Below are positions 1 to 64,000 of a stretch of DNA of 64,000 nt, one piece after another. Origin of the DNA: Alphaproteobacteria bacterium. GTDB taxonomy: Bacteria; Pseudomonadota; Alphaproteobacteria; UBA6615. Where the stretch lies: positions 124,001-188,000 of the forward strand of contig JBDXCV010000003.1 in assembly GCA_039980135.1 (NCBI GenBank). Reading direction: 5' to 3'. Made by a program: the position numbers and the translations under genes. A model generated the notes under the pieces. The model had not been told where the DNA came from. It saw only the letters and a program-made list of their open reading frames with translations, and did no database searches. Every line of letters begins with the position of its first letter. Position 1 is the stretch's first letter.

Positions 1-931
1 CCGGGCGGTCATAGACAATCGCCTCAATGAAGTAGTCCGTCTCCGCCTTCATCGGGCCGGCGAAAACATGATCGACGGGCTCACCGGGCATGGTCGACAT
101 CGGATACTGGATGCCGTCCTTGACCGTGTTGAACTGTACTTCCTTGTGGGTGTCGTCGATGGTCAGCGCGCCATCCGTGCCGACGACCTCAATCCAGCAC
201 TGGGAATAGTTCTTGTAGCCCAGCGGCAGGATCCAGCCGGCACCGACCGTGATGGTGGTGCCGTCGTCCATGGTCACCATGATCCATTGATGGTCGGGCG
301 TGTCGCTGTTCTTGCTGAACAGCTTGCCGGACTGCTGCGAGTACACCCGGACGGGTTTGCGCGGACGCAGGCACCAGAGCAGGAAATCAAGATCATGGGT
401 CGCCTCCATGGCGGCCGGTGACATCTTCGTGCGTCCGGTGATCTTGTCACCCAGCTCGCGGGTCACGTTGCGGCTGACCAGACAGGTCACCGGCTCGCCG
501 ATCGATCCGTCTTTCAGCGCCTTGTGAACATAGGCGAATTTCGGCTTGAAGCGCTGGGAGTAACCAACCGACAGCTTCAGGTTCTTCTTCTCGGCCAGGC
601 TGATGACCTCATCGGCCTCTTCCATGGTCGAGGATATGGGCTTCTCGACGAAGACATGCTTTCCGGCCAGGAGCGAATCCCGGATCATCGGATAGTGGGT
701 TGTTTCCGGCGTCGCCGAGATGAAGATGGCATCCACCGAATCCTTCGCCAGGATCTGATGATAATCATCGGTCGTCGATGTCGGATTGGTCTCACCCGCA
801 ACGACCGCGAGCCGTTCGCCGTCAATCTCGGCCAAGTGTAGTTCGTTCACATGGGGGTTGATCGCGCATGCATTTGCACGAATACCACCGCACCAGCCCG
901 GGCCGATTACGCCCACATTAATCTGTTTCAT
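1..931 (-). CDS. Gfo/Idh/MocA-family oxidoreductase, C-terminus cut by window edge
   Basis: NAD(P)-dependent dehydrogenase of the Gfo/Idh/MocA family, usually acting on sugars, inositols or their acids in the cytoplasm. The reading frame starts at the ATG at 931-929 and stays open to the window edge, giving 310 visible codons with no stop. The N-terminus is a Rossmann fold (VGVIGPGWCG, a slightly atypical glycine motif). The family signature EKP follows in VFVEKPISS, where the lysine is the usual catalytic or cofactor-contacting residue. The C-terminal part has the alpha/beta substrate domain pattern (ATHDLDFLLW, then a beta-rich stretch). The substrate cannot be told from sequence. A perfect 14-bp palindrome lies 55 bases upstream of the start and may be its operator. 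Confidence 0.88.
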   Translation of the reverse strand, partial: MKQINVGVIGPGWCGGIRANACAINPHVNELHLAEIDGERLAVVAGETNPTSTTDDYHQILAKDSVDAIFISATPETTHYPMIRDSLLAGKHVFVEKPISSTMEEADEVISLAEKKNLKLSVGYSQRFKPKFAYVHKALKDGSIGEPVTCLVSRNVTRELGDKITGRTKMSPAAMEATHDLDFLLWCLRPRKPVRVYSQQSGKLFSKNSDTPDHQWIMVTMDDGTTITVGAGWILPLGYKNYSQCWIEVVGTDGALTIDDTHKEVQFNTVKDGIQYPMSTMPGEPVDHVFAGPMKAETDYFIEAIVYDRP

Positions 932-985
932 GTTTCATCCCTGATACGCAGTGACCGGGGCACCGAGAACATAATTTGGGACCCA

Positions 986-999
986 GTCTTATATAAGAC
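986..999. promoter_or_regulatory. Perfect 14-bp palindrome upstream of the oxidoreductase
   Basis: GTCTTATATAAGAC reads identically on both strands. It lies between the divergently placed end of the sensor kinase and the start of the oxidoreductase, 55 bases upstream of that start. The AT core with outer GTC/GAC arms resembles operators of dimeric regulators such as GntR/FadR-type sugar-acid repressors; that family assignment is inference. No regulator gene is visible next to it in the window. Confidence 0.5.
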
Positions 1000-1082
1000 A
1001 ACGGCACAGTAGCCGCGCGACCGAAAATACACAAGTTGGCAAACAAGATGATAGGGCGAATTTCGCGCGGACCGTCCGGTCT

Positions 1083-2834
1083 CTAGGCGGCGGCAGGAAA
1101 CTCGACCACGAACCGGGCACCGGTGACCGGCCCGTCCGGGCGCCGGAGATTCTCGGCCCAGACCCGTCCGCCGGCCGCCTCTACGATCTGGCGTGAGATC
1201 GACAGGCCCAGGCCCGAATGGGTGCCGAATTTCTGGCTTTCCCCATCGGGACCCTCGGTCGGCCGGTCGGAATAGAACCTCTTGAAGATCGATTCCAGGT
1301 TCGCCTCGGGAATACCGGGTCCCTGGTCATCGACCGTCACCGTGATCAGGTCTCCGCCACGCCGCACGCGCCGGTCCGCCGCGACGATGATCTTGCCGTC
1401 CCGCGGGCTGAAGGATTGTGCGTTGGCAATGATGTTGCGGAATACCTGGCCGAGCCGGTCCTCAAACGCGCAGACCGACAGATCCACCCCCGGCTCGAGA
1501 TCGAGCACGATATCGGCGCTCGATGTTGCCGTCTGGATATCGACGAGCGCCTCCAGCGCCACACGCAAATCGATGATCGTCGGCGGGTCGCGGCTCAGTT
1601 CGGCATCCAGCCGCGAGGCATCCGAAATATCGCTGATTAGCCGGTCGAGGCGCGCGACATCGTCGAGGATGATCGACATCAACTTTTTCTGCTGCTCAGG
1701 GTCCTCGACGCGCGCGACGGTCTCGACGGCGCTGCGCAATGATGTCAGGGGGTTCTTGATCTCATGGGCGACATCGGCAGCGAATCGCTCGATCGCATCC
1801 ATGCGTTGCCAAAGCGCCTCGGTCATGGCCCGCAGGTCGCGGCCCAGGTCTCCGATCTCGTCACGCCGGCTGGCAAAGTCCGGCATGGCCACGTCCCGGC
1901 CCGACCCGCTGCGTACCCGCTGCGCCGCCAGGGCCAGCCGGCGCAACGGTCGGGCAATGGTCGCCGCCAGATACACCGACAGCAGGATCGTGACGGCGAA
2001 TGCAACGCCGAAGACCTGCAGAATATCGATGCGGATCGCGCGCATCGCGCGTTCGATCTCCTCGCTGCCGCGCGACAGCATCAGCGCGCCGACGACCTGA
2101 CGGTACCGCTGGATCGGAACCGATACCGAAATCACCATGCCGCCCGCCTGGTGCCGGCGTACGGCCGCACCTTGAATTCCGGCCAACGCCACGGTCACCT
2201 CGCGATAGTCATTCGCCCGTTGTGGCACCCGCTCCTGATAGACCGGCAGCTCGCCCTGTCCGGGCAACCAGTCCAGGAGTGCCTCGAACCGGTCTTCGGC
2301 CCATAACCATGGGGCGAACCCCTCGGGCGGCGGCAGGGTTTGTACGCGCACCGGGCCGCGCGCGCTGCGCATCGACTGGGTATCGGTGATCATGACACCG
2401 TTGCTGACGAACAACCGGGCGCGGTTTTGCGTTGGCTCGGTCAGGCGACGAAGCATGAGGCTCGCGCGCACCGGGTCGATCTGCTGTCCCACACCGGGTG
2501 CCACGAGCACGGCACCGGCACCGATCGCGCCGGCAAAGACCTCGCCCTGCACCCGCAGGGCCTCGATCTCGGCGTCGATCAGGCTCTCCTGATACTGGTC
2601 GAGGAAAAAGAACCCCCCGACGGGCACGGCAAGCACCAGAAGATTGATGGCCAGAATTCGCCGGGTCAGCGAGGTCGAGGGCCGGCGGCGGCGCAGCCAT
2701 GCCCAGAGGATCCGGACCCTGCCGATCCGTCGCGTACCGTCTTCCGGCTGCCGCCCGCCGGCCGAATCAGCCACGTCATCGGCGCGGCGTCTGGCCCGGA
2801 ACAGCCGGTTTCCGAAGCGGGCATCAAGCGTCAT
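1083..2834 (-). CDS. chvG: ChvG/ExoS-type membrane sensor histidine kinase
   Basis: Sensor kinase partner of the response regulator just upstream. The basic N-terminus leads into a transmembrane helix (RILAINLLVLAVPVGGFFFL). A periplasmic sensor domain, a second membrane helix (about residues 265-290), a HAMP region, a dimerisation/phosphoacceptor box (VAHEIKNPLTSLRS, with H357 counted from this start) and a HATPase domain with N, G1 and G2 boxes (NIIANAQSFS, DDQGPGIP, GTHSGLGLSI) follow. The ATG at 2834 is preferred because a G-rich ribosome site sits 5-9 bases ahead; an in-frame ATG at 2864 has its AGGA directly against the start. In alphaproteobacteria this family controls envelope, acid and exopolysaccharide responses. 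The usual hprK/PTS neighbours are not present. Confidence 0.85.
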   Translation of the reverse strand: MTLDARFGNRLFRARRRADDVADSAGGRQPEDGTRRIGRVRILWAWLRRRRPSTSLTRRILAINLLVLAVPVGGFFFLDQYQESLIDAEIEALRVQGEVFAGAIGAGAVLVAPGVGQQIDPVRASLMLRRLTEPTQNRARLFVSNGVMITDTQSMRSARGPVRVQTLPPPEGFAPWLWAEDRFEALLDWLPGQGELPVYQERVPQRANDYREVTVALAGIQGAAVRRHQAGGMVISVSVPIQRYRQVVGALMLSRGSEEIERAMRAIRIDILQVFGVAFAVTILLSVYLAATIARPLRRLALAAQRVRSGSGRDVAMPDFASRRDEIGDLGRDLRAMTEALWQRMDAIERFAADVAHEIKNPLTSLRSAVETVARVEDPEQQKKLMSIILDDVARLDRLISDISDASRLDAELSRDPPTIIDLRVALEALVDIQTATSSADIVLDLEPGVDLSVCAFEDRLGQVFRNIIANAQSFSPRDGKIIVAADRRVRRGGDLITVTVDDQGPGIPEANLESIFKRFYSDRPTEGPDGESQKFGTHSGLGLSISRQIVEAAGGRVWAENLRRPDGPVTGARFVVEFPAAA

Positions 2835-2937
2835 TCTTTTCCCCGGGTCCCTCGCAGACCCCATTCCTGCATTCGCGGCGGGCGATCACCCGCGGGCGTC
2901 GCCGGACTGCCGCCCCCTACGGTCGGCCGCTCCCGGA

Positions 2938-3633
2938 TTATGCGTCCTTGTAGCGGTACCCGATTCCATACAATGTCTCGATCTGGCCAAACACATTGTC
3001 AACTTGCCGGAACTTCTTGCGCAGCCGCTTGATGTGACTGTCGATCGTGCGGTCATCAACATAGATGTTCTCGCCATACGCGGCGTCCATCAGCTGATCC
3101 CGGCTTTTCACATGACCGGGCCGCTGCGCGAGTGCCTCGAGAATCAGAAACTCGGTAACCGTCAGGGTCACCTCCTGATCGCGCCAGGAACATAAATGGC
3201 GGTTGGGATCCATCACCAGGTCGCCGCGCTCGATCACCGCATCATCGCCTTCGGCAGGGTTTTCACCGACTTCCGAGCGGCGCAGGATCGCGCGGATACG
3301 TTCGATCAGGAGCCGCTGCGAAAAGGGCTTGGTGATGTAGTCGTCCGCACCCATCCGGAGCCCCAGGACCTCGTCGATCTCGTCGTCTTTGGATGTCAGA
3401 AAGATGACCGGCATCCGTGACGATTTGCGCAGCTTGCCGAGCAGTTCCATGCCGTCCATCCGGGGCATCTTGATATCCAGCACCGCCAGATCGACCGGCG
3501 TCTGGGTCAACCCGTTGAGCGCCTCGTCGCCGTCGGCGTAGGTGTTGACGCTGTATCCTTCGGCCTCGAGGGCCATCGAAACCGATGTCAGGATGTTGCG
3601 GTCGTCATCGACCAGCGCGATTGTCTGAGTCAT
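2938..3633 (-). CDS. chvI: ChvI-type OmpR/PhoB-family response regulator
   Basis: Cytoplasmic transcription regulator of 231 residues. The receiver domain has the acidic pair in VDDDRN, the phosphoacceptor D53 in [12 protein letters not shown]80 and the conserved lysine in ITKPFSQR. The C-terminal winged helix contains [12 protein letters not shown] and [16 protein letters not shown], typical of OmpR/PhoB proteins. The start at 3633 is fixed by an AGGGGA ribosome site about 8 bases upstream and by the natural N-terminus [11 protein letters not shown]; the frame continues upstream without support. It is followed by the sensor kinase on the same strand, so the two probably form an operon. Close resemblance to ChvI supports the symbol, but orthology was not tested. 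Confidence 0.88.
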
Positions 3634-3872
3634 GTCCGGAATCCCCTTTCGTGTGATCGAAACACGCCGGCGGCGGATATCGCCGTCGTTGGGACACGAT
3701 CGGGGGGCATTATGGCGCATTTGCGGCTTGATTGGGGCGTCATTCGCACGTGTCTGGACCCGATTCCCCGTCCGGTCACCCGCCGGATAACGGAACCGGC
3801 AACGATAAAGTGAGCGGTATGCGACCCGGCGACGCATTGCAAGGTCAGTCACACTCGTCCTAAACCGGCCCC

Positions 3873-4496
3873 ATGAACCGCAAGCTTCCCATCCTCGTCG
3901 TCACCTTCGTGGTAGTCGTCTTCGCGTTCGGCGCCTGGCTCAACCTGCGGGTCGACGAGCCTCCCGAAAGCGCGGCCGTCGGCGGGATGGTCGTCAATGT
4001 CAGCATCGGTGGTCCGTTTGACCTGACCGATCATACCGGTGCGCGGATGAGCGACGACGCCCTTCGGGGCAAGTACGCGCTCATCTATTTTGGCTATACC
4101 TTCTGCCCCGACGTCTGTCCGACCGAACTCGGCGAAATCGCGGTCGCGCTGGACACGCTTGGAGAGGCCGGCGAACAGGTTACGCCTGTGATGATCACCA
4201 TCGACCCGGAACGCGATACGCCGGAAATATTGGCCGAGTATGTGCCTTTGTTTCATGAGCGACTGGTCGGCCTGACGGGCACCGAAGCGGAGATCAAGGA
4301 CGTCGCGGAAAAGTATCGCGTTTTCTACCGGCGCTTCGAGGATCCGAATTTTACTTTCTACCTGATGGACCACACCTCCTTTGTCTATTTCGTCGATCCG
4401 GAGGGTGCTGTTGCTTCAATGTTCCGCTACGGCACGCCACCCGAAGACATGGCGAAAGCCATTCGCCAGCACATGCGCGCCCGCACCGACAGCTAA
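3873..4496 (+). CDS. SCO1/SenC-family copper chaperone
   Basis: Membrane-anchored periplasmic thioredoxin-fold protein that delivers copper to the CuA site of cytochrome c oxidase or keeps its cysteines reduced. One N-terminal transmembrane anchor (residues about 5-22) is followed by the copper-binding set C78, C82 ([10 protein letters not shown]) and H167 (MDHTSF), all intact. Its 207 residues are normal for the family. It is followed after 24 bases by a PCu(A)C copper chaperone on the same strand, the classic partnership for oxidase copper loading. The gene is divergent from the ChvI-type regulator. Confidence 0.93.
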
Positions 4497-4520
4497 CCCC
4501 AACTTCCACCGGACCCCAGA

Positions 4521-5090
4521 ATGATCACCCGAATCATCCCCGTACTTCTTTCGGTTCTGTTTATCGCTGGCCCGGCAGGGGCCCATGAGGAAAAGTCCGA
4601 GCACCTGACCATCTCACATCCATGGTCACGCGCCACCGCGCCCAGCCAGAAAGTCGGTGCGGTCTTCATGACCATCAAGACCAAAGGAAACAACACCGAC
4701 CGGTTGATCGGCGCCCGGTCGCCGGATGCCGAGACGGTCCAGATTCACAACCACACGATGGTCGACGGCGTCATGCGAATGCGCCCTGTGGATGGGGTTA
4801 CGATCCCCGCCGAGGGTGAAGCGGTGCTCGAACCGGGTGGCTTCCACATCATGCTGATCGGCCTGAAGGCGCCATTGTTCGAGGAAACCGTAATCCCGCT
4901 GACGCTTGAATTCGAGAATGCGGGCAAGGTGGAGATCGAGGCCGTGATCGAGGCCGCGGGGGCACGACAACCTTCGGCTGCAACCAAACCGATGCCGTCA
5001 ACGAATCACGGCGCCGGACATGGCACCCACGGTAAGCCCGCTACGGAAATGCCTGCGGGACACGGCGGACACGGCGGCCAAAACCGGTAA
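4521..5090 (+). CDS. PCu(A)C-type periplasmic copper chaperone
   Basis: Secreted protein with a signal peptide (residues 1-21, cleavage after AGA). The cupredoxin-like DUF461 domain carries the Cu(I) ligands of the family: histidines H76/H78 with methionines M80, M85 and M87, then H109-x-M111 (FHIML). The protein acts with SCO1 in copper delivery to cytochrome oxidase in the periplasm. The C-terminal 40 residues form a His/Gly-rich tail (HGAGHGTHG, GHGGHGG), which probably binds extra metal; such tails occur in part of this family. It is co-transcribed with the upstream SCO1 gene (24-base gap). Confidence 0.92.
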   Translation: MITRIIPVLLSVLFIAGPAGAHEEKSEHLTISHPWSRATAPSQKVGAVFMTIKTKGNNTDRLIGARSPDAETVQIHNHTMVDGVMRMRPVDGVTIPAEGEAVLEPGGFHIMLIGLKAPLFEETVIPLTLEFENAGKVEIEAVIEAAGARQPSAATKPMPSTNHGAGHGTHGKPATEMPAGHGGHGGQNR

Positions 5091-5140
5091 CGGTCATTCC
5101 CACTTGCGACATGATGGCGTTTCGTTAGTCTCCGCGCGCC

Positions 5141-5863
5141 ATGAGCATCGATGATCGAGACAAGCCCAGCGGACCATTGGTCCGGCGCCTGATCCGCACC
5201 AGCCGGTCAGGTGTCCTTGCAACCGTTGACGCGGAAACCGCCGGGACCCCCTATGCCAGCCTGGTCCTGACATCCTGCACGTTGGACGCCAGTCCCCTTC
5301 TGCTGCTCTCGGATCTCGCGCGCCACACGCGGAACATTGTCGCCGATCAGCGGGTATCGCTGATCATCGGCAAACTCGGTCTCGATGCGCTGAGCCAGAC
5401 CCGTGCAACGCTGATCGGGTCTGTCGAAGGCAGCGATGACTCAGACCTGAAAGCGCGGTTCCTGCGCCATCATGCCGGCGCGCGCAGCCAGATGGCATTT
5501 GACGACTTCAGGCTCTACAGAATGCGTCTGGAAAGTGTCCATTTCATTGCCGGTTTCGGGCGCATCGAGACCCTCGACGCCGGGGATGTCGTCCTCCGGG
5601 CACCTGCTGCCGACGCGCTCGCCGCGGCCGAGACAGAGATCATCGAACACATGAACAACGACCATGCCGACGCCGTACACGCCTATGCGAGCATACTGGC
5701 CGACCGGCATGGCATGGGCTGGACGATGACGGGCATCGACCCCGAGGGGATCGACCTTGCACGCAACGACACGGAATCACGGGTCGATTTCGAATCGACT
5801 GTCGATGGCCCGGAAACCGCGCGCGATGAACTGGTCCGGCTGGCCAAGCTGACCCGCACCTAG
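5141..5863 (+). CDS. HugZ-like pyridoxamine-phosphate-oxidase-fold protein with DUF2470 domain
   Basis: Cytoplasmic protein of 240 residues. The N-terminal split-barrel domain (VRRLIRTSRSGVLATV, GTPYASLVLTSCT, LLLSDLARHTRNI) matches flavin/heme-binding PNP-oxidase-like proteins. The C-terminal DUF2470 part contains the EHMNNDHADAVHAYA signature, as in HugZ/HutZ heme oxygenase-like proteins that release iron from heme. Actual heme degradation is not shown by sequence alone, and many alphaproteobacterial members are uncharacterised. It lies 50 bases after the copper chaperone gene and about 100 bases before a Fur-like box, which fits an iron theme. Confidence 0.85.
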   Translation: MSIDDRDKPSGPLVRRLIRTSRSGVLATVDAETAGTPYASLVLTSCTLDASPLLLLSDLARHTRNIVADQRVSLIIGKLGLDALSQTRATLIGSVEGSDDSDLKARFLRHHAGARSQMAFDDFRLYRMRLESVHFIAGFGRIETLDAGDVVLRAPAADALAAAETEIIEHMNNDHADAVHAYASILADRHGMGWTMTGIDPEGIDLARNDTESRVDFESTVDGPETARDELVRLAKLTRT

Positions 5864-5956
5864 ATCCGCGACCGAAGTCCGAACAAACACCCGACCTGCA
5901 CCACCCTGGCGGTCAACGCGGTGATCGTCGTCAGAGACCGACACTAGCAATCATTT

Positions 5957-5990
5957 GTTGATAATGATTATCATTCGCATTATTATCATG
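5957..5990. promoter_or_regulatory. Fur-like iron box
   Basis: From 5960 the DNA reads GATAATGATTATCATTCGC, which matches the 19-base Fur consensus (GATAATGATAATCATTATC) at 16 positions. It contains a perfect inverted repeat AATGAT-T-ATCATT (5963-5975), followed by a second imperfect AT repeat up to about 5989. It lies immediately upstream of, and touching, the likely start (5988) of the unknown gene, so a bound repressor would block transcription or initiation. Which regulator binds (Fur, Mur or Irr type) cannot be told. Confidence 0.7.
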
Positions 5991-6533
5991 ACGCATCCCC
6001 GCCCTCCTGCCACACCCTCGACGAACGACCTGCCGATGAACATGCCCGCCGCATACCCGTCCCGCCCGCCAACGGCCAACGATCTGAACTACATGGAGCG
6101 GCTGGTACTACATGCGCTGCGCCAATGGGTGCAGAACCGCGCACGATGGAGCGAAGTTGTCCTCGAATTCAATCGGGTTTGCGGGCCGCGCACGGCAACC
6201 CGGCTATGCGAGGCGTTGGACAATCTGTTTTGTGACATTGGAATTGAGGCGCGGCGCCATTTACGTCTCTATCCGCCGGTCGGCTGCCATGTCAGCCAGG
6301 ACGAGCTCTGCATCCTGAACCTGCTTGCCGCACACCAGGCGGGCGACGATTCGCATGCGGAGGCCTTGCTGCGATGGCTGGTGCCGGACACTGCGGCCGA
6401 CCGGATCGGACTGATCGCACGAAAGATTGCACGAATCCTTTTCGAGACCGGATACAGCCTGAAACATCGTATGCATGCGGAGCACAACCGGCAGACAGAT
6501 GGGGCCGGCGGCTTGATCCGCATCCTGCATTAG
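5988..6533 (+). CDS. Unknown protein behind a Fur-like box
   Basis: I do not recognise this family. The frame extends upstream to a TTG at 5955, but those codons are the Fur box itself (Leu/Ile/Met-rich nonsense), so the ATG at 5988 or a later methionine is more likely. The first 35 residues are Pro/Thr/Asn-rich and probably disordered. They are followed by a compact, mainly helical domain (NYMERLVLHALRQWV, ATRLCEALDNLFCDI, ELCILNLLAAHQAG, RIGLIARKIARILFETG). No signal peptide or membrane segment is seen. Four cysteines are scattered, without a CxxC pair. Position behind the iron box suggests iron-dependent expression. It is convergent with the cold-shock gene, 6 bases apart. Confidence 0.7.
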   Translation: MTHPRPPATPSTNDLPMNMPAAYPSRPPTANDLNYMERLVLHALRQWVQNRARWSEVVLEFNRVCGPRTATRLCEALDNLFCDIGIEARRHLRLYPPVGCHVSQDELCILNLLAAHQAGDDSHAEALLRWLVPDTAADRIGLIARKIARILFETGYSLKHRMHAEHNRQTDGAGGLIRILH

Positions 6534-6539
6534 ACTGAT

Positions 6540-7067
6540 CTAGCCTTCAGGGTCCTCGGCGGTATCGCCTGCACCGTCGAGCAATTCAACGCTCTGCGCG
6601 AGCGGACCCTTGTCGCCCATCTTGGTGGTAACCCGCACGCGCGAATCCGCTTCAAGCATCCGCAGGCCCGACTGGGCCACCACACGGCCGGAGACGAACA
6701 CATCCTGGCCGTCACCATCCGGCACGACAAAGCCGTAGCCCTTGTTGGCGTCGAAGAACTTCACGACCCCCTCCGTGACAGGCGCGTTCGCATCGACGGT
6801 CTCGGTGGCTTCGCCGGACCCGGCCGTAACACTATGAATGACTGAAACCATGGGTCCGCGCGGTCCTTGCTCGATCTCGCATTCGAGTTCGGCACCATCC
6901 TGCAGGTCCTTCTGACCGGCGGCCTCGAGGACAGAGACATGAATGAAAGCGTCGCCGGTTCCATTCTCCGGCTGAACGAAACCGAACCCCTTGATGGGGT
7001 TAAACCACTTAACGGTCGCGGAAACCCGCTGACCCCCGTTGTCCCCCGATGTTCCTGTATCGGCCAT
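6540..7067 (-). CDS. Twin cold-shock-domain protein
   Basis: Nucleic-acid-binding protein of 175 residues with two cold-shock domains. Domain 1 has VKWFNPIKGFGFVQPE and DAFIHVSVLE; domain 2 has VKFFDANKGYGFVVPD and DVFVSGRVV, in which the second RNP motif is altered (VFVSGR instead of the usual VFVHxS). Such double-CSD proteins are typical of alphaproteobacteria and act as RNA chaperones. The start at 7067 gives a natural N-terminus (MADTGTSG) and has AGGAT 9 bases upstream; the frame is open further upstream without support. The gene reads away from a roughly 400-base AT-rich regulatory region. Confidence 0.88.
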   Translation of the reverse strand: MADTGTSGDNGGQRVSATVKWFNPIKGFGFVQPENGTGDAFIHVSVLEAAGQKDLQDGAELECEIEQGPRGPMVSVIHSVTAGSGEATETVDANAPVTEGVVKFFDANKGYGFVVPDGDGQDVFVSGRVVAQSGLRMLEADSRVRVTTKMGDKGPLAQSVELLDGAGDTAEDPEG

Positions 7068-7475
7068 CGCTGACGGATCCTGACGCACTCGGCGCCGGGG
7101 CAAGCTGAACAACACTGGTACGCACTCTAATCCACGTCGATCACGCCTCGGCACGCGTTAACAGCGAAATAAAAAACAAAAAATCACCTGATTACAGGCA
7201 AACCATAGCACGAGAATCACGGCCCGAAGCCAGCGCGAAATGGCAGCCCCGATGCTGCACTGCGATATCCGGGCGTTGAAACACACATCTCGTGTTTTGT
7301 TGAAGCCACGCAACAATACTTAGTGCATTTTATTCAAAAAGACACAGAACCCTTTGATTCATAATGTTTTATGAATTGACCTTATCCGTTAATCGTTTAT
7401 AAACCTGTTTCATGAAAACTGATTAACGTAGCGTTCACCATGTTCCCGCGAAGTGCTGAGATAGACTAATTACTC
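7068..7475. other. AT-rich divergent intergenic region
   Basis: About 400 bases between the cold-shock gene (minus) and the PAS kinase gene (plus). The half next to the kinase (about 7290-7475) is clearly more AT-rich than the surroundings, contains many TTAA/TTTAT stretches and the inverted repeat at 7357-7376, and must hold promoters for both genes. The long leader on the cold-shock side fits the 5' UTRs common for cold-shock mRNAs, though no specific fold was established. No additional coding sequence is seen. Confidence 0.5.
7357..7376. promoter_or_regulatory. Perfect 8-bp inverted repeat (ATTCATAA-4-TTATGAAT)
   Basis: ATTCATAA (7357-7364), a TGTT spacer and TTATGAAT (7369-7376) form a perfect dyad of 20 bases, about 100 bases upstream of the PAS histidine kinase. 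The AT-only dyad with short spacing looks like a protein-binding operator rather than a terminator, since no GC stem is present. A related dyad with ATTCATG/CATGAAT arms occurs at 63075-63096, upstream of the type I secretion gene. The regulator is unknown. Confidence 0.4.
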
Positions 7476-9185
7476 ATGACAGAGATAGTTCGGCATTCAT
7501 CCGCCGGTGAGATTGGGCGCATTTACGCACGCCGCAAACCCTCGCCCGACCTTCCCGAAACGCCGGACCCGTTGCTGTCGGACAGCGCGACTGAAGCCGA
7601 CGGTCCGTCAACGCCGGCGATGCCCGCGGGCATTCCCCACCCGAATTTGCTCGAACATCTCGGTCCAGCCTACGTCGCGAATCCGGACGGGACGATCACC
7701 TGGCACAATGACGCGTTCCTCTATTTCGCCCGCGCCGCATGGAACATCGCCAACGAGACGGACCAGGTGACGGCCGCACCCGGGCCCCTTTCCAACATCT
7801 TCGATACGCTCATCTCGACCGGGCATTTCGAGCCGGCGCGCACGCGCGCGGAAATCGGCGGCGTCGCCCGCACCTTCCGCGGGCGCCATTTCCTGGGTGA
7901 AATCGACGGCGCCGTCATCATCCACGGGTATTTCGAAGATATCACCCGATGGATCACATCCGAGCAACGTCTCGTGGCGCTCGACGACAAGTTGACCGAT
8001 GTCATTCGGTCAACATCCGACTGGGTCTGGGAGACCGATACCGACCTGCGCCTGACGGAGGTTTCGGCACGGATTGCGGCCATCACCGGCGCCCCGCCGG
8101 AGGCCCATCTGGGCAAGCATGTGCTCGCACTCGGCAGCCTGCCGGACCCGGTTCCCGGCGTTCCGGACCTGAAACTGCTGATGCAGGACAGGCGCCCGTT
8201 CCGCAACCGCCTCTTCATCATGCGCGACGAAACCAACCAATCGCGCCGCATTCACCTGAGCGGGACGCCGTTCTTCGATACCGGCAATGGACATTTCCTC
8301 GGTTATCGCGGCACGGGGACAGACGTGACCCGCGCCCTTGAGGCCGAACGCGAAGCCATCACGGCCCGGCAAAAACTCGAGCAGGCGCTTTCCGCACTTG
8401 AACTACGTAACGAACAATTGCGCGACACACTGGTGCGGGCGCAGTCCGCCTCGGACGCCAAGACCGACTTCCTGGCGCTGACCAGCCATGAATTGCGCAC
8501 GCCCCTGAACGCCATCATCGGTTTCACGGAGCTATGCCGTCGCCAGATCACGGAAACGGCCGGCGAGCGAATCCCGGGATACCTGGAAAACATCCTCTCG
8601 GCATCGGGACATCTGGTGCAGATCATCGACAACCTGCTCGACACCGTGCGGATCGAAAACGAAACGACAGACATGAACCTGGTCGAGGTCGATGTCGCCG
8701 GACTCGTTCGCGATACTGTCTCCATGATCGAGGTGCGGGCCAGGGATTCAAAGATCGATCTCGTCGCCCCGCCGGTCACGGAAGATCTTTCGATTATCGC
8801 CGACAAGACGGCGGCCCGACAGATTCTGATCAATCTGCTGACCAATGCGCTTAAATTCACGCCCGAGGGCGGCAGCGTCGGCGTCGATATCGTTCACGGC
8901 AAGGAAGACTTGCTCTATCTCACGATCTGGGACACCGGGATCGGCATCCCGATCGACCAACAGCAGGCGGTGTTCGATCGCTTCCACCGGGTTCGGTCGG
9001 ACGCTCTCACGACCACCACCGAAGGGGTCGGAATCGGTCTTCATGTCGCCCGCAATCTCGCTCAGCTCATGGGCGGCGACATCACGCTGGAAAGCGAACT
9101 GGGCCGCGGGTCGCGGTTCACATTGGCGCTTCGGCTATGGGAAGCCGCGTTCGACGACCTGCAGGCGGCGACACCCGCCGCCTAG
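7476..9185 (+). CDS. Soluble PAS-domain sensor histidine kinase
   Basis: Cytoplasmic kinase of 569 residues with no transmembrane segment. The N-terminal 50 residues are low complexity. Two PAS-like sensory domains follow (roughly 55-165 and 175-290; the second has STSDWVWETDTDLRLTEVS and ends in GYRGTGTDVTRALEAE). A coiled linker leads to the phosphoacceptor helix with H338 (SHELRTPLNAIIGF) and a HATPase domain with LINLLTNALKFTPEGG, WDTGIGIP and GVGIGLHVARNLAQLMGG. Architecture matches PleC/DivJ-like kinases of alphaproteobacteria; the partner regulator is not adjacent. The gene stands alone after an AT-rich promoter region containing a perfect inverted repeat. Confidence 0.9.
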   Translation: MTEIVRHSSAGEIGRIYARRKPSPDLPETPDPLLSDSATEADGPSTPAMPAGIPHPNLLEHLGPAYVANPDGTITWHNDAFLYFARAAWNIANETDQVTAAPGPLSNIFDTLISTGHFEPARTRAEIGGVARTFRGRHFLGEIDGAVIIHGYFEDITRWITSEQRLVALDDKLTDVIRSTSDWVWETDTDLRLTEVSARIAAITGAPPEAHLGKHVLALGSLPDPVPGVPDLKLLMQDRRPFRNRLFIMRDETNQSRRIHLSGTPFFDTGNGHFLGYRGTGTDVTRALEAEREAITARQKLEQALSALELRNEQLRDTLVRAQSASDAKTDFLALTSHELRTPLNAIIGFTELCRRQITETAGERIPGYLENILSASGHLVQIIDNLLDTVRIENETTDMNLVEVDVAGLVRDTVSMIEVRARDSKIDLVAPPVTEDLSIIADKTAARQILINLLTNALKFTPEGGSVGVDIVHGKEDLLYLTIWDTGIGIPIDQQQAVFDRFHRVRSDALTTTTEGVGIGLHVARNLAQLMGGDITLESELGRGSRFTLALRLWEAAFDDLQAATPAA

Positions 9186-9227
9186 GCCGGCGCGACCACG
9201 CCCCGCCAGAAATCACCTGTTTCGAAT

Positions 9228-9776
9228 TCAGTCCTCGTCCGGCACTTGGTGCGGGCGGGCGAGACCAACCTTGTCCGCGCCTTCGGGGGTTATCAAGCCG
9301 TCCCGCACCCAGCCATTTTGTTCCATTTCACGCCACTCGTGGGACGGCACGGACACGAAACCGCGCACGTGGCGCGGGCTGACAACCACGGGATCGTCCA
9401 GCGTGATCGAACCTTCGGCTTCCGCACCCTGTGCCATCCAGGTGAGCGCCAGCGCCTGAACGCGCGAGACATTTCCGGACAAACCGCCGGCGGCATGCGC
9501 ACACATCAGCGGAACTGACGACACCCAGAACTGATCACGGGAAACGCTTTCCGCCAGTTCGAGATCGGCACGCGCGCGGGCCTCATCGTCGAACGCCCGG
9601 ATTGTTTCGACATCGCCTTCGGCGGATTTGCGGCACAACACCCACAAGTTCTCGGCAGGCGCGGTCGCGGCGCCGGCAGCCGGAGGCTCCGGCAGCTGCT
9701 CCGTCGGGCCATCCTTACCCGTCGCCGACCCCGATCCCTCGAAATCGGCGAATTCGTCACTCGACATGATCGCCAT
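9228..9776 (-). CDS. Hypothetical protein, unrecognised
   Basis: A 182-residue protein with no family I can name. The first 45 residues are Gly/Pro/Ala/Glu-rich and probably disordered. The remaining part has alternating beta/helix character (NLWVLCRKSAEGDVETI, DDEARARADLELAESVS, QFWVSSVPLMCAHAAGG, VQALALTWMAQGAE) and ends in an acidic tail. No signal peptide or membrane helix is seen. A second in-frame ATG (MSSDEF, 9767) is an equally good start. It is convergent with the PAS kinase, and codon use fits its neighbours, so it is probably a real gene. Confidence 0.55.
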   Translation of the reverse strand: MAIMSSDEFADFEGSGSATGKDGPTEQLPEPPAAGAATAPAENLWVLCRKSAEGDVETIRAFDDEARARADLELAESVSRDQFWVSSVPLMCAHAAGGLSGNVSRVQALALTWMAQGAEAEGSITLDDPVVVSPRHVRGFVSVPSHEWREMEQNGWVRDGLITPEGADKVGLARPHQVPDED

Positions 9777-9995
9777 GCGCGTTGCGAACCAAGTGCTTGG
9801 TGTGAAATTCCCCAGACAATCTTGTTTCCGGCATGCCTTCCAGCTTGCCCGGATACAATACTCGCCTCCCCATACTTGCGCTTATGCTAATGCAGCCTGC
9901 GGCACGAGTCAGCAACCGGCGAGGAAACTACCCACATTTTATCCACACAGCTTGTCCGGGCTTTATGCACCGTCTCCACCACCGAATATGGTGGA

Positions 9996-10685
9996 TCAGG
10001 CGGCAGCGTCCTCGGCCTGTTTGTTCATGGATTCAAACTCGCTCGGCCAATGATCGGCCAGCCAGCGCAGGTAATCTCCCATTTTCGCCGGGTCGAGATG
10101 CAGGGAAGACTGGATCTTGTCGATCTCCGGCTGCTCCTCGATCAACACGTCAAGGGAATCATTGATCCGGTTGATCATGTTGAACATCGCGCAGAGCATT
10201 GTGACCTCGACGATCTCACCTTCGGTGAAGTTCGCCCGCAGCCGGTCATAAACTTCCGTGTTCTTCTGGGCGGTGTTGCGGGTCATGTTCTCGGCCCACA
10301 GGATCGCCGCCTTCTCGCGCTCGTTGAACAGATCCGACGTCAGATAGTCGTCCGACGACATGGCGATGATCTGGTCATGGGTGATCCCCGCTGCCTGCCC
10401 GAGAGACGTGTTGTGGGCGTAGCAATAATCGCAGCCATTGGTATGGCTGGTCTTGATCACCACCATCTCCTTGAGTTTTCCGGTGATCCGGGTTCCCGGC
10501 CATTCGCGCTGGGCGGCCGCGTTGATCGGCAGGAGGAGCATCGCCAGGAATGGCGCGTTGGAGATCGTCCTGTAGAAATGCGGCACCCGGCCCAGCAGAG
10601 CCGTGACGGCGCCATAGAATTCCTCGAACTCGCCATCGATGGCCTCGGGTTCGATCTTCTGAATGCGTCCTTGGGTACGCGACAT
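9996..10685 (-). CDS. Carboxymuconolactone decarboxylase / AhpD-like protein
   Basis: Cytoplasmic all-helical protein of 229 residues of the CMD/AhpD superfamily. The signature TSHTNGCDYCYAHNTSLGQAAG contains the redox pair of the CDYC motif and the following histidine (CxxCxxxH), as in alkylhydroperoxidase AhpD-like and peroxidase-related proteins. Its substrate is unknown. The start at 10685 is chosen because a strong GAGGAG ribosome site lies 9 bases upstream; an in-frame ATG at 10709 would place that site inside the coding region. It ends next to a 220-base intergenic gap with no visible gene. Confidence 0.85.
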   Translation of the reverse strand: MSRTQGRIQKIEPEAIDGEFEEFYGAVTALLGRVPHFYRTISNAPFLAMLLLPINAAAQREWPGTRITGKLKEMVVIKTSHTNGCDYCYAHNTSLGQAAGITHDQIIAMSSDDYLTSDLFNEREKAAILWAENMTRNTAQKNTEVYDRLRANFTEGEIVEVTMLCAMFNMINRINDSLDVLIEEQPEIDKIQSSLHLDPAKMGDYLRWLADHWPSEFESMNKQAEDAAA

Positions 10686-10808
10686 GGGCTTGGTCTCCTC
10701 GATCATCATGTTGTGCGTTTGCCTGACTTTATCTCGCCCGGCTCAAACAGCAATAGGGGCGGGCCGTGCGACCCGCCCCCGATACCGAATATCGGTCCCG
10801 CGTCGTGG

Positions 10809-11675
10809 CTAACGACGCCAGTTCGCGGACCGGATACGATAGGCCCCGGCGATGTTCAGCGGCAGGTTTTGCTCATACTGTGCCCAGCCGGCATATTTCG
10901 ACAGCTTGATCTCGGCCTGGGCCTGTTCGAGCGTCTTGCCGTCGGCAACGGCCTGACTCACGGCGGTCCACAGGTCTTCCATATACTCGCGGAACGCCGT
11001 GACATCGGCGGGCACACCCATCTTGCCATGGCCCGGCGCGAGCTTGTCGAAGTCCATCCCCTCGACCCGGCGAATGGACTCGATCCAGTCGGGCAGCCAG
11101 GCATCGGGCAGATCGCGGAAGGCGACGGCCTGAATCGGTATAAAGTCCACCGCGAACAGCACACGCTGGGCCGGGAAGTTCATCACGATCGAATTGTCGG
11201 AATGGTTGCGGCCGACATATTTGAGTTCGACGGTCTGTCCGCCGAGGTTGAGGACCAACTCGTCCGAAAAGGTCAGCTCGGGCACCGCCGTGGGGCGCTT
11301 GGCCGCGATGATGGTGTCGCGCGCGTTCACATGGGACACCACGATCGCCGTATCGTCCCATACCTCCCCGCCGGAGATGTGATCGGCATGGTCATGGGAA
11401 TAGACGACGTAGCGGATTTCCTGGCCAAACCGCGTGCGGATCTCGTTCTCGAGCCAGGTCGCGGCGGCGGCGTTGATCGGGTCGGTTGCGACCACCCCGT
11501 CGTCGGTCACCAGGAACACGGACGTGTGGAAGTTGTTCTGGAAGCGGTAAAGGTTGGGTCCGATCTCGGTGATCGAACGTTTGGCCTCCTGCTGGGCGCC
11601 CGCCTGGGGTGCGAGCAGCCCGGTGAGCATCATGGTCGCGGCGGCGATCGCCGCAAAGCTGCGTAGTCTGATCAT
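10809..11675 (-). CDS. Secreted metallo-beta-lactamase-fold hydrolase
   Basis: Exported metal-dependent hydrolase of 288 residues. The signal peptide MIRLRSFAAIAAATMMLTG... ends near AGAQ, so the enzyme is periplasmic. The zinc motif SHDHADHISGG (HxHxDH) and a later NHSDNS and APGHG provide the other metal ligands. The overall layout resembles periplasmic MBL proteins of the subclass B3/quinoprotein-relay type rather than glyoxalase II. A GGAG ribosome site 8-11 bases ahead of 11675 sets the start; the frame runs open further upstream. It is divergent from the acyl carrier protein gene and reads away from that cluster. Confidence 0.85.
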   Translation of the reverse strand: MIRLRSFAAIAAATMMLTGLLAPQAGAQQEAKRSITEIGPNLYRFQNNFHTSVFLVTDDGVVATDPINAAAATWLENEIRTRFGQEIRYVVYSHDHADHISGGEVWDDTAIVVSHVNARDTIIAAKRPTAVPELTFSDELVLNLGGQTVELKYVGRNHSDNSIVMNFPAQRVLFAVDFIPIQAVAFRDLPDAWLPDWIESIRRVEGMDFDKLAPGHGKMGVPADVTAFREYMEDLWTAVSQAVADGKTLEQAQAEIKLSKYAGWAQYEQNLPLNIAGAYRIRSANWRR

Positions 11676-11911
11676 CTCTGGTTTCTCCACGAATTCGATG
11701 AACGAAAAGCGGCAAGCAGGCCGACAAACTCTAGGCTGCAAATGTGCATGCTCACCAGCGTGAAACCGGTACCGGTGTTTCACGATTTGGCGAGCGACGG
11801 ACCTTGCGGCACCTGTCACAAGGCAAGCTGTTCGTTGCGAACGCAGGGGCTTCGGTGATATCAGCAACGGGACCACGCTGACGCGGGGATACCCGCGCAA
11901 AAGGAGTTTCC

Positions 11912-12208
11912 ATGAGCCAGAGCCTGGACATCATTTACGCCGCCATCGAAGAGCTGAACGCACAGATCGCCGACGAGGGCCCCGGTGCCCAGTTGATCGC
12001 GAAGGCCGAGGACACGCGCCTGTTCGGCGCCGATGACGGCATGGACTCGCTGCAGCTGGTGAACCTGATCGTCGCCATCGAGAACCACATCCAGGACGCG
12101 ACCGGGCAATCGGTGGTGCTGGTGGATGAATCCACCATGGGCCTCGACAACAACCCGTTCGAGACGGTGGGCAGTCTGGCCGCCCATCTCGACGGCGTGC
12201 TCGCCTAG
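11912..12208 (+). CDS. Stand-alone acyl carrier protein
   Basis: Small acidic carrier protein of 98 residues, first gene of a six-gene acyl cluster. The phosphopantetheine attachment serine is S46 in DDGMDSLQLVNLIVAIE, matching the DSL motif, followed by the recognition helix and third helix (NPFETVGSLAAHL). It is longer than FabD-cycle ACP and diverges in the region after the serine helix (ATGQSVVLVDESTMG), so it is probably dedicated to this pathway and not the housekeeping AcpP. AAAAGGAG lies just upstream of the start. No phosphopantetheinyl transferase is encoded nearby. Confidence 0.82.
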   Translation: MSQSLDIIYAAIEELNAQIADEGPGAQLIAKAEDTRLFGADDGMDSLQLVNLIVAIENHIQDATGQSVVLVDESTMGLDNNPFETVGSLAAHLDGVLA

Positions 12209-12232
12209 AACAGACATCCTGAACAAGGGCCT

Positions 12233-12940
12233 ATGAGCGATCCGCGCACCATCCTGATTACCGGCGCCAGCCGCAGCATCGGTCGGGCGCTCGCCGCCCA
12301 CTACGCCGAAGCCGGACACAGGGTTTTCGGCTGCGCGCGCGGCGACAGCGACTTCGCCCACGCCAACTACACCCATTTCACAGCCGACATCACCGACGAG
12401 ACAGCCGTTCGCGAGATCTTCAAGGCCATCGTCGATGCGGGCGCGACAGTCGACCTCCTGATCAACAACGCCGGCATCACCCAGGCCAAACCTGCCCTGC
12501 TGACCGGCAGCGTGGAGGCCGCCGGTATCCTCGAGACCAACCTGGTCGGCGCGTTCACCGTGCTGCGCGAGGCGATCAAGCACATGATGCGCGCCAAGCA
12601 CGGCCGGATCGTCAATTTCTCATCAATCAACGTGCCGCTCGGCAGCGTCGGCGGGGCGCTTTACAATGCGTCCAAGGCCGGGCTCGAAAATCTCGGCCAC
12701 ACGCTGGCGCGCGAGATCGGCAAGGCCGACATCACCATCAATACGGTCGGGCTGTCGCTGGTGGCGGGCTCGGGCATGGCCGAGGGGCTGTCGGAGAAGG
12801 GCATGGCCGACAAGCAGGCTGAGCTGATCAGGCCTGGCCTGATCGGCATCGACGAGATCGCCCATGTGGTCGACTTCTTCGCATCGGACGCCGCCGGGAA
12901 CATCACCAACCAGATCGTCTATTTCGGCGGGGTCCGGTGA
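12233..12940 (+). CDS. SDR-family reductase, likely 3-oxoacyl-ACP reductase (FabG-like)
   Basis: NAD(P)H-dependent short-chain dehydrogenase of 235 residues. The cofactor motif is TGASRSIGRALA (residues 10-21), followed by NNAG (79-82 region) and the catalytic set with Ser in NFSSIN and Y144/K148 (LYNASKAG). Context after an ACP gene and before a KAS III gene points to reduction of a beta-ketoacyl-ACP; the substrate is inference. Its stop overlaps the next gene as GTGA, so translation is coupled. A 24-base gap separates it from the ACP gene. Confidence 0.87.
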   Translation: MSDPRTILITGASRSIGRALAAHYAEAGHRVFGCARGDSDFAHANYTHFTADITDETAVREIFKAIVDAGATVDLLINNAGITQAKPALLTGSVEAAGILETNLVGAFTVLREAIKHMMRAKHGRIVNFSSINVPLGSVGGALYNASKAGLENLGHTLAREIGKADITINTVGLSLVAGSGMAEGLSEKGMADKQAELIRPGLIGIDEIAHVVDFFASDAAGNITNQIVYFGGVR

Positions 12941-13590
12941 GCGGTACGCCAACAGAACCCAACGAACAGGTTGCGGTCGAGCAGTTTACGAACGGCATCT
13001 ACCGCGAGAACGCCTACATCGTCGGCGGCAACGAAGACGCGTTGATCATCGACCCGGGCAGCGATGCCGACGCGATCGCCGCCATCGTCGACATGCATAT
13101 CTGGACGCCCGTGGCGATCATCGCCACCCATGCGCATTTCGACCATGTGGGCGCGGTCGCCGAGCTGATCGCGGCATACAACATCCCGTTCTATCTGCAC
13201 CGGGCCGACGAGGCGCTGCTCAAGCGGATGAACCTCTACAAGATGGTGATCGATCCCGGTGAGGCCCTGAAAGTGCCCGAGATCACCCACGACCTGGCCG
13301 AGACCCAAAGCCCGCTCAGGATCGCGAAATTCGAAATCGAGGTGCTGCCCTCGCCGGGCCACACACCGGGCGGGGTGTGCTTCCGGATCAACAATGAACT
13401 CTTCACCGGCGACACGGTGCTGCCGGCCGGGGTCGGGCGGATCGACCTGCCCGGCGGCGACGGTCCCGCACTGGAAAAATCCGTGGCGATGCTCCACACC
13501 CTGCCCCGCGACCTGACGGCCCATCCGGGCCATGGCGCGTCCATGGCGCTGGGCGACCTGCTCGACAATCTGCAGGAGGTGGCGTCATGA
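12937..13590 (+). CDS. Metallo-beta-lactamase-fold hydrolase in acyl cluster
   Basis: Cytoplasmic MBL-fold enzyme of 217 residues resembling YcbL/glyoxalase II-type hydrolases. Zinc ligands are H65, H67, D69 and H70 (THAHFDH), then the histidine of PSPGHTPGG, the aspartate of FTGDTVLP and the histidine of AHPGHG. Glyoxalase II-type enzymes cleave thioesters, so in this setting it may release the acyl group from the carrier protein; that role is inference. It starts at GTG 12937, overlapping the SDR stop, and its own stop overlaps the KAS III start (ATGA). Confidence 0.86.
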   Translation: MSGTPTEPNEQVAVEQFTNGIYRENAYIVGGNEDALIIDPGSDADAIAAIVDMHIWTPVAIIATHAHFDHVGAVAELIAAYNIPFYLHRADEALLKRMNLYKMVIDPGEALKVPEITHDLAETQSPLRIAKFEIEVLPSPGHTPGGVCFRINNELFTGDTVLPAGVGRIDLPGGDGPALEKSVAMLHTLPRDLTAHPGHGASMALGDLLDNLQEVAS

Positions 13591-14603
13591 ATGTCGCCAT
13601 CGGCGATATCGGCGTCGCCCTGCCCGAGACCATCGTCAGCAATGACGATCTGCGCGCGGCCTATCCCGACTGGGACTTCGACCGGCTGGAGGCGCGCACG
13701 GGTGTGATGTCGCGGCACATCGCGGCCCCCGACGAGACGGCGCTGGACCTGGCGTTCGCCGCCTGCGAACGCCTCAAGGAAACCGGCGCGCTGGATGACA
13801 ACAGCGGCATCGACGGACTGCTGTTCTGTACCGAGACCCCGGACTACCCGATCCCGTCCAACGCCTGCCTGCTGCACGGCAAGCTGGGCCTGCCCCAGAA
13901 TGTGATGGGGCTGGATATCAACATGGGCTGCTCGGGCTACCTCTACGCACTGCAGGTGGCCCAGAGCCTGATCAAGAGCGGGGCGGCCAGCCGGATTTTG
14001 CTCGCCACCGCCGACACGTATTCCAGGCTGATCAACCCCGGAGACCGCTCGACGCGGGTGCTGTTCGGCGATGGGGCGGCGGTCTCGGTGATTGCATCTT
14101 CGGACGATGACCAGTCAGGCATCATTGATCTGAACCTCGGCTCCGAGGGCAAGTTCTATGACCGCTTCATGGTGCCCGCCGGCGGCACACGCTGGCCGCT
14201 GGACGAGTCCAGCCATGTCGAGACGGAAGACAAATCCGGAAACATCCGCACACCCGCCGACATCACCATGGAGGGATTCCAGGTGCTGTCCTTCTTCAAC
14301 AGCGTGATTCCCAAGCATGTACGCGGACTTCTCGAGGCGAACGATCACACGCTCGACGATGTGGATCTGTTCGTGTTCCACCAGGCGAGCCAGGTGGCGC
14401 TGGATTCCATCGCCAAGGCGCTGAAGATCCCCGACGGGAAGCTCGTCAACAAGCTGGCGACCACCGGCAACCTGGTCTCGGCCTCGGTCCCCGTGGCGCT
14501 GGCGATGGCCCGCGACGACGGCACGGCGAAACCCGGCCAGCTCGCCATCCTGTGCGGCTTCGGTGTCGGCCTGTCCTGGGGCTCCGCCCTGGTGCGGCTT
14601 TAG
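13587..14603 (+). CDS. 3-oxoacyl-ACP synthase III (KAS III) family enzyme
   Basis: Decarboxylating condensing enzyme of the FabH family, 338 residues. The catalytic triad is intact: C115 (NMGCSGYLYAL), H265 (FVFHQAS) and N295 (ATTGNLVSAS). The tail GLSWGSALVRL is the usual FabH ending. FabH starts fatty-acid synthesis from acyl-CoA, but in small clusters relatives perform single condensations or acyl transfers onto unusual acceptors. Overlap with the MBL gene (ATGA) and only 10 bases to the next gene show a tight operon. It differs from a housekeeping fabH, which normally sits with plsX. Confidence 0.9.
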   Translation: MNVAIGDIGVALPETIVSNDDLRAAYPDWDFDRLEARTGVMSRHIAAPDETALDLAFAACERLKETGALDDNSGIDGLLFCTETPDYPIPSNACLLHGKLGLPQNVMGLDINMGCSGYLYALQVAQSLIKSGAASRILLATADTYSRLINPGDRSTRVLFGDGAAVSVIASSDDDQSGIIDLNLGSEGKFYDRFMVPAGGTRWPLDESSHVETEDKSGNIRTPADITMEGFQVLSFFNSVIPKHVRGLLEANDHTLDDVDLFVFHQASQVALDSIAKALKIPDGKLVNKLATTGNLVSASVPVALAMARDDGTAKPGQLAILCGFGVGLSWGSALVRL

Positions 14604-14613
14604 GATCGGGCCC

Positions 14614-15987
14614 ATGAGCGAGAGCGATATCGGGTTCTTCATCGAGCGCTTCCGGGAAAATCCGGACGGCCCGGCGATCGCCTGGCGCGACGACGTCTAC
14701 ACCTATGGCTGGCTCGCGGATGACATCGCCGCGCGCCGCGTCGCGCTGGAGGCCGAGGGCGTCGGCCCCGGCGACGTGGTGGTGCTGTGCAGCGAATATG
14801 CACCCGCCGCCGCCTCGCTCCTGCTGGCGCTGATTGACCTGAAGGCCATCGTCGTGCCGCTGCTGCCGCTCACCCGCGAACGCAATCCGGCGCTGATCGA
14901 CATGGTCGACCCGTCGATGATCATCGACGTGAGCGATGGCACCGAGGTCGCGTTCACCGAGCGCGAATCCGGCGAGCCCCACGAGCTTTACAAGCAACTC
15001 ATCGCCGCGAACGCGCCGGGGCTGGTGCTGTTCACGTCAGGCTCTACCGGCCTGCCGAAGGGCGTGGTGCATGATTTCGCCAAGCTACTCGAGAAATTCA
15101 AGACCCGGCGCGGCGCGCTGATCACCCTCAATCTGCTCATGTTCGATCACTGGGGCGGGCTCAACACCCTGCTGCACGCGCTGGCGAATGACTGCCTGGT
15201 GGTGCTGACCGAGCGCCAGAGCCCCGAATATGTCTGCGAGCTGATCGAGCGCCACCGGATCGAGCTGCTGCCGGGCACGCCGTCCTTCCTGAACATGCTG
15301 CTGATCAGCCGCGCCTATGAGGGCCGCGACCTGACGAGTCTTCGATTGATAAGCTACGGCGCCGAGCCGATGCCGGATTCGACGCTCAAGGACCTGCGCA
15401 AGATCTTCCCCAATGTGGAGGCGCGCCAGACCTACGGCCTGATCGAGCTGGGGGTGTTGCGCGCCAAGTCCCGCTCGAGCGACAGTTTGTGGGTGAAGAT
15501 CGGCGGCGACGGCTACGACGTGCGCGTGGTCGACGACATGCTGGAGATCAAGGCGGACTCGGCCATGCTCGGCTACCTCAACGCGCCGAGCCCGTTCACT
15601 CAAGACGGCTATTTTATGACCGGCGACCGGGTCGAGGTGGACGGCGATTACTTCCGCATCCTGGGCCGCGATTCCGAGCTTATCAACGTGGGTGGACAGA
15701 AGGTCTATCCGGCCGAGGTCGAGACGGTGCTGCTGGAGTCCCCCGACGTGGAAGACGCGGTGGTGTTCAAGGAAAAGAACCCGATCATGGGCCAGATCGT
15801 CTGCGCCAACATTCACCGGACGGACTCAGAAGATACGCCGGCGGAAGTGCGCGCGCGGATCAAGAAGTTCTGCACCGAGCGGCTCGACGACTTCAAGGTG
15901 CCGGTGAAAATCAGCTTCACGACCGAGCCCCTGCACTCCGACCGCTTGAAACGCCTGCACATCCAGCCCACATCCTCTAAAGACTGA
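14614..15987 (+). CDS. AMP-forming acyl ligase (ANL superfamily)
   Basis: Adenylating enzyme of 457 residues. The P-loop motif LFTSGSTGLPKG lies near residues 139-150, followed by YGLIELGVL (A5), GYFMTGDRV (A7) and the C-terminal swivel region FRILGRDSELINVGGQKVYP. The usual TGK of motif A10 is replaced by SDRLKRLH, which still offers a lysine. It probably activates a carboxylic acid and loads it on CoA or on the ACP of this cluster. It is shorter than acyl-CoA synthetases (often over 500 residues). The start at 14614 gives MSESDIGFF; the frame is open upstream only through the KAS III end. Confidence 0.85.
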   Translation: MSESDIGFFIERFRENPDGPAIAWRDDVYTYGWLADDIAARRVALEAEGVGPGDVVVLCSEYAPAAASLLLALIDLKAIVVPLLPLTRERNPALIDMVDPSMIIDVSDGTEVAFTERESGEPHELYKQLIAANAPGLVLFTSGSTGLPKGVVHDFAKLLEKFKTRRGALITLNLLMFDHWGGLNTLLHALANDCLVVLTERQSPEYVCELIERHRIELLPGTPSFLNMLLISRAYEGRDLTSLRLISYGAEPMPDSTLKDLRKIFPNVEARQTYGLIELGVLRAKSRSSDSLWVKIGGDGYDVRVVDDMLEIKADSAMLGYLNAPSPFTQDGYFMTGDRVEVDGDYFRILGRDSELINVGGQKVYPAEVETVLLESPDVEDAVVFKEKNPIMGQIVCANIHRTDSEDTPAEVRARIKKFCTERLDDFKVPVKISFTTEPLHSDRLKRLHIQPTSSKD

Positions 15988-16047
15988 TATTGTCACAGGC
16001 CCCGGTGTGGACACGGTACGCTGAGCGCAAAACTTTCGATTGAACTG

Positions 16048-17169
16048 TTGACCCTGGGCGATCTGCGCGCCGGAAACGATGCGCGGTTCACCGCCCCCGA
16101 AATCGACCCCGACGGGCTCGCCGCCCTGCCGCCCCACAAGCGCGATGCCTTCCTCGCCAATCCGCTGGGCCGCGACGACGACCCGGCCCAGCTGATCGGA
16201 ATCGCGGATGGCCCGGAGGGCAAAAAGGTTGTCGGCAAGGTCGATCTGTTCCCCGGCGAGATCACGGTTTGCGGCACGCCGACCCGGGTGATCTGGGGTT
16301 CGGCGCTGGGGGTGCCCGAGAAACACCGGGCGACGGGCATCGGCCTGCTGCTGGCCATGAAGATGCAGACGGTTGGCCCGTGGATGGGCGCGTTCGGCGT
16401 CTCCCAGGTCGCGCTGCCGCTCTATACCAATCTGCGCTGGGCCAATCTGTCCCTGCCCCGCTATGTGCTGATCCGCCGGAGCCGGCGTTTCCTCGCGGCC
16501 TATCTCCGCTCCGAAATCCTGGCCGCGCTCCTCGCGCCTCTCGCCGACCTGCTGTTCGCAGCGCAGCGGGCCTGGCTGCGCGCGGCCGAACCGGTGCACC
16601 GGCGCTACGAGCTGGTGCCTGCCGCGGAAATGCCGGCACACCTCGCCGACCGCTTCATCACGCCGGACGGTGCGGCGCCCCATCGCTCCCCCGCCTGGAT
16701 CAACTGGCTGCTGTCGAGCGAGTTCAACGATGTGCCGAGCCGCCGGACGAACCTCTGGCTGGTGCGCCACCGGAGCACCGGGGAAATCTCCGGCTATATC
16801 CTGACCAAGCAGCGCCATTTCGACGACGTGACCCAGCGCCATGTGAAGGATGTGACCATTGCCTCGGTGCAGGACTGGATGAGCTTCGACCAGGCAGACC
16901 TGCCCGACCATCAACTGCTGGCGCTGACGATCACCGCCGCGACCCATCCCCGCAATCCGTCAAAGCCGTGCCGGAAAGCCGACGCAGTCGAGATCTGCAC
17001 CGCCGTCCCGACCTGTCAGCGCCTGCTGCGGCGCTGGGGCCTGCTGCGGCTGGGGCATCTGAACTTCCTGTGCAAGCCGGCGCGGAATTCGGAACTGGCT
17101 GACGACAAATGGAAAGACCCGGCGAACTGGCGGCTCAAGCCCTCAGAGGGCGACAATTTCTGGACTTAG
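16048..17169 (+). CDS. GNAT-like acyltransferase ending the acyl cluster
   Basis: Unusual 373-residue protein with GNAT motif A at residues 88-108 (LGVPEKHRATGIGLLLAMKM), the acyl-CoA/pantetheine-binding loop. Elements of a second half (SGYILTKQRHF, ADAVEICTAVPTCQRLLRRWGLL) suggest a double or extended fold. It could transfer the acyl product from the carrier to an amine or hydroxyl acceptor, as FeeM-type N-acyl synthases do; that is inference. No ATG or GTG is available in frame after the stop at 15985, so TTG at 16048 (or CTG at 16021) must be used. It is the last gene of the operon-like run. Confidence 0.65.
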   Translation: MTLGDLRAGNDARFTAPEIDPDGLAALPPHKRDAFLANPLGRDDDPAQLIGIADGPEGKKVVGKVDLFPGEITVCGTPTRVIWGSALGVPEKHRATGIGLLLAMKMQTVGPWMGAFGVSQVALPLYTNLRWANLSLPRYVLIRRSRRFLAAYLRSEILAALLAPLADLLFAAQRAWLRAAEPVHRRYELVPAAEMPAHLADRFITPDGAAPHRSPAWINWLLSSEFNDVPSRRTNLWLVRHRSTGEISGYILTKQRHFDDVTQRHVKDVTIASVQDWMSFDQADLPDHQLLALTITAATHPRNPSKPCRKADAVEICTAVPTCQRLLRRWGLLRLGHLNFLCKPARNSELADDKWKDPANWRLKPSEGDNFWT

Positions 17170-17188
17170 AAGATACAGTGACATCGGC

Positions 17189-17491
17189 CTACAACTGGCG
17201 TGACGCGAGAATGCGGTCATGCAGAACACGGACGACCTCAATGCCGTAATCCGTCGCCCGGTAGTAAATGACATGACGAATGACCGGATACCGCCTGTAG
17301 CCCTGCCGAATGGCATCACAGGCGCTGCCCGCGTTCGGGTTCCGGGCCAGGAACGCGAAGGCTTCGATCAGGTCGTCGATATAGCTTTCCGTCTGCTGTG
17401 CACCCCACTGGGGCAGCGAGTAGAGCCAAACCGCCTCCATATCTTCCCGGGCTTTTGGGGAAAGGCGATACTCAGCCTTTTCGTGCGCCAT
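17189..17491 (-). CDS. parE: ParE/RelE-family toxin
   Basis: Toxin of a type II toxin-antitoxin pair, 100 residues. The pattern YRLSPKAREDMEAVWLYSLPQWG, AFAFLARNPNAGSACD, GYRRYPVIRHVIYYRATDYGIEVVRVLHDR is the standard ParE fold; ParE proteins inhibit DNA gyrase. It follows the antitoxin with a 20-base overlap, so it is translated after it. The pair sits between the acyl cluster and polA as a typical accessory insertion. Confidence 0.9.
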   Translation of the reverse strand: MAHEKAEYRLSPKAREDMEAVWLYSLPQWGAQQTESYIDDLIEAFAFLARNPNAGSACDAIRQGYRRYPVIRHVIYYRATDYGIEVVRVLHDRILASRQL

Positions 17492-17729
17492 GCTTTTTCA
17501 GCATTTCCCGTTTGAACCGGTCACCGTCGAACGGGAGCGGCTTGCCGCTCCGCTCACCTTCGACAAGCGCGGCACGGATTGCCTCGATATCGGCCTGGCT
17601 GGCCTGATCCCGGCGGATCAGATCGCGGATATACTCACTGTCGTTGGTGTACTCACCCGCCGCAATCTGCCCCTTGATCCAGCTGTCCTGCTGGTCGGTT
17701 ACGGTGATGGTCTTGCGTGTGGTGCCCAT
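17472..17729 (-). CDS. parD: ParD-family antitoxin
   Basis: Antitoxin of 85 residues with an N-terminal ribbon-helix-helix DNA-binding domain (RKTITVTDQQDSWIKGQI, NDSEYIRDLIRRD) and a C-terminal toxin-neutralising tail (DGDRFKREMLKKHG). It is expected to repress its own promoter in the roughly 100 bases upstream (17730-17830), where AT-rich DNA is present. It overlaps parE by 20 bases. Confidence 0.9.
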   Translation of the reverse strand: MGTTRKTITVTDQQDSWIKGQIAAGEYTNDSEYIRDLIRRDQASQADIEAIRAALVEGERSGKPLPFDGDRFKREMLKKHGARKG

Positions 17730-17830
17730 GGACGGACCTCAACAGATAGAGGGAATCATCATACTATTGGTGTAGTTTAGCACATGTTGAATCCTGGCCA
17801 ACCGACTCGCCATCAATCTCCCGCACAGAC

Positions 17831-20764
17831 CTAATGCGCCTCGTCCCACGTGTCGCCGATGCCGGCGTCGGCGACCAGCGGCACGGAGAGATTGACGGCA
17901 GGGGCGGCGGCGCCTTCCATCACGTCGCGCATGGTCGCGATCAGTTCGTCGACCTCGCCGTCCGGCGCCTCGAACAACAATTCATCGTGCACCTGCAGGA
18001 GCATGGTCGATGAGAGCTTGTTGCGCGCCAGCGCGTCGGGCACGCGGATCATCGCGCGCTTGATGATGTCGGCGGCGGCGCCCTGGATCGGCGCGTTGAT
18101 GGCCTGGCGCTCGGCGAAGCCGCGCACGGCCTGGTTCTTGTCCTTGATGCCGGTCAGGTAGATGCGCCGGCCGAAGATGGTCTCGACGAAGCCCGCCTCG
18201 TGGGCGAACGCCTTCGTGTCGTCCATATATTGCTTGATGGCCGGATAGCGCTCGAAATAGGCCTTGATGTAGGCCCCCGCCTCACCGCGCTCGATGCCGA
18301 GATTTCTTGCCAGCCCGAAGGCGGAGATGCCGTAGATGATGCCGAAGTTGATGGCCTTGGCGTTGCGCCGGACCATCGGGTCCATCCCCTCGATGGGCAC
18401 GTCGAAGACCTGGCTCGCGGTCATCGCGTGGATGTCCTGCCCGTCCTGGAAGGCTTCGATCAGCGCCTCCTCGCCCGCCACATGGGCAACGACGCGCAGC
18501 TCGATCTGGGAGTAATCCAGGCTGACGAGCTTGTTGCCCTTGTCGGCGATGAAGGCGGCGCGGATCTTGCGGCCCTCTTCGGTGCGCACCGGGATGTTCT
18601 GCAGGTTCGGGTCATTCGACGACAGCCGCCCGGTCTGGGCGATGGCCATGCCGTAAGAGGTGTGGACGCGGCCCGTCTCGGGGTGGATCTGCTCCACCAG
18701 CGCATCGGCATAGGTGGATTTGAGCTTCTGCACCTGACGCCAGTCCAGAATGATCTGGGGCAGCTCATGGCCCTGGGCCGCCAGATCGTCGAGCACGTCG
18801 GCCGAGGTGGTGTAGGCGCCGGTCTTGCCCTTCTTGCCGCCCTCGATGCCGAGCTTGTCGAACAGGATCTCGCCGAGCTGCTTGGGCGAGCCGACATTGA
18901 ACTCCTCCCCCGCGACCTTGTGGGCCTTCTTCTCGAAGCTCGCCATGCGCTTGGCGAAATCCTTCGACAGGTCCATCAGCGTTTCGGCGTCGGCCTTGAT
19001 GCCCGCGCGCTCCATGTTGACGATCACCGGCACGAGGGGCCGCTCGATCGTCTCGTAGACCGTGGTCATACGCTCACCGGGCAGGCGCGGCTTGAAGCGG
19101 GAATGGAGCCGCCCGGTGACGTCGGCGTCTTCGGCGGCGTAATCGAGCGCCTTGTCGAGGGGCACCTCGGCGAAGGTGATCTTGTTCTTGCCCTTGCCGA
19201 CGACCTCTTCGAACTTGATGTTCGTGCGTTCGAGATGGCGGAAGGTCAGATCGTCGAGCCCGTGCTTGTTGCGCCCGGCGTCGAGCACATAGGAGAGCAG
19301 CATCGTGTCGTCGATGGCGACGGGGGCGAGCGGCTTTTCCTTCGGCAGATGTTTTTCCACCGCGCGGGCGAGCACCAGCAGGTCGTATTTGGCGTTGTGG
19401 GCGATCTTGAGCACCGACGGGTCCTCGATCAAATCCTTCAGGGGCTTGAGCGCCCTGGCCAGGTCGATCTGTTTCAGCGCGCCGTTCGATTTGCCGTTTG
19501 ATTTTCCGTCGGCCTTGCCGTTCGACTTTTCGCTGTCGGCCACAGGCTCGCCGAGCAGATCGAGCTCCTCGAATTCGGCCTCGGGTTCCACATGGCCGAC
19601 GGGCACATAGCAGGCCCGGCCCGGCGCATAGGAGAGGGAGAAGCCCACGAGCTCGGCCCGCATGGCGTTGAGCGAGGTGGTCTCGGTGTCGAAGGCGACC
19701 ACGCCGGCATCGCGCGCGCCGTCGATCCAGGCCTTGAGGGACTTCTCGTCCTGCACCAGCGCATACTCGTCGTCGCTGGGCGCCTCGGCGGCGAGTGCGG
19801 CTTGCGTTTCGGCCGCATCGATCAGCCCGCTGGCGACGAACCGGCTCTCGACGCGCTGGGTGAGCGTGCGGAACTCCATCGCCTGGAGGAATTCGACAAC
19901 CGTGGCCGGGTCGGGATCCTTGAGCGCGAAGTCCTCGATCTCGTGGTCGGTCTCGACATCGTCCTTCAGGCGCACCAAATCGCGGCTGACCCGCGCCAGG
20001 TCGGCGAACTCGATCAAATTCTCGCGGCGCTTGTTCTGTTTGATCTCTTCCGCGCGATCCAGAAGCGTGTCGAGATCGCCATATTCGTTGATCAGCAATG
20101 CGGCGGTCTTGACGCCGATGCCCGGCACGCCGGGGACGTTGTCGGTGGAATCACCGGCCAGCGACTGCACATCCACCACCTTGTCCGGCGCGACGCCGAA
20201 CTTGTCCATCACCTCATCCTCGCCGATGACGATGTCCTTCATCGGGTCGAGCATGAGCACCCGGTCGCGCACCAGCTGCATCAGGTCCTTGTCCGACGAG
20301 ACCACGACCGTCTCGATGCCCTGGGCCTCGGCCTCGCGCGCATAGGTGGCGATCAGATCGTCGGCCTCATAGCCCTCGAGCTGGATCGCCGGCAGGCCGA
20401 AGGCCTCGGTCGCCTCGCGGATCAGCGCGAACTGGGGCCGCAGCTCTTCGGGCGGGTCGTCCCGGTTGGCCTTGTATTCGGGGTAGATGTCGTTGCGGAA
20501 ATTCTTGCGTGCGGCATCGAAGATGACGGCCATATAGTCGAGCGCGCCGTCGTCATGGGCCCGGTCGATCAGTTTCAGCAGCATGTTGACGTAGCCGTTC
20601 ACCGCGTTGGTGTGGACGCCGTCAGAGCGCTTGAAGGCGTCGAGCGGGCTCGAATGATAGGCGCGGAAGATGAAGCCCGAGCCGTCGATCAGATAGAGGC
20701 GGGCGGGGACGTCATCCGCCAACGAATCGATGCCGGTGCCTGCAGATGATTTCTTTTCAGCCAT
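17831..20764 (-). CDS. polA: DNA polymerase I
   Basis: Repair and Okazaki-fragment-processing polymerase, 977 residues, with all three domains. The 5'-3' nuclease includes GYEADDLIATYA and GDSTDNVPGVPGIG. The 3'-5' exonuclease motifs look active (FDTETTSL, HNAKYDLLVLA, YAAEDADVTG). Polymerase motifs A (LDYSQIELRVVAH), B (RRNAKAINFGIIYG) and C (LLQVHDELLFEAP) are intact. An unusual linker of repeated Lys-Ser-Asn-Gly units lies near residues 408-430, inside the exonuclease region. The gene stands on the minus strand after a small membrane protein gene. Confidence 0.97.
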   Translation of the reverse strand: MAEKKSSAGTGIDSLADDVPARLYLIDGSGFIFRAYHSSPLDAFKRSDGVHTNAVNGYVNMLLKLIDRAHDDGALDYMAVIFDAARKNFRNDIYPEYKANRDDPPEELRPQFALIREATEAFGLPAIQLEGYEADDLIATYAREAEAQGIETVVVSSDKDLMQLVRDRVLMLDPMKDIVIGEDEVMDKFGVAPDKVVDVQSLAGDSTDNVPGVPGIGVKTAALLINEYGDLDTLLDRAEEIKQNKRRENLIEFADLARVSRDLVRLKDDVETDHEIEDFALKDPDPATVVEFLQAMEFRTLTQRVESRFVASGLIDAAETQAALAAEAPSDDEYALVQDEKSLKAWIDGARDAGVVAFDTETTSLNAMRAELVGFSLSYAPGRACYVPVGHVEPEAEFEELDLLGEPVADSEKSNGKADGKSNGKSNGALKQIDLARALKPLKDLIEDPSVLKIAHNAKYDLLVLARAVEKHLPKEKPLAPVAIDDTMLLSYVLDAGRNKHGLDDLTFRHLERTNIKFEEVVGKGKNKITFAEVPLDKALDYAAEDADVTGRLHSRFKPRLPGERMTTVYETIERPLVPVIVNMERAGIKADAETLMDLSKDFAKRMASFEKKAHKVAGEEFNVGSPKQLGEILFDKLGIEGGKKGKTGAYTTSADVLDDLAAQGHELPQIILDWRQVQKLKSTYADALVEQIHPETGRVHTSYGMAIAQTGRLSSNDPNLQNIPVRTEEGRKIRAAFIADKGNKLVSLDYSQIELRVVAHVAGEEALIEAFQDGQDIHAMTASQVFDVPIEGMDPMVRRNAKAINFGIIYGISAFGLARNLGIERGEAGAYIKAYFERYPAIKQYMDDTKAFAHEAGFVETIFGRRIYLTGIKDKNQAVRGFAERQAINAPIQGAAADIIKRAMIRVPDALARNKLSSTMLLQVHDELLFEAPDGEVDELIATMRDVMEGAAAPAVNLSVPLVADAGIGDTWDEAH

Positions 20765-20853
20765 GCACCCGTTCTAGCGCAAATCTATGCGCCCAGACAG
20801 GCCGTGATGCCGGGCGGCCTGTGTAAAAAACAGATGTGCGTAGGCGGTGGTTT

Positions 20854-21303
20854 CTAGATCGCCTTGATGAGCAGCACGAGCTGTTCGCGCAGGCTCTCCA
20901 TCAGCCCCGGGCTGACCGCCTCGACCGGGTCGACGCCGGTGGTGAGCGAGAAACCCAACACACCCATGGCAACCGGACCCGCGATCAGCACCAGCAGCAC
21001 GATCGCCACCGCGAGATTGCCGACCGTGGCCAGCGGATAGTTCTTCCGGTCTTTCCTGCGGCGACGAAGCGTACGCCGCTCCCGGCCGATCAGCAGCACC
21101 ACATAGCGGCGCAGCAGCGGGATGGAAAAACGCAGATCGACCGAATGGGCGCCACGTTCGCGGGCGCCGAACTGCATCTTGATCACGCGCAGCTGCTCGT
21201 CGGTGAAACTGCGCGCAAGCGCGGGCGACATGTCCCGGAAGAAATCCTCCAGAAACGGGTCCTTGTTGGCCGGATCGCCGCGAAATTTGTGCACCACGCC
21301 CAT
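20854..21303 (-). CDS. Hypothetical membrane protein upstream of polA
   Basis: Protein of 149 residues of no family I can name. The N-terminal half is soluble and charged (FRGDPANKDPFLEDFFRDM, SFTDEQLRVIKMQFG). A strongly basic stretch follows (RERRTLRRRRKDRKNY), then one clear membrane segment (LAVAIVLLVLIAGPVAMGVLGFSL) and a short C-terminal amphipathic tail. The positive charges before the helix suggest a cytoplasmic N-terminus. It precedes polA by 89 bases on the same strand; a functional link is not implied. Confidence 0.7.
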   Translation of the reverse strand: MGVVHKFRGDPANKDPFLEDFFRDMSPALARSFTDEQLRVIKMQFGARERGAHSVDLRFSIPLLRRYVVLLIGRERRTLRRRRKDRKNYPLATVGNLAVAIVLLVLIAGPVAMGVLGFSLTTGVDPVEAVSPGLMESLREQLVLLIKAI

Positions 21304-21382
21304 AGCCCCGCCAGACTGGCAGACACCGGTTAAGAAACCGCAAAGGCGGCTGCCTTATGGGCGGGGATTATGCCGCGTATGT

Positions 21383-22015
21383 CTATTCCGCGGGCGGCCA
21401 GTCGGGTGCCGGCATCAGCTCGATCTGGGTGCCGAAGCCGGGCAGCGCCTGAAACCTCTCCTGCCAGGCGGTGAGAGAGGGGAAATCCGCCGCGTCATAG
21501 CCGGCATCCACCAGGAAGCTCGACACCGGGTAGCAGGCGATATCGGCGATCGTCGGTCGGTCGCCCGCCAGCCATTCGGTGCCGGCCAGATGGGGCTCGA
21601 TGATGCCGAGACCCCGGTCGGCGGTCTTCTTGAAATAGTCGAACACCGGCCCGGGACCCGCGCCGAACAGAAGCTCGAAGCGCAGCCGGGCGAGGCCGTA
21701 GCCGAAGAAATCCACCGCGAAACCGACCCAGTCGCCGATCCGCGCCTCATGGTCCCAGCCGTCCGGGCCGAACTTCCCGGTCTGCTCGATGAGATAACGC
21801 AGCGTGTCGTGGCTCTGGCGCAGGATCAGGTCGCCATGGCGCAGCGCCGGCACCTTGCCCAGTGGATTGATCTTGAGAAACTTGGCATCGAGATTTCCGC
21901 CGGTCATCAGGTCGACCACCTCGAAGTCATAATCGGTGCCGGTCAGCGACAGCATCAGCGCGGTCTTGTAGGCGTTGCCCGAGCGCGGGTGCCCATAGAG
22001 TGTGTAGTCGGCCAT
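21383..22015 (-). CDS. Glutathione S-transferase family protein
   Basis: Cytoplasmic GST of 210 residues. The N-terminal thioredoxin-fold domain has LYGHPRSGNAYKTALML, the cis-proline loop GKVPALRHGDLILRQSHD, and the C-terminal helical domain has the N-capping box TIADIACYPV. The residue usually acting on the glutathione thiol is a serine (PRSGN), fitting beta/theta-like bacterial GSTs. Detoxification by glutathione conjugation is the general role; the substrate is unknown. It is convergent with no neighbour and divergent from the VOC-family gene. Confidence 0.9.
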   Translation of the reverse strand: MADYTLYGHPRSGNAYKTALMLSLTGTDYDFEVVDLMTGGNLDAKFLKINPLGKVPALRHGDLILRQSHDTLRYLIEQTGKFGPDGWDHEARIGDWVGFAVDFFGYGLARLRFELLFGAGPGPVFDYFKKTADRGLGIIEPHLAGTEWLAGDRPTIADIACYPVSSFLVDAGYDAADFPSLTAWQERFQALPGFGTQIELMPAPDWPPAE

Positions 22016-22108
22016 GCGTCTGATCCCCCTGCAGTTGCGCCTGCAGTATAGGCCAGACCGGGGTCGCGGCGCTTGTTACGATCACGGCCACCGCAAAAGG
22101 ACAAAATC

Positions 22109-22546
22109 ATGGAACAGCGCCTGAGCCTGATCACCCTCGGGGTCGCCGACCTCGAACGCTCGCGGACCTTCTATGCGGACGGGCTGGGCTGGACCCCCTC
22201 GGCATTGGGCAGTGGCGAGGTCGTGTTCTTCCAGGCCGCCGGCGTGGTGTTCGGCCTGTACGGCCACGACGCCCTGGCGGCCGATGCGGGTCTGGACAGC
22301 GCAGCGGGCTCCGGCTTCCGGGGGAGCGCCCTCGCCTACAACACCCGCTCCCGCAACGAGGTGGACGACGTGCTCGCGCTGGCCGAACGCGCCGGCGCGC
22401 GGATCACAAAGCCTGCCGAGGAAGCCTTCTGGGGTGGGTATTCGGGCTATTTCGCCGACCCGGACGGACATCTGTGGGAGGTGGCGTGGAACCCCGGGAT
22501 GGAGATCGATGCCGCCGGGCATGTACGCCTGCCGCCGGACCCCTAG
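22109..22546 (+). CDS. VOC (glyoxalase/bleomycin-resistance) family protein
   Basis: Small metalloenzyme-fold protein of 145 residues built of two beta-alpha-beta-beta-beta modules (LSLITLGVADLERSRTFYAD and YFADPDGHLWEVAWNP). The ending DPDGHLWEVAW is the standard second metal-binding half. Its reaction cannot be predicted. The start at 22109 has AAGGAC upstream at good spacing; the open frame runs a little further without support. It is convergent with the GNAT gene. Confidence 0.88.
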   Translation: MEQRLSLITLGVADLERSRTFYADGLGWTPSALGSGEVVFFQAAGVVFGLYGHDALAADAGLDSAAGSGFRGSALAYNTRSRNEVDDVLALAERAGARITKPAEEAFWGGYSGYFADPDGHLWEVAWNPGMEIDAAGHVRLPPDP

Positions 22547-22564
22547 TTTACCGCCAACGAACCG

Positions 22565-23125
22565 TCAGGGCCGGGGACGACGCCAGTGGAAACGCTCGCG
22601 CGCCGTGCGCTCATGGGTGAATCCCAGCTTCTGCAGGGTGCGGATCGACGCGATGTTGTCCTCGCCGCAATCGGCGATCACGGCGGTCGTGGCGCTGTCG
22701 TGGAACGCCCAGGCAACGAGTGCGGTACAACCCTCGACCGTGAGGCCACGGCGGCGATGGGCGGGCACGATCTGGTAGCCCAGCTCGACCTCGCCAGCCG
22801 CGTTGGGTGGGCCGGTGAACGAGGCCGCACCGACAATCATGCGTTCAACCGTGTAGCGAAAAAGCCATAGCCCCCAGCCTGCCGGGTCCGGCGGCGCCGT
22901 GCGGCCGAGCGCGGGGTTGGCCGCATCGTCGAGGCGCTGGGCAAAAGCCGGCAGCTTGGCCGCCAGGTCCGGATCGGGAAAATCGCGGTGAATGGCACCG
23001 CCGGCCAGTTCGGCCGCCATCTTGCGATCCACCAGCAGCGCGCGGGCCAGGTCGCGCCCGACAGGTACGAGCGCCATGCGCCCGGTCACGAGCGGTGCGG
23101 GAAGAGACGGGTCGGGTGTGATCAA
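22565..23125 (-). CDS. GNAT-family N-acetyltransferase
   Basis: Acetyltransferase of about 186 residues of the RimJ/RimL-like group, with [31 protein letters not shown] (split here as motif A with Q/RxxGxx) and the ending [18 protein letters not shown] at 23125 overlaps the stop of the upstream zinc-finger gene as TTGA, which would couple translation; the longer open frame to 23176 lies entirely inside that gene. Substrate unknown. Confidence 0.78.
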
Positions 23126-23322
23126 TGCCCAGCGGACACGGGCGCGTCGGCGGACAACACGAACTGACGGCCGCAATAGGGGCAGTCGATCTTGTTTTTT
23201 GCACCGATATTCAGGAATACGCGCGGATGGCCGAGCGCACCGCCGCCGCCATCACAGGCAATCTCGCGGCTGTCGACCTCGATGGTTTCAGGCGGCTGCA
23301 TGGTCGGCGAACTCCCAGACAT
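23122..23322 (-). CDS. CHCC-type zinc-finger domain protein
   Basis: Short protein of 66 residues or fewer with the zf-CHCC signature: ACDGGGG followed by HPRVFLNI and [10 protein letters not shown], giving Cys, His and two Cys as zinc ligands. The family is related to the NDUFS6 subunit of complex I and is widespread in alphaproteobacteria. An internal ATG at 23301 has a GGGAG 10 bases ahead and may be the true start. The stop overlaps the putative TTG start of the acetyltransferase. Confidence 0.85.
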
Positions 23323-23451
23323 GGCTTCACATCATCCATTCATATCGTCCGCGCCCGGTTGTGCCGCGCGCGTGGACGCCATACATAGGCGAAGCGCCTG
23401 ATCGCGACAACATCTTCTGCTGACCCCCACCGCCCGGTCCGAAACGCCCGC

Positions 23452-24447
23452 ATGACCCCTTACGACACGCCAGCCCAAGCCGACGCCGCCACAGCCCCGA
23501 ACGCCCTGCCGGAACTGGCGATCTCGGCAATGGGCGTGGACAAGACCTACCGGGCCGACGCCGGGGCGCGAGTGCATGCCCTCAAATCGGTCGATCTGGA
23601 GGTGCCCCGCGGCGGCATCTTCGGCCTGCTGGGGCCGAACGGCGCGGGCAAGTCCACCTTCATCAACATCCTCGCCGGCCTCGTGATCAAGACCGCCGGG
23701 ACGGCGAAGGTCTGGGGCATCGACATCGACCGGGAACCACGCCAGGCACGCGCGGCAATCGGCGTGGTGCCCCAGGAACTCAATTTGGACGCCTTCTTCA
23801 GCCCGCGCGAGATGCTCGAGGTACAGGCCGGTTTCTACGGTGTGCCACCGGCCGAGCGGCGGACATCGGAAATCCTCGAGCGGGTCGGGCTGGCCGACAA
23901 GTCGGAGGCCTATTCCCGCTCCCTGTCGGGCGGCATGCGCCGGCGGCTTCTGGTTGCCAAGGCGCTGGTGCACAACCCGCCAGTGCTTGTCCTCGACGAA
24001 CCCACGGCCGGCGTCGATATCGAACTGCGCAAGTCGCTCTGGGCCTTCGTGCGCGAGCTCAACGAGAACGGCACCACCGTCGTGCTGACCACCCATTATC
24101 TCGAAGAAGCCGAGGAACTTTGCGACCGGATCGCCATCATCAACGAGGGCCGGGTGATCGCCTGCGACGAGACCCGTGCGCTGGTCGGGCGGCTCGACAA
24201 TAAGGAATTGCGCATCACGCTGACCGCCGAGCTCCCGGCATTGCCCGACAGTTTGCAGCGATTCAACGTCGAACGCGCCGACGCCCGCACACTCACTTTT
24301 CGCTATCGCACACGCGAGACCGAAGTCCGCGAAATTCTCGACGCCGTGTCCGCGGCGGGCCTCGTGGTCGCAGACCTGTCGACCGAGGAGCCCGATCTCG
24401 AGGACGTGTTCCTGGCCCTTACCCGGGGCGACACGACCTCCGCATGA
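23452..24447 (+). CDS. ABC transporter ATP-binding protein (ABC-2/CcmA type)
   Basis: ATPase of 331 residues with Walker A at 61-69 (GPNGAGKST), the Q-loop VPQELN, the signature LSGGMRRRLLVAKAL, and Walker B with VLVLDEPTAGVD. The C-terminal domain resembles DrrA/NodI-type exporter ATPases. The N-terminal 20 residues are Ala/Pro-rich. Normally such a gene is followed by an ABC-2 permease; here the next gene, overlapping by ATGA, is a lipoprotein hydrolase and no permease is seen in the window. The transported substrate is unknown. Confidence 0.92.
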   Translation: MTPYDTPAQADAATAPNALPELAISAMGVDKTYRADAGARVHALKSVDLEVPRGGIFGLLGPNGAGKSTFINILAGLVIKTAGTAKVWGIDIDREPRQARAAIGVVPQELNLDAFFSPREMLEVQAGFYGVPPAERRTSEILERVGLADKSEAYSRSLSGGMRRRLLVAKALVHNPPVLVLDEPTAGVDIELRKSLWAFVRELNENGTTVVLTTHYLEEAEELCDRIAIINEGRVIACDETRALVGRLDNKELRITLTAELPALPDSLQRFNVERADARTLTFRYRTRETEVREILDAVSAAGLVVADLSTEEPDLEDVFLALTRGDTTSA

Positions 24448-25442
24448 GGTTCCGCTTCGCCCTTCCACTACTCCTTACCGCAATGCTGGCGGCCTGTACG
24501 CCCCGCACCCTGGGCCCCGGGCCCTTCGCCGAGACGCCGATGCCACCCTCACTGACCGACACCCACTTCATCACCCCGGATGGAATCCGTCTGCCGCTTC
24601 GCCGCTGGCTGCCCGACACCACACCGCACGCCGTGATCGTGACCCTGCACGGGTTCAACGACTATTCGAACGCCTTCGCCGAGATCGGCCCACGTCTTGC
24701 CGAACACGGCATCGCGACGATCGCCTTTGACCAGCGCGGCTTCGGTGCGTCCGATCAGGCGGGCGCCTGGGCCGGTGGCGACCGCCTGCGCGCGGACGCC
24801 CGCGCCGCGATCGAGGCGGCCCATGCCGCCTATCCCGGTGCACGCGTGTATGGGATGGGCGAGAGCATGGGCGGGGCCGTCCTGATGTCGGCCTGGACCG
24901 AGGCGGCGTTCAACGCGGACGGGCTGATACTCGTGGCGCCGGCCGTATGGGGCCGGGTGACGATGCCGTTTTATCAGTCCATGAGCCTGTGGCTGTTCGC
25001 CCACACCGTGCCGTGGTTGCCGCTGAGCGGCCAGGGCATCAAGCGCACCCCGTCGGACAATGTCGAAATGCTGCGCGCGCTGGGCCGCGACCCGCTGGTA
25101 ATCAAGGACACACGCATCGATGCGATCTGGGGGATCGTCAACTTGATGGACGAGGCGCTCGATGCGGCGGGCAGTTTCGATGCTCCGGCGTTGCTTCTAT
25201 ATGGTGCCAATGACGACATCGTACCGCCCGAGGCCTCCCGCCAGATGCTTGCCGACCTACCCGACGATCCCGCCCATCCGCGCCGGATCGCCGTCTATGC
25301 AGACGGCTATCACATGCTCTTGCGCGACCTGCAGGGCGATGTCGTGGTGCGTGATATCCTGGCCTGGATCGAAGATCCGGCACGCGATCTGCCGTCGGGC
25401 GCGGACAAGGGTGATCCGCGCGAGAAACTTTCGAATCCCTAG
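24444..25442 (+). CDS. Alpha/beta-hydrolase lipoprotein (lysophospholipase-like)
   Basis: Predicted lipoprotein of 332 residues: the signal peptide ends in LLTAMLAAC with the lipidated C18. The alpha/beta-hydrolase fold contains [15 protein letters not shown], the nucleophile elbow GMGESMGG with S141, an acidic residue in [13 protein letters not shown], and a histidine in DGYHMLLRD, as in PldB/monoacylglycerol-lipase-like enzymes. It probably hydrolyses lipids or esters at the membrane surface. Its ATG overlaps the ABC ATPase stop, so the two are coupled, a non-standard pair. It ends convergent with msrB with a 4-base overlap. Confidence 0.88.
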
Positions 25443-25858
25443 ACCTCGTTCTCGTCTGACTTCAGATCGAGTGACGCGGAGTTCATGCAGTAGCGCAGGC
25501 CCGTCGGGGGCGGTCCATCGGGAAATACATGGCCGAGATGGGCGTCGCATCTGGCACAGACCACTTCATTGCGCACCATGCCGTGGGCCCGGTCGACCTT
25601 GGTCTCGACCGCGTCAGCGCTAACCGGCTGCCAGAAACTGGGCCAGCCGGTGCCGGAATCGAATTTCTCACCGGCGTTGAACAGCGGCGTGTCGCAGCAC
25701 ACGCAATGAAACGTACCGGGCGCCTTTGAATCATGATACTTGCCGGTAAAGGGTGGCTCGGTCCCCGCCTGACGGGCAATTTGATACTGCTCGGGCGTCA
25801 GTTCCTGCCGCCACTCCTCGTCTGTTTTCGCAATTTTGGAGTCGCCGTCGCTACTCAT
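25439..25858 (-). CDS. msrB: Peptide-methionine (R)-S-oxide reductase MsrB
   Basis: Repair enzyme of 139 residues reducing methionine-R-sulfoxide in proteins. Structural zinc ligands are C52/C55 (CVCC) and C101/C104 (CARC). The catalytic cysteine is C124 (RYCMNSASL), with the conserved [10 protein letters not shown] loop. The start at 25858 follows a GGGAG site about 10 bases upstream; an upstream ATG at 25885 is unlikely. No signal peptide is seen, so it is cytoplasmic. Confidence 0.95.
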
Positions 25859-25999
25859 TGTCGATTCTCCCGCCTTTTGAGGCACTGAATTTAACTATTT
25901 GCGACAATATGGGGTGCAAATCACGCCCGGGCAATGTGTTGTAACTATGCAGCTTCTCTTGACCTTCGCGCCTATTGGCGCAATTGTCCCGCCCGTGAC

Positions 26000-26076
26000 G
26001 CGCCCGTAGCTCAGCTGGATAGAGTGTCGGCTTCCGAAGCCGAAAGTCGCAGGTTCGAATCCTGCCGGGCGCGCCA
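26000..26076 (+). tRNA. tRNA-Arg (CCG anticodon)
   Basis: Full cloverleaf of 77 bases. The acceptor stem GCGCCCG (26000-26006) pairs with CGGGCGC (26066-26072), followed by discriminator G and an encoded CCA (26074-26076). The anticodon loop TTCCGAA gives CCG, reading CGG arginine codons. The T-arm GGTTCGAATCC is canonical and the D-arm is standard. No integrase gene or att repeat is seen next to it. Confidence 0.97.
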
Positions 26077-26149
26077 TACTTGGCACGTTACTTGCGTCTT
26101 TCTGGAACGAATTAGTATTTTTTAGTTCCGGAACCGTTACGATCAAGCG

Positions 26150-26157
26150 TTAACCAT
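26150..26157 (+). promoter_or_regulatory. TTAACCAT motif (possible CtrA half site)
   Basis: TTAACCAT, the 8-base motif bound by CtrA in several alphaproteobacteria, lies 117 bases upstream of the secreted-protein gene at 26274. A single 8-base match can occur by chance, so this is only a weak candidate. The same word occurs at 63043-63050. Confidence 0.2.
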
Positions 26158-26273
26158 TTTGCATACAACCATTCCGGTATTATCATATGCACTGGTTATC
26201 GACTCTTCGGAGCAAGGTCGATCGGATAGTTCCGCGACGTCGAAGGAATGACAACAACCTGCGAGCGAAGCCC

Positions 26274-26666
26274 ATGCACAGTCTGTCTAGAAATATTCAC
26301 GCCATCGTACTCACCCTCGCATTCGCCGTTGCGATCGCCGGGTTCTCCGCCTCCGGCGCCGTTGCGCAGGCCACGAAGCTGATTTTCGAGGAGCGCTCGG
26401 CCGACAGCAAGGTCGCGAAGGAATTCGAGACCAACGGCCGGATTGAAATTTCCTGGCGCGCGACCGGCGGCGCATTTCAGCTCACGGTCCTGGATCCGAC
26501 CAACGACACCAAGTTGGTCGCCAGCGCACCGCAGGCGCGTGATGGCGATGACTCGCCGCCGATGGTCGGCAAACTGCCGTTCTCGCGCCCGGGCAAGATG
26601 AAGTTCCAGGTCGAGGCGTCCGGCCCCTGGCACATCCGCGTGATCGAGTTCAACGCAGCCCAGTAG
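26274..26666 (+). CDS. Secreted hypothetical protein
   Basis: Small exported protein of 130 residues. The signal peptide (MHSLSRNIHAIVLTLAFAV...) ends at AVAQ. The mature part is a single beta-rich domain (GRIEISWRATGGAFQLTVLD, DTKLVASAPQ, GKMKFQVEASGPWHIRVIE) resembling a small immunoglobulin- or lectin-like sandwich; the family is not recognised. A longer frame to 26187 lacks a ribosome site and would bury the signal peptide. A strong stem-loop terminator lies about 100 bases downstream. Confidence 0.7.
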   Translation: MHSLSRNIHAIVLTLAFAVAIAGFSASGAVAQATKLIFEERSADSKVAKEFETNGRIEISWRATGGAFQLTVLDPTNDTKLVASAPQARDGDDSPPMVGKLPFSRPGKMKFQVEASGPWHIRVIEFNAAQ

Positions 26667-26992
26667 GGCCGCGTTCGGTCCGGCTTCGCCAATCCGCCGC
26701 CCGGCGCGGCGGTTGGCAACAGCCGACATTTTCAACGATCGTCCCGTGTATCCGGGAATGATGCGCACGAGCCGCTCCCAAGCGGCTCGTTTCGTATGGC
26801 CACGATGTTGCCCCATCTCGACCATGAGATTGTGGATATTGCGGGCGATAAACCTCATCGATCGGTTGTCAATCCTCGCAATTCGAGAATTGTCCTGCCG
26901 CCACCCGCACAAGATGAGCTAAAGTGTTCCGGAAAACGCAGCCTCACGACTCCCCCTCGACCCAGCGGCCCCGGCCGCCCGAGACCCCGACC
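26667..26992. other. Intergenic region between secreted protein and bactofilin
   Basis: About 325 bases. It contains the rho-independent-like hairpin at 26767-26793 and, after it, an AT-richer stretch (26810-26920) that probably holds the bactofilin promoter. No coding sequence or RNA gene was recognised. Confidence 0.5.
26767..26793 (+). terminator. Rho-independent-like terminator
   Basis: Perfect 10-bp stem ACGAGCCGCT / AGCGGCTCGT with a CCCA loop (26767-26790), followed by a short T-containing tail TTCGT. It would end transcripts from the secreted-protein gene at 26274-26666; the weak T-run makes efficiency uncertain. Confidence 0.65.
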
Positions 26993-27487
26993 ATGAACGA
27001 CGCCGTCAGCACCAGTGAAAAACCCGCCCGCAGCCTGGACGAGATCCCGCCGGTTCCCACCCCGGGAAGCGCGCCATCCCGTGCCGCCGAGCCGCGGCCC
27101 ACGCCGCGCAGTGTCGGCGCCCGCATGACGGTCGGCCCGGGTATCAACCTGAAGGGCGAGATTTCAGACTGCGACACGCTCGTTGTCGAAGGCAGCATCG
27201 ATGCAACCCTGGTCGGCGAGATTCTGGAAGTGTCGGAGGGGGGCACCTTCTCCGGCACCGCGACCGTCGCCGAGGCGGAAATCAACGGCCGGTTCGAGGG
27301 TGAATTGACGGTCACCGGTGTCCTGCAGATCCGCAGCGGCGGCCATGTGACCGGCACCGTCAAATACGGGCGTATCGAAGTCGAATCCGGCGGCGAAATC
27401 ACGGGCTCGATTACCCGCGAGGATAATAACCCGCGCCCGAGCGGATCCCCGGTCTCCGCGCCGCGCCGCGACGGCCCGTCTACCTGA
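26993..27487 (+). CDS. Bactofilin
   Basis: Polymerising cytoskeletal protein of 164 residues. The central beta-helix domain (TVGPGINLKGEISDCDTLVVEG, ATVAEAEINGRFEGELTVTG, GHVTGTVKYGRIEVESGGEI) is the bactofilin fold; termini are Pro/Ser/Arg-rich and disordered, as usual. Bactofilins anchor envelope or cell-shape enzymes and, in some alphaproteobacteria, stalk or polysaccharide machinery. ATG 26993 is the likely start; the frame runs open upstream to 26924. Confidence 0.93.
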   Translation: MNDAVSTSEKPARSLDEIPPVPTPGSAPSRAAEPRPTPRSVGARMTVGPGINLKGEISDCDTLVVEGSIDATLVGEILEVSEGGTFSGTATVAEAEINGRFEGELTVTGVLQIRSGGHVTGTVKYGRIEVESGGEITGSITREDNNPRPSGSPVSAPRRDGPST

Positions 27488-27783
27488 AATTTGCCAATCC
27501 CGGCCCGGCGGGGGTCGAATTCGGGGCGCAAACCGAAAAATTGTGCGGCGAAAACGCACAATCGACCCCCGATCGATTGACTCTCGCGAGTCTGATTCCT
27601 ACATTCCCGCCATCTTCGAAAAACCGCCCCGGTCGGCGTGCAGAACGTCAGGCCGATTCGGAACGAGCATATCCCACAGGATTGCGCGCGCATCTCGCCG
27701 CCGCAAACTGATGGTCATTCTTACACTGCGTCGCTGACGGTCCTCCCGGCCCAGCGCACGCCACGCATATATGGAGTGTGTAA
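27488..27783. other. Intergenic region with inverted repeat
   Basis: About 296 bases between the bactofilin and DJ-1-like genes. At 27540-27562 an 8-bp perfect stem (ATTGTGCG / CGCACAAT, 7-base loop) is preceded by AAAAA, so on the minus strand it would look like a terminator; no minus-strand gene needs one here. No gene was seen; the region presumably holds the promoter of the downstream gene. Confidence 0.4.
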
Positions 27784-28341
27784 ATGGCAGACGAAAAACT
27801 TCCGATTGCAATTCTCGCCGCCGCCGGCTTCGCCGAGCTGACGTTCACCGACACCCAGAAGACGCTGATCGCCAAGGGTCGCGCGATGAAGGTGATCTCC
27901 CCCGATGGCGGGCTGGTTCAGGGTTGGCATGCCGACGCCTGGGGCCATCATTTTATGGCCGATGAGTCCATCGGCGATTCGCTGGCCGCCGATTACTCCG
28001 GCCTGATCCTGCCCGACGGCCGCAACAGCGCCCTGACCCTGTCGGAGAACCCCCACACCAAGCGCCTGATTGCCGCATTCCTCGATGCCGAGCAGCCGGT
28101 TCTGGTCATCGGCGAGGCCATCAGCCTGCTGATCACCGCAGACGCCGCGGCCGGCCGTCGCCTTGCGGGTGATGCGGAACTCGGCGAAGAGTTGAGCCGC
28201 GCGGGTGCCCACTGGGTCCCCGACGAGGATGTCGTGACCGAAGGCAGCCTGATCACGGCCACATCGGCCGCCACGGGCCCCGCCCTGATCGACAGTTTCC
28301 TCGAGCTGATCACCGACAACTCGGTGCCCCAGGCCGCCTAG
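27784..28341 (+). CDS. DJ-1/PfpI-family protein lacking the nucleophilic cysteine
   Basis: Protein of 185 residues with the DJ-1/PfpI flavodoxin-like order: PIAILAAAGFAELTFTDTQ, AMKVISPDGGLVQGWHAD, DYSGLILPDGRNS, HTKRLIAAFLDAEQPVLVIGEAISLL. In active members the nucleophile elbow reads ICHxP; here it is IGEA (G110-E111), and the protein has no cysteine at that place. It could be a binding or regulatory relative, not a glyoxalase, chaperone or protease. It is a single gene followed by a strong terminator. Confidence 0.75.
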   Translation: MADEKLPIAILAAAGFAELTFTDTQKTLIAKGRAMKVISPDGGLVQGWHADAWGHHFMADESIGDSLAADYSGLILPDGRNSALTLSENPHTKRLIAAFLDAEQPVLVIGEAISLLITADAAAGRRLAGDAELGEELSRAGAHWVPDEDVVTEGSLITATSAATGPALIDSFLELITDNSVPQAA

Positions 28342-28377
28342 GCCGCCATCGGCACGGACAGCAGTATCAATCCTGCG

Positions 28378-28408
28378 AACGCCCGGCTCCGGCCGGGCGT
28401 TTTGCTTT
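28378..28408 (+). terminator. Rho-independent terminator
   Basis: Perfect 10-bp GC-rich stem AACGCCCGGC / GCCGGGCGTT with a TCCG loop, followed by TTTGCTTT. It lies 37 bases after the DJ-1-like gene and just before the end of the convergent methyltransferase gene. Confidence 0.8.
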
Positions 28409-28430
28409 GCCATACGCACGGCCGGGGCCG

Positions 28431-29510
28431 CTACGGCACGCGTTCGAAACTGACCAACAGACTTCGGACCGGCGCACCATATTCCTCGCGCAGGACGATC
28501 GGGCCGGATACCACATTCGAGAACCCGGCGTCGTCGGCAATGCTTTCCAGATAGCCAAGTGCATGGGCGTAACGCCCCGAATGTTCAAGCTTCCAGCTCT
28601 CGGTGGCACCGCGCGCATCCTCGAATGTCGCGATGAAGATTCCGCCGGGCACCAACACACGGAAGCACTCGCGAAACAGCGGCGCCAGCTCCCCCACATA
28701 GACGAAAACATCCGCCGCAAGGATCGCATCGGCGCTTGCGTCGGGCCGGGACTGCAGGGCCGGAAGCAACTCGTCCTCGATCAGCTTTTCATAGACACCC
28801 CGGACTTCGGCCTTGCGCAGCATTTCGCTCGAAAGGTCGACGCCGATAAGAGGGCCGACGAGCCCCTGAACCGCCAGCCCGGCGAGCCCGGTACCGCAGC
28901 CGAGATCAATCGTCGGGCCCACGCCGCCGGGACGCATCACACGCAATGCGCCGGCCACCTGCTGCGGGCCGTTATATTTGAGGTTCTCGGTAAGATGCTG
29001 ATCGAATTCCTCCGCGTACCAATCGAAGAAATCGGTCACATAATCGCTCGGTGCCTGTACCGGTGCCGTCCCCGCGCCGAGCGCCGCGATCATGTAGGCC
29101 GGCCCGTTCCGGGTCGGCTCGATTTCCAGGCAACGCCGATAGTGGGCCAATGCACGATCATTCGAACCCTCACGGCCTTCGATGTCGCCCAGAAGCCAAT
29201 GCGCGGTCAGACAATTTGCGTCGAGCGCCAGCGCGCGCTCGAACATGACCCGGCCACGCTTGACGTCGCCATGAAACAGCAATGACGCGCCGATGTCTGC
29301 CGTATGGTCCGCCTCGATGGCGTTGCCGGTCCTGTCGGCCGCATCGGCGTCCACGGCCCGTCCGAGTTCACGCAATGCGCCGGCGTAGAGGCGCCACGCC
29401 GCAACATGTTTGGGTTCGTTGTCGAGAATGTCTTTGAGCAGGGACGCCGCCGCCGCGAAATCGCCATCGCGGTGCAGATGCTGGGCCTGAAAGAATTCGT
29501 CCGACGTCAT
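28431..29510 (-). CDS. TPR-domain methyltransferase
   Basis: Cytoplasmic protein of 359 residues. The first 150 residues are tetratricopeptide repeats (DFAAAASLLKDILDNEP, GRVMFERALALDANCLTAHWLLGDIEG, NDRALAHYRRCLEIEPT). The C-terminal class I methyltransferase domain has the SAM-binding motif TIDLGCGTGLAG near residue 203, IGVDLSSEM, and ILAADVFVYVG. Such TPR-methyltransferases act on unknown small molecules or proteins. The gene starts 28 bases after the small twin-arginine peptide gene on the same strand, suggesting co-transcription. Confidence 0.85.
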   Translation of the reverse strand: MTSDEFFQAQHLHRDGDFAAAASLLKDILDNEPKHVAAWRLYAGALRELGRAVDADAADRTGNAIEADHTADIGASLLFHGDVKRGRVMFERALALDANCLTAHWLLGDIEGREGSNDRALAHYRRCLEIEPTRNGPAYMIAALGAGTAPVQAPSDYVTDFFDWYAEEFDQHLTENLKYNGPQQVAGALRVMRPGGVGPTIDLGCGTGLAGLAVQGLVGPLIGVDLSSEMLRKAEVRGVYEKLIEDELLPALQSRPDASADAILAADVFVYVGELAPLFRECFRVLVPGGIFIATFEDARGATESWKLEHSGRYAHALGYLESIADDAGFSNVVSGPIVLREEYGAPVRSLLVSFERVP

Positions 29511-29538
29511 TCAGCAATCATGCCGAAGACAAGGCTGG

Positions 29539-29739
29539 TTAGCAGCCTTTTCCCTTGCCCTGGCCCTGGCCCGGCGGCGGACATGGCGATGGCAGAACCT
29601 TGGCATTCGCACTGCGATCAAGGTGGACAATAGTCGGTGCGGCATATGCAACGCCGGCTGCCAAACCGAGGCGCGTAAGCGCCTTGCGGCGACTCATGGC
29701 GCCGGATGTGCGGTCTTCGCTGGTCGAATGTTCTACCAT
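29539..29739 (-). CDS. Small twin-arginine-signal peptide with Gly/Lys/Cys tail
   Basis: Precursor of 66 residues. A twin-arginine signal (MSRRKALTRLGLAAGVAYAAP) is followed by a short mature part with the ending PSPCPPPGQGQGKGKGC, which has two cysteines and a Gly-Gln/Gly-Lys repeat. The ATG at 29739 has GGGAG 7 bases ahead; another ATG two codons upstream is too close to that site. Similar small Tat-signal peptides with Pro/Gly-rich tails occur in alphaproteobacteria, but I do not know a function. It precedes the TPR-methyltransferase by 28 bases. Confidence 0.6.
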   Translation of the reverse strand: MVEHSTSEDRTSGAMSRRKALTRLGLAAGVAYAAPTIVHLDRSANAKVLPSPCPPPGQGQGKGKGC

Positions 29740-29882
29740 ATTCATACTCCCATGCCGGCTCGGACTGACGGCACCTGATATCCCGGTCCACCCCCGACCG
29801 ATTATGCATCATATATTGGGTCGGGCGGGTTTCGCAACAAGATGTAGAATTATATATTCAGTGTTAACAACGCGTTACAGAG

Positions 29883-30344
29883 ATGTCTGAACCATCCGAT
29901 ACCAGCCGCGACGATATTGCCGCCGCCGCGCTCACGACCGAAACCACGCGCGGGGTCGGTCGGTATCTGGTCAGTCTCGGCTACGCCGTCCTGACCGAGT
30001 TTACGCTGGCGAACAACCGCCGTGCAGATGTGGTCGGGATCGCCGACGACGGACGGTTTGTGATCGTCGAGGTGAAAGTCAGCGTGGCAGACCTGCGCAG
30101 CGACACCAAATGGCCGGAATATGAGGATTTCTGCGATCAGCTCTATTTCGCGGTTCCCCCGGCATTCCCGAACGAACTGGTACCCGAAAGCACCGGCCTG
30201 ATCATCGCCGATTCCTGGGGCGCGGAGGCCATTCGCGAAGCACCCGACACCGGCCTGCATGCGAGCCGCAGGAAGGCGCTGACGTTGCGATTCGCGCGCG
30301 CGGCGGCAAAGCGCCATCAGCGGCTGGTCGATCCGAGGATTTGA
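29883..30344 (+). CDS. mmcB: MmcB-family DNA repair protein
   Basis: Putative nuclease of 153 residues, conserved in alphaproteobacteria and linked to mitomycin C resistance in Caulobacter. A PD-(D/E)xK-type core is visible: NNRRADVVGIADDGRFVIVEVKVSVADLRSDTKWPEY, with D and E-x-K in catalytic positions. It is divergent from the small Tat peptide and convergent with hldE. Confidence 0.88.
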   Translation: MSEPSDTSRDDIAAAALTTETTRGVGRYLVSLGYAVLTEFTLANNRRADVVGIADDGRFVIVEVKVSVADLRSDTKWPEYEDFCDQLYFAVPPAFPNELVPESTGLIIADSWGAEAIREAPDTGLHASRRKALTLRFARAAAKRHQRLVDPRI

Positions 30345-30365
30345 GGCTGCGGCCCGGTCGGGTCC

Positions 30366-31826
30366 TTAGCCGGCGATACGGGAAATCGTATCGGTCGTGG
30401 AAAACCCGTCGACCAGATCGGCCAGCACGACCCGGCCGCCATATGATGCGACCAGATCGCCACCCACCACCTCGTCAACGCTGTAGTCGGCCCCCTTGAT
30501 GAGAACATCCGGCCGGACCGCGTCGATCAGCGCCAGCGGCGTGTCTTCGGCAAACAGGACCACCCCATCGACGCCCGCCAGCGACGCGATGACCCGTGCC
30601 CGCGCGCCCTCAGGCTGCACCGGCCGTGCCTCGCCCTTGAGGCGCTGCACCGACGCATCGTCGTTCAATGCCACGATCAGCCTGTCGCATGCCGCGCTCG
30701 CCTGTTCGATCAGGGAAATATGCCCCGGGTGCACGATGTCGAAACAGCCATTGGTAAAGCCCACCGAAAGGCCTCTCGCGCGCCATTGGGCAATACGTTC
30801 CTGCAGGGCCGCGCTGTCCATGATCTTCGCCGCCAGGCCCGGCGCGCCGCCCAACCCGTCGGCCAGTTCATCGACCCGTACAACCGCCGTTCCGACCTTC
30901 GCGACCACCAGTCCCGCAGCCACATTGGCGAGCTGGGCGGCATCGACGACGGGCATACCCGCGGCCAGCCCGGCGGCCACGGTCGCCACCACGGTGTCGC
31001 CCGCACCCGAAACGTCGAAGACCTCACGTGCCAGTGCCGGAAGATGCACCTCGTCCGATCCGCTCACGACGGTCATCCCGTCGGCGCCCCGCGTGGCAAT
31101 CACCGCCCGAATTCCGCAGGATTCAATCAGGTGGCGCGCTGCCGCCGCGACCTCGGTATCGCTATCGACCGGCATCCGCGACGCTGCCGCCAATTCGCGA
31201 CGGTTCGGCGTGATAACCCCGGCACCGCAATAGCGGGAGAAATCCGCACCCTTGGGATCGACCACGACCGGCACATCCGCGTCATGTGCAGCGGCCATGG
31301 CGGTCGCGATCATCGCCTCGGTCAGTACGCCCTTGCCATAGTCCGACAGGATCAGCGCGCCGCATTTCCCGTCAGAAACTGCCGCCGTCAGACCCGTGGA
31401 GAGCTCGGCCAGCAGCGTGTCGGAGAGCGCGGTGAGGTCTTCCTCATCGGTGCGCAGCAATTGCTGACCGCCGGCAATGAAGCGCGTCTTGACGGTCGTC
31501 GGACGGCCGCCATCCGCAGTCAACGACAGTTCCACCGCACGCTCGAAGGACAGCACCTCTGCCGCTTCCCGACCCGCCGGATCATCGCCGACGACGCCGA
31601 ACAAGCGGGTCCCGACCCCGAGCGCCGACAGGTTTCGCGCCACGTTGCCCGCGCCGCCCACGGTCACCGCTTCGCGGACGATCCGCAGGATAGGAATCGG
31701 CGCCTCGGGCGAAATTCGTTCCACGTCGCCGTAAACGAACCGATCGAGCATCACGTCGCCGACGCACACGACTTGCGTGGCGGCGAGCCGGTCCAACCAG
31801 TCAATCAATCGCGGCTTGTTGTTCAT
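30366..31826 (-). CDS. hldE: Bifunctional heptose-7-phosphate kinase / heptose-1-phosphate adenylyltransferase
   Basis: Cytoplasmic enzyme of 486 residues making ADP-heptose for LPS core or other heptose glycans. The N-terminal ribokinase-type kinase has VGGAGNVARNLSALG and DVSGAGDTVVATVAAGL. The C-terminal nucleotidyltransferase has TNGCFDIVHPGHISLIEQA with the HxGH-type motif. Both halves appear intact. It is the last gene of a minus-strand glycan run (36842 to 30366) and shows that heptose is available here. Its partners gmhA, gmhB and hldD are not in the window. Confidence 0.95.
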   Translation of the reverse strand: MNNKPRLIDWLDRLAATQVVCVGDVMLDRFVYGDVERISPEAPIPILRIVREAVTVGGAGNVARNLSALGVGTRLFGVVGDDPAGREAAEVLSFERAVELSLTADGGRPTTVKTRFIAGGQQLLRTDEEDLTALSDTLLAELSTGLTAAVSDGKCGALILSDYGKGVLTEAMIATAMAAAHDADVPVVVDPKGADFSRYCGAGVITPNRRELAAASRMPVDSDTEVAAAARHLIESCGIRAVIATRGADGMTVVSGSDEVHLPALAREVFDVSGAGDTVVATVAAGLAAGMPVVDAAQLANVAAGLVVAKVGTAVVRVDELADGLGGAPGLAAKIMDSAALQERIAQWRARGLSVGFTNGCFDIVHPGHISLIEQASAACDRLIVALNDDASVQRLKGEARPVQPEGARARVIASLAGVDGVVLFAEDTPLALIDAVRPDVLIKGADYSVDEVVGGDLVASYGGRVVLADLVDGFSTTDTISRIAG

Positions 31827-31885
31827 CGGATCCCTCTTAGCAGGTGCGGGCGTGTGTCGTCATCCGACCGCGGTAATGCCTCCGC

Positions 31886-32620
31886 CTACGCATTTCTGTG
31901 AAACAGGAAGTCCGCCTGTATCGGCGCGCCGGCCGGCCCGATGCTGATATTGTAGCGGCCCGCCTCGGAGAATCCGGCCGCAACCATGTACGCGATCACA
32001 TCGTCGGCGAGGGCCTGGCCCTCGTAGAGCGCCTCGAACGACGCCTCGACATAGACATGTTCGAATGCCGCCAGCAGATCGCCCGTCCCGCGCAGGACCT
32101 CGAGCTCGAACCCCTGCACGTCGATCTTCAGGAGTGCGGGCGCACGCAGATCGGCCGCCGCAACGAATTCAGCAAGCGGCCCCGCCGCGACGTCGGTGAC
32201 CCCGACCTCTTGGGTGCCCGGAAACAATTCCGATTGACGTGCCGAGATCGGCAACAGGGAGGAACTGTCCGCCGACGCGCTGACATGCATGGTCGCGGTG
32301 CCCGCCTCGGGCGATATCGCGGCCTCGAACAGGGTCACATTCCCATCCGCCGCAAAGACCCGCCGGTAGCGCGACGCCGCGTCCGGCAGCGGCTCGAACG
32401 CATAAATGCGCGCGTGCGGGTGCAGCGCGCGCGCAAGCAGCGAGAACTGGCCGACATTCCCGCCGACATCGACGATCGTTTCCAGTCGCATGGGGGCGAT
32501 CACACCGCGATGCTCGATCGCGGCGCCGACCCCCGACCGCAGCCCATGGCGAAAAACAGGATTGGGCAGAAGGCGCAGCAACTTCACAAACTGCCGGGCA
32601 CGGCGGGAGAGCATGTTCAT
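31886..32620 (-). CDS. FkbM-family methyltransferase
   Basis: SAM-dependent O-methyltransferase of 244 residues of the FkbM family, which usually methylate hydroxyls of sugars in glycans. Motifs seen are TIVDVGGNVGQFSLLARAL (SAM site), IYAFEPLPDAASRY, LKIDVQGFELEVLRG and HVYVEASFEALYEG. Its ATG at 32620 overlaps the stop of the upstream glycosyltransferase (ATGA). It is the first of two FkbM genes in the polysaccharide region. Confidence 0.9.
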   Translation of the reverse strand: MNMLSRRARQFVKLLRLLPNPVFRHGLRSGVGAAIEHRGVIAPMRLETIVDVGGNVGQFSLLARALHPHARIYAFEPLPDAASRYRRVFAADGNVTLFEAAISPEAGTATMHVSASADSSSLLPISARQSELFPGTQEVGVTDVAAGPLAEFVAAADLRAPALLKIDVQGFELEVLRGTGDLLAAFEHVYVEASFEALYEGQALADDVIAYMVAAGFSEAGRYNISIGPAGAPIQADFLFHRNA

Positions 32621-33888
32621 GATGTTTTCCCGCCCTTGTGCGCGGCCACCCTCAACTCCAGAGCTTCCTCGAAACGCCGGAGCACGGCATCGCGCTCCCA
32701 CTCCGATTCCGCCGCGGCGCGTGCCGCCTTGCCGAGGCGCAGACGCGTGTCGCGGTCGCGTACCAGGTCCATGACCGCGGCCCCCATCGCCGGGCCATCG
32801 GCCGGCGCCACCACCGTCCCGCAGGACGCGACCATCCGGGCAATCTGGGTGCCGGGATCGGCCGACGCCACGACCGGGCGACCGCTGGACAGCATGCCGC
32901 CCAGTTTTGAGGGCATCACGAGATCCGCCGCCTCCGCCTTCTGGGGCAGCAGATGGATATCGGCCATCGCCAGCAGGGCCGGCAACTTTTCCTCGGGCTG
33001 GAGCGGCAGCAGCTTGAGCAACCGGTCATCGAGGCCATGGGTCTGCATGGCGCTCTCGATCATGTCGCGCCCGGCACCCGCCCCGGCGACCACGAACTGT
33101 ACCGGGGGATCATCATCGCGCCGCGCGGCCACAACCGCCTGCACCGCGCTGGCGATCTGGTCGATGCCCTGCTTCTCGCCGATATTGCCGCTGTACAACG
33201 CGACGACAGCACCCGGTTCGATGCCAATCTCGGCGCGGAACGACGCCCCGTCCGCATCCGGGTGAATGCGCCGGGTGTCCACCCAGTTGGGAAATTCGAC
33301 GATCCGGTCGGCCGCAACACCCTTGCCCGACAGCCGGTCCGCCATACGCGGGGAGATCGTCGAGACCGTATTGAACCGGCGCAGCAGCCAGCGCTCGCTC
33401 GCCCGGGCCGGTGCCGCCAGGAACTTTGGCAGGAAATGCAGATCGAAGGCCGCGTCGAATTCGAAATCCTGGATATGCAACCAGGACAAGGCGCGCCCGA
33501 ACAACGCCGCAGCAAGCCCGGCCGGCGCGACAAACGCCGTTGGCTGGATCACGAGGACCACATCGGGGCGCCAGAACAAACCCGACAGTTTCGCCGGCGC
33601 GGCACTCGTCAGGGCGAAGCTCACCAGATGCAGAACCCGGCGCAGGCCGGTCGCCTTGGAGGGGACATAGAGCGGGCATCGGGTGACCCGCACGCCGTTT
33701 ACATTCTCTGTGCGCCACCACCATCTCGCGTAACCGACCGAGACCTTCCACGCCGGATAATAGGGCGGCGCGGCGACCGCGCGCACCGTGTGGCCACGCG
33801 CCGCGAGCCAGCCCGCCATATCACCGGTAAACCGGCCGATACCGGTCAGTTCCGGCGCAAAGTTCAGGCCATAAATAAGGATCTTCAC
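32617..33888 (-). CDS. WcaI-like family 4 glycosyltransferase
   Basis: Glycosyltransferase of 423 residues of GT-B fold, resembling WcaI colanic acid transferases (MKILIYGLNFAPELTGIGRFTGDMAGWLAARGH split at G-rich acceptor loop; VVALYSGNIGEKQGID; QPEEKLPALLAMADIHLLPQK). The donor sugar is not evident. It probably adds one sugar to the lipid-linked repeat unit at the cytoplasmic face. It overlaps the FkbM start by 4 bases. Confidence 0.88.
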   Translation of the reverse strand: MKILIYGLNFAPELTGIGRFTGDMAGWLAARGHTVRAVAAPPYYPAWKVSVGYARWWWRTENVNGVRVTRCPLYVPSKATGLRRVLHLVSFALTSAAPAKLSGLFWRPDVVLVIQPTAFVAPAGLAAALFGRALSWLHIQDFEFDAAFDLHFLPKFLAAPARASERWLLRRFNTVSTISPRMADRLSGKGVAADRIVEFPNWVDTRRIHPDADGASFRAEIGIEPGAVVALYSGNIGEKQGIDQIASAVQAVVAARRDDDPPVQFVVAGAGAGRDMIESAMQTHGLDDRLLKLLPLQPEEKLPALLAMADIHLLPQKAEAADLVMPSKLGGMLSSGRPVVASADPGTQIARMVASCGTVVAPADGPAMGAAVMDLVRDRDTRLRLGKAARAAAESEWERDAVLRRFEEALELRVAAHKGGKTS

Positions 33889-33922
33889 GACGCCGCTTTC
33901 ATTGGGACCGTCTGCGATGCCG

Positions 33923-34816
33923 TCATCGCTTCAGCAGGTCTTTGTATTTCTCGGACATGGGTGAGTCCGGGTCGTTCAGTTCCTTGAGTTTCAGGGTGAC
34001 CTGATACTCGTAAAACATCTTGAGCAGACAGTAACGCAGGCCGCGGCGCCCATCGAGGATGCCGCGCTTGCCGATATACAGATACAGGAACTGCCAGATC
34101 GGCCGGGCGGGCAGGTAACGGTAGGCAAACTGCTTCAGCGCGCGCCGGCGTTCGGGCCCGCGCCGGGTCAGGCGGGCCGTGATCGAGCTTTCCTTCTCAG
34201 TCGCATTGAGCAATCGCCAGGCCTCGACGGCCTCCATGCTCGAATAATTATTGTGACGGTCGAACCAGCGCTCGATGCCCTTGTCGTCCATATGCACCAG
34301 ATGGTTCTTGAGATAGCCGGCAGGGCCCTCGATCACCATATGCTCATGCACGATGCGCTCCTCGTAGCGGCCCTTGCCGCGCCGGATCAGCCGCAGATTG
34401 TAGTTGGGATAAATCGCCCGCATGGGCTTGCCCCAAAGCCAGTTCTCCCCCGCTACGTAATAGCCGTGGCGCGCGTCTGGATCGGCGATCGTCGCGCGGA
34501 CTTCGTCGGCCAGCAACGGCGTACCGCGCTCATCGGCATCGACGAAGAACACCCAGTCATGGCGCAGGTCAAGATTGTCGAGCGCCCAGTTCTTGTGGGT
34601 CGCGAAATTGTCGAACACGCGCTCGACGACCGTCGCCCCCATGGCGCTGGCGATCTCCACGGTGCGGTCGGACGAATGGGAATCGAAGACGAAAATCTGG
34701 TCCGCCCAGGCCAGGCTGTCCAGACAGATCGCGATGTTTCGTTCCTCGTCCTTCGTCGGGACGATGACGGATACCGGCACCTTCCCGCGTGCGGCGGAAT
34801 CAGACGATGGAGGCAT
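33923..34816 (-). CDS. Family 2 glycosyltransferase (WaaE-like)
   Basis: GT-A-fold transferase of 297 residues with VSVIVPTKDEERNIAICLDSL, FDSHSSDRTVEIA, the DxD-like motif FFVDADERGT, and RRGKGRYEERIVHEHM, characteristic of the LPS beta-1,4-glucosyltransferase-like (WaaE) subgroup. A strong GGAGG site is 8 bases ahead of ATG 34816, so the gene overlaps the end of the upstream GT4 gene by 17 bases. The C-terminus is basic and amphipathic and probably membrane-associated. Confidence 0.88.
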   Translation of the reverse strand: MPPSSDSAARGKVPVSVIVPTKDEERNIAICLDSLAWADQIFVFDSHSSDRTVEIASAMGATVVERVFDNFATHKNWALDNLDLRHDWVFFVDADERGTPLLADEVRATIADPDARHGYYVAGENWLWGKPMRAIYPNYNLRLIRRGKGRYEERIVHEHMVIEGPAGYLKNHLVHMDDKGIERWFDRHNNYSSMEAVEAWRLLNATEKESSITARLTRRGPERRRALKQFAYRYLPARPIWQFLYLYIGKRGILDGRRGLRYCLLKMFYEYQVTLKLKELNDPDSPMSEKYKDLLKR

Positions 34817-35960
34817 AGGCATCCTCCAGGGCGTGGCCGATCTGCGGCCATTGGAAATGTTCGCCGACCAGCGCGCGGCCCCGCGCACCCTTGGCGCGCG
34901 CGCCGTCGATGTCCCGCAAGGCGGCAAGTATCGCATCGGCGAACGGCCCGGCCTCGGCCGGCGTCACCCAGCCCGCATCGGCATTCGCCACCTCATGCCA
35001 CAGATTGACCTTGTCCGAGATCGCGACCGGCAGGCCGCAAGCCATCGCCTCGACCACCGCGATGCCGAAATTCTCGCTGTAGGACGGCAGCACGAACAGG
35101 TCGGAATCCGCGAGCAGCTCCAGCTTGTCGTCGCCGGTGACCATGCCCGTGAAGGTCGCGCGATCCGCGAAGCCGAACCCGTCGATCCAGCCTTGCGTCT
35201 TTTCCTGCATGCCGCGGTCGGGGCCTGCAATCACCAGATGGGCGTCCGGCATCTCGCGCGCAACATCGGCGAACGCGCGCGTCAGTACATCGAGGCCCTT
35301 CTTGAAATTGAGCCGCCCGAAGAACAGCACGATGGGCCGGTCGCCGATCTCGGGATGCCGCGCACGAAACCCGCCGCGCGGCGGCAGATTGTCGTACTCC
35401 TCCGTATCGAGACCGTGGGGCACGACGATTCCCCGCGCCCCAAACACATAGGGGGCGGCCAGGATCATCTCTTCCTCGGTGGTGAAATGCATGGCGGCCG
35501 CATGGCGCGTTACCCGATTCTGGAACCAGGTCTCGAGCAGCATCTTCCTGAAACGATGCCGGCGATACAGGAACGGATCGAGCGTACCGTGGGGCCGCAT
35601 GAGGTAGGGCACCCCGGCCCGGCCGCAGGCCCGTTCGGTGAACTTGCAGTGGAGCATGTAGAGCGAGTGGAGATGCACCGCATCCATCTGCGGAATGGTT
35701 TCATCGAGCGCGCGCGCCATCGGGGCCGAGTTGCCGAGAAATCGGGGATACTCAATCGGGAAGTACCGGATGGTCACGCCATCGCGTTCGATCGGCCTGT
35801 CCACCGGCACGTCCAGCACGTCATCGAGGCCATTCATGTTGGTGGCGAAGATCGTCACCTCATGGCCGCGCCGCGCCACGGCCCGCGCCATCTCGAAACA
35901 CGCCTTGGACGGCCCGCCATCGCGCGGCGCCAATGTCGCTATCACATGCAAAATCTTCAT
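34800..35960 (-). CDS. Family 4 glycosyltransferase
   Basis: GT-B transferase of 386 residues: the N-terminal acceptor domain MKILHVIATLAPRDGGPSK, then IVLFFGRLNFKKGLDVL, and the donor-binding signature DLFVLPSYSENFGIAVVEAMACGLPVA with the EX7E motif. Probably a step in repeat-unit assembly. Overlaps the following GT2 gene by 17 bases. Confidence 0.9.
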   Translation of the reverse strand: MKILHVIATLAPRDGGPSKACFEMARAVARRGHEVTIFATNMNGLDDVLDVPVDRPIERDGVTIRYFPIEYPRFLGNSAPMARALDETIPQMDAVHLHSLYMLHCKFTERACGRAGVPYLMRPHGTLDPFLYRRHRFRKMLLETWFQNRVTRHAAAMHFTTEEEMILAAPYVFGARGIVVPHGLDTEEYDNLPPRGGFRARHPEIGDRPIVLFFGRLNFKKGLDVLTRAFADVAREMPDAHLVIAGPDRGMQEKTQGWIDGFGFADRATFTGMVTGDDKLELLADSDLFVLPSYSENFGIAVVEAMACGLPVAISDKVNLWHEVANADAGWVTPAEAGPFADAILAALRDIDGARAKGARGRALVGEHFQWPQIGHALEDAYASIV

Positions 35961-36041
35961 GCGGAATCCGCTTTATTGAGGTCCGCTTTACAGGCGCAGC
36001 CGCGTTGCATCAAGGCCACCCATCGCACGAGCGCGCGCATG

Positions 36042-36842
36042 TCAGCCCGGCGCCAGATCGCGCCACCCGATGAGACCGACCCCGGCCGCGCGCGCCGCGG
36101 CGGCAAAGGCGAACGCACCGCGGTCGTCGTTCACCCGCCAGGCGATGTCGAGGCCCGGATGAACCCCCACCTCGGCCACGCCGTCGAGGCCGCGCAACAA
36201 CCCGAGCACGGGTTGCGCCCAGTCCACGTCACCGGCCGAGGCCGGCATGTAGAAATGTTCGGTCGTGACGAATTTGCGGGCGATCGCGCGCGCCCAGCCG
36301 CGGCCCAGCCAGTAGGTCGGGCTTTTCAGGGGCTTGCGCAGATAGACATTCTGCGCGGTGCGCACGCAGCGGATGCCGAAGCGGGGCAACACCTGGGCCA
36401 GCGCCCGGCGGAACGGCGCGAACTTGTGCAGATGGCCGTGGGAATCGACGTAGCAGAGATCGACACCCAGGTCGCGTACCCGGGCAATCTGGGCCTCCAT
36501 CTCCCGCGCGATCTGATCCGCCGGCAGACGGTTGAGAAGGCCGCGCTTACGCATGGTGTTTGATTCCAGAAAACGGCCCCGGGCGTCGACCAGGCCGGGA
36601 ATCTCGGACGGCGGCAGGACCGGGCGTTCCACGTCGTCGGTCGAGAAGCACAGATGCACGCCGAAACTATGCTCACGATGGGTGCTTGCCCAGTTCGCGG
36701 CGGCTTGCGTCTGGGGGACATTGGCCATGATCGAGGCGCTGGTCAGGGCGCCGGCCTCAAAGGCGGCGATGGTCCGTTCCACCGTGTGGGCGGAAATCCC
36801 GAAGTCGTCGGCGGCCAGTATGACACCCGTCAGTTTGCCCAT
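36042..36842 (-). CDS. ChbG/HpnK (YdjC)-family carbohydrate deacetylase
   Basis: Metal-dependent deacetylase of 266 residues. Metal and catalytic motifs are AADDFGIS near the N-terminus and DSHGHLHKF in the middle, and a late AEVGVHPG histidine, as in YdjC-family deacetylases acting on N-acetylated sugars or hopanoids. Context with glycosyltransferases points to a glycan substrate. It is the first gene of this minus-strand run and is divergent from the amidotransferase gene. Confidence 0.88.
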   Translation of the reverse strand: MGKLTGVILAADDFGISAHTVERTIAAFEAGALTSASIMANVPQTQAAANWASTHREHSFGVHLCFSTDDVERPVLPPSEIPGLVDARGRFLESNTMRKRGLLNRLPADQIAREMEAQIARVRDLGVDLCYVDSHGHLHKFAPFRRALAQVLPRFGIRCVRTAQNVYLRKPLKSPTYWLGRGWARAIARKFVTTEHFYMPASAGDVDWAQPVLGLLRGLDGVAEVGVHPGLDIAWRVNDDRGAFAFAAAARAAGVGLIGWRDLAPG

Positions 36843-37066
36843 CGTACCCGGCCGTTGAAGATGTGATTGCGGAGAATTCCGACTATGCGCATCGTGGACA
36901 TGACCCTTACACGCTAGCGGCCCGCCGCGCGAACCGCCAAGCGATTTTCGTGAACCGGTGACTGCCGGAATGTTTCGCTTTCACGACCCGGATTCCCGGG
37001 CCGCATTGCGTCGGTGGCGCGACGCGTCGTACACCAGCATGTCAACACGGCATGCCGGGGCGCAGT

Positions 37067-38868
<1,802 letters not shown>

Positions 38869-38872
<4 letters not shown>

Positions 38873-40074
38873 TCTTGCAGACGTAGCGCGCGGCGCAGCC
38901 CCGCCATATAGCCCGATATGTTCCAGCCCGCGATGCGCGCCTTCGCGCCCGCACGAAACGTCTGGCGCAGCGCGTCGTCGCCGGCGAGTTTTCGCAAGGC
39001 CGCCACCAGGGCGTCACGATTGTCATAGGGGAAGATCAGCCCGCAGGTATCGGCCACCAGGTCGCGGCCGCACGACACCCGGTCACTGACGATCAACGGA
39101 CAGCCGAAATTCATTGCCTCGTTGACGATCAGGCCCCATGTCTCCTGGTAGGCGGACGGCAATACCAGCATGTCGGCGATGGCATAGCCTTCCGCAATCC
39201 GCGACTGATCCAGCCAGCCGGCAAAAACAATTTTTGCGCCGGGATGTTCGGCGGCCAACGCCTCGGCCGCGGCGCGCTGTTCGCCCTCCCCCACCATCAA
39301 CAACGTCCATTCGTCACCCAGTCCGGCCTCGGCGAAGGCCTCGACCAGCATCAGGGGCTGCTTCTTGGGCATGAACTTGGCGCTGTAGAGGATGATCTTC
39401 TGGTCCGGGTCGATCCCGAACCCGGTTTTCAGCTCGGCTTCGCGGCCCGTCATACGCCCGGCCTCCGCGGCGAAGAACGCGTTGTCGACGATATGCGGGG
39501 CGTGCACGAGCTTACGGTCGGGCACGCCGAAGTTCCGGAAATAGTCCCGGTTGTCCTGGCCGATATAGAGCAGGACATTCGCCAGTATATAGAGCGGACG
39601 ATAGAGCAGTTGGCGCAGCAACCGCACCCAGATCGGTCGCGCCCCGAGATTGTTCGAGATCGTCCGGATGATCAGTCGCTTGCCACCGAGCCGCGCGGCG
39701 AGCACACAGGCGACATGGCTGAACTGGTTGTGGCCATGGATATAGACCGCGTCATACGGGCCGGTCAGCACATGCCAGATGAGCCCCGGGTTGATGAATT
39801 TCCAGAACCCCTCCCCGTCGCGCTTCGGGCTGACATTGGGAAAGATGCGATGGGGGTAACCGGTGAACTTCTCGACCCCCCACTCGACCACGGTGCCGAC
39901 CTCGGGGTCGAAGCCCGAAGCGGACCAGCCGCGCTGCATGAACAGGACGCTTACATCGATGTCGGGAGCCGCCGCCATCGCCCGATACAGGGGCAGGTGA
40001 TAATGCACCGGAAACTGGGCGACGACCGCCAGCCGCAGCGGCGGTCGACCCGTACGGGCCTTGTCAGGCGCCAT
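38869..40074 (-). CDS. Family 4 glycosyltransferase
   Basis: GT-B transferase of 401 residues (LRLAVVAQFPVHYHLPLYRAMAAAP; IILYSAKFMPKKQPLMLVEAF; DMLVLPSAYQETWGLIVNEAMNFGCP with the EX7E motif). The gene starts at ATG 40074 inside the last codons of the upstream TolB-like gene; an earlier in-frame ATG is possible at 40110. Probably acts on the same repeat unit as the neighbouring transferases. Confidence 0.88.
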
Positions 40075-41386
40075 GGCCGGCCGCTCGCGCGTCAAGTGCC
40101 GGCGCCGCATCGATGATCAGATTCTGCCGGATGCCGGCGCGGGAGGAATCCACACTCACCTTGCGTCCCGTCCGGTCCCAGCGCGGATGCAGGTCGCATT
40201 TCATGTCGCCGTCACCCACCGACAGATCGGAAAAGTAACGGCCGATGTCGATCCGCCGATCACCATCCAGCTCGAACAGCATCAGGTTCTGCATGCCGTC
40301 GCCGTCGGGGTAGGTATCCGTCACCATCAGGTCCGGATCCTCGATGTGGAACATCGGATGCCCGTCCACCGGCAGCACATCCGCGCCGACGGCGCGCCGC
40401 TGGGCAGGCGCATCGACCGGGATCAGAAAATAATGTTCGTTGCCGACACTCCCCACGCCGCTGGGCAAACGATGGCGAAGCTTGCGAGCGATATTGATTG
40501 CCGGGCGCAGGAGCGGCGAGCCGAGCAAGCCGCTGCGTCTCGCGGCGGCCAGACCACTGGACATGAACCGCGACCAGGCGAGGATCGTGTCGTCGTCGCG
40601 CCAGTCGTAATGGGTCACCTTCTCTTCGGCCAGCAGGCGCAGATTGGTCCCGTCGGCGTTGGCCACCAGGAGCCGCGAATAGATCGCGCCATCGTTCAGG
40701 AAGTAGCGGTGCATGAAGGCAAACTGCGTCCCGCTCGGGTTGAACTGGGTGTGGGTCACCACCTGCGCCACATCGGCGGGCGTTCCCGCGCCCACCTGCG
40801 CGATCTCGGCGATCGGGATCAAAAGTTCGGCCACACCGGTTGTGAGGTCGACCCGCCAGATGCCGTCATCGGCGGGAGCCGGAGTATCGATCGAGGCCGG
40901 AAAATCCGCCGGCAAACCATAGGCGGGCCAGTGTTTGCGCAACCGGCCGTAGTTCGGGGCGACCGCCATACGGCCCGACGGGTGAATCGAACAAACCGCG
41001 TAGTCGATCATTCGCTCCGCGCCGTCTTCGGGATCGAAGACACAAGACCCGAGACCGCCATCCACCAGCTTGTTGTAGATCAGGCGGCCGTCGGCGAGCC
41101 ATTGCGCCCGGGCACCCATCTGGAAGTTCCATGCGGTCGTGGTGCCGATCGGTTCCGGCGCGCCGGCGTCGGGTTTCCAAAGGCAGACCTCGGCGACTTC
41201 GCCGGCCGGCTGATGGCGGATTTCGGGGTCGACCCGCAGCACCGCCAACGTGTCATTCGCCGGATTCCAGGGTGTGACGTCATGGAAGCCGAAGAAATGC
41301 GCGCGGTCGTGCGGCGTTTCGGCAATCACGGGGCAATCGATCGAAATGCGTGATGACACGAACGGCGGCCCCCGGGAATGCGGCAT
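40064..41386 (-). CDS. TolB-like beta-propeller protein of the polysaccharide locus
   Basis: Protein of 440 residues without signal peptide. Repeated blade-like strands with turns such as GARAQWLADGRLIYNK, CSIHPSGRMAVAPNYG, HTQFNPSGTQFAFMHR and CDLHPRWDRTGRKVSVDSS indicate a beta-propeller related to TolB/oligogalacturonate-lyase folds. The N-terminal motif HFFGFHDVTPWNP resembles HFFGYYDxSPW seen in uncharacterised proteins of glycan clusters. Its role is unknown. It is co-transcribed with the GT4 that follows (11-base overlap). Confidence 0.7.
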   Translation of the reverse strand: MPHSRGPPFVSSRISIDCPVIAETPHDRAHFFGFHDVTPWNPANDTLAVLRVDPEIRHQPAGEVAEVCLWKPDAGAPEPIGTTTAWNFQMGARAQWLADGRLIYNKLVDGGLGSCVFDPEDGAERMIDYAVCSIHPSGRMAVAPNYGRLRKHWPAYGLPADFPASIDTPAPADDGIWRVDLTTGVAELLIPIAEIAQVGAGTPADVAQVVTHTQFNPSGTQFAFMHRYFLNDGAIYSRLLVANADGTNLRLLAEEKVTHYDWRDDDTILAWSRFMSSGLAAARRSGLLGSPLLRPAINIARKLRHRLPSGVGSVGNEHYFLIPVDAPAQRRAVGADVLPVDGHPMFHIEDPDLMVTDTYPDGDGMQNLMLFELDGDRRIDIGRYFSDLSVGDGDMKCDLHPRWDRTGRKVSVDSSRAGIRQNLIIDAAPALDARAAGHGA

Positions 41387-41484
41387 GTCCCCGAACGGAG
41401 AAACACCATGTTTGCGGCGCGAAGGCCGGATTGGCTAAGGTGTCCTAGCTAGCAACACGCCAACATACGATCAAGGATAACCCG

Positions 41485-42114
41485 ATTTACGTTCAATACG
41501 GATGCGGCTGGTCGGCGCCGGAAGGCTGGGTGAATTTCGACACCTCGCCCACCCTGAAATTCGAGCGGCTCCCGCTGCTCGGAAAGCTCTACACGCGCAA
41601 TGATGACCGGTTCCCCGAAGCGGTGCGCGTCGGGGACGTCGTGCGCGGCCTGCCCGTGGCGGACCAGGCCTGCGACGGCGTGTATGCGAGCCATGTCCTG
41701 GAACATCTGAGCCGGACGGATTTCGACAAGGCGGTGGCCGAGACGTTTCGAATCCTCAAACCCGGCGGCATCGCCCGGGTGGTGGTGCCCGATCTCGCCG
41801 CCGAGGCCCGCAACTATCTCGAAGCGACAGGCGCGGAAGATGCCGCGGCCGCGGACAATTTCATGCGCTCGACTCATCTGGGAATCGAGACCCGCGCCCG
41901 GGGCCTCAAGGGCATTATCCATGAGACGCTAAGCAACGCCCGGCATTTCTGGATGTGGGACTATCCCGGCCTGGCCGGCGCATTCCGCGATCACGGCTTC
42001 ATCGATATTCGCCGTGGCCAGTTCAACGACAGCGCCGACGAAATGTTCAAGGCTGTCGAGGACGAAGGGCGATTCGAGGATGCGGTCTGCGTCGAGGCCC
42101 GACGTCCAGCCTAG
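41485..42114 (+). CDS. SAM-dependent methyltransferase-like protein, probable ATT start
   Basis: Small class I methyltransferase-like protein. The core SHVLEHLSRTDFDKAV and ILKPGGIARVVVPDL is typical of the Methyltransf_11 group. The first standard start is GTG at 41530, but the codons before it encode YVQYGCGWSAPEGW, which is the conserved SAM-binding N-terminus of this family (YGCG, then NFD at 41533). The only plausible initiator for that N-terminus is ATT at 41485, with AAGGA 7 bases upstream. The frame is closed by a stop 45 bases before. Divergent from the TolB-like gene. Confidence 0.7.
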   Translation: MYVQYGCGWSAPEGWVNFDTSPTLKFERLPLLGKLYTRNDDRFPEAVRVGDVVRGLPVADQACDGVYASHVLEHLSRTDFDKAVAETFRILKPGGIARVVVPDLAAEARNYLEATGAEDAAAADNFMRSTHLGIETRARGLKGIIHETLSNARHFWMWDYPGLAGAFRDHGFIDIRRGQFNDSADEMFKAVEDEGRFEDAVCVEARRPA

Positions 42115-42145
42115 ACGCCCGTCCTGAAAAGCCGTCCGTCTGGCG

Positions 42146-42958
42146 CTAGAACGTCTTGGGCTTCGGCACCCCGAACACCCTGTCCGTGATCTTCTGGACG
42201 ACCCCGACCGGGTCCAGCAGCCAGCGCAGCACGCGCGCATAGGTGAAGCAGTAGCGGTCCGAAGGGCGCTGGTCCCGGCCCATCACCATCTTGAAGTAAC
42301 GCCGATGATTGACCAGACTTTCGTCAGCCATGCGCTGGCTGCCCGAGATCGAATCCTCGTGGATGGTGAACAGTGACCAGTTGCGGTCGATGATCTTCAC
42401 CCGCGCTCCCGCCAATCCCATGTCCAGCAGCAGCTCCGCATCCCAACTGGTGCGATTGTCGATATTGAACCCGTTCGTCAGCTTGTAGGCCGCCGCACGA
42501 AAAAAAGTCGATTGCTGCATGACGACGGCGGCGCCATGCGCGAATCGCCAGGCCGTGAACGGTGCCGACCGGAATCTCCGGATAACGTCGCCCGCCTTGT
42601 CGACGATGAATCCGTGACCGACGACGACATCGGCGTTCCGGTGCCGCTCGAACGCGGCCACGGCTTCCTTGATGGCGCCCGGCAGGAAGGCATCATCGGC
42701 GTTCATGTAGCAATAGATGTCACCGGTCGCCGCCGCGAAGCCATTGTTGAGCCCGTCGGGCGGTCCCTTGTCGGGTTGGTCGACAACCGTGGCGATCCGG
42801 TCACGATACCTTTCGATGATATCGCGGCTGCCGTCGGTCGATCCCGGATCAACGACGATATACTCGATGTCGTCATGATCCTGTTCGAGAACGGACAGGA
42901 TCGCGCGCTCCAGGAACTCCGCCTGGTTGAACGACAGGGTGACGATCGAAACTTTCAT
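42146..42958 (-). CDS. Family 2 glycosyltransferase
   Basis: GT-A transferase of 270 residues (VSIVTLSFNQAEFLERAILSV; EYIVVDPGSTDGSRDII; the DxD-like region CYMNADDAFLPGA). It starts at ATG 42958, overlapping the upstream polymerase stop (ATGA). The acceptor-side region around MQQSTFFRAAAY is typical of WcaA/WbbL-type transferases. Confidence 0.9.
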   Translation of the reverse strand: MKVSIVTLSFNQAEFLERAILSVLEQDHDDIEYIVVDPGSTDGSRDIIERYRDRIATVVDQPDKGPPDGLNNGFAAATGDIYCYMNADDAFLPGAIKEAVAAFERHRNADVVVGHGFIVDKAGDVIRRFRSAPFTAWRFAHGAAVVMQQSTFFRAAAYKLTNGFNIDNRTSWDAELLLDMGLAGARVKIIDRNWSLFTIHEDSISGSQRMADESLVNHRRYFKMVMGRDQRPSDRYCFTYARVLRWLLDPVGVVQKITDRVFGVPKPKTF

Positions 42959-44550
42959 CGTTGCGGTCTCCGACCGGGTCGCGCCGCTCTACCTCGAGGG
43001 CCGGGGCGAACTCCCGGCGGTAACGGGCGATGGCCTTGCATATTGCGGGGTTGTTGCGGGGCATTTTGCTGCGGGGGAAACCCGTCCGGGTGCTGCCCGT
43101 TCGGCTGTTGTCCGCCGGGCGCGCCATTCTGCCCGTTCTGTGGCATGCGGCGACCCCGATGCCGCACACCGCCGAGCATTTCGGTCGGCACCGACGAGCG
43201 CAACACCTCCCAGACGAACATCATCATGACCACGTTGAACGGGAGCGTCACACGCCGACTGGCCCCGAATGGAGAGAACAGAATATCCCACAGCACGAGA
43301 AAACCGACGAAGGTCACGATCGGACTCAACGGTTCGCGCACCATGTAGAGGTTGGACATGACCCGGAATATGAGGATCAGGAGCCACAGCCAGAAAATTG
43401 CCCCCATGATCCCGGCTTCGACCCAACCGCCCATCAGATGGCTATGGGTCGGGATCAGCCCCTCTTCGGACGCGAAATAGGTGATGTCATAGCCGTAGCG
43501 CTCGAGCTCGTAGATGCGCGCGACATATTCGCGGTTCTTGGCCCAGGATCCATGTCCGATGATCGGACTGTCCATTACGGCCTGACTGGACACGAAAATC
43601 TCCGAACGGCCGCCGAGCAGAACACCGAAAGAACCCGCGCTCTGGCGCGCATAGGTCTCCTGCGCCAATTCGCCAAGCATCCCGTTCGACGCGGCAAACT
43701 GATAGGTGTTGAGCATCGTCGTCGCGATCATGACGCCGCCGACGAAGAACATGACCGTCCGCATCGGAGAAAAGCCTGCCGGCGATGTCCTCTTTCGGCC
43801 GAGCAGTTGCTGCACGAAGACATACAATGCCGTCAGGATCGCAATACCCGCCATACTCCGCGAGCCGGCCACCATGCTGTAAATGCCGACGGCGAGAATG
43901 AGCAATGTCGGCAGGCTGAATACCCTGAAAATCGGCCGCCACTGGGTTATCAGCAGCACCAGCATGATCGTCGGAATGCCGAGCCCGAACTTCCAGGGCT
44001 GACGCGCGGCAAAGTCGGACGGGTTGAACAGGAATGAAAGATACCCGCCGACAATGATGCCCAGCGCGAACATGGTGATCCGCTTGCGGCTGCCGTAGAC
44101 CAGCATGTAGATCGACGCGAAGTTCATCGTCATGAAGATGATTTTCGACCAGCCGCGGGAGAAATCCCGGAACGGCGTATCGCGGATCAGATCCGTCAAT
44201 ATCTGCGCCAGAAGCCACATGAACGCCATGATCAGGAATGTCCGCGGCAGCGGGTCCGCGAGCATGGAACCGCGGGTCAGCAGCAGGAACGGCAGCAACC
44301 CGATCAGCAGCAACTCGGGCGCAAAAATACGGCCGACCGCATTCACCTCGATCCAGATGACGGTCGGAATCAGGAACGCGGCGAACGCCAACACCGGCTT
44401 GTCGTCCGTCTCGGGTACATCCGGATTGTAGCTCGCGGAGGGCTTGAACTGGCCTTGCGGCGCATATCCCATGAACGTCATCGAGTGTGGCCCGGACGCT
44501 TCGGTGTGCGCGCTCTGTTTATCGATCGCATCGGCATCGCGCAGACACAT
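42955..44550 (-). CDS. O-antigen polymerase/ligase-like membrane protein with Pro/Gln-rich tail
   Basis: Multi-spanning inner-membrane protein of 531 residues with about ten membrane helices and a periplasmic loop between later helices that includes GGRSEIFVSSQAVMDSPIIGHGSWAKN, a Wzy_C-like pattern. It is a candidate repeat-unit polymerase. The C-terminal 65 residues are a hydrophilic Pro/Gln/Gly/Arg-rich tail (GGQQPNGQHPDGFPPQQ), which is unusual for the family. Its ATG shares one base with the stop of the upstream gene (TAATG), supporting the start; another ATG is at 44481. Confidence 0.82.
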   Translation of the reverse strand: MCLRDADAIDKQSAHTEASGPHSMTFMGYAPQGQFKPSASYNPDVPETDDKPVLAFAAFLIPTVIWIEVNAVGRIFAPELLLIGLLPFLLLTRGSMLADPLPRTFLIMAFMWLLAQILTDLIRDTPFRDFSRGWSKIIFMTMNFASIYMLVYGSRKRITMFALGIIVGGYLSFLFNPSDFAARQPWKFGLGIPTIMLVLLITQWRPIFRVFSLPTLLILAVGIYSMVAGSRSMAGIAILTALYVFVQQLLGRKRTSPAGFSPMRTVMFFVGGVMIATTMLNTYQFAASNGMLGELAQETYARQSAGSFGVLLGGRSEIFVSSQAVMDSPIIGHGSWAKNREYVARIYELERYGYDITYFASEEGLIPTHSHLMGGWVEAGIMGAIFWLWLLILIFRVMSNLYMVREPLSPIVTFVGFLVLWDILFSPFGASRRVTLPFNVVMMMFVWEVLRSSVPTEMLGGVRHRGRRMPQNGQNGAPGGQQPNGQHPDGFPPQQNAPQQPRNMQGHRPLPPGVRPGPRGRAARPGRRPQR

Positions 44551-45818
44551 TAGCCCCGGGACAAGCGTTCATACAGTTCAAACAAGCGTGTCCCGTACCC
44601 CGTCTGTCGAAAATCGCGCGCGACCAGCGCGGCGTTCTCCCGCCCGATCTGTGAAACCCGTGCACGATCGGTCGCCACCTCGCGCAACGCCGCCGACAGC
44701 GCATCCGGATTACCCGGCGGCACGAGCCGGCCATGTACGCCGTCTTCGACGATCGAACCCGCATTGGCTGTGGTCACGATATAGCAACCCGCCGCCATGG
44801 CCTCGAAGATGACCCGGGCCGAGCCCTCGGCCAGGGTCGGGAACACGAAGACATCCGCCGCGGCCATCCTTGCCGCCAGCTCCGCCGGCAACAGGTTGCC
44901 GTGATGGATCACCCGCGGATCGGTCTGGAAACGCTCGTAGGCCGCATTTCCGTCACGATCCACCGCACCACAGATGCCGAGTTCGAAATCCACACCTTTC
45001 AGCAACGCGAGCGCATCCGCCAGATCATCGGTTCCCTTGCGCCGGCGCACGCTGCCCGCGAACAAGAGTTTCAACGGCGCCGGCGGCGTCTCGGCAGCCG
45101 GTGGTCGGTTCGGCAGCCAGGAAAAGAAGCCGTCATCGATCCCCCGGTAGATGACATTGACCCGCTCCGGCGCCCAGCCCTGATGGATGAAGGTCTCCTT
45201 CACGAAATCGGAATTCGCCAGGACCTGATCGGCGAGGTTTAGGTCGTCGAGGATCGCCTGCCAGTTCACATCGATCGGACCCGCCTCGCCCGGCGGCGGC
45301 ATCCGTCCGCCATTGCGCACCAGATACTCCAGCACCGACGGGTGGGCGATCGAATACTCGCAAAGGCAAAGCCACCCGCGCGAGCGTGCCAGCGCGACCG
45401 ACGCACCCCCGAAACCGGCGCGGTAATGGTAGATGCCCGGGCCGGACGGGTCGGCCTCGCGGCGAATGACACCCGCCGCACCGCGGGCATACAGCGCGCG
45501 CGCGAACATGTGCAGGCGATCGCCCAACGGATCGCCGACCCCCGGCACGCGCCGCAAGCGGCTGGCAAGCTGGGAGAAGGGCTCTCCCGCCCACATCGCG
45601 CGGACCCGTGTGCCCGGAATCGAATCCTCCCGCCCGAGAAAACGCCCGATGGGCTTGAGCCGTGCCAGGCCAATTCCCGATAGCGCGCGTGTCAGGCCGG
45701 GGGTCGGATATGCGCCGGTAATGAACGCCGTCAGCGCGCCACGGCTGGCCGCTTCCGCCGCCGCAAGCCGCAGGCTAAATCGGCCGAACCCGTTGGATAT
45801 GATCACATTCGGGGCCAT
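44550..45818 (-). CDS. Family 4 glycosyltransferase
   Basis: GT-B transferase of 422 residues. Donor-binding motifs are KLLFAGSVRRRKGTDDLADAL and DVFVFPTLAEGSARVIFEAMAAGCYIV. The start at ATG 45818 (MAPNVIISNGFGRFSL) lies 8 bases after the flippase stop; the longer frame upstream runs antisense-like through the flippase and is not coding. It probably acts on the repeat unit flipped by the preceding gene product. Confidence 0.87.
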   Translation of the reverse strand: MAPNVIISNGFGRFSLRLAAAEAASRGALTAFITGAYPTPGLTRALSGIGLARLKPIGRFLGREDSIPGTRVRAMWAGEPFSQLASRLRRVPGVGDPLGDRLHMFARALYARGAAGVIRREADPSGPGIYHYRAGFGGASVALARSRGWLCLCEYSIAHPSVLEYLVRNGGRMPPPGEAGPIDVNWQAILDDLNLADQVLANSDFVKETFIHQGWAPERVNVIYRGIDDGFFSWLPNRPPAAETPPAPLKLLFAGSVRRRKGTDDLADALALLKGVDFELGICGAVDRDGNAAYERFQTDPRVIHHGNLLPAELAARMAAADVFVFPTLAEGSARVIFEAMAAGCYIVTTANAGSIVEDGVHGRLVPPGNPDALSAALREVATDRARVSQIGRENAALVARDFRQTGYGTRLFELYERLSRG

Positions 45819-45826
45819 GGATGCGG

Positions 45827-47191
45827 CTATGAACCCCGCCGCAGCAGGCGCAGCGCATCCGTCGGGGGCGTGAGCGCGGCGAAGACCAGGGACGAGAATC
45901 GCTGGTCGAGAAAGGCCATGGTCCGGCCCATCACCAGGAAAACGACCGCGACTTCCGAAATCGCCAGCACCGCCGCCGCGCCGATGATGCCGAGCCCGGG
46001 GGTCACCAGCGCCAGGACCGCCAGGCCGGACGCCGCTGCGATACCGTAGATCGTGGCGATCGCGCGGTTGTTGTTGGTCGCATACAGCGCCGTTGCAATA
46101 CCGTTCCACATCATTGTCGAAAGGCCGGCGATCAACAGCAGGCCGAGCAACGTACGCGGCGCGGGAATGCGACCGACCGTCCAGAAATCGACAATCGCCG
46201 GGCCGAAGATCATCAATCCAACGAACGCGCCCATTGACAGCCAGGTCGCAAACTGGACCGCCCGGTTGTTGAGCCGACGCACAAGATCAATGTCATCCCT
46301 GCCGTAGGCGATCGCGATCTCCGGCCGCACGGTGGTGAAGGCGAGGTTGGCAAACAGGACAACCGCGCGGGCCAGCATGCGCAAGGTGGCAAACACCGCG
46401 ACGGCGGACGGGCCGAGAATCGCGCCGAGAACAATAATAGGCCCCTGAATCGAAATCGCATTCGCGACCGTCACCCCGACAAAGCCGAGCGAAGGTGGCG
46501 CCAGCTGACGCCAGGTCTTCCGCGAGGCATGCGCGATGCCGTAGGAAAGCCACGGACTGTGCCGATGCGCGAAAATCGCAACAACGAGGAACCCGACCGC
46601 CTCGACCGACGCGACGACGACAGCGACCCCCAGCGGGCGCGCGCCTGCGATCAGCGTGGCGGCGATCAGCACCAGCGACACAAGCCGGATCAGGGCCGTG
46701 AGGTAGCTCTGCAGGCCATACTGGCCCGCGCTCATCAGACCGACGGCGGCGAGCCCGGTCTGGATATTGAACAGGATCTGGATCAACAGCAGCGCCAGCA
46801 CGGCGGCGGCGTCATGGTCGGTCAGTGTGGTCAGGTTGAACCAGCTGGCCAGCGGGGCCAGAAACAGGCCGAGCATGAGAAGCCCGGCCACCGCGAGCGA
46901 AATCAGCGTGACGAACACCCAGCTTGTTTGAAAGGCCCGCAACGCGCCGGCCGTGTCGTCGCGCGAGACGCGCATCGTCACCTCGTAGGAGGTCGCGTTG
47001 GTAAAGCCCAGATTGCTGATCACGAGATAGGCGGGAAAGGCCGCGAGAATCAGCCACTCGCCGTAAAGGCTCTTGTCCCAGAAATGCAGGAACAGGGGCA
47101 CACTACCGAACTGGAACGTCAGGTTCACGACCTGGGAAAAGGCCTGCCCACCGAGGCCACGACGCAAGCGCCCGCGAATTGTCTCATTCAT
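45827..47191 (-). CDS. Wzx-type polysaccharide flippase
   Basis: Integral membrane protein of 454 residues with about twelve to fourteen helices of the MATE/MVF flippase superfamily (LWDKSLYGEW-like FHFWDKSLYGEWLIL near the N-terminus, LGFTNATSYEV). It is expected to move lipid-linked repeat units to the periplasm. First gene of a four-gene minus-strand run: flippase, GT4, polymerase, GT2. Divergent from the second FkbM gene. Confidence 0.85.
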   Translation of the reverse strand: MNETIRGRLRRGLGGQAFSQVVNLTFQFGSVPLFLHFWDKSLYGEWLILAAFPAYLVISNLGFTNATSYEVTMRVSRDDTAGALRAFQTSWVFVTLISLAVAGLLMLGLFLAPLASWFNLTTLTDHDAAAVLALLLIQILFNIQTGLAAVGLMSAGQYGLQSYLTALIRLVSLVLIAATLIAGARPLGVAVVVASVEAVGFLVVAIFAHRHSPWLSYGIAHASRKTWRQLAPPSLGFVGVTVANAISIQGPIIVLGAILGPSAVAVFATLRMLARAVVLFANLAFTTVRPEIAIAYGRDDIDLVRRLNNRAVQFATWLSMGAFVGLMIFGPAIVDFWTVGRIPAPRTLLGLLLIAGLSTMMWNGIATALYATNNNRAIATIYGIAAASGLAVLALVTPGLGIIGAAAVLAISEVAVVFLVMGRTMAFLDQRFSSLVFAALTPPTDALRLLRRGS

Positions 47192-47359
47192 GTCCTGCGC
47201 ACGCCCAGCAATCCATTCTCCGGCGCAAGGGTAGAACGTTCGGCGCGCGGATTGAAGGGATTCGGCGAGCCTTGTTTAGGTTCTGATGGCAATCCAACGC
47301 CTTCTGATCTAAACAGAATCCCGGTCAGTCGGCTGTATCAACCACGTCCCGGAATCAAA

Positions 47360-48082
47360 ATGAGCTCAAGTCAGGCGAATTCGCCAAAGCGCACGGGCAT
47401 GTTCCCTTATATCGGGCGCGTGGAGGGGCACTCGTTTCTGCAGGGTTCGCTGAACGCCGAATCGGTGGTGGTCGATCTGGGCATCAATCAGGCCAACTTC
47501 GCCCGCAACATTCATGCGCTGACCGGTTGCCGGGTCCTCGGGGTCGAGGCGGTGCCCGATCTCGCCGCAAAGGCGCCAGTGCATGACTGGTTGCAGGTCG
47601 TGAATGTGGCCATCGCCGGCGCCGACGGCACGGTCACGATGCACCTCAATCAGACCGGGGACGCCACCCTGCGCCCCGACATGTCCGAAGACGACGTGAC
47701 GACGGTTGAAGTTCGCGGCACGACGCTCGAAAGCTTCCTGTCCGCACATGAGGTCGGCACGGTCGATCTGCTGAAGGTCGATATCGAGGGCGCCGAGTTC
47801 GCGTTGTTCGACAGCGCGCCGGATGCGTTGCTGCAACGGCTGGTCCAGATCACCATCGAGTTCCATGACTTCAAGAACGCGGCCCTCACGCCCGACGTGG
47901 ACCGCGTCAAGGCGCGGATGCGGGCGCTGGACTTCATCTGCCTCACCTTCTCGGGCAACAACACCGATGTGCTGTTCGTGAACCGGCGTTATCTGCACGT
48001 CGGCGCCGTGGCCCGGGCCTATATGCTCGCGCTGTACAAATACGGTCGCGGGATCGGTCGGCAGATCGCCGGACGCCTGTAA
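47360..48082 (+). CDS. FkbM-family methyltransferase (second copy)
   Basis: SAM-dependent methyltransferase of 240 residues (VVDLGINQANFARNIHALTG; VLGVEAVPDLAAK; LLKVDIEGAEFALFDSAP; ITIEFHDFKNA). It is a clear FkbM member but only distantly like the one at 31886, so the two probably methylate different positions. The start at ATG 47360 follows an untranslated gap; the open frame further left is antisense to the flippase gene. A short hydrophobic C-terminal stretch is present. Confidence 0.88.
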   Translation: MSSSQANSPKRTGMFPYIGRVEGHSFLQGSLNAESVVVDLGINQANFARNIHALTGCRVLGVEAVPDLAAKAPVHDWLQVVNVAIAGADGTVTMHLNQTGDATLRPDMSEDDVTTVEVRGTTLESFLSAHEVGTVDLLKVDIEGAEFALFDSAPDALLQRLVQITIEFHDFKNAALTPDVDRVKARMRALDFICLTFSGNNTDVLFVNRRYLHVGAVARAYMLALYKYGRGIGRQIAGRL

Positions 48083-48091
48083 GGCGCGCCT

Positions 48092-49156
48092 TCACGACAG
48101 GCCCGGGACATCCGGCACCCCGTCATCGCGGCGGACCAGGCCCTTGATTCGCGCCCACATGTTATGGGCACCGACCGGAAGCTCGGTGCTCAGCAGAAGC
48201 TCACGCCGCAGGGTCGCCAGCAGGCCTGGCTCATCAGGATAGAAACGCAGCGTCTCGGCCAGCATGCGCGCGTATTCGCGCGCGGCGCGCGGCGGCGGGT
48301 CCGCGACGGGCGCATCGAAACCCTCCGCGCGCATCCCCAGATCATGCAGCAGCCGGAGAAACACCCGGTAGGGTCCGGCATAACCGCCGGCCGACGCCAG
48401 TCGATCGAGCCCCGGCCAATCGAGATCGTAATGCCGGGCCAACCGCATCGCGTCGGCGATCTTGCGCGCCGCAAACAGGCCGAACTTGTCCTTGGCGACG
48501 TTGGTCGCACATAACAGAAAGGCGTGATCGGCGCAGGCGGCCCGGAAAGACAGCCCGTCCGCATCGATTGAGATGGCCCGCGCGAAGACCGCATCCGTGG
48601 TCAACGAACGATAGGCGGGAAAGCAATCGGGATGAATATGAACGTCGAGATTGCACGTCGCGTCACCCGAGACAAACGGCGCATAGCTCGCCGCAGAAAT
48701 GAAACCCCAGGGCGGGCGGGGCAATGGTTCGAAGACATAGCCGTTTTTGTCCAGAAACCGAACCAACCGGTCGCGATCCGCCGGGCGCACCAGCACATCC
48801 AGATCGCCGACGGCGCGAACTTCGGGATCGTCATAAATCATGTGGGCCAGTGCGAACCCCTTGATGACGACGATCTGGACGCCGGCGGCGGCAATCAGGC
48901 GCAGGCAATCGCGCTGGGCCGACAGTCGAAAACGATTGTTCAGCCGGCTCTGGTTGAGGGTTTCGGGGTCGACGTCACTGCCGCCCAGCAGGGTGTCTGT
49001 CAGAATCGGCGATGCGAGGGCGGAAAGCCGGGCGACAACGGACGACGCGATCGCAGGCGTGGATGCGGTCTCACCCCCCGCGACATTTGCCATACGCGCC
49101 CAGGCCGCCCGTCCCTGCTCGACCGTGATCGCTGTATCGATCGCAGCGGTCGCCAT
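48092..49156 (-). CDS. Nucleotidyltransferase-family protein (PF14907-type)
   Basis: Protein of 354 residues with the nucleotidyltransferase signature VVIKGFALAHMIYDDPEVRAVGDLDVLVRPADRDRL, in which GDLDVLV provides the metal-binding aspartates, followed by NLDVHIHPD. Family members occur in exopolysaccharide clusters, often with a PqqD-like protein and an HprK-related kinase; neither is seen in the window. Its gene follows the metallophosphatase gene after 4 bases, so the two are an operon. The target of nucleotidylation is unknown. Confidence 0.8.
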   Translation of the reverse strand: MATAAIDTAITVEQGRAAWARMANVAGGETASTPAIASSVVARLSALASPILTDTLLGGSDVDPETLNQSRLNNRFRLSAQRDCLRLIAAAGVQIVVIKGFALAHMIYDDPEVRAVGDLDVLVRPADRDRLVRFLDKNGYVFEPLPRPPWGFISAASYAPFVSGDATCNLDVHIHPDCFPAYRSLTTDAVFARAISIDADGLSFRAACADHAFLLCATNVAKDKFGLFAARKIADAMRLARHYDLDWPGLDRLASAGGYAGPYRVFLRLLHDLGMRAEGFDAPVADPPPRAAREYARMLAETLRFYPDEPGLLATLRRELLLSTELPVGAHNMWARIKGLVRRDDGVPDVPGLS

Positions 49157-49160
49157 TGCG

Positions 49161-49922
49161 TCAGGTCGACATGAACGTGCGCCGGTCCCCCATCAGGACA
49201 GCACAGGTCAACCGGCTCGACGCGTAGGCGCCTGTGTCCACACCGATACGATTCGGTCGGTCGACAGGATGTTCGGTGATCGTGTGGCCATGCACGACGA
49301 CGACACCGAAGTCGCGCTTGTCTTCCAGAAAATCGCTGCGAATCCAGTGCATGTCCTCGACGCTCTGCTCCTCGATCGCCACACCGGGGCGAATGCCCGC
49401 ATGCACGAACACATAATCGCCCTCGCGATGCATCGACGGCAGACCGGCCAGGAACGCCTTGTGATCGTCCGGCAGGGCGGCGCGGAACTCCGACTGGACG
49501 CGGGCAAGATCGCTATCGGTCGCACCCGACCCGCCGGCGATCACGCCGTAGCTCATCAGGGTCTCGATGCCGCCATTGGCGAACCAGCCGCGCGCCTTGC
49601 TGGAATCGTCAAGGAACCGGATCATGTACTCCTCATGATTGCCCATCAGGAAAACGCGCTCGAAACCCTCGAATTCGCTGCCCATCAGATGCTCAATCAC
49701 CGCGCGGGATTCGTAACCGCGGTCGACATAGTCGCCGAGATACACGATCACCCGGCGGGTGACATCGCGCGCGCGAGCATCGGCCACGATGCGCTGTTCG
49801 AGCGTCTCGAGCAGGTCTATCCGCCCGTGCACATCGCCAATCGCATAGACGACCGTGCCATCGGGGACGCTGTAATCGGGAATCGGGGCGCGATCCTTGC
49901 GGCCAAAAAGCTTCTTGAACAT
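49161..49922 (-). CDS. Serine/threonine-type metallophosphatase
   Basis: Cytoplasmic phosphoesterase of 253 residues with the calcineurin-like motifs GDVHGRIDLL (D30-x-H32), YLGDYVDRG, GNHEEYM and a later VVHGHT. It resembles bacterial PrpA/ApaH-like protein phosphatases. Together with the following nucleotidyltransferase gene it could form a small modification/demodification pair; this is inference. Confidence 0.9.
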   Translation of the reverse strand: MFKKLFGRKDRAPIPDYSVPDGTVVYAIGDVHGRIDLLETLEQRIVADARARDVTRRVIVYLGDYVDRGYESRAVIEHLMGSEFEGFERVFLMGNHEEYMIRFLDDSSKARGWFANGGIETLMSYGVIAGGSGATDSDLARVQSEFRAALPDDHKAFLAGLPSMHREGDYVFVHAGIRPGVAIEEQSVEDMHWIRSDFLEDKRDFGVVVVHGHTITEHPVDRPNRIGVDTGAYASSRLTCAVLMGDRRTFMST

Positions 49923-49995
49923 ACGCCGATACTAACACGCGCGAATCGGCTGGCGCGGGTGCAAACGTGACGCGGATAAAACCTTTGGTGCGCCG

Positions 49996-52245
49996 CTAGC
50001 CGACGACCCCGCGGATGCCCGGCGGCGGGACGGAGAAATTCGACCAGTTGCTGCGGCCGCCATGATTGTCCAGGCGGTTGATCAAGGCCGCCACGACCCT
50101 CAGGTCGAACTGCGTGCCCGCCCCGTCGAGCAGGTTCTGAACCGCCGCATCGAACGTCAGGCCTGGACGATGCGCACGCGGGCTGACCATGCCGACGAAG
50201 GCGTTGGCGACCGCGACGATCCTTGCGGTGACCAAAATCTCGTCGCCGGCAAGCCCGGCAGGCTCGCCGTTGCCATCCACATGCGCGCGCGTCTGGCGCA
50301 ATGTCTCCACCACCGGCCCTTCGAATTCGACACCTTCGAGGAGATCCACCCCCGCAGCCAGCGCATGGCGAATACGCTCGATCTCGTCATCCGTAAGTTT
50401 GCCATTCTTCATCAGCAGTGCGCGCGGCACGAGAATCTTGCCGATATTCATCACGCTCGCCGCCTTGTCCACCGTATCGACGAGGACCGCATCGAGGCCC
50501 ATTTCATCCGCGATCGCCGCGGCCACCTGCGCCACACGGGCCGACTGATGCGCGGCGAACGAATCGCGACGATCGACGACGGCCAGCAGGGTTTCGGCCA
50601 ATTGCTGCAGCAGGCGCTCGTTTCGCTCACGCTCGGAGATCGCGGCGCTGATGTCCTGCTCGACAATCAGGATTCCGGCGCCGACATGATCGGTGGCGGG
50701 CAGATGGACGAACTGGTTCTGCAACACGCGGTCTTCGCCGGCCTGTCCTGTCCGTTCCGAACCTTCGACCCGGTCAACGGACAGAAGATTGCATTCCTCG
50801 TCGAACGCATCGCGCACATATCGCGCATAGCGGCGCGCGGCGGCGGGACCGAAAACCCCCGTCAGGGTTTTGCCGACCAGTTCATCCGTATCGTGCGCGC
50901 CGATCGTCTGGGCGAGACGGGCATTGGCAAATGTCAGCCGGTCATTCCGGTCGACGATAAAGATCGCGTTGGGCTGCGTGTCGGTAAGCTTGCGAATGAA
51001 CTTCGCCTGTTGTTCGAAACGGTCGGCCATATCCCGATAACGGGTCGCGGCGCTCTCGGCCCGGCGCGAGGCGCCGTGGCGCCAAGCCGCAACGATCCCG
51101 AGCGCGGCCAGACCAATCGCGAGGAGCAGGATCAACGCCAGCCTGGTCAGGCGACGGTCCGCCCCGCCCAGGGCCTCCTCACGGTCGACCTTGTAGGCCA
51201 GCACCCAGTCCACACCCGGGACGGGCCGACTCGCGATCAGCACCGGAACATCGCGATAGTCGTGATAGAGCCCGAACCCGCCGGTGTTCTGAATGGCAAA
51301 AGCAGCGGCGAGCGCGGGTGTATTCAGGGCGCGCGTGCGCGTCATCGCGGCCGTCCCGTCGGCCAGCGGCGACAGGTAACGCACCCCCGCGCCTTCTGCC
51401 GTCAGCAACAGAGTTTCGGCCGTTTCCTCCGTGGTACCCGGTTGCTTCAGAAGGCCGAACAGCGGCATCGCGACAGGCCGGATGCCCACCACCAGCCCGA
51501 TCTGCCTATCGTCCTGCACCCCCGGGATCGGGGCGGTAAACAACAGGCTCGCGGTGCCGTCGGCGGGAGATGGAAACGGGCCGAACATGGCCGGACCGTC
51601 AGCGGCAGCCTGGCCCGCAACGAAAGCGCGCAACGCCGGCGTCAACGGCGGCAGGTCCGGGGTCGCCACGATAATTTCAAGGTTCGGATCGAGCAGCGCG
51701 AGCCCCGCGCGCCCCACTCGGGCCACATTCGCACGAACGTCGGGACCGACTGCGGCTGCGTTGAATCCAGTCCGCGCGGCGGTCACGACCAGAAGATTTT
51801 CCAGGAACTGGGCCTGGACCGGCACGTCGTCCGCAACCCTGTCCGGTGCCAATGCGGAAATGTCGGAGACATACAAGCGCAACACATCGTCACGTCCGAG
51901 GGACGCCACCACTTCGCGCTGGGATTGCAACCAGTCGCCCACCGCGGCCGCCCGGCTTTCGGCAACAATGGCGAGCTTGTCCTGCCAACCCCGCACCGCA
52001 CGGTCCCGTTCGGTCGAGACCCAGGAGAAGACGAGGCCCACGCCGGTCACGGCCAATGCCAGCAGCAGAATGGCTGACATCCACAGGCGCATCCTCAAGA
52101 ACGACCGACCCCCGGCTGCCAACGTGTCGGCCGGCGTATCAGCCACCATATTAGCCACCGTGTCGGCGCCTTCCGACCTGGAAGCTTCGCCATCCGGCAT
52201 CCGGAAATTCGGCGACCCGTTTTCCGCCTTCTCGACCATGCACAC
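49996..52245 (-). CDS. Membrane sensor with PAS and degenerate HD-GYP domain
   Basis: Protein of 749 residues. An N-terminal membrane helix (about 54-75), a large periplasmic Cache/CHASE-like sensor, a second helix (about 375-395), a PAS domain (NAIFIVDRNDRLTFANARLAQTIG) and a C-terminal HD-GYP-like domain. The catalytic HD pair is replaced by M599-N600 (ASVMNIGKILVP) and the GYP motif by GEP (D657-G-N-G-E661-P662), so c-di-GMP hydrolysis is unlikely; it may be a sensor or binding protein. It stands alone on the minus strand and is divergent from the LapG-type gene. Confidence 0.85.
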   Translation of the reverse strand: MCMVEKAENGSPNFRMPDGEASRSEGADTVANMVADTPADTLAAGGRSFLRMRLWMSAILLLALAVTGVGLVFSWVSTERDRAVRGWQDKLAIVAESRAAAVGDWLQSQREVVASLGRDDVLRLYVSDISALAPDRVADDVPVQAQFLENLLVVTAARTGFNAAAVGPDVRANVARVGRAGLALLDPNLEIIVATPDLPPLTPALRAFVAGQAAADGPAMFGPFPSPADGTASLLFTAPIPGVQDDRQIGLVVGIRPVAMPLFGLLKQPGTTEETAETLLLTAEGAGVRYLSPLADGTAAMTRTRALNTPALAAAFAIQNTGGFGLYHDYRDVPVLIASRPVPGVDWVLAYKVDREEALGGADRRLTRLALILLLAIGLAALGIVAAWRHGASRRAESAATRYRDMADRFEQQAKFIRKLTDTQPNAIFIVDRNDRLTFANARLAQTIGAHDTDELVGKTLTGVFGPAAARRYARYVRDAFDEECNLLSVDRVEGSERTGQAGEDRVLQNQFVHLPATDHVGAGILIVEQDISAAISERERNERLLQQLAETLLAVVDRRDSFAAHQSARVAQVAAAIADEMGLDAVLVDTVDKAASVMNIGKILVPRALLMKNGKLTDDEIERIRHALAAGVDLLEGVEFEGPVVETLRQTRAHVDGNGEPAGLAGDEILVTARIVAVANAFVGMVSPRAHRPGLTFDAAVQNLLDGAGTQFDLRVVAALINRLDNHGGRSNWSNFSVPPPGIRGVVG

Positions 52246-52360
52246 CCCTCGCGCGATAATCCCGCGACCCGTGACCGGGGCACGATCGCCCCTTTGATGC
52301 CGATCCTAGCGGCGCGCTGTTTGCAAATTCTTAATGGCGGTCGGGTGAAATCAGCCCGTG

Positions 52361-53062
52361 ATGACCACGCACAGAACATTCGGCCGGCCTGCCGGTCTCG
52401 CTTGCACGCGGCGCGCGTTACTGACCCGGTTCGCCGGCATGGCCGGGGGCGTCGGCGCGGGCATTCTCGTACCCTCATGGGCCCGGGCCGCCGGGTCCGG
52501 CGGCGCCGGCCTGTTCGGATATACCGACGTGAGACGCGAGAATTCGTCCCGGTTTCCCAAATGGAAAGGCGCACTCAACCGGACCTTCAAGGAGCGGGAA
52601 TCCCTCGCACGGCCATGCCGACCGGGACACATATCCGGATGCCAGATGCATGAATGGCAGTCGCTTCTGGACAGTCTCGGGCAAACGGCACTCCCCGCCC
52701 AGCTCGACACGATCAACCGGGAGATGAACCGGCGCAAATACGTGCTCGATCCGGTGAACTGGGGGGTGAAGGACTACTGGGCCTCGCCCGCGCAGTTCTT
52801 TCGCAAGAATGGCGACTGTGAGGATTTCTCGATCGCCAAATACATGTCGCTGCGCGCCCTCGGGATACCGGCCGCACGCATGCGCGTGGTCGTCCTCAAC
52901 GACGAGAATCTGCGCATTCCGCATGCCATACTGGCAGTGCACGATGGCCGAGACGAGCTGGTGCTCGACAATCAGATCAGCCAGGTCGTCAGCCACCGGT
53001 TAATACGTCACTACCGTCCGATCTTCTCGATCAACGAAGAGGGCTGGTGGCTGCACCGCTAG
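52361..53062 (+). CDS. LapG-type transglutaminase-like cysteine protease
   Basis: Periplasmic protease of the bacterial transglutaminase-like family (PF06035), 233 residues. The exported N-terminus has a twin-arginine-like motif (TRRALLTRFAGMAGG). The catalytic triad is C153 (NGDCEDFSIAKY), H188 (IPHAILAV) and D203 (VLDNQ). LapG cuts large surface adhesins and releases them when the inner-membrane receptor LapD stops binding c-di-GMP. No LapD is seen in the window, but a LapB-like secretion ATPase is at 63128. GTG at 52358 is an alternative start. Confidence 0.88.
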   Translation: MTTHRTFGRPAGLACTRRALLTRFAGMAGGVGAGILVPSWARAAGSGGAGLFGYTDVRRENSSRFPKWKGALNRTFKERESLARPCRPGHISGCQMHEWQSLLDSLGQTALPAQLDTINREMNRRKYVLDPVNWGVKDYWASPAQFFRKNGDCEDFSIAKYMSLRALGIPAARMRVVVLNDENLRIPHAILAVHDGRDELVLDNQISQVVSHRLIRHYRPIFSINEEGWWLHR

Positions 53063-53175
53063 ATCGACTCCCGCCGGAATCCGCAAAAGTCAAAGTGTTC
53101 CCGATATTTAGCCGTTTGCGGTGACACCGCGATTTCGTCTATTTTCCGCCCTTCAAGGTGCGCGAAAGGTAGTGC

Positions 53176-54603
53176 ATGGCCGACGGCAAAAGATTCGCAG
53201 GAGACCTCCAGACCGGTGCCTCGGTCATCCTGCGCATGGGCGACATCCTGTTGGTCGGGTTGTTTGCCGTCGGGGCATACTGGGCCTGGCACGGCAATCT
53301 GGCGCTGCCCGCGATCTACGGCCAGGGCATCATCGCCGCGATGCTGCTGACCGCGAACTTTTTCCACGTCGCGCACCTCTACGAAACGCCCAATATCGAC
53401 AGATTCCTCTACCAGTTCGGCCGCATGTCGGTCGGCTGGACGGCGGTCATGTTCACCCTGCTGGCGCTGGCCTTCATCACCAAGACAACGGACAGTTTCT
53501 CGCGCGCCTGGGCCTTGATCTGGTACCCGATGGTGCTGGGCGGCCTGCTGGTGCTGCGGATTCTGCTCATCCTGCAGATCGCGCGCTGGCGCGAGCGCGG
53601 CGATCTGCGGCAGAACGTGGCCGTGATCGGCGCCGGCGAATATGGCCAGCGCCTGATCCGCGAAATGCTCGCGTCGGACAACAAGAGCGTGAACATCGTC
53701 GGGCTGTTCGACCGGCGCGCGTCACGCATTCCCGAAGAAGTCGAGGGGGTCCCCGTGCGCGGCGGGATCAATGATCTCCTGAACTATGTCCGCGCAAACC
53801 GGGTCGACGAGATCATTGTCGCCCTGCCCTGGCGCTCCGGCGGCACCCTGCTGGACCTGGTGCAGTCGCTGAAGAGCGCGCCGGCGAACGTCAAATGGTG
53901 CCCGGAGACGATCGCTTTTCAGCTCCCGGTGCGCAGCCTGTCGAGTATCGCCGGCGTGCCGATGATCAACATCTTCGAACGCCCGATTACCGGCCGGAAT
54001 CTGGTCCTGAAGATGATCGAGGACCGGGTCGGCGCATTTCTCCTGCTGATCGCGCTTTCACCCTTGCTGTTGTTGGTCGCCCTCATGGTCCGGCTGACCA
54101 GCCCCGGCCCCGCGCTGTTTCAGCAAAAGCGCTACGGGTTCAACAATGAAGAATTCACCGTGTACAAGTTCCGCACCATGCGGGCCGAAGCCGCCCAGCC
54201 GTCGAGCGCGCCCGGCAGCGCCGTGGACCAGGCGACCCGGGGTGATCCGCGGGTCACATGGATCGGCCGGTTTCTGCGCAAGTCGAGCCTGGACGAGTTG
54301 CCCCAGTTGATCAATGTCCTGCAGGGCGACATGTCCCTGGTCGGGCCGCGGCCCCATGCGGTCGCCCACAATGAGCAATTCGGCGCGGTGATCGATGAAT
54401 ATTTCGCCCGCCACCGCGTCAAACCCGGAATTACGGGCTGGGCGCAGGTCAACGGGCTTCGCGGCGAGACCGATACGTCGGAGAAAATGCGCCGGCGCGT
54501 GGAGTATGATCTGCACTACATCGACAATTGGTCGATCCTGTTCGATATCCGAATCCTGTTCCTCACCTTGTTTGTGGGATTCGTTAACAAGAACGCCTAC
54601 TAG
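53176..54603 (+). CDS. WcaJ-type polyprenyl-phosphate sugar phosphotransferase
   Basis: Initiating enzyme of polysaccharide synthesis, 475 residues. Four to five N-terminal membrane helices, a CoA-binding-like cytosolic domain (NVAVIGAGEYGQRLIREM) and a C-terminal bacterial sugar transferase domain (FQQKRYGFNNEEFTVYKFRTM; SLDELPQLINVLQGDMSLVGPRPH). It transfers a sugar-1-phosphate, usually glucose, to undecaprenyl phosphate. It is followed by an O-antigen ligase-like gene 34 bases downstream. Confidence 0.93.
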   Translation: MADGKRFAGDLQTGASVILRMGDILLVGLFAVGAYWAWHGNLALPAIYGQGIIAAMLLTANFFHVAHLYETPNIDRFLYQFGRMSVGWTAVMFTLLALAFITKTTDSFSRAWALIWYPMVLGGLLVLRILLILQIARWRERGDLRQNVAVIGAGEYGQRLIREMLASDNKSVNIVGLFDRRASRIPEEVEGVPVRGGINDLLNYVRANRVDEIIVALPWRSGGTLLDLVQSLKSAPANVKWCPETIAFQLPVRSLSSIAGVPMINIFERPITGRNLVLKMIEDRVGAFLLLIALSPLLLLVALMVRLTSPGPALFQQKRYGFNNEEFTVYKFRTMRAEAAQPSSAPGSAVDQATRGDPRVTWIGRFLRKSSLDELPQLINVLQGDMSLVGPRPHAVAHNEQFGAVIDEYFARHRVKPGITGWAQVNGLRGETDTSEKMRRRVEYDLHYIDNWSILFDIRILFLTLFVGFVNKNAY

Positions 54604-54637
54604 GGCTCGGCTTGCGCCGATTGCATCGGGATTTCTG

Positions 54638-56053
54638 ATGGCACGCGAATCCACCAAGACCCCACGCTCGCTGCGTATCGCCTTCTTCGGCCTGCTCGCT
54701 GTTCTCGTGCTGGCACCCCTGCCCTTCGGCAGCAACCGCCTATGGGCCTGGAGTTTCCTGTCGCTCATGGTCGGGATGCTTACGCTGTTGTGGGCATATG
54801 GCGTCGTCCGCATGCCCGGGTCCATACGCATACCCTGGCAGCGCCACCTGCCCGCAACGATCATGTTCGGACTGGCCATCATCTGGTTCCTGGTCCAGGC
54901 GAGCGGTTTGACCCCGGCCGCCTGGGATCATCCGATCTGGGCCGACGCGGCGACGGCACTGGGACAGGAAAAGACATTCGGTGCCATCAGTCTTGACCCG
55001 AACGCCTCCTTCGATGGCGCCATGCGCTTGCTCGCCTATGGCGCGGTATTCTGGCTGGCGCTGCATTTCGGCCGCTCCCGACGCCTCGCCCGGCGTATCC
55101 TCTGGGCGATCGTTATCTCCGGCAGCATTTATTCGCTCTACGGGCTGGTGGTCCAGTTTTCGGGAACCAATACGATCCTGTGGTTCGAAAAATGGGCGTA
55201 TGGCGATGTCGTGACGTCGACATTCGTGAACCGGAACAGTTTCGGCACCTATGCCGGGCTGGTGATCATGGCCGCCTTCGGACTGTTGACCTGGGAGGCC
55301 GACGAGGCCGCGTCCCTCGGGATCGCAAACCGGGTCGGCATCGTGCACATGATCGACAGTATGGGCGCGCGCGTGTTCGGGCTGCTGGTTGCCTTGTTCA
55401 TAACCGGCTCGGCGTTGCTCTTCAGCGCGTCTCGCGGCGGCACCATAAGCACGGCGATCGGGATCATGGTGTTTCTGGTCGGACTGGTCCTCTACAAACG
55501 TGAACGCGTACGGCGGGCAATCGTGTTCGCCGGCATCATTTTCATAGGTGCCGCGGTGCTGTTGAGTTTCAGCGGCCGCGAACTCGCAACCCGCCTCGGC
55601 CAGAGTGATAGTGCAGTGTCAGGGCGCGGAGAAATCTGGAATTTTACCCGGCAGGCAATCGACGAGCGTCCCTGGCTGGGTACGGGCCTGAGCACGTTCC
55701 GCGATGTGTCCGTACGTTCGCGTGGTGGGGAGTTATCGCCACGTACAGCACCCTTCTTCCGGGCCCATAACGGCTATCTGGAAATGATTCTCGAGGGCGG
55801 CTACGGGGGCTTCCTGCTTATCGTCGGTTCGATCGCCTGGCTCGGCTTGTGGGCGTTCTACGGCATTGTTTCGCGACACCAGGAAGCCATTTACTCGTGC
55901 ATCGGCCTTGGGGCGATCGGCGTCGTGGGCACCCATGCCTGGGTCGATTTCAGCCTGCAGATTCCCGCCGTCGCCGTGACGTTTGCCGCACTGCTGGCCG
56001 TCGCATGTGCACAGGCCAACCGCCATCGGTCTGAATCAAGGCGCGGCCGTTAG
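54638..56053 (+). CDS. O-antigen ligase/polymerase-like membrane protein
   Basis: Inner-membrane protein of 471 residues with about eleven helices and the Wzy_C region (FSASRGGTISTAIGIMVF; SGRGEIWNFTRQAIDERPWLGTGLSTF; FFRAHNGYLEMILEGGYGG). It is either the repeat-unit polymerase or a ligase; a second such protein is at 42955. The start at 54638 (MARESTKTP) follows the WcaJ-type stop by 34 bases. Convergent with the TPR-like gene. Confidence 0.88.
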   Translation: MARESTKTPRSLRIAFFGLLAVLVLAPLPFGSNRLWAWSFLSLMVGMLTLLWAYGVVRMPGSIRIPWQRHLPATIMFGLAIIWFLVQASGLTPAAWDHPIWADAATALGQEKTFGAISLDPNASFDGAMRLLAYGAVFWLALHFGRSRRLARRILWAIVISGSIYSLYGLVVQFSGTNTILWFEKWAYGDVVTSTFVNRNSFGTYAGLVIMAAFGLLTWEADEAASLGIANRVGIVHMIDSMGARVFGLLVALFITGSALLFSASRGGTISTAIGIMVFLVGLVLYKRERVRRAIVFAGIIFIGAAVLLSFSGRELATRLGQSDSAVSGRGEIWNFTRQAIDERPWLGTGLSTFRDVSVRSRGGELSPRTAPFFRAHNGYLEMILEGGYGGFLLIVGSIAWLGLWAFYGIVSRHQEAIYSCIGLGAIGVVGTHAWVDFSLQIPAVAVTFAALLAVACAQANRHRSESRRGR

Positions 56054-56087
56054 GGTTGGCGTCGCCCGTTCGGCCAATCGGACCGGA

Positions 56088-56786
56088 TCAGGTCTGATCG
56101 CGGCGCAGGAAATACATCATATTGAAACGGGCGCGGGCCTGGGGATCGTCCGACAATGCGGCCCGGACCTGGGACAGACGGTGGCGCGCGCGCGTATAAC
56201 GCACCAGGTCCCGCGGGAACCAGTTCATGGCCAGGCGGATCTGATCTTCGGTCTCCGACTTCAGGTCATCCGGCAGGTCATTCCAGAACAGTAATGCGAT
56301 ATCGAGACGCGTCAGGACAACACGCGGGTCGTAGCGTGCCATCGCGTAGGACATGCGCAAAAAGGGCGCGATTTTTTCCGCCGCCGCGGACCCGTCCCGT
56401 TCGATATGGGCCTGTGCGAGGCGCAGCCAGGAATAGGACGCGGTCGGCGCAAGCCTGATCGACCGCAGATCGGCCCCGATCGCCTCGTCGATCAATTTGC
56501 GGTGGATGTCCGTCCCGCGGTCTTCGCCGCGGGCCAGCGTATAGTTCAGGATACCGAGATCGGACTCGAACCGGGAGAATTGGTACCAGCCCAACGCCGA
56601 CAACCGGCTCGCCCGGGCAATTCGTAGATCGACCCGGGGCACTTTTTCACCGCGCCCGATCTCGCGCACGGTCTCGTCAAAGGGGCTCGTGATAATGCCG
56701 GCCACAAGTCGCGGGACCGCCATTGCGATCAGGGGGAACGCGACGATAAGCGCGATGAGTGCGGCTGTCAGTCTGTTGCGGGACAT
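56088..56786 (-). CDS. Membrane-anchored helical-repeat protein of the polysaccharide locus
   Basis: Protein of 232 residues with an N-terminal signal anchor (LTAALIALIVAFPLIAMAV) and a periplasmic helical part with TPR-like spacing (FSRFESDLGILNYTLARGED, APTASYSWLRLAQAHIERDG). It follows the Wzc-type kinase gene by 36 bases on the same strand, so it may assist the export complex. Family not recognised. Confidence 0.65.
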   Translation of the reverse strand: MSRNRLTAALIALIVAFPLIAMAVPRLVAGIITSPFDETVREIGRGEKVPRVDLRIARASRLSALGWYQFSRFESDLGILNYTLARGEDRGTDIHRKLIDEAIGADLRSIRLAPTASYSWLRLAQAHIERDGSAAAEKIAPFLRMSYAMARYDPRVVLTRLDIALLFWNDLPDDLKSETEDQIRLAMNWFPRDLVRYTRARHRLSQVRAALSDDPQARARFNMMYFLRRDQT

Positions 56787-56822
56787 GGATAAAACCCGGC
56801 GCGAATGATTCGAACGAGTATC

Positions 56823-59144
56823 CTACTCGCTGTAGTACTTCCGGTAACTGCCGTAATAGTAGTAACCCGAATCGCCATAGTCATAGGACGCATGCTTCTT
56901 GACGTTGACCTGGGTCAGGACGGTGCCGGCGAGGTTCGCACCCGCCTCCAATGCCTGTTTGACGCCGGCAAGAACGGTCTCGCGACGGGTCTTCTCCCAG
57001 CGGACGAGGAACAGCGTGCGGTCGACATCGCGCATCAGAACCAGCGCGTCCGAGACCGCCATCAACGGCGGCGTATCGAAGATGACCATGTCGTACATCT
57101 CGCCCAGGCGCGGAATGAGCCGACGCATTTCCTCGGAACTCAGCATATCCGTCGGGTTGGGCGCCCGCGACCCGGCCGTCACATAATGCATGGTCGACGA
57201 TGGGTGAATTTCAATCACATCCTCAAGCTCGGCCTGGCCGGCGAGCAAGTCGCTCAAGCCGCGCTGGTTGGGGACATCCATGTATACATGCAGGCTTGAA
57301 TTGCGCAGATCGCAGTCGAGGATACACACGCGCTGGCCGGATTTCGCCGCCGTGATGGCGATCGAAAGCGCAGTCGATGTCTTGCCCTCGCCCGGGATCG
57401 ACGACGTGATCAGCACAGTGCGCGGCGGCTTGTCGACCGACGACAACATCAGGCCCGTTCGCACCGATCTTATCGCCTCGCCATAAGTCGAGTTTGGTCT
57501 CGCCAATGCGAATTCGTGGGGCCGCTTGCCCTCTGCCTGGCTGCGTTGCAGGGCAGGCACCATGCCCAACGCCGCCACGCCGCTCTGGCTTTCGAGCTGT
57601 GCGGTGGATCGGAAACCGCTGTCCATGAACTCGGCCACGAAGGCGAGCGCGAAACCGACGACCGCAGAGAAGGCGATGGCGGCCGCGATCATCAGCCGCT
57701 TTTTCGGGAAGAACGGTCCGCCGGGCACGGTTGCGCGAGAGATAATGCGTGCATCGGCCTCCTGCTCGGTACCTTCGAGGATGTCGGTTTCCTTCAACCG
57801 CTCGAGGAAGGTTTCATAGAGCTGGCGGTTGGCCTGGACTTCACTGGACATGGACTGGAGTGTCGCCTGGGCCTCGTTCTGTTCCTCGAGCGTGCCCTCG
57901 ATCCGCGACAATTCCGATCGAATATTCGCCTCGCGCACGCGGGCGATCTGCAATTCGTTGCGCATATTCGCAGCGACTTTCGACACCTCGCGCTCGATCG
58001 CGCCACGCAGGTCCGCGAGCTCGTTCTCCGCCAGTTGCAAACGCGGGTGCCCGGGGCGCAGCTGGGTCTGGAATTCGGACAGCTTGCGAATAACCTCGGC
58101 TTCCTGTTCGCGCAGACGCGAAATGAGTGCGGAGTTGAGCACCGCTGCGGCGGTTTCGAGACCGGCACCCGATTCGAGCAACTCATTGACCTGGGCGAGC
58201 CGCGCCTCGGTTTCGGACAATGCGATCCGCGCCTCGGCGAGTTCTTCGTTCACGCGGGCCAGTTGCTGCTGATAAACGGTGATGCCGCCAGCATCGATGA
58301 TGCCCGCATCGGAGCGGTAGCGCGCAATTTCCTGTTCCTGTTCGATCACCCGCTCGCGCAGCTCATTCACGCGCGCCGACAGGAAGTCGCCGGCCCGCGA
58401 GGTTGCTTCGCCCCGGTCCGTCAGCTGATCGAGAATATAAAGCTCGGCGGTCGTGTTTGCCGCCAACGCGGTAAATGCCGGATCCTCCGACGTGTAACTG
58501 ATCGTGATGACACGGCTGATGTTGGACGGGGTTACGGACAGGCCACCGAGATACTGACCGGCGGCGAGTTCGCGCAGATACGCCTCGCGATCCTCGGGCT
58601 CCCACGTCATCAGGGGATGGACCTCGGCCTCGGCCTTCGTTTCCTCGGCCTCGACTTCCAGGATGTCCTCGGGACTGCCGATGATGGAAAGCAGGAAGAC
58701 CTTCCCGGCCTTGACCAGGCTTTCGAACAGGCTGGGTTCCGGTTCCCACAGGATCGGATTGAAAAGCGGGCTCTTGGTCAACTGCAGTCGATCGACAGCC
58801 TGAAAGGCGAGCTCGCGACTCTTGATAACTTCAGCCTCGGTTTCGTTCGTATAATAGTCCGGCGTCAACCCGCTCACGACGGATTCAATATCGACCACAT
58901 TCTGCCGGTTCGGCTCCACGACGATCTTGGTACTGGCGGAATAGAGCGGCGTGATCTGGTTAACCATCATCACGGTGATCGCGGTGATGATGAACATGAC
59001 ACCGGCGATCAGGAATTTCCGGCGCCGCAGAATCGACAACAGACGCCGAAGGCTGAAGCCCTCGGACTCAGGCGCCGGCATCATGAAGCCCTGGTCGGGC
59101 TGCGCGCCGTAATCCTGTGTCGGAAATTGCGAAACCGTGCTCAT
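56823..59144 (-). CDS. Wzc/ExoP-type polysaccharide co-polymerase and tyrosine autokinase
   Basis: Inner-membrane protein of 773 residues regulating chain length and export. The N-terminal Wzz domain (FSLRRLLSILRRRKFLIAG, first helix) is followed by a long periplasmic coiled coil, a second helix (LMIAAAIAFSAVVGFALAF) and a cytoplasmic BY-kinase with Walker A SSIPGEGKTST (K588), Walker B VIFDTPPLM and a C-terminal tyrosine cluster (YDYGDSGYYYYGSYRKYYSE) for autophosphorylation. The start at 59144 gives a natural N-terminus. A 469-base leader precedes it. Confidence 0.95.
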   Translation of the reverse strand: MSTVSQFPTQDYGAQPDQGFMMPAPESEGFSLRRLLSILRRRKFLIAGVMFIITAITVMMVNQITPLYSASTKIVVEPNRQNVVDIESVVSGLTPDYYTNETEAEVIKSRELAFQAVDRLQLTKSPLFNPILWEPEPSLFESLVKAGKVFLLSIIGSPEDILEVEAEETKAEAEVHPLMTWEPEDREAYLRELAAGQYLGGLSVTPSNISRVITISYTSEDPAFTALAANTTAELYILDQLTDRGEATSRAGDFLSARVNELRERVIEQEQEIARYRSDAGIIDAGGITVYQQQLARVNEELAEARIALSETEARLAQVNELLESGAGLETAAAVLNSALISRLREQEAEVIRKLSEFQTQLRPGHPRLQLAENELADLRGAIEREVSKVAANMRNELQIARVREANIRSELSRIEGTLEEQNEAQATLQSMSSEVQANRQLYETFLERLKETDILEGTEQEADARIISRATVPGGPFFPKKRLMIAAAIAFSAVVGFALAFVAEFMDSGFRSTAQLESQSGVAALGMVPALQRSQAEGKRPHEFALARPNSTYGEAIRSVRTGLMLSSVDKPPRTVLITSSIPGEGKTSTALSIAITAAKSGQRVCILDCDLRNSSLHVYMDVPNQRGLSDLLAGQAELEDVIEIHPSSTMHYVTAGSRAPNPTDMLSSEEMRRLIPRLGEMYDMVIFDTPPLMAVSDALVLMRDVDRTLFLVRWEKTRRETVLAGVKQALEAGANLAGTVLTQVNVKKHASYDYGDSGYYYYGSYRKYYSE

Positions 59145-59613
59145 CGAATCTTTAAACCTGGACGACCAATCTTGTGAATATAAGCGCGCCCTCACCGCTT
59201 CCGCCGTCAACGAACGCGGAACTGCCAAACTCTATTTGGCACTGATGAAGGGCACTCTCTATACACAAATTCTTGCACTCCGGATCAAAAAAGATCATCT
59301 GCCCCGATAAGAGCAATTTGCATGCCAGACCGCGAACCTGATCCCGACTCTGTCAGATTGCCCCCGCGACGCGCGAAACGGAAATACCCGGCACACGATC
59401 AGGCAGCCCGGATTCGGACTACCCTTGGTATTCTGCGCGAGTATGTGGGGGCTTGAGCGACTTGTAAATGTATTTCTAATAATATGTTTTAAAGTCGGCT
59501 AACAAACAATTGATAAAACTTATTAAAATCCGTTATCCATACCAGGTTTAGGGTGCCGGATAGGCCCGAATACCGGGCTTGGTATCGCCAGCCCTACCTG
59601 TATGATATTCAGT
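59145..59613. other. Intergenic leader region upstream of the Wzc-type gene
   Basis: Gene-free stretch of 469 bases between the export lipoprotein gene and the Wzc-type gene, both minus strand. It contains a 90-base AT-rich part (59456-59540) that could hold a promoter, and a nested dyad: ATACCA (59539-59544) with TGGTAT (59580-59585) around the stem GCCCG / CGGGC (59564-59578). The dyad could form an RNA hairpin in the leader or act as an operator. No gene or known riboswitch was recognised. Confidence 0.4.
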
Positions 59614-60201
59614 CTAAAACAGGCGTCGGCGCACTTCCAGGGTGTCACCCGGCAGCACCGGTGCATTCGGGGTTGCGGCGTATTTGATATCGCCAACTTC
59701 CGTTTCCCGGACGATAACAATCTCAGACTGATCCGCGCGACGGGTAAACCCGCCCGCAATAGCCACCGCCTGTCGCACATTGAGACCGGACAGGAAGGGA
59801 TAGCTGCCCGGCGCGTTCACCTGACCGAGAATATAAAACGGCCGGAAGTTCAGAACCTCAACGGAGACTCGCGGCTCGACCACAAAGTCCCGGTTGAGGT
59901 CGTCCGCGATGATGGCGCGAAGCTCTTCCAGGGTATGACCGCTGGCCTGCACCTGGCCCAGCAGCGGGTAAGCGATCTCGCCCGTACCGTCGACCTCGAA
60001 TTCGCCGGAGAGATCCGGATGACCGAACACGGATATCGCAAGCCTGTCGCCCCCGCCCATCCGGTAAAAACCGCCGCTTGCGGCGTTGTCAGTCGTCAGG
60101 CCGATCTGTTCGGGCGCCAGGGGCAATTCGACATCGGTCGAAATCAGGTCGCACGCCGCAAGAGCAAACATCGCAACAAATAATGTTCCGGTTTTTCGCA
60201 T
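59614..60201 (-). CDS. Wza-type polysaccharide export lipoprotein
   Basis: Outer-membrane export protein of 195 residues, short for Wza. The signal peptide ends in a lipobox (FALAACD, lipidated cysteine near residue 17). The Poly_export domain (YRMGGGDRLAISVFGHPDLSGEFEVDGTGEIAYPLLG, split at DRL) and one SLBB-like domain (FYILGQVNAPGSYPFLSG, LNVRQAVAIAGG) follow. It forms the outer-membrane channel partner of the Wzc-type protein. It follows the beta-barrel gene after 49 bases. Confidence 0.92.
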   Translation of the reverse strand: MRKTGTLFVAMFALAACDLISTDVELPLAPEQIGLTTDNAASGGFYRMGGGDRLAISVFGHPDLSGEFEVDGTGEIAYPLLGQVQASGHTLEELRAIIADDLNRDFVVEPRVSVEVLNFRPFYILGQVNAPGSYPFLSGLNVRQAVAIAGGFTRRADQSEIVIVRETEVGDIKYAATPNAPVLPGDTLEVRRRLF

Positions 60202-60250
60202 GGTCACATTCCTGTTCGCCGGCAGGCGGCGTTCACGCTTGTAATTGATT

Positions 60251-61633
60251 CTATAGTTCCGCGCCAACACGCAAGGACACCCTGTTTTCGGTCATTTCGT
60301 CGGTTGCCAGGTCGCCATCCTGTATTTCACGGGTCAACGACAGCCGGGAGTAGACATTCCGGTTGATGGCCCAGTCGGCGACGAGCCCCAGAATCATGGC
60401 CTGACGCGACGTGTTGGTCCCGATACCCTCGAATTCCTCGACCCGGAACGTCGTCTCGGCCGTCAGAATCCAATCGTCTTGCGGCGTCCAGTCCACACTG
60501 GTGGTCAGGGACCGGGTCAGCGTGCCCGATACGCCCTCGGCCGCCGCGCCTTCGAAAGTCTGGTTCAACGTACCGCTCAGCGTGGTCACCGAGGTCGGAT
60601 TCCAGACGAAGGTGCCACGGGAGAGATAATTGACGGTGTCTTCAAACTGCTCGTCCTTGTTCTTGCGCGTGGACAGGCCGGCGAGAAACTCGAGGAACGT
60701 GATCGGCGTCGCGTTCAAGCGAACGCCCGCAGTCATCTCATATTCGTTATAGTCCCGGATCGTGCCAAAATCGTCCACTTTGACACGGAATCGGCTGAAG
60801 AAGGCCCGTGGTTGCACGAAAACCGTCGTTCCTTCCTCGATCTCCCAGCCAATCCGCGCGCTCCCCTGATAGTCGGTCTCCCAACGGTCCGAGTTGTTGC
60901 GCGGACCGTTATTCTCGAAACTGACCTTGGAAACCTGAAGCTGCAGATTGAGCTGCAACCCGTCGGGGATGGCGCGCGTGAAGCCCAGGACAAGGGAGTT
61001 TACATACGAAATATCGGGCGAAAACTGTTCGCCCGGATCGTCAATATCCCCGCGCGCGCCGTGACCACGCGTGTGACTGAGGCTCGCCGATGCCGATGTA
61101 AAATCGTCAACGACGAGATTCAGCGCCGTAGCAAGGTTGTAATCTTCGAAATTTTCGAGCGGGTGGTTCTTGTGTCGTCCGAAACTCGTGGAGCCCGAGA
61201 AGCTCAGTGAATGATTATCCCAGTCTGATGCAATGACGAGACTGGGCCGATAGACCGTAATCAGTTCGCTCTTGCCTTCGGTCGCACGAAACAGGTTGTC
61301 GGTGTGCGTAAATTCCACCTCGAACTTCGGAAAGGCGATAAACGTACTGATGATGTCTTCGCGTTCCTCATCGGGATCGTAGCCGCCATCTTCGAGCAGG
61401 TCGAACGGCAGTTCGATCAAGCGATCAAGCTCGATTCCTATGGGATTTTTCTCGAAAATGCCGACCCCGCGCACGCTCTCGGCCTGGGCATCCTGCGCGT
61501 ACGCGTGCAACGGTACAGCCAGTGCGTACGTCGCCGCGGCCGCAACGCACACGATGGCCGGAATCAGTTGCCGCCCAAACCGGAAACCCTGGGTGGGGCG
61601 GAATGGGCGGCGATCTGTATACTTCGTTGTCAC
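60251..61633 (-). CDS. Outer-membrane beta-barrel protein of the export system
   Basis: Protein of 460 residues with a long N-terminal signal (IPAIVCVAAAATYALAVPLHAYA) and a mature part rich in alternating strands (SLSFSGSTSFGRHK, LQLNLQLQVSKVSF, RASNTSRQAMILGLV-like) ending in VSLRVGAEL, as expected for an outer-membrane barrel. Such proteins occur beside Wza/Wzc genes in alphaproteobacterial exopolysaccharide loci and may form or assist the secretion channel. Same-strand neighbours are close on both sides. Confidence 0.8.
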   Translation of the reverse strand: MTTKYTDRRPFRPTQGFRFGRQLIPAIVCVAAAATYALAVPLHAYAQDAQAESVRGVGIFEKNPIGIELDRLIELPFDLLEDGGYDPDEEREDIISTFIAFPKFEVEFTHTDNLFRATEGKSELITVYRPSLVIASDWDNHSLSFSGSTSFGRHKNHPLENFEDYNLATALNLVVDDFTSASASLSHTRGHGARGDIDDPGEQFSPDISYVNSLVLGFTRAIPDGLQLNLQLQVSKVSFENNGPRNNSDRWETDYQGSARIGWEIEEGTTVFVQPRAFFSRFRVKVDDFGTIRDYNEYEMTAGVRLNATPITFLEFLAGLSTRKNKDEQFEDTVNYLSRGTFVWNPTSVTTLSGTLNQTFEGAAAEGVSGTLTRSLTTSVDWTPQDDWILTAETTFRVEEFEGIGTNTSRQAMILGLVADWAINRNVYSRLSLTREIQDGDLATDEMTENRVSLRVGAEL

Positions 61634-61654
61634 GCCAGTAAAACTTCCCTGCGG

Positions 61655-62773
61655 TTATGCGGGGCTCGCCGCGTCCTCATCTTCTACGATCGGCTCCGGA
61701 AGGTCGAGCAATTCGAGTTCCGGTCCGGCCGCCGGCTCAATTTCTTCGAGCAGATCCGCCAGCGCCGTTGTGATATCGGCTTCGAGTTCGAGGCATTCCT
61801 CGGTCTCGAGAATGGCCTGGGAAGCATCAAGATGCCGGCTGAATCCGCCCTCGCCGCCCTCGGTGATCGGCTCGACCATGGCGCCGGTCAGATATGTCTG
61901 GCGTTCCTGCTCGCCGCCGCCCGGCGGGATCAGTTCGACCTCGAGCTGACCGTTGGTCACCTCGACCTCGACCATCAGCGCGCCGCCGCGCTGTTCGGTC
62001 ACGGAAAGGCCGTTCACCTCGGAAGAGGAAACATTCGGTTGCGCGCCGGGCGCCGACAACACCGCCTGGGGCAGCCACTCGTCGGGCGGATGGTCGCCCA
62101 GAGCCACGGAGCGCCCATTTACCACCACGCTGCCGCCCAGGGGCGAAAGATAGGTGCTCTCGTCACCGATATCATCGGTGAACAGCAACACCCGATGTAC
62201 GCCGTTTTCCATCGGCGTGACGAACTTGTTCACGCCGACAATGCCATTCGACAGCAGGGCCTCGTTGCCCGGACGCTGCAAGGCGCGTGGTTTACCGCCG
62301 AGCAGCCGGGAATCTCCCGGTGATACACGATCGAACCCGGCCATCGTGCGCGCATCGGGCGGGCCGAAGTCAAAGCCGCGCGCCGCGGGAGGAAGCGCAA
62401 AGCTCTGGTCGACGAAAACCTTCATCACCTTCGGCGGGCACAGGGCCGGTGTCGCCACCTGAGCGATGCGGTCGGCCGCCGCAATCAACGCGGCAGGGTC
62501 CGAAAAACCACCCGTTGCCTGCAGCTGATTGATCGCCACGACCGCGCGCGCGGCGATGTCCTGGGGGCGCGGATTGCCGGACAGCAGATAGTTCGAAATC
62601 GCCCGCCGCCCTTCGACGGATTGGCCGGACGCGCCCGACAAGACCGCGTCGGGCACCAGCGGGCCATTCTGCTGGGCCTGCGCGGAACCGGCGACCAATG
62701 CGGCACACGCCGCACAAACAAGGGCGGCACCACGCAATTTTGATGTTCTGGAGAGTGACAGGGGAGTTTTCAT
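61655..62773 (-). CDS. Secreted protein of unknown function, acidic tail
   Basis: Exported protein of 372 residues with a clear signal peptide (GAALVCAACAALVAGSAQAQ). The N-terminal part contains a helical region (AVVAINQLQATGGFSDPAALIAAADRIAQVA), then a beta-rich middle (ENGVHRVLLFTDDIGDESTYLSPLGG), and a very acidic C-terminus (ECLELEADITTALADLLEEIEP). The family is not recognised. It heads the run secreted protein, barrel, Wza, so it may be a component or cargo of that envelope system. The start at 62773 avoids a 28-residue non-signal extension. Confidence 0.7.
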   Translation of the reverse strand: MKTPLSLSRTSKLRGAALVCAACAALVAGSAQAQQNGPLVPDAVLSGASGQSVEGRRAISNYLLSGNPRPQDIAARAVVAINQLQATGGFSDPAALIAAADRIAQVATPALCPPKVMKVFVDQSFALPPAARGFDFGPPDARTMAGFDRVSPGDSRLLGGKPRALQRPGNEALLSNGIVGVNKFVTPMENGVHRVLLFTDDIGDESTYLSPLGGSVVVNGRSVALGDHPPDEWLPQAVLSAPGAQPNVSSSEVNGLSVTEQRGGALMVEVEVTNGQLEVELIPPGGGEQERQTYLTGAMVEPITEGGEGGFSRHLDASQAILETEECLELEADITTALADLLEEIEPAAGPELELLDLPEPIVEDEDAASPA

Positions 62774-63127
62774 GAATTTAAACCCGGTGTTTGAAACAGG
62801 CCAACGAACGGAAACCCTCCCCCGAGTGTTCTCGTGTTGTGTCATTACATATAGCAACGCTTGACCCCCGTATCCAGACTAAATCTCGCCACTCAATCTC
62901 GCACGCGTAATCAACACACTCATAGAATCAACTTTGCGCCATGATTCGTTAAGGGTTTGTTAGAACTCGACCCCGGCAATTGAAATGTTTTGAAACGTTT
63001 CTTCCATAGTTATTTCAACATGTTCGAATATGTTTCCTCTTGTTAACCATTGTTTGCTAGGTTCCGCCCACTAAATTCATGATTCAACACATGAATCTAT
63101 TGAATTGCCCATCACGTCCCTGGACGC
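62774..63127. promoter_or_regulatory. AT-rich divergent promoter region with dyads
   Basis: About 350 bases between the secreted-protein gene (minus) and the type I secretion gene (plus), much more AT-rich than the surroundings. It contains the perfect palindrome GAAACGTTTC (62992-63001), a TTAACCAT CtrA-like word (63043-63050), and an inverted repeat ATTCATG / CATGAAT with an 8-base spacer (63075-63096). The region must hold promoters for both genes; which protein binds each element is unknown. Confidence 0.5.
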
Positions 63128-64000
63128 ATGACCGACGCAACTGATTCCCAGGACAACGATCCGGCCGAAGGCACCCCCTCGGGCGAGGTCGTGCGTGTAC
63201 GCCCGGACGACGCACCACCGCCGAAACCGGGGTCGGGCCGCGTGGACACATTGCTGCGTTGCCTGATCCGTCTGACGCTGCACTATGGCCGCCCTGTCGC
63301 CGCACCGGACATCCGCGCGACGGTGCCGATCCCCGACGCCGGCATGCATCCCGAATCCTTCAGCCGTGCGGCAATCCGGCTCGGCTATGCCGTGCGCGAG
63401 GTGCCGTTCGATCTGGCCGCTGCGGGTGAGCTGCCGGTTCCGTTCGTGCTGATCGGGCGCAACGGCGGCCCCTCCACGCTGGTGCTGTCGCGCCAGGGTG
63501 ACGAGCTTATCGTCTTCGACCCGCTGGCCGAACAGACCGTGCGCGTGAAGGCCGGCGGCGCGGTGAACCTTTCCGATCGTGCGATCCTGATCAAACCGGA
63601 AGACACGGTCACGCCACGCACGAACTGGCGATCCCTGATCGGCAAACGGGTCCGGGCCATCGCCTGGGAGCTCGTGCTCGCCTCGACCTTCATCAACCTG
63701 TTCGCGCTCGCCAGCCCGCTGTTCATGATGACCGTTTACAACAAGGTCATCGGCCAGCGCGCCGTCGATACGCTGCAGGTGCTCGTGATCGCCGTCATCA
63801 CGGTCGCCATGTTCGATGTCCTGCTTCGCGCGATCCGGGGGTACGTATCGAGCTACACGGGTGCGCGCCTGGATGCGCTGATCGGCTCGGAAGTGGTGCA
63901 CCATCTGGTGCATCTGCCCTACCAGCATTTCGAGCAGACACCGACCGGCGTCATTACCGAGCGGCTGCGCCAGCTCGATACCGTGCGCGCCTTCTTCTCC
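63128..64000 (+). CDS. LapB-like type I secretion ABC transporter, cut by window edge
   Basis: The frame opens at ATG 63128 and is still open at the end (291 visible codons). The N-terminal part is a C39-peptidase-like domain without a catalytic set (LLRCLIRLTLHYGRPVAA, ESFSRAAIRLGYAVREV), as in LapB/RtxB-type ATPases that export large RTX adhesins. The ABC transmembrane domain begins with WELVLASTFINLFALASPLFM and TVYNKVIGQRAVDTL. The ATPase domain would lie beyond the window. With the LapG-type protease at 52361 it suggests a Lap-type adhesin system. Confidence 0.88.
   Translation, partial: MTDATDSQDNDPAEGTPSGEVVRVRPDDAPPPKPGSGRVDTLLRCLIRLTLHYGRPVAAPDIRATVPIPDAGMHPESFSRAAIRLGYAVREVPFDLAAAGELPVPFVLIGRNGGPSTLVLSRQGDELIVFDPLAEQTVRVKAGGAVNLSDRAILIKPEDTVTPRTNWRSLIGKRVRAIAWELVLASTFINLFALASPLFMMTVYNKVIGQRAVDTLQVLVIAVITVAMFDVLLRAIRGYVSSYTGARLDALIGSEVVHHLVHLPYQHFEQTPTGVITERLRQLDTVRAFFS

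Follow-up and report, generated by a model that had tools for sequence, protein, structure and literature searches.

In the mupirocin pathway, MupQ, MupS and MacpD are summarised as generating a 3-hydroxypropionate starter from malonyl-CoA (PMC10098928, citing Walker 2020). A different kind of gene set is described from Pseudomonas syringae, where VioS (a KAS III), VioR (a reductase), an ACP and VioB are the proposed makers of N-(3-hydroxy-1-oxobutyl)-viosamine, and where the glycan of a vioR mutant is reported to hold only rhamnose (PMC3927599). Another sugar-modification neighbourhood with an ACP is outlined in PMC4000134. The cluster described here joins two literatures, that on priming cassettes of antibiotic polyketide synthases (PKS) and that on KAS III/ACP sets decorating amino sugars. 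Each of its parts has precedents in pathways that make antibiotics or decorate sugars.

With the mupirocin set and its thiomarinol counterpart (TmlQ/TmlS/TacpD), the cluster shares the ligase group and an SDR and a dedicated ACP standing side by side. In contrast to these cassettes, the gene order is reversed, the SDR and that of pTML1 belong to different clades, no PKS gene was recognised nearby, and an inserted MBL and KAS III pair and an acyltransferase candidate of its own are added. The P. syringae viosamine island and related flagellin loci, for which transfer of 3-hydroxybutyryl to an amino sugar has been proposed, hold the same gene kinds (KAS III, reductase, ACP and acyltransferase). 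However, no vioA or other nucleotide-sugar gene was recognised near our cluster, its SDR belongs to another clade, and it has a ligase and an MBL gene in addition.

Two further loci share much of the gene content. In Parabacteroides (L083), five of the gene kinds occur together (acetyltransferase, two carrier proteins, AMP-binding protein, KAS III and SDR), among glycosyltransferase and GDP-sugar genes; unlike in our cluster, the ligase lacks the group motifs, the KAS III is distant and no MBL gene is annotated in the stretch. The second is an operon from another alphaproteobacterial family (genome G525, L042), which has ACP, SDR, MBL and KAS III genes in the same order and ligase and GNAT genes in the same operon, but also has extra MaoC/SDR, FkbH and second ACP genes, with rmlA on the contig. 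The complete six-gene set was seen in one genus only, and the combination was found almost nowhere else. The sequence-only reading had not recognised the set as a named pathway; the cluster does have known kin, in MupQ/TmlQ-type priming cassettes and in the KAS III proteins of flagellin and polysaccharide loci.

Six genes on one strand

The window, a stretch of 64,000 nucleotides from a probably marine alphaproteobacterium, carries six co-directional genes on the + strand at 11912-17169: ACP, SDR, MBL hydrolase, KAS III, adenylating ligase and a GNAT-like gene. The GTGA overlap between SDR and MBL and the ATGA overlap between MBL and KAS III are present as first described, as are ACP S46 and KAS III C115/H265/N295. 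Pfam and NCBIfam strongly support the SDR, MBL, KAS III and ligase calls, and with both collections no NRPS, PKS, exporter or regulator was found among the six genes. The cluster indeed lacks a PPTase; one ACPS-family match lies elsewhere in the genome.

The dedicated ACP (11912..12208, + strand; 98 aa, with S46 as part of a DSL motif), called from its ORF and weak NCBIfam ACP matches, is divergent, having no Pfam match at E 0.01 and a best NCBIfam match of E 0.002. In its orthologue in L011, PP-binding is matched at E 0.013, under the curated cut-off. A plasmid search with the ACP gave seven weak matches. Among relatives the protein is 96-98% identical (dN/dS 0.06-0.07), and its gene sits in the same operon as those of the ligase and SDR. 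The MBL-fold protein (12937..13590, + strand; PF00753, 1.3e-24) is GloB/GloC-like, has an HxHxDH motif from H65 and is a possible editing or releasing thioesterase. Its gene holds the same operon position in L042, whose MBL protein found nothing in a plasmid search at E 1e-20.

The last gene, encoding a GNAT-like acyltransferase candidate of about 382 aa, ends at 17169 (+ strand) and has no ATG start. The frame conserved in the window and in the relative L012 opens at CTG 16021, probably the start, with TTG 16048 as the other choice. The GNAT assignment is the weakest of the six. Weak GNAT matches speak for the call made in the sequence-only reading, while the window protein itself has no match in Pfam (E 5) or NCBIfam (E 0.01); in an orthologue, Acetyltransf_9 reaches E 0.07 and GNAT matches E 0.07-0.12, under the cut-off. 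A three-row profile matches AAC(2') structures (E 0.0065), and the protein contains RATGIG, which we take to resemble the GNAT acyl-CoA motif. When ten candidates from related loci were compared by hhalign, the best was that of L056 (probability 28%, E 0.00065); four unrelated window proteins used as controls gave E 0.09-0.46, and five of the ten candidates did no better than these. The halves of the protein show no similarity to each other, a scan of viral contigs found no relative and a plasmid search nothing at E 1. AlphaFold models had pLDDT 34 (three rows) and 36 (four rows) and were unusable.

How has the block fared within the genus? Across seven genomes it occupies a single chromosomal site, beside polA. 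It is intact in two (G000 and G021), and in G023 five genes are followed by the contig end. At the same site G020 retains only a decayed 5' end of the ACP gene and G019 only a decayed 3' end of the GNAT-like gene; the remaining two genomes have no trace of it. All six genes are under purifying selection (dN/dS 0.06-0.36), with the lowest constraint on the GNAT-like gene (0.35) and the MBL gene (0.28-0.36). Because this selection is accompanied by conserved order in two relatives, G021 with six genes and G023 with five, the cluster is not a chance assembly. Thus the neighbourhood is conserved in the genus, where scattered homologues would have spoken against the sequence-only reading. The block behaves as one old, dispensable unit, and where it was lost it went as a whole; a recent mobile island was rejected, both flanks being syntenic in relatives.

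The ACP-SDR-ligase cassette

The adenylating ligase (14614..15987, + strand; PF00501, 8.9e-37) is placed by motifs and tree in the MupQ/TmlQ-like group, an assignment that runs through the pTML1 ligase and not through MupQ itself. It is 38% identical to the pTML1 ligase, the product of the gene that we take to be TmlQ, and up to 49% identical to other cassette ligases. With two outgroups set aside, all 17 ligases share QT-Y/F-G-x-x-E and a C-terminal R-x-K, followed by K or R in 16 of the 17. In the final tree, built without the far outgroups L083 and L015 (the ligases of L045 and L055 were in no tree), the window ligase leans away from PKS-cassette ligases with a support of only 80/90. Ten plasmid matches were listed at 38% identity or more; four were opened, and the other six likewise come from Bradyrhizobium or Rhizobium.

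The superfamily to which this ligase belongs is described as including acyl-ACP synthetases (PMC9386255), which would suit a scavenging role of ligase and SDR in the service of the ACP, in which the ligase reloads free acids freed by the MBL hydrolase, the KAS III only primes an altered fatty acid and the GNAT-like gene is a passenger. The low constraint on the GNAT-like and MBL genes points the same way. However, the window ligase shares no more than 23% identity with the Escherichia coli BL21 ligase, which is of AasR type, against up to 49% for cassette ligases, the KAS III lies outside the FabH clade, and the GNAT-like gene is intact in G000 and G021, both of the block-bearing genomes whose contig extends that far. 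We consider scavenging quite improbable. Gene kinds similar to those of our cluster (ACP, ligase, reductase and N-acyltransferase) also come together in the sphingolipid (ceramide) sets of Caulobacter and E. coli BL21 (as outlined in PMC9386255, and at the BL21 locus). A ceramide set is extremely improbable here and was rejected: the ligase has the same low identity to that of BL21, neither the SDR nor the ACP comes close to its BL21 counterpart, BLAST and hhalign find no match between YghO and the GNAT-like protein, and reading by eye of the cluster and the genes next to it brought up no recognisable serine palmitoyltransferase.

The SDR (12233..12940, + strand; PF00106, 8e-39) has S130, Y144 and K148 in place. 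It stands apart from FabG; two trees put it in a clade of cassette SDRs, with 12 rows (100/99) in one and 15 rows (100/100) in the other. The pTML1 SDR, which stands in for MupS in this comparison, forms part of a separate clade (100/100), so thioester reduction cannot be assumed for the window protein. The SDRs beside related KAS III genes (L010, L018, L064 and L083) make up a clade of their own (100/99), without the window SDR; P. syringae VioR was not in this comparison. A plasmid search with the SDR returned 41 records at E 1e-25, and the 15 among the matches listed were all FabG-like actinobacterial genes.

ACP, SDR and ligase form a recurring cassette. Of 16 additional loci that were inspected, 15 have the SDR directly next to a ligase of this kind; the thiomarinol plasmid is among these loci. 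An MBL gene occurs in only one of the 16 and a KAS III in two, and therefore the role of these proteins cannot be read from the cassette. PKS genes adjoin the cassettes in L031-L033 and, in L056, one cassette of two. In 13 of these further loci the cassette is not, or not only, beside PKS genes. At least seven of them (L034, L041, L043, L044, L054, L057 and L058) have an acyltransferase over the Pfam cut-off nearby, and at least five a glycan gene (deacetylase in L054, L056 and L057, FdtA and DegT in L059, rmlA in L042), both counts being minima because the neighbours were partly scanned. Thus some cassettes adjoin polysaccharide deacetylases or deoxysugar genes. In excerpts of the literature on 3-hydroxypropionyl or 3-hydroxybutanoyl O-antigen genes with an ACP, deacetylase and ACP loci, tetronate and perosamine genes, and KAS III in capsule loci, no description of this cassette was recognised.

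The KAS III and its relatives

In the KAS III tree, the window protein (13587..14603, + strand; PF08545/PF08541; catalytic C115-H265-N295) lies outside the FabH clade (100/99), and a separate fabH, read by eye, adjoins plsX elsewhere in the genome. The placement proposed as a check in the sequence-only reading thus came out against a housekeeping enzyme. KAS III, SDR and ACP are all kinds used in FAS II, yet it is very improbable that these are housekeeping or duplicated fatty-acid initiation genes: the genome holds, besides this fabH, another SDR that exceeds the TIGR01830 cut-off, the cluster proteins fall outside the FabH and FabG clades, and the block is decayed or traceless in two genus members each. 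A FabH/FabG identity was rejected on the other fabH, the TIGR01830 SDR and the separate trees.

The window KAS III is sister to the KAS III of Deinococcus NRPS loci (98/98) and not to the flagellin-locus pair. These closest relatives outside the genus stand in NRPS-like loci that also carry genes for adenylation or condensation, a thioester reductase, an aminotransferase, a GNAT and an ACP. Two flagellin loci (L010 and L063) hold further relatives, as does the polysaccharide locus L083, whose KAS III is 35.5% identical and far apart in the tree. A Burkholderia glumae homologue on pBGF3, beside vioA, is 41% identical. The L042 KAS III has 26% identity and falls on the same side of the tree as FabH. 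The tree covers the nine loci from the contig scan except L017, and leaves aside a second, broken KAS III stretch of L010; plasmid matches came to 387 records, of which eight were opened.

The Deinococcus relationship is one argument for a small-molecule pathway, in which the GNAT-like protein would use an amino acid, an amine or a peptide as acceptor of the acyl group, and the product would be a diffusible N-acyl metabolite and not a decorated glycan. The cassettes adjoining PKS genes and the failure to recognise a sugar gene beside the cluster are consistent with this. However, the six genes include no NRPS, PKS, exporter or regulator, the window SDR is outside the PKS-cassette clade (100/100), the ligase leans the same way with lower support (80/90), and the Deinococcus GNATs do not clearly resemble the GNAT-like protein. 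A small-molecule product seems rather unlikely.

A proposed self-contained acyl cassette

The explanation that we favour, and hold to be somewhat on the probable side, is a self-contained short-acyl cassette: a stand-alone priming core into which an MBL-KAS III pair is inserted, and which would produce a single short hydroxyacyl group. This group would serve in N-acylation, perhaps with an amino sugar as acceptor. The priming reading follows from the resemblance of the ACP-SDR-ligase core to sets that prime acyl chains on a dedicated ACP. From the protein families we infer six steps. The genome's PPTase would arm S46 of the ACP. The ligase would adenylate a small acid and tie it to the ACP; by analogy with MupQ, it may act on a dicarboxylyl-CoA, for example malonyl-CoA, at the carboxylate that is free. 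A single decarboxylative condensation by the KAS III would allow two-carbon growth at most once. The SDR would then form a hydroxyl by reducing either a thioester or a beta-keto group, the MBL protein would hydrolyse stalled or wrong thioesters, and the GNAT-like protein would move the finished hydroxyacyl to an amine, most likely on an amino sugar of a surface glycan whose genes lie elsewhere in the genome. The ligase, SDR, MBL and GNAT-like steps are the least certain.

Several points count against this self-contained cassette: the uncertain fit of a CoA-primed KAS III with the ligase product, the occurrence of the closest extra-genus KAS III in Deinococcus NRPS loci and not in sugar loci, the SDR outside the pTML1 clade, the weak GNAT assignment and the lack of a recognised adjoining sugar gene. 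The first proposal, that a single short acyl chain is assembled on an ACP of its own and passed to an acceptor, fits the evidence; the gene order is conserved in the genus, and the KAS III is not the housekeeping FabH. For substrate, product and acceptor, as for its order of activation, condensation, reduction and transfer, we infer what may happen; the SDR is of the cassette clade and not FabG.

A more specific, PKS-free line is unlikely: MupQ-like priming and a single KAS III condensation would extend a primer, either a hydroxyacyl group or one derived from a diacid, by a single round on an ACP of its own, with MBL proofreading and transfer to an unlinked surface polysaccharide or amine. If true, it would yield a two-stage custom acyl group from no pathway that could be named. 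If the self-contained cassette is right, the MupQ-type ligase cassette would serve in general to make short acyl groups of unusual kinds, with the antibiotic versions as one branch, and every cassette beside a glycan locus would predict a specific N-acyl group, detectable by mass spectrometry or NMR.

The surroundings of the cluster were read by eye with a partial Pfam scan. Among the surrounding ORFs no PKS was recognised, including a KS-AT/PKS partner (MmpF-like) downstream as in the MupQ-type cassette, nor was a nucleotide-sugar aminotransferase within about 10 kb. A polysaccharide locus lies at least 13 kb downstream of the cluster, past polA.

Gene content, start codon and selection

The sequence-only reading had described six co-directional genes at window positions 11912-17169, encoding an ACP, an SDR, an MBL protein, a KAS III, a ligase and a GNAT-like protein, and all six lie on the plus strand at these positions. 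The GTGA and ATGA overlaps that it reported between the SDR, MBL and KAS III genes were both borne out, and the residues that it named, S46 of the ACP and C115/H265/N295 of the KAS III, are present in the translated proteins. The SDR carries the catalytic residues S130/Y144/K148 and the MBL protein an HxHxDH motif. Gaps of 24 and 10 bases separate the ACP from the SDR and the KAS III from the ligase, respectively, and the ligase stop is followed after 33 bases by the CTG of the GNAT frame. Pfam and NCBIfam support the families of the SDR, MBL protein, KAS III and ligase; in the same databases the ACP comes out as divergent, and the GNAT-like protein lacks a family match of its own.

Where does the GNAT-like gene begin? 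In the window, no in-frame ATG, GTG or TTG occurs between the ligase stop and CTG 16021. Since the upstream frame, LSAKLSIE, is retained in L012, a relative with all six genes, translation probably starts from CTG 16021 in both sequences (region 16021-16048).

A search of other genomes for the six-gene order found the neighbourhood conserved within the genus. All six genes are present in L012 (Rhodospirillaceae MAG SI072_bin63, counted once with genome G021), and five in L011 (MAG casp40-mb.141, counted once with G023), where the block runs as far as the contig end, after the ligase; identity across the two is 76-98%. Pairwise Nei-Gojobori dN/dS, with polA (about 0.12) as a yardstick, indicates purifying selection on all six genes. 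The ACP (0.06-0.07) and the ligase (0.08-0.09) are the most constrained; the values are 0.15-0.20 for the SDR, 0.18 for the KAS III, 0.28-0.36 for the MBL protein and 0.35 for the GNAT-like protein.

Chromosomal site and loss

Synteny extends over both flanks of the cluster, the CMD/MBL-hydrolase side and the polA side. The upstream flank (9999-11900, minus strand) encodes a CMD/peroxidase-related protein and a SoxH-like MBL hydrolase distinct from the cluster MBL protein; a ParE toxin/ParD antitoxin pair (PF05016, PF03693; 17189-17729, minus strand) lies between the cluster and polA.

The cluster ligase was found in three of seven genomes of the genus. At the polA site the block is intact in the window genome and in G021; G023 has five genes before its contig ends and, because no polA was found in this genome, its block was placed by the CMD/MBL-hydrolase flank. 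The polA site of G020 retains the ACP 5' end alone, with a stop (L088 8756-8878), and that of G019 the GNAT 3' end alone, with stops (L066 8972-9187). No trace of the block is seen at the polA sites of G018, where the CMD gene lies about 180 bases from polA in opposite orientation, and G022, where different sequence is in place. G018, G020 and G023 are 79-87% complete, though for G018 and G020 the site itself was read directly. The remnants in G020 and G019 come from opposite ends of the block, the pattern expected if a single ancestral unit was lost. Both are decayed and sit at one chromosomal site, which points to more than one loss within the genus. Loss of the block also shows that the function of the cluster is dispensable.

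The core cassette and its relatives

How common are these genes elsewhere? Of 24 genomes in the order, 3 gave a match to the GNAT-like protein, counting the G019 remnant; among 385 genomes of the class it has a strong match in two (the window genome and G021), with two more at E 1e-4. The MBL protein has an 82% match in G021 and matches of 33-41% in four other genomes. KAS III matches at E 1e-62 or better occur in 3 of 398 phylum genomes, the window genome included. The ligase group has matches in 6 of the 398 (E 1e-70) and, within the class to which G740 belongs, in 8 of 369 genomes (E 1e-60), G740 being included in both counts. No description of ACP-SDR-ligase cassettes with MBL and KAS III genes was recognised in the literature searched, from which most subscription journals were missing.

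Sixteen further loci with ligases of the same group were opened, four on plasmids and twelve genomic. The SDR directly adjoins the ligase in 15, and in L042 it is elsewhere within the same operon; an ACP lies within the block in 15 (weak in L043, E 5e-4), and the L060 block stops at a contig edge. A KAS III gene is found in two (L042, L059) and an MBL gene in one (L042). All 17 well-framed group ligases share the motifs QT-Y/F-G-x-x-E and a C-terminal R-x-K, where two outgroup ligases show SGK or NGK. In SDR trees the window protein groups with SDRs of non-PKS cassettes (100/99 with 12 rows; 100/100 with 15 rows and more loci), away from FabG and outside the clade that holds the SDR of the thiomarinol plasmid pTML1. 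The window ligase joins those of L041, L054, L056b, L057 and L058 at just 80/90. These positions argue for a cassette on the non-PKS branch, firmly for the SDR and weakly for the ligase.

The substrate of the thiomarinol cassette is succinyl-CoA. The order on pTML1 is ligase-SDR-ACP (TmlQ/TmlS/TacpD) and then a PKS gene. The 3-hydroxypropionate starter of mupirocin is made from malonyl-CoA by MupQ (adenylation), MupS (reductase) and MacpD (ACP), and the thiomarinol side chain begins with 4-hydroxybutanoyl (PMC10098928).

L042 (G525 contig 9252-17271, minus strand) comes from another family of the same class as the window. Its order is PseH-related GNAT, ACP, SDR, MBL, KAS III, MaoC/SDR, FkbH, ACP and ligase, the MaoC part being recognised by eye and the PseH match lying under its cut-off; rmlA is on the same contig. 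The ACP-SDR-MBL-KAS III order is that of the window (identities: ACP 38%, SDR 38%, MBL 32%, KAS III 26%, ligase 43%), but the trees do not demonstrate that the entire block shares one origin. L042 joins the window genus weakly in the SDR tree (86/55) and in the MBL tree (85/88, where its MBL protein has a long branch), and the L042 KAS III groups with the FabH side of the KAS III tree (100/99). The operon looks like a fuller relative of the window cluster.

The sequence-only reading had proposed placing the KAS III in a tree. In a 23-row tree, the three cluster proteins have KAS III from Deinococcus NRPS loci as their sister group (98/98), and FabH proteins with plsX neighbours form a separate clade (100/99). 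The window genome's own, separate FabH belongs to the latter; the cluster protein does not group with the housekeeping enzymes.

Predicted pathway and acceptor

What might the cluster make? In the proposed pathway, putative in its substrates and step order, the ligase, KAS III and SDR would build a hydroxyacyl-ACP on the private ACP, the MBL protein may edit the acyl-ACP, and the GNAT-like protein would transfer the hydroxyacyl group to an amine. All six proteins can be assigned to known families, tentatively so for the GNAT, and there are precedents for the logic; the cluster is thus a variant on a known theme.

An amino sugar is the favoured candidate acceptor because of the contexts of related cassettes. 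Context counts cover 13 loci, L031-L033 (PKS-linked cassette only) being left out, and are minima because neighbours were scanned in part. An acyltransferase above its Pfam cut-off lies near the cassette in at least 7 of the 13: hexapeptide acyltransferases in L034, L041 and L054, an Acyl_transf_3 protein also in L041, GNATs in L043 and L044, an Acetyltransf_6 protein about 1.3 kb away in L057, and a member of the aminoglycoside-NAT family in L058. L059 combines ACP-SDR-ligase-KAS III-ACP with a weak GNAT match, FdtA and a DegT aminotransferase. The best similarities of the GNAT-like window protein, both weak, are to candidates in L056 (hhalign E 0.00065, probability 28%, against 0.09-0.46 for four unrelated window proteins) and L043 (BLASTP E 0.008); five of ten candidates compared (L034, L044, L057, L059, L064) were not above controls.

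Among other relatives of the KAS III, one on B. glumae pBGF3 adjoins vioA close to flagellin, and one in G669 has DegT and flagellin genes no more than about 8 kb away. In G516 the neighbours are an SDR and a polysaccharide deacetylase, and a further relative belongs to a polysaccharide locus of Parabacteroides that also encodes carrier proteins, an AMP-binding protein, an SDR and an acetyltransferase. For P. syringae, the proposed product of such a KAS III set is N-(3-hydroxy-1-oxobutyl)-viosamine, and a vioR mutant has a flagellin glycan with rhamnose only (PMC3927599).

Polysaccharide deacetylase genes adjoin the cassette in L054, L056 and L057; with L064 included, they are repeatedly found next to ACP-SDR-ligase or KAS III genes. 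Their recurrence would fit removal of an N-acetyl group and its replacement by a custom acyl group. The window genome has eight polysaccharide deacetylase matches, none inside the window.

A polysaccharide locus occupies about 30000-60000 of the window, at least 13 kb from the cluster, a distance that gives no proof of a link. It encodes an HldE-like kinase/nucleotidyltransferase (30366), glycosyltransferases (from 38872), a bacterial sugar transferase (53176), a Wzz-type/tyrosine-kinase protein (56823) and, within the same interval, an asparagine-synthase-like protein.
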